Below, one piece after another: positions 1 to 6,568 of a stretch of 6,568 nt of DNA. Numbering within the stretch: the stretch's first letter is position 1; every line of letters begins with the position of its first letter. Source of the stretch: Calditrichia bacterium (lineage in GTDB: Bacteria > Calditrichota > Calditrichia > RBG-13-44-9 > J042). The notes beneath the pieces were generated by a model, which ran no database searches, was not told the DNA's origin, and was given only the letters and a program-made list of their open reading frames with translations. Both the position numbers and the translations under genes were made by a program. The stretch covers positions 1-6,568 of the forward strand of contig JAUIFT010000159.1 of NCBI GenBank assembly GCA_030430345.1. The letters run 5' to 3'.

Positions 1-128
1 ACTTCCGCGAACTCCATACCGCGCCCTTTAAAGACGGAGTGATATTCCCCGGCAAAAACTTCATTCACCACGCCGCGAATATTGATTTCGATTTGCCGGA
101 CTCTTTTTAAAAGTTCTTTGGTATCCAT
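1..128 (-). CDS. DUF58 domain protein, N-terminal fragment (gene runs off window)
   Basis: Only the first 42 codons are in the window; the gene continues past base 1. The ATG at 128..126 opens a frame beginning MDTKELLKRVRQIEI, followed by FAGEYHSVFKGRGMEF (about residues 25-40). This arrangement, a short helix, a G-E-Y-H-S-x-F-K-G-R-G-M-E-F block and an acidic residue after it, is the characteristic start of the DUF58 family, whose members carry a von Willebrand factor A-like fold and are encoded beside MoxR ATPases. The start lies 22 bp after the MoxR stop codon, so the two are almost certainly co-transcribed. A GGAAG element about 15 nt upstream is a poor Shine-Dalgarno match, so translation may depend partly on coupling. 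From the family, a cytoplasmic partner of MoxR is expected. The metal-binding part of the domain is outside the window, so integrity cannot be judged. Confidence 0.88.
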   Translation of the reverse strand, partial: MDTKELLKRVRQIEINIRGVVNEVFAGEYHSVFKGRGMEFAE

Positions 129-150
129 AGTTGTTTGGGCAATCTTCCGA

Positions 151-1140
151 TTAAGGTACTTCGACCTGGTTTAACACGCGACGAACAACATCTTCCGACA
201 TAATTTCTTCCGCTTCCGCTTCGTAAGTGACCATAATGCGATGGCGCAATACGTCCATGCCAATCGCCTTTACATCTTCCGGGGTAACGTAGCCGCGATG
301 GCGCAGAAATGCGTGGGCCTTCGCTGCCGCTTTTAAATTAATCGAGGCACGGGGAGATGCACCAAAGGCGATGAGCGGCTTCAGATCGGCCAGGCCGTAA
401 TTATCCGGCTCACGCGCAGCGAAGACAATATCAAGGATATAGCGTTCAATTTTTTCATCCATGTAAACTTCATTCACCACACTACGGGCGGAAATAATAT
501 CTTTCGGTTTAATTACCGGCTTAACGACTGGCTTGCTGCCGCCGGCCATGCGGCGGATAATCTCCAGCTCTTCTTCCTTGGTGGGATAAGAGACTCTCAA
601 CTTGAGCATAAAACGATCGACCTGCGCTTCCGGAAGCGGATAGGTACCTTCCTGCTCGATCGGGTTTTGGGTCGCCATTACCAGGAAAGGATCTTCCAGC
701 GGGAAAGTCTCATCCCCGATCGTCACCTGGCGTTCCTGCATCGCTTCCAGCAGGGCGCTCTGCACTTTTGCCGGCGAACGGTTAATTTCGTCGGCGAGAA
801 TCAGGTTGGCGAAGATCGGTCCTTTGTGAGTGGTAAACTGGGCGGTTTTTTGATTGTAAATCAGCGTTCCGAGCAAATCCGCCGGCAGCAGGTCCGGGGT
901 AAATTGCAAGCGTTGAAATTTACAATCGATGATATTCGAGAGTGTGCTGACAGTGAGGGTTTTCGCCAATCCCGGCACCCCTTCCAGCAAAATGTGTCCG
1001 TTGGCGAGTAATCCGATCAACAGGCGCTCAATCATGTAGGCCTGCCCAACGATTACTTTGCCAACTTCTTCCTGAACCTTATCGATAAAGGCGCTTTCTT
1101 TTGCAATCTTGGCATTGATCGCTTCAATATCAACTTGCAT
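151..1140 (-). CDS. MoxR-family AAA+ ATPase
   Basis: A complete 329-residue AAA+ ATPase of normal MoxR length. Numbered from the Met at 1140, the Walker A loop GVPGLAKT is at 54-61, Walker B LILADEINR at 113-121, sensor 1 ATQNP at 156-160, the MoxR-typical block EGTYPLPEAQVDRFM at 164-178, and a sensor-2 motif GASPRA with Arg264 near 260-265; the C-terminal helical lid follows. All ATP-binding and hydrolysis residues appear intact. MoxR proteins are cytoplasmic ring ATPases that act as chaperones with von Willebrand-type partners; here the partner is probably the DUF58 protein just downstream, with the BatD-like membrane protein upstream. Two ATGs stand in tandem (1143 and 1140). The AAGGAG ribosome site is 2 nt from the first and 5 nt from the second, so the second is preferred; the longer form would add one Met. 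The substrate cannot be read from sequence. Confidence 0.96.
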   Translation of the reverse strand: MQVDIEAINAKIAKESAFIDKVQEEVGKVIVGQAYMIERLLIGLLANGHILLEGVPGLAKTLTVSTLSNIIDCKFQRLQFTPDLLPADLLGTLIYNQKTAQFTTHKGPIFANLILADEINRSPAKVQSALLEAMQERQVTIGDETFPLEDPFLVMATQNPIEQEGTYPLPEAQVDRFMLKLRVSYPTKEEELEIIRRMAGGSKPVVKPVIKPKDIISARSVVNEVYMDEKIERYILDIVFAAREPDNYGLADLKPLIAFGASPRASINLKAAAKAHAFLRHRGYVTPEDVKAIGMDVLRHRIMVTYEAEAEEIMSEDVVRRVLNQVEVP

Positions 1141-1145
1141 CATTT

Positions 1146-1151
1146 CTCCTT
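1146..1151 (-). promoter_or_regulatory. Strong Shine-Dalgarno site of the MoxR gene
   Basis: The minus strand reads AAGGAG here, the best ribosome binding site I found in the window. Spacing is 2 nt to the ATG at 1143 and 5 nt to the ATG at 1140, which favours the second start. It lies within the short gap after the stop codon of the BatD-like gene. Confidence 0.75.
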
Positions 1152-1154
1152 CAA

Positions 1155-2099
1155 CTATGCATTTTCAGCGTCTTCTAGTTTCTTCCTTTCAAAAAGAAAA
1201 TTTTCCACGATACCATACATCATAGAAAATTCAGCGGGGTTTACAGTACCACCGGCAAACTTTATTACATCCAATTTGCTAAAAAGTTCTTCTATTTTTT
1301 GCAGATTTGCTTCCTCAATCCCGCTTGCTTTTAACTGATCCAAAATTCTTGCCGTATTGGATTCTGTCGTCGGCACCTGAAAGGCTTCGGAAAGGTAATC
1401 GCGAAAAATCCGGGACATTAAACCGGTCATTTCCGGCAGATTCGTTCCCTTCGGATCGACCTCCTGGGCCAACTTCTGATGAAAGATCTCCGCCCGGGAT
1501 ATCGTCGGTTCCGGCGCGGTCTTTACCTCTCTTCGTTTTTTAATAAAGAGAATGATGAAGTAAACCACGGCAGCAGTAAATATTGCCAGCAGGATAATAT
1601 AGATCAGCGCGCTAAATCCGGCACCGCCCTCTGCTATAGGATCAATGATCTTAACCGATAATCGTTGCGAAAAAAGTGCATCGACGTCTCCGCTGACGGT
1701 ATCCTGGTATTTAATTTCCATCGCACTAATGTAGGCCATACCGATATCAACCGGATTGAAACGGTAGGTTGATGTCTTAATGCAGCGGAATTCGCCGCTC
1801 TCCAGAATCTCCCTTTTGTTTGACGCGCTGCTGGATTCCAACAACAAGTTGGTTAGCTCCGGTTGGGGAATTTGCATAATCTGGAATCGCCGCATATCCC
1901 CTACCCAGGACAACTCCAGATGATAAACCACCTGGCGGTTCTGCGGCACTTCGCTTTCTTCTACGTATGTTCGGAGTTCTAAAACAGGAGGTATTAAGGA
2001 CGATTCTGTTTGCAGACTATCATTTGTCTGCCCGCTCATTCCGCCGGTTAGCATCAACATCAGCGTTAACGATATGACATGCGCTTTTATATTCCTCAT
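1155..2099 (-). CDS. Compact BatD-like single-span membrane protein
   Basis: A 314-residue protein. Residues 1 to about 23 look like a signal peptide (Arg/Lys start, hydrophobic LTLMLMLTGGMSG). Residues about 35-155 are a beta-rich, probably periplasmic region, followed by one strong membrane helix (about 162-187) ending in KKRR, which predicts the C-terminus to be cytoplasmic. Residues about 203-305 form a helical tail with the pattern seen at the end of BatD and related DUF4381-type proteins: FRDYLSEAF (232-240), then TxSNTARILDQL-like spacing, then a D-x-I-K-F-A-G motif (277-283). It is shorter than typical BatD proteins, which carry a longer or repeated periplasmic part. Position directly before MoxR and DUF58 supports the call. 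The likely role is a membrane anchor linking periplasmic events to the ATPase; this is inferred. No clear Shine-Dalgarno precedes the ATG at 2099, so an alternative start is possible, although the signal peptide fits this one. Confidence 0.82.
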   Translation of the reverse strand: MRNIKAHVISLTLMLMLTGGMSGQTNDSLQTESSLIPPVLELRTYVEESEVPQNRQVVYHLELSWVGDMRRFQIMQIPQPELTNLLLESSSASNKREILESGEFRCIKTSTYRFNPVDIGMAYISAMEIKYQDTVSGDVDALFSQRLSVKIIDPIAEGGAGFSALIYIILLAIFTAAVVYFIILFIKKRREVKTAPEPTISRAEIFHQKLAQEVDPKGTNLPEMTGLMSRIFRDYLSEAFQVPTTESNTARILDQLKASGIEEANLQKIEELFSKLDVIKFAGGTVNPAEFSMMYGIVENFLFERKKLEDAENA

Positions 2100-2315
2100 T
2101 GTCTGTACACGTTTGTTTTTTCTGATCTTTTCACGACGATTACAGGTTCTGAACTATCTTTCATCTTTCTCAAAAGCAAGCAGAGGATTTTACCAGGACA
2201 TTCACTAAGACAGATCTATTCAGAAAATAGTTCTTTTTTAATCATATTGATTTGCTAAAAACGGATAATGAACGCCACTTAAATTGCCGCTATGCTTCTG
2301 AAAGGCATACTGACT
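2100..2315 (-). promoter_or_regulatory. Intergenic leader presumed to hold the BatD-like/MoxR/DUF58 promoter
   Basis: This stretch lies between the terminator of the TPR lipoprotein gene and the first gene of the MoxR operon, so a promoter on the minus strand must be here if the operon is transcribed independently. The best candidate I see is a -10-like TATGAT at 2246..2241, but the bases 16-17 nt further upstream (TTATCC or ATTATC) match a -35 box poorly. A small inverted repeat, TATGC with a 9-nt spacer then GCATA, lies at 2291-2309. No open reading frame here looks real. The promoter position is a weak guess; its presence somewhere in the interval is a reasonable inference. Confidence 0.3.
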
Positions 2316-2351
2316 AAAATAAAAAGGGGTGAAGTCTGCAACTACACCCCT
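2316..2351 (-). terminator. Intrinsic terminator of the TPR lipoprotein gene
   Basis: On the minus strand, a perfect 7-bp stem AGGGGTG/CACCCCT (2351-2345 with 2331-2325) continues, after one T-T mismatch, into an AGT/ACT inner stem closing a 5-nt TGCAG loop. It is followed at once by a T-rich run, TTTTTATTTT. It lies 22 bp after the lipoprotein stop codon. A GC-rich stem with a U tract in the right orientation is classic rho-independent termination. The A-rich strand on the other side has no matching gene, so a bidirectional role is not indicated. Confidence 0.88.
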
Positions 2352-2373
2352 GTGTATACAATATATTTGGTGA

Positions 2374-2790
2374 TTACTTTTCGGAAACGGTCTGGGAAGT
2401 GGTTTCTTCCTCAGTGCCACTGGAGTCTTTCAAAAACGGCAATTCATCAGCACTTTTCCCCATATGCTCCAATTCGTATCTGGCATCATTGGCTAAATCA
2501 TGATCAGGATACTTCTCGACAAATTCCTGATAGAACTTCCGTGCTTTATCAAATTTTTTCAAATGGTTGGCATTGATATATCCGATCATAAAGAGGGATT
2601 TCGAGGAAAACAGGCCATCGGGGAATTCGCCGTATGTTTTCTCGAAATATTCGGCTGCCTTCTCCCAGTTTTGCTGTTCCATATATTGTTGGGCCATATC
2701 AAAGTACTCTTTTTCGCCCATTTTCTGCTCGCAAGAGAACAAAGCAGCCAGGAAAAAAATGCCGGAAATTATCAGAAATTTGGACTTCAT
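2374..2790 (-). CDS. Small TPR-repeat lipoprotein
   Basis: A 138-residue exported protein. Residues 1-20 form a lipoprotein signal: Lys2 and Lys4, a hydrophobic core, then LAALFSC with Cys20 as the expected lipidated residue. Phe at position -2 is unusual for a lipobox, but Ser at -1 and Leu at -3 fit. Two tetratricopeptide units follow, about 27-60 (with NWEKAAEYFEKTYGEFPDG) and about 64-98 (with KFDKARKFYQEFVEKYPDH). These resemble the TPRs of BamD and CpoB/YbgF-type envelope proteins, where the Tyr/Phe-Pro-Asp ending is common. The tail (about 121-138) is acidic and Ser/Thr-rich and probably disordered. It likely acts as a protein-binding adaptor on the periplasmic side of a membrane, but it is much shorter than BamD and no partner is evident. 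It is transcribed alone, with its own promoter and terminator. An AGGG at 2803..2800 sits 9 nt before the ATG. Confidence 0.85.
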   Translation of the reverse strand: MKSKFLIISGIFFLAALFSCEQKMGEKEYFDMAQQYMEQQNWEKAAEYFEKTYGEFPDGLFSSKSLFMIGYINANHLKKFDKARKFYQEFVEKYPDHDLANDARYELEHMGKSADELPFLKDSSGTEEETTSQTVSEK

Positions 2791-2803
2791 ACGCTTCTAC
2801 CCT

Positions 2804-2820
2804 GTATAAGTTATACTTAT
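2804..2820 (-). repeat. Overlapping AT-rich palindromes in the lipoprotein leader (possible operator)
   Basis: Two perfect inverted repeats share these bases: GTATAA-N1-TTATAC at 2804-2816 and ATAAGT-N3-ACTTAT at 2806-2820. They lie directly upstream of the AGGG ribosome site and about 10-26 nt downstream of the predicted transcription start. This would suit a dimeric repressor site or a weak leader hairpin that affects ribosome access. The repeats are seen in the sequence; the function is inferred. Confidence 0.45.
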
Positions 2821-2836
2821 TATTCAATAGCGGCTA

Positions 2837-2865
2837 AATATATCGGCTCTACCTTGAAAATGCAA
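2837..2865 (-). promoter_or_regulatory. Sigma70-like promoter of the TPR lipoprotein gene
   Basis: On the minus strand a -35-like TTGCAT (2865..2860) is followed by exactly 17 nt and then a -10 box TATATT (2842..2837), a 5/6 match to TATAAT. The -35 matches only its first three bases (TTG). The predicted start is near 2830, giving a leader of about 40 nt before the ATG at 2790. If the organism belongs to Bacteroidota, whose principal sigma factor prefers different boxes, this assignment would weaken. Confidence 0.55.
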
Positions 2866-2870
2866 GCCGA
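2843..2870. repeat. Inverted repeat spanning the lipoprotein promoter spacer
   Basis: TCGGCT at 2843-2848 and AGCCGA at 2865-2870 form perfect 6-bp arms separated by 16 nt. One arm abuts the predicted -10 box and the other overlaps the upstream edge of the -35 box. This placement is typical of a repressor or activator half-site pair, but 6-bp arms can also occur by chance. Confidence 0.35.
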
Positions 2871-2999
2871 AAATTCCCTTCTGGTGCCGTATTTATAGTG
2901 GCAGATACAGCTGACTTGCCGGCCGATTATTGATCGTCTACTTTTCTAAATGAAAGTGCTTTTAGCTAAGGTTCTTTCCGGATATCTATAGCGGTTCAA

Positions 3000-3016
3000 T
3001 TCTGCCCGGCGCAGAA
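3000..3016 (-). terminator. Weak terminator-like hairpin after the GT2-fusion gene
   Basis: A 6-bp stem TTCTGC/GCAGAA with a 5-nt loop begins 4 nt after the stop codon of the fusion gene. No U tract follows on the minus strand, so it is not a standard intrinsic terminator; it may stabilise the 3' end or be incidental. The rest of 2871-2999 contains an 8-bp palindrome TTAGCTAA and no credible gene. Confidence 0.3.
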
Positions 3017-3020
3017 AATG

Positions 3021-5117
3021 CTAAAGCAAGTTAAGGAAAGACTTTATAAGAATTTCCAAATCAAGCATCAGGGATTGGTTCTTCAGATAGAAGATATGAT
3101 ATTTCTCTTTATCGTTCGGAGCGATAATTTTTTTTCGGTTAATTTGCACCAGCCCGGTAATGCCCGGTTGATACCAATAATCGGTTTCACTCTGAGAAGG
3201 ATTGCCGCTTTCCAGCAATGGCGCACCGACGAACGATACATTTCCCCGGATAATTTCCCGAAGCAGCAACCAAAAATTTAATAACTTTTTGGAACGCGAA
3301 TTCTCCAGTTGCTTTACATTGAAATCTTGCTGTTTTTTTCCGATGATAGTTACCGTTCGCAATTTTTTAAAGTTTAGCAAATACAGTGGCACCGCTATTA
3401 GCAATAATGCAACAAAAAGAAATATACCGAGCAGAATATCAAATCCCCGCTTGACGAAACGGTTAAACGGCTTTCCAATCGCATATTCGATATCGAGCAG
3501 CGGATAATCGGTTAAACGATCAATGGTAGATTTGCCGATCATTACTTCCAAATTCGAAGGGGCAATTTTGTATTCCAGGGCGGGCATTCCCAAATCGCTC
3601 ATCGTTTTCAATATTTGCTCGTAGCTCAGGGTTTCCGAGGAAAAGATCACCTGACGCACTTTATGAATGCCGATCAATTCACCTAAATGTTCCAGACTGC
3701 CGAGTACCGGAATATGCCGGTTGTCGAATGCACTTTCATCGCCATCAATAGTGACAACGCCGAGCAACTCGTAGCTCATATCTTTCATGTCGCGGATTTT
3801 CTCAAAAAGTGCTGCGACACTATTATCATTTCCGACAATTATCGTTGGTTTGGTAAAAAGATCTTTCCCCCAGGCGGAATGATCACCACGATGATAGCGT
3901 TTGAGGATACTACGCCAGCCCATCATCATCAGCGGCGAGAAAAACGCGGCCATTAAAACCACCATTCGGGAAAACGCGAACTGTTTCAGGAAAAAAGTGA
4001 GTGCAGCCAGCAGCAGGAAGGTCAGGATGTTCGCCTTGATAATGCCCTGGATGGAAAACCGATGATGGGGATAGACCTCCAGATAATAAGCGTTTATCCA
4101 GAAAATCCCGATTGATATCAGGTTAATAATCCCATCGGAATGAAAAAAATTATACCAGGAAAATCCGTCCTTAAACGACAGGCGAATCATAAACGCAACA
4201 ATAATTGCCAGGTTGAGAATAAGCGTATCGAGAATTTGCGCGAAATGTTGATTGAGAAAATTCCTGAGATAGATAAATACCCCACGGGCAACAATTCCCA
4301 GAACGATCACCCAACGAAAAACGAAAAGCGTCTTCGATGCATAATGTTTTTCGAAGAACTGATAAAGCGCCTTATTAAACGTAATGACATAATCGAGATT
4401 GTTTTTCTTGGTGCTTTCTCCCTTGTAATGAATAATTTGGGTGGTCGGCACATAGAAAATTTTAAACCCACCGAGATTAATACGATGGCATAAATCGATA
4501 TCCTCGCAATACATAAAGAAACGCTCATCAAAATACCCGATAGTATCCAGCACGGATTTTTTAATCATCATAAACGACCCGGAAATCGCCGGAACGGTAT
4601 AGGTCTTTTCGGTATCCAGATAGGTTAGATTATATTGTGCAAAAGTTTTACTGCGCGGGAAAAGTTTACTGAGTCCCAGCACTTTCCAGAGGGCAATCAT
4701 CGGCGTCGGAATGCTGTGGCGGCAATCCACAGCAAAAGAGCCGTCCGGATTGAGAATTTTACAAGTTGCTGCACCAGCATCGGGGGTTTCCCGAAAAAAT
4801 GTCAGCAGTTTTTCAAAAGTATCTTCCTGAACGACTGTATCGGGATTAATCAACACCACATACTCCCCGCGCACTTTTTCCAGGGCGATATTATTTGCCT
4901 TCCCGAACCCGAGATTTTTTTCACTGGCAATCAGTGTTACATCGGGAAAGCGCTGCCGAATATGCGCTACGCTATTATCCACGGACGCATTATCTACAAC
5001 GAAGATTTCGTGGGTAATATCTTTCAGCGCCCGCTGCAAGGAGAGCAGCGCCTGGTCCAGATATTCCTTGACGTTGTAGTTAACAATAACCACAGAGATG
5101 TCGGGCGTTTTTTTCAT
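3021..5117 (-). CDS. GT2 glycosyltransferase fused to a degenerate WbaP/WcaJ-like membrane unit
   Basis: A 698-residue two-part protein. Residues about 7-230 are a family 2 glycosyltransferase with all expected marks: SVVIVNYN (8-15), VDNASVD (41-47), NPDT (91-94, the DxD-like site), SGSFMMI (179-185) and FMYCEDIDLCHRI (201-213). This half should transfer a sugar from a nucleotide donor at the inner membrane. A helix at about 265-285 follows, then four helices (about 296-312, 330-347, 361-379, 384-401), a Rossmann-like region (about 424-495, TIIVGNDNS) and a sugar-transferase-like end with KRGFD (556-560), PGITGLVQI (651-659) and LDLEIL (685-690). That end seems inactive: the usual Asp-Glu pair reads Asn614-Phe615, GPRP reads GAPL (631-634), and KRGFD to PGITG spans 95 residues against 132 in the upstream paralogue. 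The start ATG overlaps the upstream stop as ATGA and has no Shine-Dalgarno, implying translational coupling. The frame is intact throughout, so this is not a frameshift product. The sugar used is unknown. Confidence 0.9.
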   Translation of the reverse strand: MKKTPDISVVIVNYNVKEYLDQALLSLQRALKDITHEIFVVDNASVDNSVAHIRQRFPDVTLIASEKNLGFGKANNIALEKVRGEYVVLINPDTVVQEDTFEKLLTFFRETPDAGAATCKILNPDGSFAVDCRHSIPTPMIALWKVLGLSKLFPRSKTFAQYNLTYLDTEKTYTVPAISGSFMMIKKSVLDTIGYFDERFFMYCEDIDLCHRINLGGFKIFYVPTTQIIHYKGESTKKNNLDYVITFNKALYQFFEKHYASKTLFVFRWVIVLGIVARGVFIYLRNFLNQHFAQILDTLILNLAIIVAFMIRLSFKDGFSWYNFFHSDGIINLISIGIFWINAYYLEVYPHHRFSIQGIIKANILTFLLLAALTFFLKQFAFSRMVVLMAAFFSPLMMMGWRSILKRYHRGDHSAWGKDLFTKPTIIVGNDNSVAALFEKIRDMKDMSYELLGVVTIDGDESAFDNRHIPVLGSLEHLGELIGIHKVRQVIFSSETLSYEQILKTMSDLGMPALEYKIAPSNLEVMIGKSTIDRLTDYPLLDIEYAIGKPFNRFVKRGFDILLGIFLFVALLLIAVPLYLLNFKKLRTVTIIGKKQQDFNVKQLENSRSKKLLNFWLLLREIIRGNVSFVGAPLLESGNPSQSETDYWYQPGITGLVQINRKKIIAPNDKEKYHIFYLKNQSLMLDLEILIKSFLNLL

Positions 5118-6568
5118 AGCGGTGCATTTCTAAATAACAAAAACAAGCTTCTGATAATTATCCGTAAGTCCAAACTCAGGGTAATATTTTCCCCGTAGAA
5201 GACATCGGAGCGCACGCGTTCCTGCAATTTTTTCTGGGATTCTTCGTAACGATACTTGAATTGCGCCATTCCGGTAATACCGGGGCGAACCGTCACCCGC
5301 CGGTGCAAAAAACGGAAATTATTTTGATGCTTACGATACCATTCCAGCGATTCCGGACGAGGACCGACCAGGCTCATATCGCCACGCAGAATGTTAAACA
5401 GCTGCGGAAATTTGTAAATATGTGTTTTATAAAAAAAATTTCCCAGAGGGGTCAGTTTATCCGGCGGTGTTACACCGTGATATGCATTCGGGGTTTCGGC
5501 AGTATTCTTATCCAGGCGAAAAAGATACATATTAAAAACCCGGCCGTTCTTCCCCATAATCGGTGTTTTAACGATAATACTTTCCCGGAAGTTATAGCGC
5601 ACGATTAATGCTAACGTTAGCCAAAAAGGCAGTGTAAGGAGCAGGCAAATTACGGCAAAAGAGATGTCTATCAAGCGTTTAATTCCCCATTGCCAAAGCA
5701 TCATTTTTTCCGGAAAGGCCCGTACCAGGGAATAGCCGGCCAGTTCGGGGGATTTACCGGCAAAGATGCTCTGCAGAGAAGGTAAAGTTTTAATGACCAC
5801 CTGTAAACGGTCGCAGACCCCGATAATATTGAGCAGGTCTTCCCGGGCGGTATCCCGGATCGCAATAATGATCTCTTCGATTTTATGCTCATAGATCAAA
5901 TTTGGCAAATCCTTGTATCCTCCCAGGAGCGGATAATTCTCGAACGTAGCGCATTTTGCCTTTCGATCGACCACACCAACGATCCTGTGAAGCATGTGGG
6001 GGTTTTTCTCGATGTCCCGAATAATATTTTTCGCCTGGCGGGTAGTGCCGATTACCAGGGTATTTTTAAAAGAATACTCGAAGAGATGGTATTTCTTCTC
6101 GACAACGATAATCAGCATCCTTGCAGCATTCACCGCGATACCCATAATCACCCAGTAAAATGCCAGGGTAGATATTTGATTGCTGTTGAACATTGTTCTT
6201 TCAATGGCATCGCTGTTCATTAAAAGATCTATGTTCATCAGGATCAAAATAAAAAATATTCCAAATGAGATGATTTTACTGACGCGAAGAATTTTATCAT
6301 AGCGGGAGACGTCCCAGGTCATACGATATAACCCATTCAACCAAAAAAGAATAAGCCAGGCACCGGTAAAAACCAGCCAGACCGGGGCGGTAAAATAATC
6401 CTGCAGCGATTTAATGGTCAGCGGATTAATCATTCCCGATTGAAATTTAAACCACCAGGTAAGATACATCGCAAAGTTTATCGAGATAATATCCCCGCAA
6501 AGAATGGCAATTTTATGCCAGACCGAATCGGCATGAATTTGCGGACGAATTGCTGCCCGGGTTTCCAG
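5114..6568 (-). CDS. WbaP/WcaJ-architecture sugar transferase homologue, start outside window, catalytic pair replaced
   Basis: The frame is open to the window edge, giving 484 visible residues (numbered from the codon at 6568). The ATG at 6469 is internal: the 33 codons before it encode part of the first membrane helix, so the true start is beyond the window. Four helices (about 19-40, 63-81, 96-113, 134-155) lead into a CoA-binding-type Rossmann domain (about 170-240, VIGTTRQAK at 172-180) and a bacterial sugar transferase domain with KRLID (297-301), GDMSLVGPRP (396-405), RPGITGMAQ (428-436) and LDLRIIIRS (466-474). Active relatives move a sugar phosphate from a nucleotide sugar to undecaprenyl phosphate, starting O-antigen, capsule or exopolysaccharide synthesis. 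They carry LDELPQ, whose Asp-Glu is catalytic; here the site reads IYKFPQ (384-389), and the usual KFRTM reads LFRLD. Classical activity is therefore doubtful even though the fold looks conserved. It overlaps the next gene by ATGA. Confidence 0.9.
   Translation of the reverse strand: METRAAIRPQIHADSVWHKIAILCGDIISINFAMYLTWWFKFQSGMINPLTIKSLQDYFTAPVWLVFTGAWLILFWLNGLYRMTWDVSRYDKILRVSKIISFGIFFILILMNIDLLMNSDAIERTMFNSNQISTLAFYWVIMGIAVNAARMLIIVVEKKYHLFEYSFKNTLVIGTTRQAKNIIRDIEKNPHMLHRIVGVVDRKAKCATFENYPLLGGYKDLPNLIYEHKIEEIIIAIRDTAREDLLNIIGVCDRLQVVIKTLPSLQSIFAGKSPELAGYSLVRAFPEKMMLWQWGIKRLIDISFAVICLLLTLPFWLTLALIVRYNFRESIIVKTPIMGKNGRVFNMYLFRLDKNTAETPNAYHGVTPPDKLTPLGNFFYKTHIYKFPQLFNILRGDMSLVGPRPESLEWYRKHQNNFRFLHRRVTVRPGITGMAQFKYRYEESQKKLQERVRSDVFYGENITLSLDLRIIIRSLFLLFRNAPL

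Follow-up and report, generated by a model that had tools for sequence, protein, structure and literature searches.

Gene A of the window (the whole stretch of 6,568 nucleotides that was analyzed) belongs to a family whose members, as read from their sequences, join two non-homologous phosphoglycosyl transferase (PGT) superfamilies in one chain. These superfamilies are treated as unrelated alternative solutions to the first step of surface-glycan assembly. Probably, gene A is a polytopic PGT joined to a dead large monotopic PGT (Lg-PGT), in which the polytopic half catalyzes and the dead half is kept through pairing with the product of the adjacent gene B. We also put forward, as a tentative scenario that is possible rather than probable, that a polytopic PGT displaced a monotopic active site in place, and that the resulting phylum-wide pseudoenzyme docks with a dead, GT2-linked half in a two-step initiation complex. 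In a literature search that omitted most subscription journals, no report of such a fusion or of a dead monotopic PGT (monoPGT) was found.

Only the 3′ part of gene A (5114..6568, minus strand; 484 codons and the stop) is contained in the window, with its 5′ end lying outside; full-length relatives are about 835 aa long and carry an N-terminal PF00953 domain. The frame 6568..5114 includes THIYKFPQLFNILRGDMSLVGPRPE, and the codons of Tyr385 (5416..5414) and Lys386 (5413..5411) occupy 5411..5416 on the minus strand. In a phmmer alignment to PglC, this pair falls under the Asp-Glu of SLDELPQ, i.e. the positions of D93 and E94. In a profile search, the fragment aligned to positions 1-178 of the 179-position PF02397 profile with a score of 148.3 bits (curated cut-off 27), placing it within the monoPGT fold. 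The preliminary description had noted that Tyr-Lys replaces Asp-Glu at 5411-5416, and the exact coordinates, the PF02397 match, and the PglC alignment confirm this. As an enzyme, the domain would require the catalytic dyad, which is Tyr-Lys in the window; its predicted fold is nevertheless PglC-like, with the re-entrant helix and DX12P, and gene A displays the Lg-PGT architecture of membrane helix bundle, PF13727, and PF02397. On the minus strand, this half consists of (i) membrane helices at 6089..6535, taken from the predicted model (residues 364-512 of P0001; window residue numbers equal those of P0001 minus 352); (ii) a Rossmann-like DUF (PF13727) at 5783..6073, located by profile match and model; (iii) a segment at 5705..5782 that aligns to the dimerization hairpin of WbaP; and (iv) the monoPGT domain (PF02397) at 5117..5704, assigned by profile, alignment, and model, without equivalents of D93, E94, K59, and R88.

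The full-length relatives start with a polytopic PGT (PF00953, MraY/WecA type), a domain that lies outside the window. Its predicted fold and motifs are present in these relatives, with FMGE for FMGD in one subclade. There (P0042-P0049, 8 of the 58 fused rows and relatives of L009 and L007), the MGDxG string is absent, and the six aligned proteins read FMGE; the polytopic half may differ in this subclade, which counts against our preferred explanation. Besides gene A, a single PF00953 protein of 374-387 aa, taken to be MraY, was detected in six of seven fused-A genomes tested, and G007 has one more. Two of three Ignavibacteriota-type genomes hold a single PF00953 protein of 370-375 aa, and the third, G024, also one of 557 aa. 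This second protein (557-aa frame, C35:167687-168139) occurs in a genome that has an unfused Asp-Glu Lg-PGT beside gene B.

The homologue table for gene A comprised the best 120 of 6506 matches. Among these best 120, the dyad positions of the 58 PF00953-carrying homologues read Tyr-Lys in 53 cases, Tyr-Arg in two, and Asp-Glu, a gap, and Ser-Trp in one case each; all five shorter fragments read Tyr-Lys, and all 57 homologues without PF00953 read Asp-Glu. Within the same 120 matches, 60 of 63 clade members (the 58 with PF00953 and the five fragments) carry Tyr-Lys or Tyr-Arg. Two long-branch relatives have diverged further at the dyad (P0061, gap; P0111, Ser-Trp). Because a similarity list is biased, we also surveyed 40 genomes of the phylum to which the genome of L001 belongs (Calditrichota), using gene A as query. 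Complete or cut by a contig end, gene A was present in 35 of the 40 genomes, amounting to 36 genes with two in G010. Of 35 genes with a readable dyad, 34 had Tyr-Lys and one Asn-Arg (G008); in the 36th (G045) the dyad lies off the contig. Checking homologues, as the preliminary description had suggested, thus identified Tyr-Lys as a trait of the clade and not an isolated mutation. The polytopic half is off the contig in G037, and only the last 46 aa of gene A are visible in G050. Gene A was not found in the survey genomes G032, G035, G043, and G051, for which assembly completeness is not stated. One of the 36 survey genes is interrupted by an in-frame stop: a single TAG splits the gene of G029 (L100, L120) into a polytopic frame of 442 aa and an Lg-PGT frame of 393 aa. 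We also noted two fused A-B pairs in one genome, G010 (L013, L018/L131).

According to the accessible part of PMC12802240, the active site of PglC consists of D93, E94, K59, R88, and R111; we took the R111 given there to be R112 in our numbering. Among the best 120 of 6506 matches, all 57 Asp-Glu rows have both K59 and R88. In the 60 Tyr-Lys or Tyr-Arg rows of the same set, position 59 is mostly Leu, Val, Tyr, or Thr, position 88 is Tyr or Phe in 96%, and Q45, R47, and M63 are mostly altered too; these rows were picked by Tyr-Lys or Tyr-Arg and are uninformative on the constancy of Tyr and Lys themselves. In the survey genes, K59 was kept in 0 of 35 and R88 in 2 of 35, with uncertain alignment of both stretches. 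The view that the loss was sharp at one site had therefore to be abandoned, as K59 is gone and R88 mostly gone as well. R112, K7, R8, D11, R129, and Q141 were kept in all 35 survey genes, D169 in 34, and P24 in 29. All five active-site residues are intact in every one of the 22 unfused Lg-PGTs next to gene B and in both fused Asp-Glu proteins. Since R112 orients the substrate, its retention suggests that ligand binding may persist, which counts against our preferred explanation. As a possible replacement nucleophile, we sought acidic residues gained in the Tyr-Lys clade; in the 35 survey genes, none was gained in all members. Glu or Asp at position 117 was gained in 27 of 35 and so cannot be required in all; this gain nevertheless counts against our preferred explanation. 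Position 152 had appeared as a gained acidic residue in comparison with Ignavibacteriota rows and was discarded after inspection by eye, with P0060 and other Asp-Glu enzymes showing Glu there.

Between the window and L001, dN/dS (Nei-Gojobori script) was 0.021 for the monoPGT domain and 0.040 for the DUF of gene A, and 0.017 for the GT2 domain, 0.011 for the DUF part, and 0.046 for the monoPGT-like part of gene B; these ratios are rough because dS is high (0.6-1.9). On this comparative evidence, the fold and the other motifs of the monoPGT domain of gene A are maintained by purifying selection, with the dyad lost. The earlier argument that the conserved remainder speaks against simple decay is upheld by the ratio in this domain and by the constancy of Tyr-Lys across the survey.

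The order of events was approached with two trees. In the tree of Lg-PGT halves (87 rows), 25 fused non-Asp-Glu rows lie on one side of a branch (value 100), next to them are the fused Asp-Glu rows L020 and P0060 (joined at 96), and the tree is completed by 60 unfused rows (99). The fused protein with retained Asp-Glu in L020 is from a Bacteroidetes MAG. One change between Tyr-Lys and Asp-Glu is needed on this tree, P0061 and P0111 being left out of the count. In the tree of polytopic halves (76 rows), 44 unfused rows are found on one side (95) and the fused Asp-Glu pair (94) adjoins them. Both are quick trees with no bootstrap and with the dyad columns retained, and their root was assumed by taking the unfused Asp-Glu enzymes as ancestral; read in this way, they are consistent with a single fusion and a single, later loss of the dyad. 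The Lg-PGT-half tree was built from the loci, 35 of the 57 unfused Asp-Glu proteins, and nine of 63 other listed clade proteins (P0017, P0018, P0027, P0040, P0053, P0057, P0060, P0061, and P0111), and L011 (dyad Asn-Arg) is labelled fused_YK in it. The polytopic-half tree includes 44 of 120 listed proteins, omits P0241-P0250 (partly contig-edge pieces of fused genes), and has L130 (dyad off the contig) labelled fused_YK.

Gene B (3021..5117, minus strand; 698 aa) was recognized from its ORF, profiles, and model as a GT2 glycosyltransferase fused to a degenerate Lg-PGT. Its start overlaps the stop of gene A by 4 bp (ATGA; 5114..5117, minus strand). The GT2 domain (4398..5117, minus strand) contains NPDT and EDIDLC strings in the window protein; among 109 longer homologues, NPDT or NPDS is present in 107 and the exact EDxDLC string in 83. 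For the model of gene B (mean pLDDT 83.4, pTM 0.75), the best Foldseek match was WbaP (8t53; E 2.6e-13, rmsd 9.4 over 440 columns), pointing to an Lg-PGT-like fold, and both PF13727 and PF02397 scored above cut-off. Structural matches were otherwise taken up by the GT2 domain, and the Lg-PGT half was judged from Foldseek and sequence. The degenerate monoPGT domain (3024..3473, minus strand; profile and sequence) lacks the Asp-Glu dyad, and GAP replaces GPRP. A search with the regular expression DExP, positive in 57 of 59 control rows (P0062-P0120), detected the dyad at its site in none of 120 gene B homologues; the lone DExP string (P0169) falls after GAP, away from that site. The 49 B proteins in the loci contain one DExP string (L020), yet the stretch before GRYSLVGS, KEKIHYNLLPFVFS, is without Asp-Glu. 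A GT2 domain fused to an Lg-PGT with intact Asp-Glu, i.e. the architecture of gene B plus the dyad, was noted in P0077. This protein is a candidate for the origin of gene B; in the Lg-PGT-half tree, its own Lg-PGT half groups among ordinary Asp-Glu rows.

As stated in the accessible text of PMC10942596, the WbaP dimer is held together chiefly by a hairpin (Asn251 to Gln268) that sits between DUF and PGT, the helix bundles making modest contact. This stretch (chain positions 303-320, i.e. entry number plus 52) aligns to GKSTIDRLTDYPLLDIE of gene B. The segment of gene B around this position (residues 515-548; 3474..3575, minus strand; placed by alignment) showed the highest mean column conservation among the segments cut from its Lg-PGT half (0.768; the membrane helices followed with 0.646, the remaining monoPGT part with 0.518, the DUF with 0.515, and the re-entrant helix with 0.509), the GT2 domain reaching 0.775; segment bounds were set by the analyst with the alignments in view. 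The hairpin-matching segment of gene A had a mean conservation of 0.593, which is not specially high and counts against our preferred explanation.

Of the 36 survey genes, 32 are followed by gene B or its 5′ part, and in six of the 32 (G028, G040, G044, G046, G048, and G049) only the GT2 part is on the contig. For the other four, the contig ends within gene A (G033, G045) or less than 440 nt past it (G036, G047). An 839-nt gap separates the two genes in G009. The survey used gene A as query; with gene B as query, 51 loci were collected. In 22 of them, an ordinary unfused Asp-Glu Lg-PGT precedes B at a distance of 713-1243 nt, mostly in Ignavibacteriota with three labelled Bacteroidetes or unclassified, and hence the dyad-less B also occurs beside a live Lg-PGT. 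In L036, a short GT2 gene separates the Lg-PGT from B, and in L020 a DegT gene plus a short GT2 gene separate A from B; an accA-type gene follows B in both. No PGT was found next to B in two Neomarinimicrobiota loci (L022, L034), which counts against our preferred explanation. Upstream of gene A, L001 and L009 carry genes for a DegT aminotransferase and a Gfo/Idh/MocA protein, which is consistent with an amino-sugar glycan. Behind gene B, three further genes lie on the minus strand of the window: one is TPR/YfiO-like (2374-2790), one is uncharacterized and matches the LB_053 family weakly (1155-2099), and one encodes a MoxR-type AAA ATPase (151-1143). Many of the genomes checked have further high-scoring PF02397 proteins, the dyads of which were read for a minority; gene A therefore need not be the sole initiator, and this too counts against our preferred explanation. 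Separately, seven proteins (L134-L140; six of 652-696 aa and a seventh, of 487 aa, at the start of a contig) have a C-terminal monoPGT with Asp-Glu in all seven, and the long N-terminal part gave no Pfam match in the three tested.

We propose that a polytopic PGT fused in front of a working large monotopic PGT, and that the dyad would have changed to Tyr-Lys after this fusion, leaving the monotopic half as a pseudoenzyme. Judging from its motifs, the polytopic half probably does the chemistry and would make undecaprenyl-PP-sugar, the first lipid-linked sugar. A catalytically dead domain with a kept scaffold, one option raised in the preliminary description, is favoured by the loss of the dyad, of K59, and mostly of R88 along with the kept predicted PglC fold. 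A different chemistry, the other option, is not needed, as the full-length relatives carry the polytopic PGT that the window cuts off. The dead half probably scaffolds or regulates, presumably by pairing with a second dead half, and the overlapping gene B, with its GT2 domain and dyad-less Lg-PGT half, is a better candidate for a partner than the flippase suggested in the preliminary description. Less certainly, the two halves might pair via membrane helices and PF13727, and the GT2 domain of B might transfer the second sugar at the site where the first lipid-linked one forms. Nucleotide (UMP) sensing by the DUF of A may be a second retained role. Operon partners need not touch, and an operon alone cannot establish A-B pairing. 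We favour a pair built on two dead folds because the hairpin segment of B is conserved and WbaP dimerizes mainly there.

Alternatively, the dead half could merely regulate, or handle lipid for, its own polytopic half, B being a mere operon neighbour; the DUF would then sense UMP, and the re-entrant helix would hold undecaprenyl phosphate or product. Polytopic PGTs also release UMP, which fits this reading, as do the constancy of R112, K7, R8, and D11, the frequent retention of P24, and the unexceptional conservation of the hairpin stretch of A. Further in its favour, the WbaP DUF appears to sense UMP, uridine nucleotides stabilize it, and UMP inhibits the enzyme, according to the accessible text of PMC10942596. 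We nevertheless regard it as unlikely, since it leaves unexplained why B has a dyad-less Lg-PGT half of its own and why B recurs behind A and, in the 22 other loci, behind an unfused Lg-PGT.

If the Tyr-Lys domain had kept enzymatic activity, with Tyr as nucleophile or with another substrate, A would be bifunctional. The prevalence of Tyr-Lys or Tyr-Arg among the best 120 of 6506 matches and of Tyr-Lys in the survey, the kept R112, and the acidic residue frequently gained at position 117 agree with this; however, K59, E94, and mostly R88 were lost along with D93, one survey member reads Asn-Arg, no acidic residue was gained in all members, and a full polytopic PGT is attached, making such activity very improbable. 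Catalysis by the monotopic half would be redundant once fused, and P0061, P0111, and the Asn-Arg gene could be seen as a redundant domain decaying and caught before deletion. Given 34 of 35 Tyr-Lys genes, the low dN/dS, one in-frame stop in 36 genes, and the kept predicted PglC fold, we attach scarcely any probability to decay. Least credible of all is an artefact of assembly, reading frame, or alignment: most of the sequences come from metagenome assemblies, but fusion and Tyr-Lys recur in separate assemblies, one of them a 4.06 Mb chromosome record (L009).

In the gene A family, both PGT superfamilies are carried on a single chain, and relatives hint at the order in which one replaced the other. 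The family is also a natural test of what the Lg-PGT fold does beyond catalysis, i.e. dimerization, nucleotide sensing, lipid handling, and docking of the next glycosyltransferase. With the Lg-PGTs WbaP, WcaJ, and EpsZ (PF13727 and PF02397), gene A shares the helix bundle, DUF, re-entrant helix, PGT fold, the GDMSLVGPRP and RPGITGMAQ blocks, and DX12P, but it lacks the Asp-Glu dyad and K59, has mostly lost R88, and has a polytopic PGT fused in front. The N-terminal half of its relatives shares predicted fold and motifs with the polytopic PGTs MraY and WecA (PF00953), differing by the dead Lg-PGT behind and by FMGE in one subclade. Like the bifunctional monoPGTs (Bi-PGTs), as portrayed in the accessible text of PMC10942596, gene A couples its monoPGT core to a further functional domain, whereas its partner is a PGT of the other superfamily and its core is without the dyad. 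Finally, EpsZ-EpsW, for which the accessible part of PMC12802240 presents a structural model, resembles the proposed A-B pair in that an Lg-PGT is part of a heterocomplex controlling initiation; EpsW, however, is a response regulator and the active site of EpsZ is kept, whereas the proposed partner of A is a GT2-Lg-PGT fusion.
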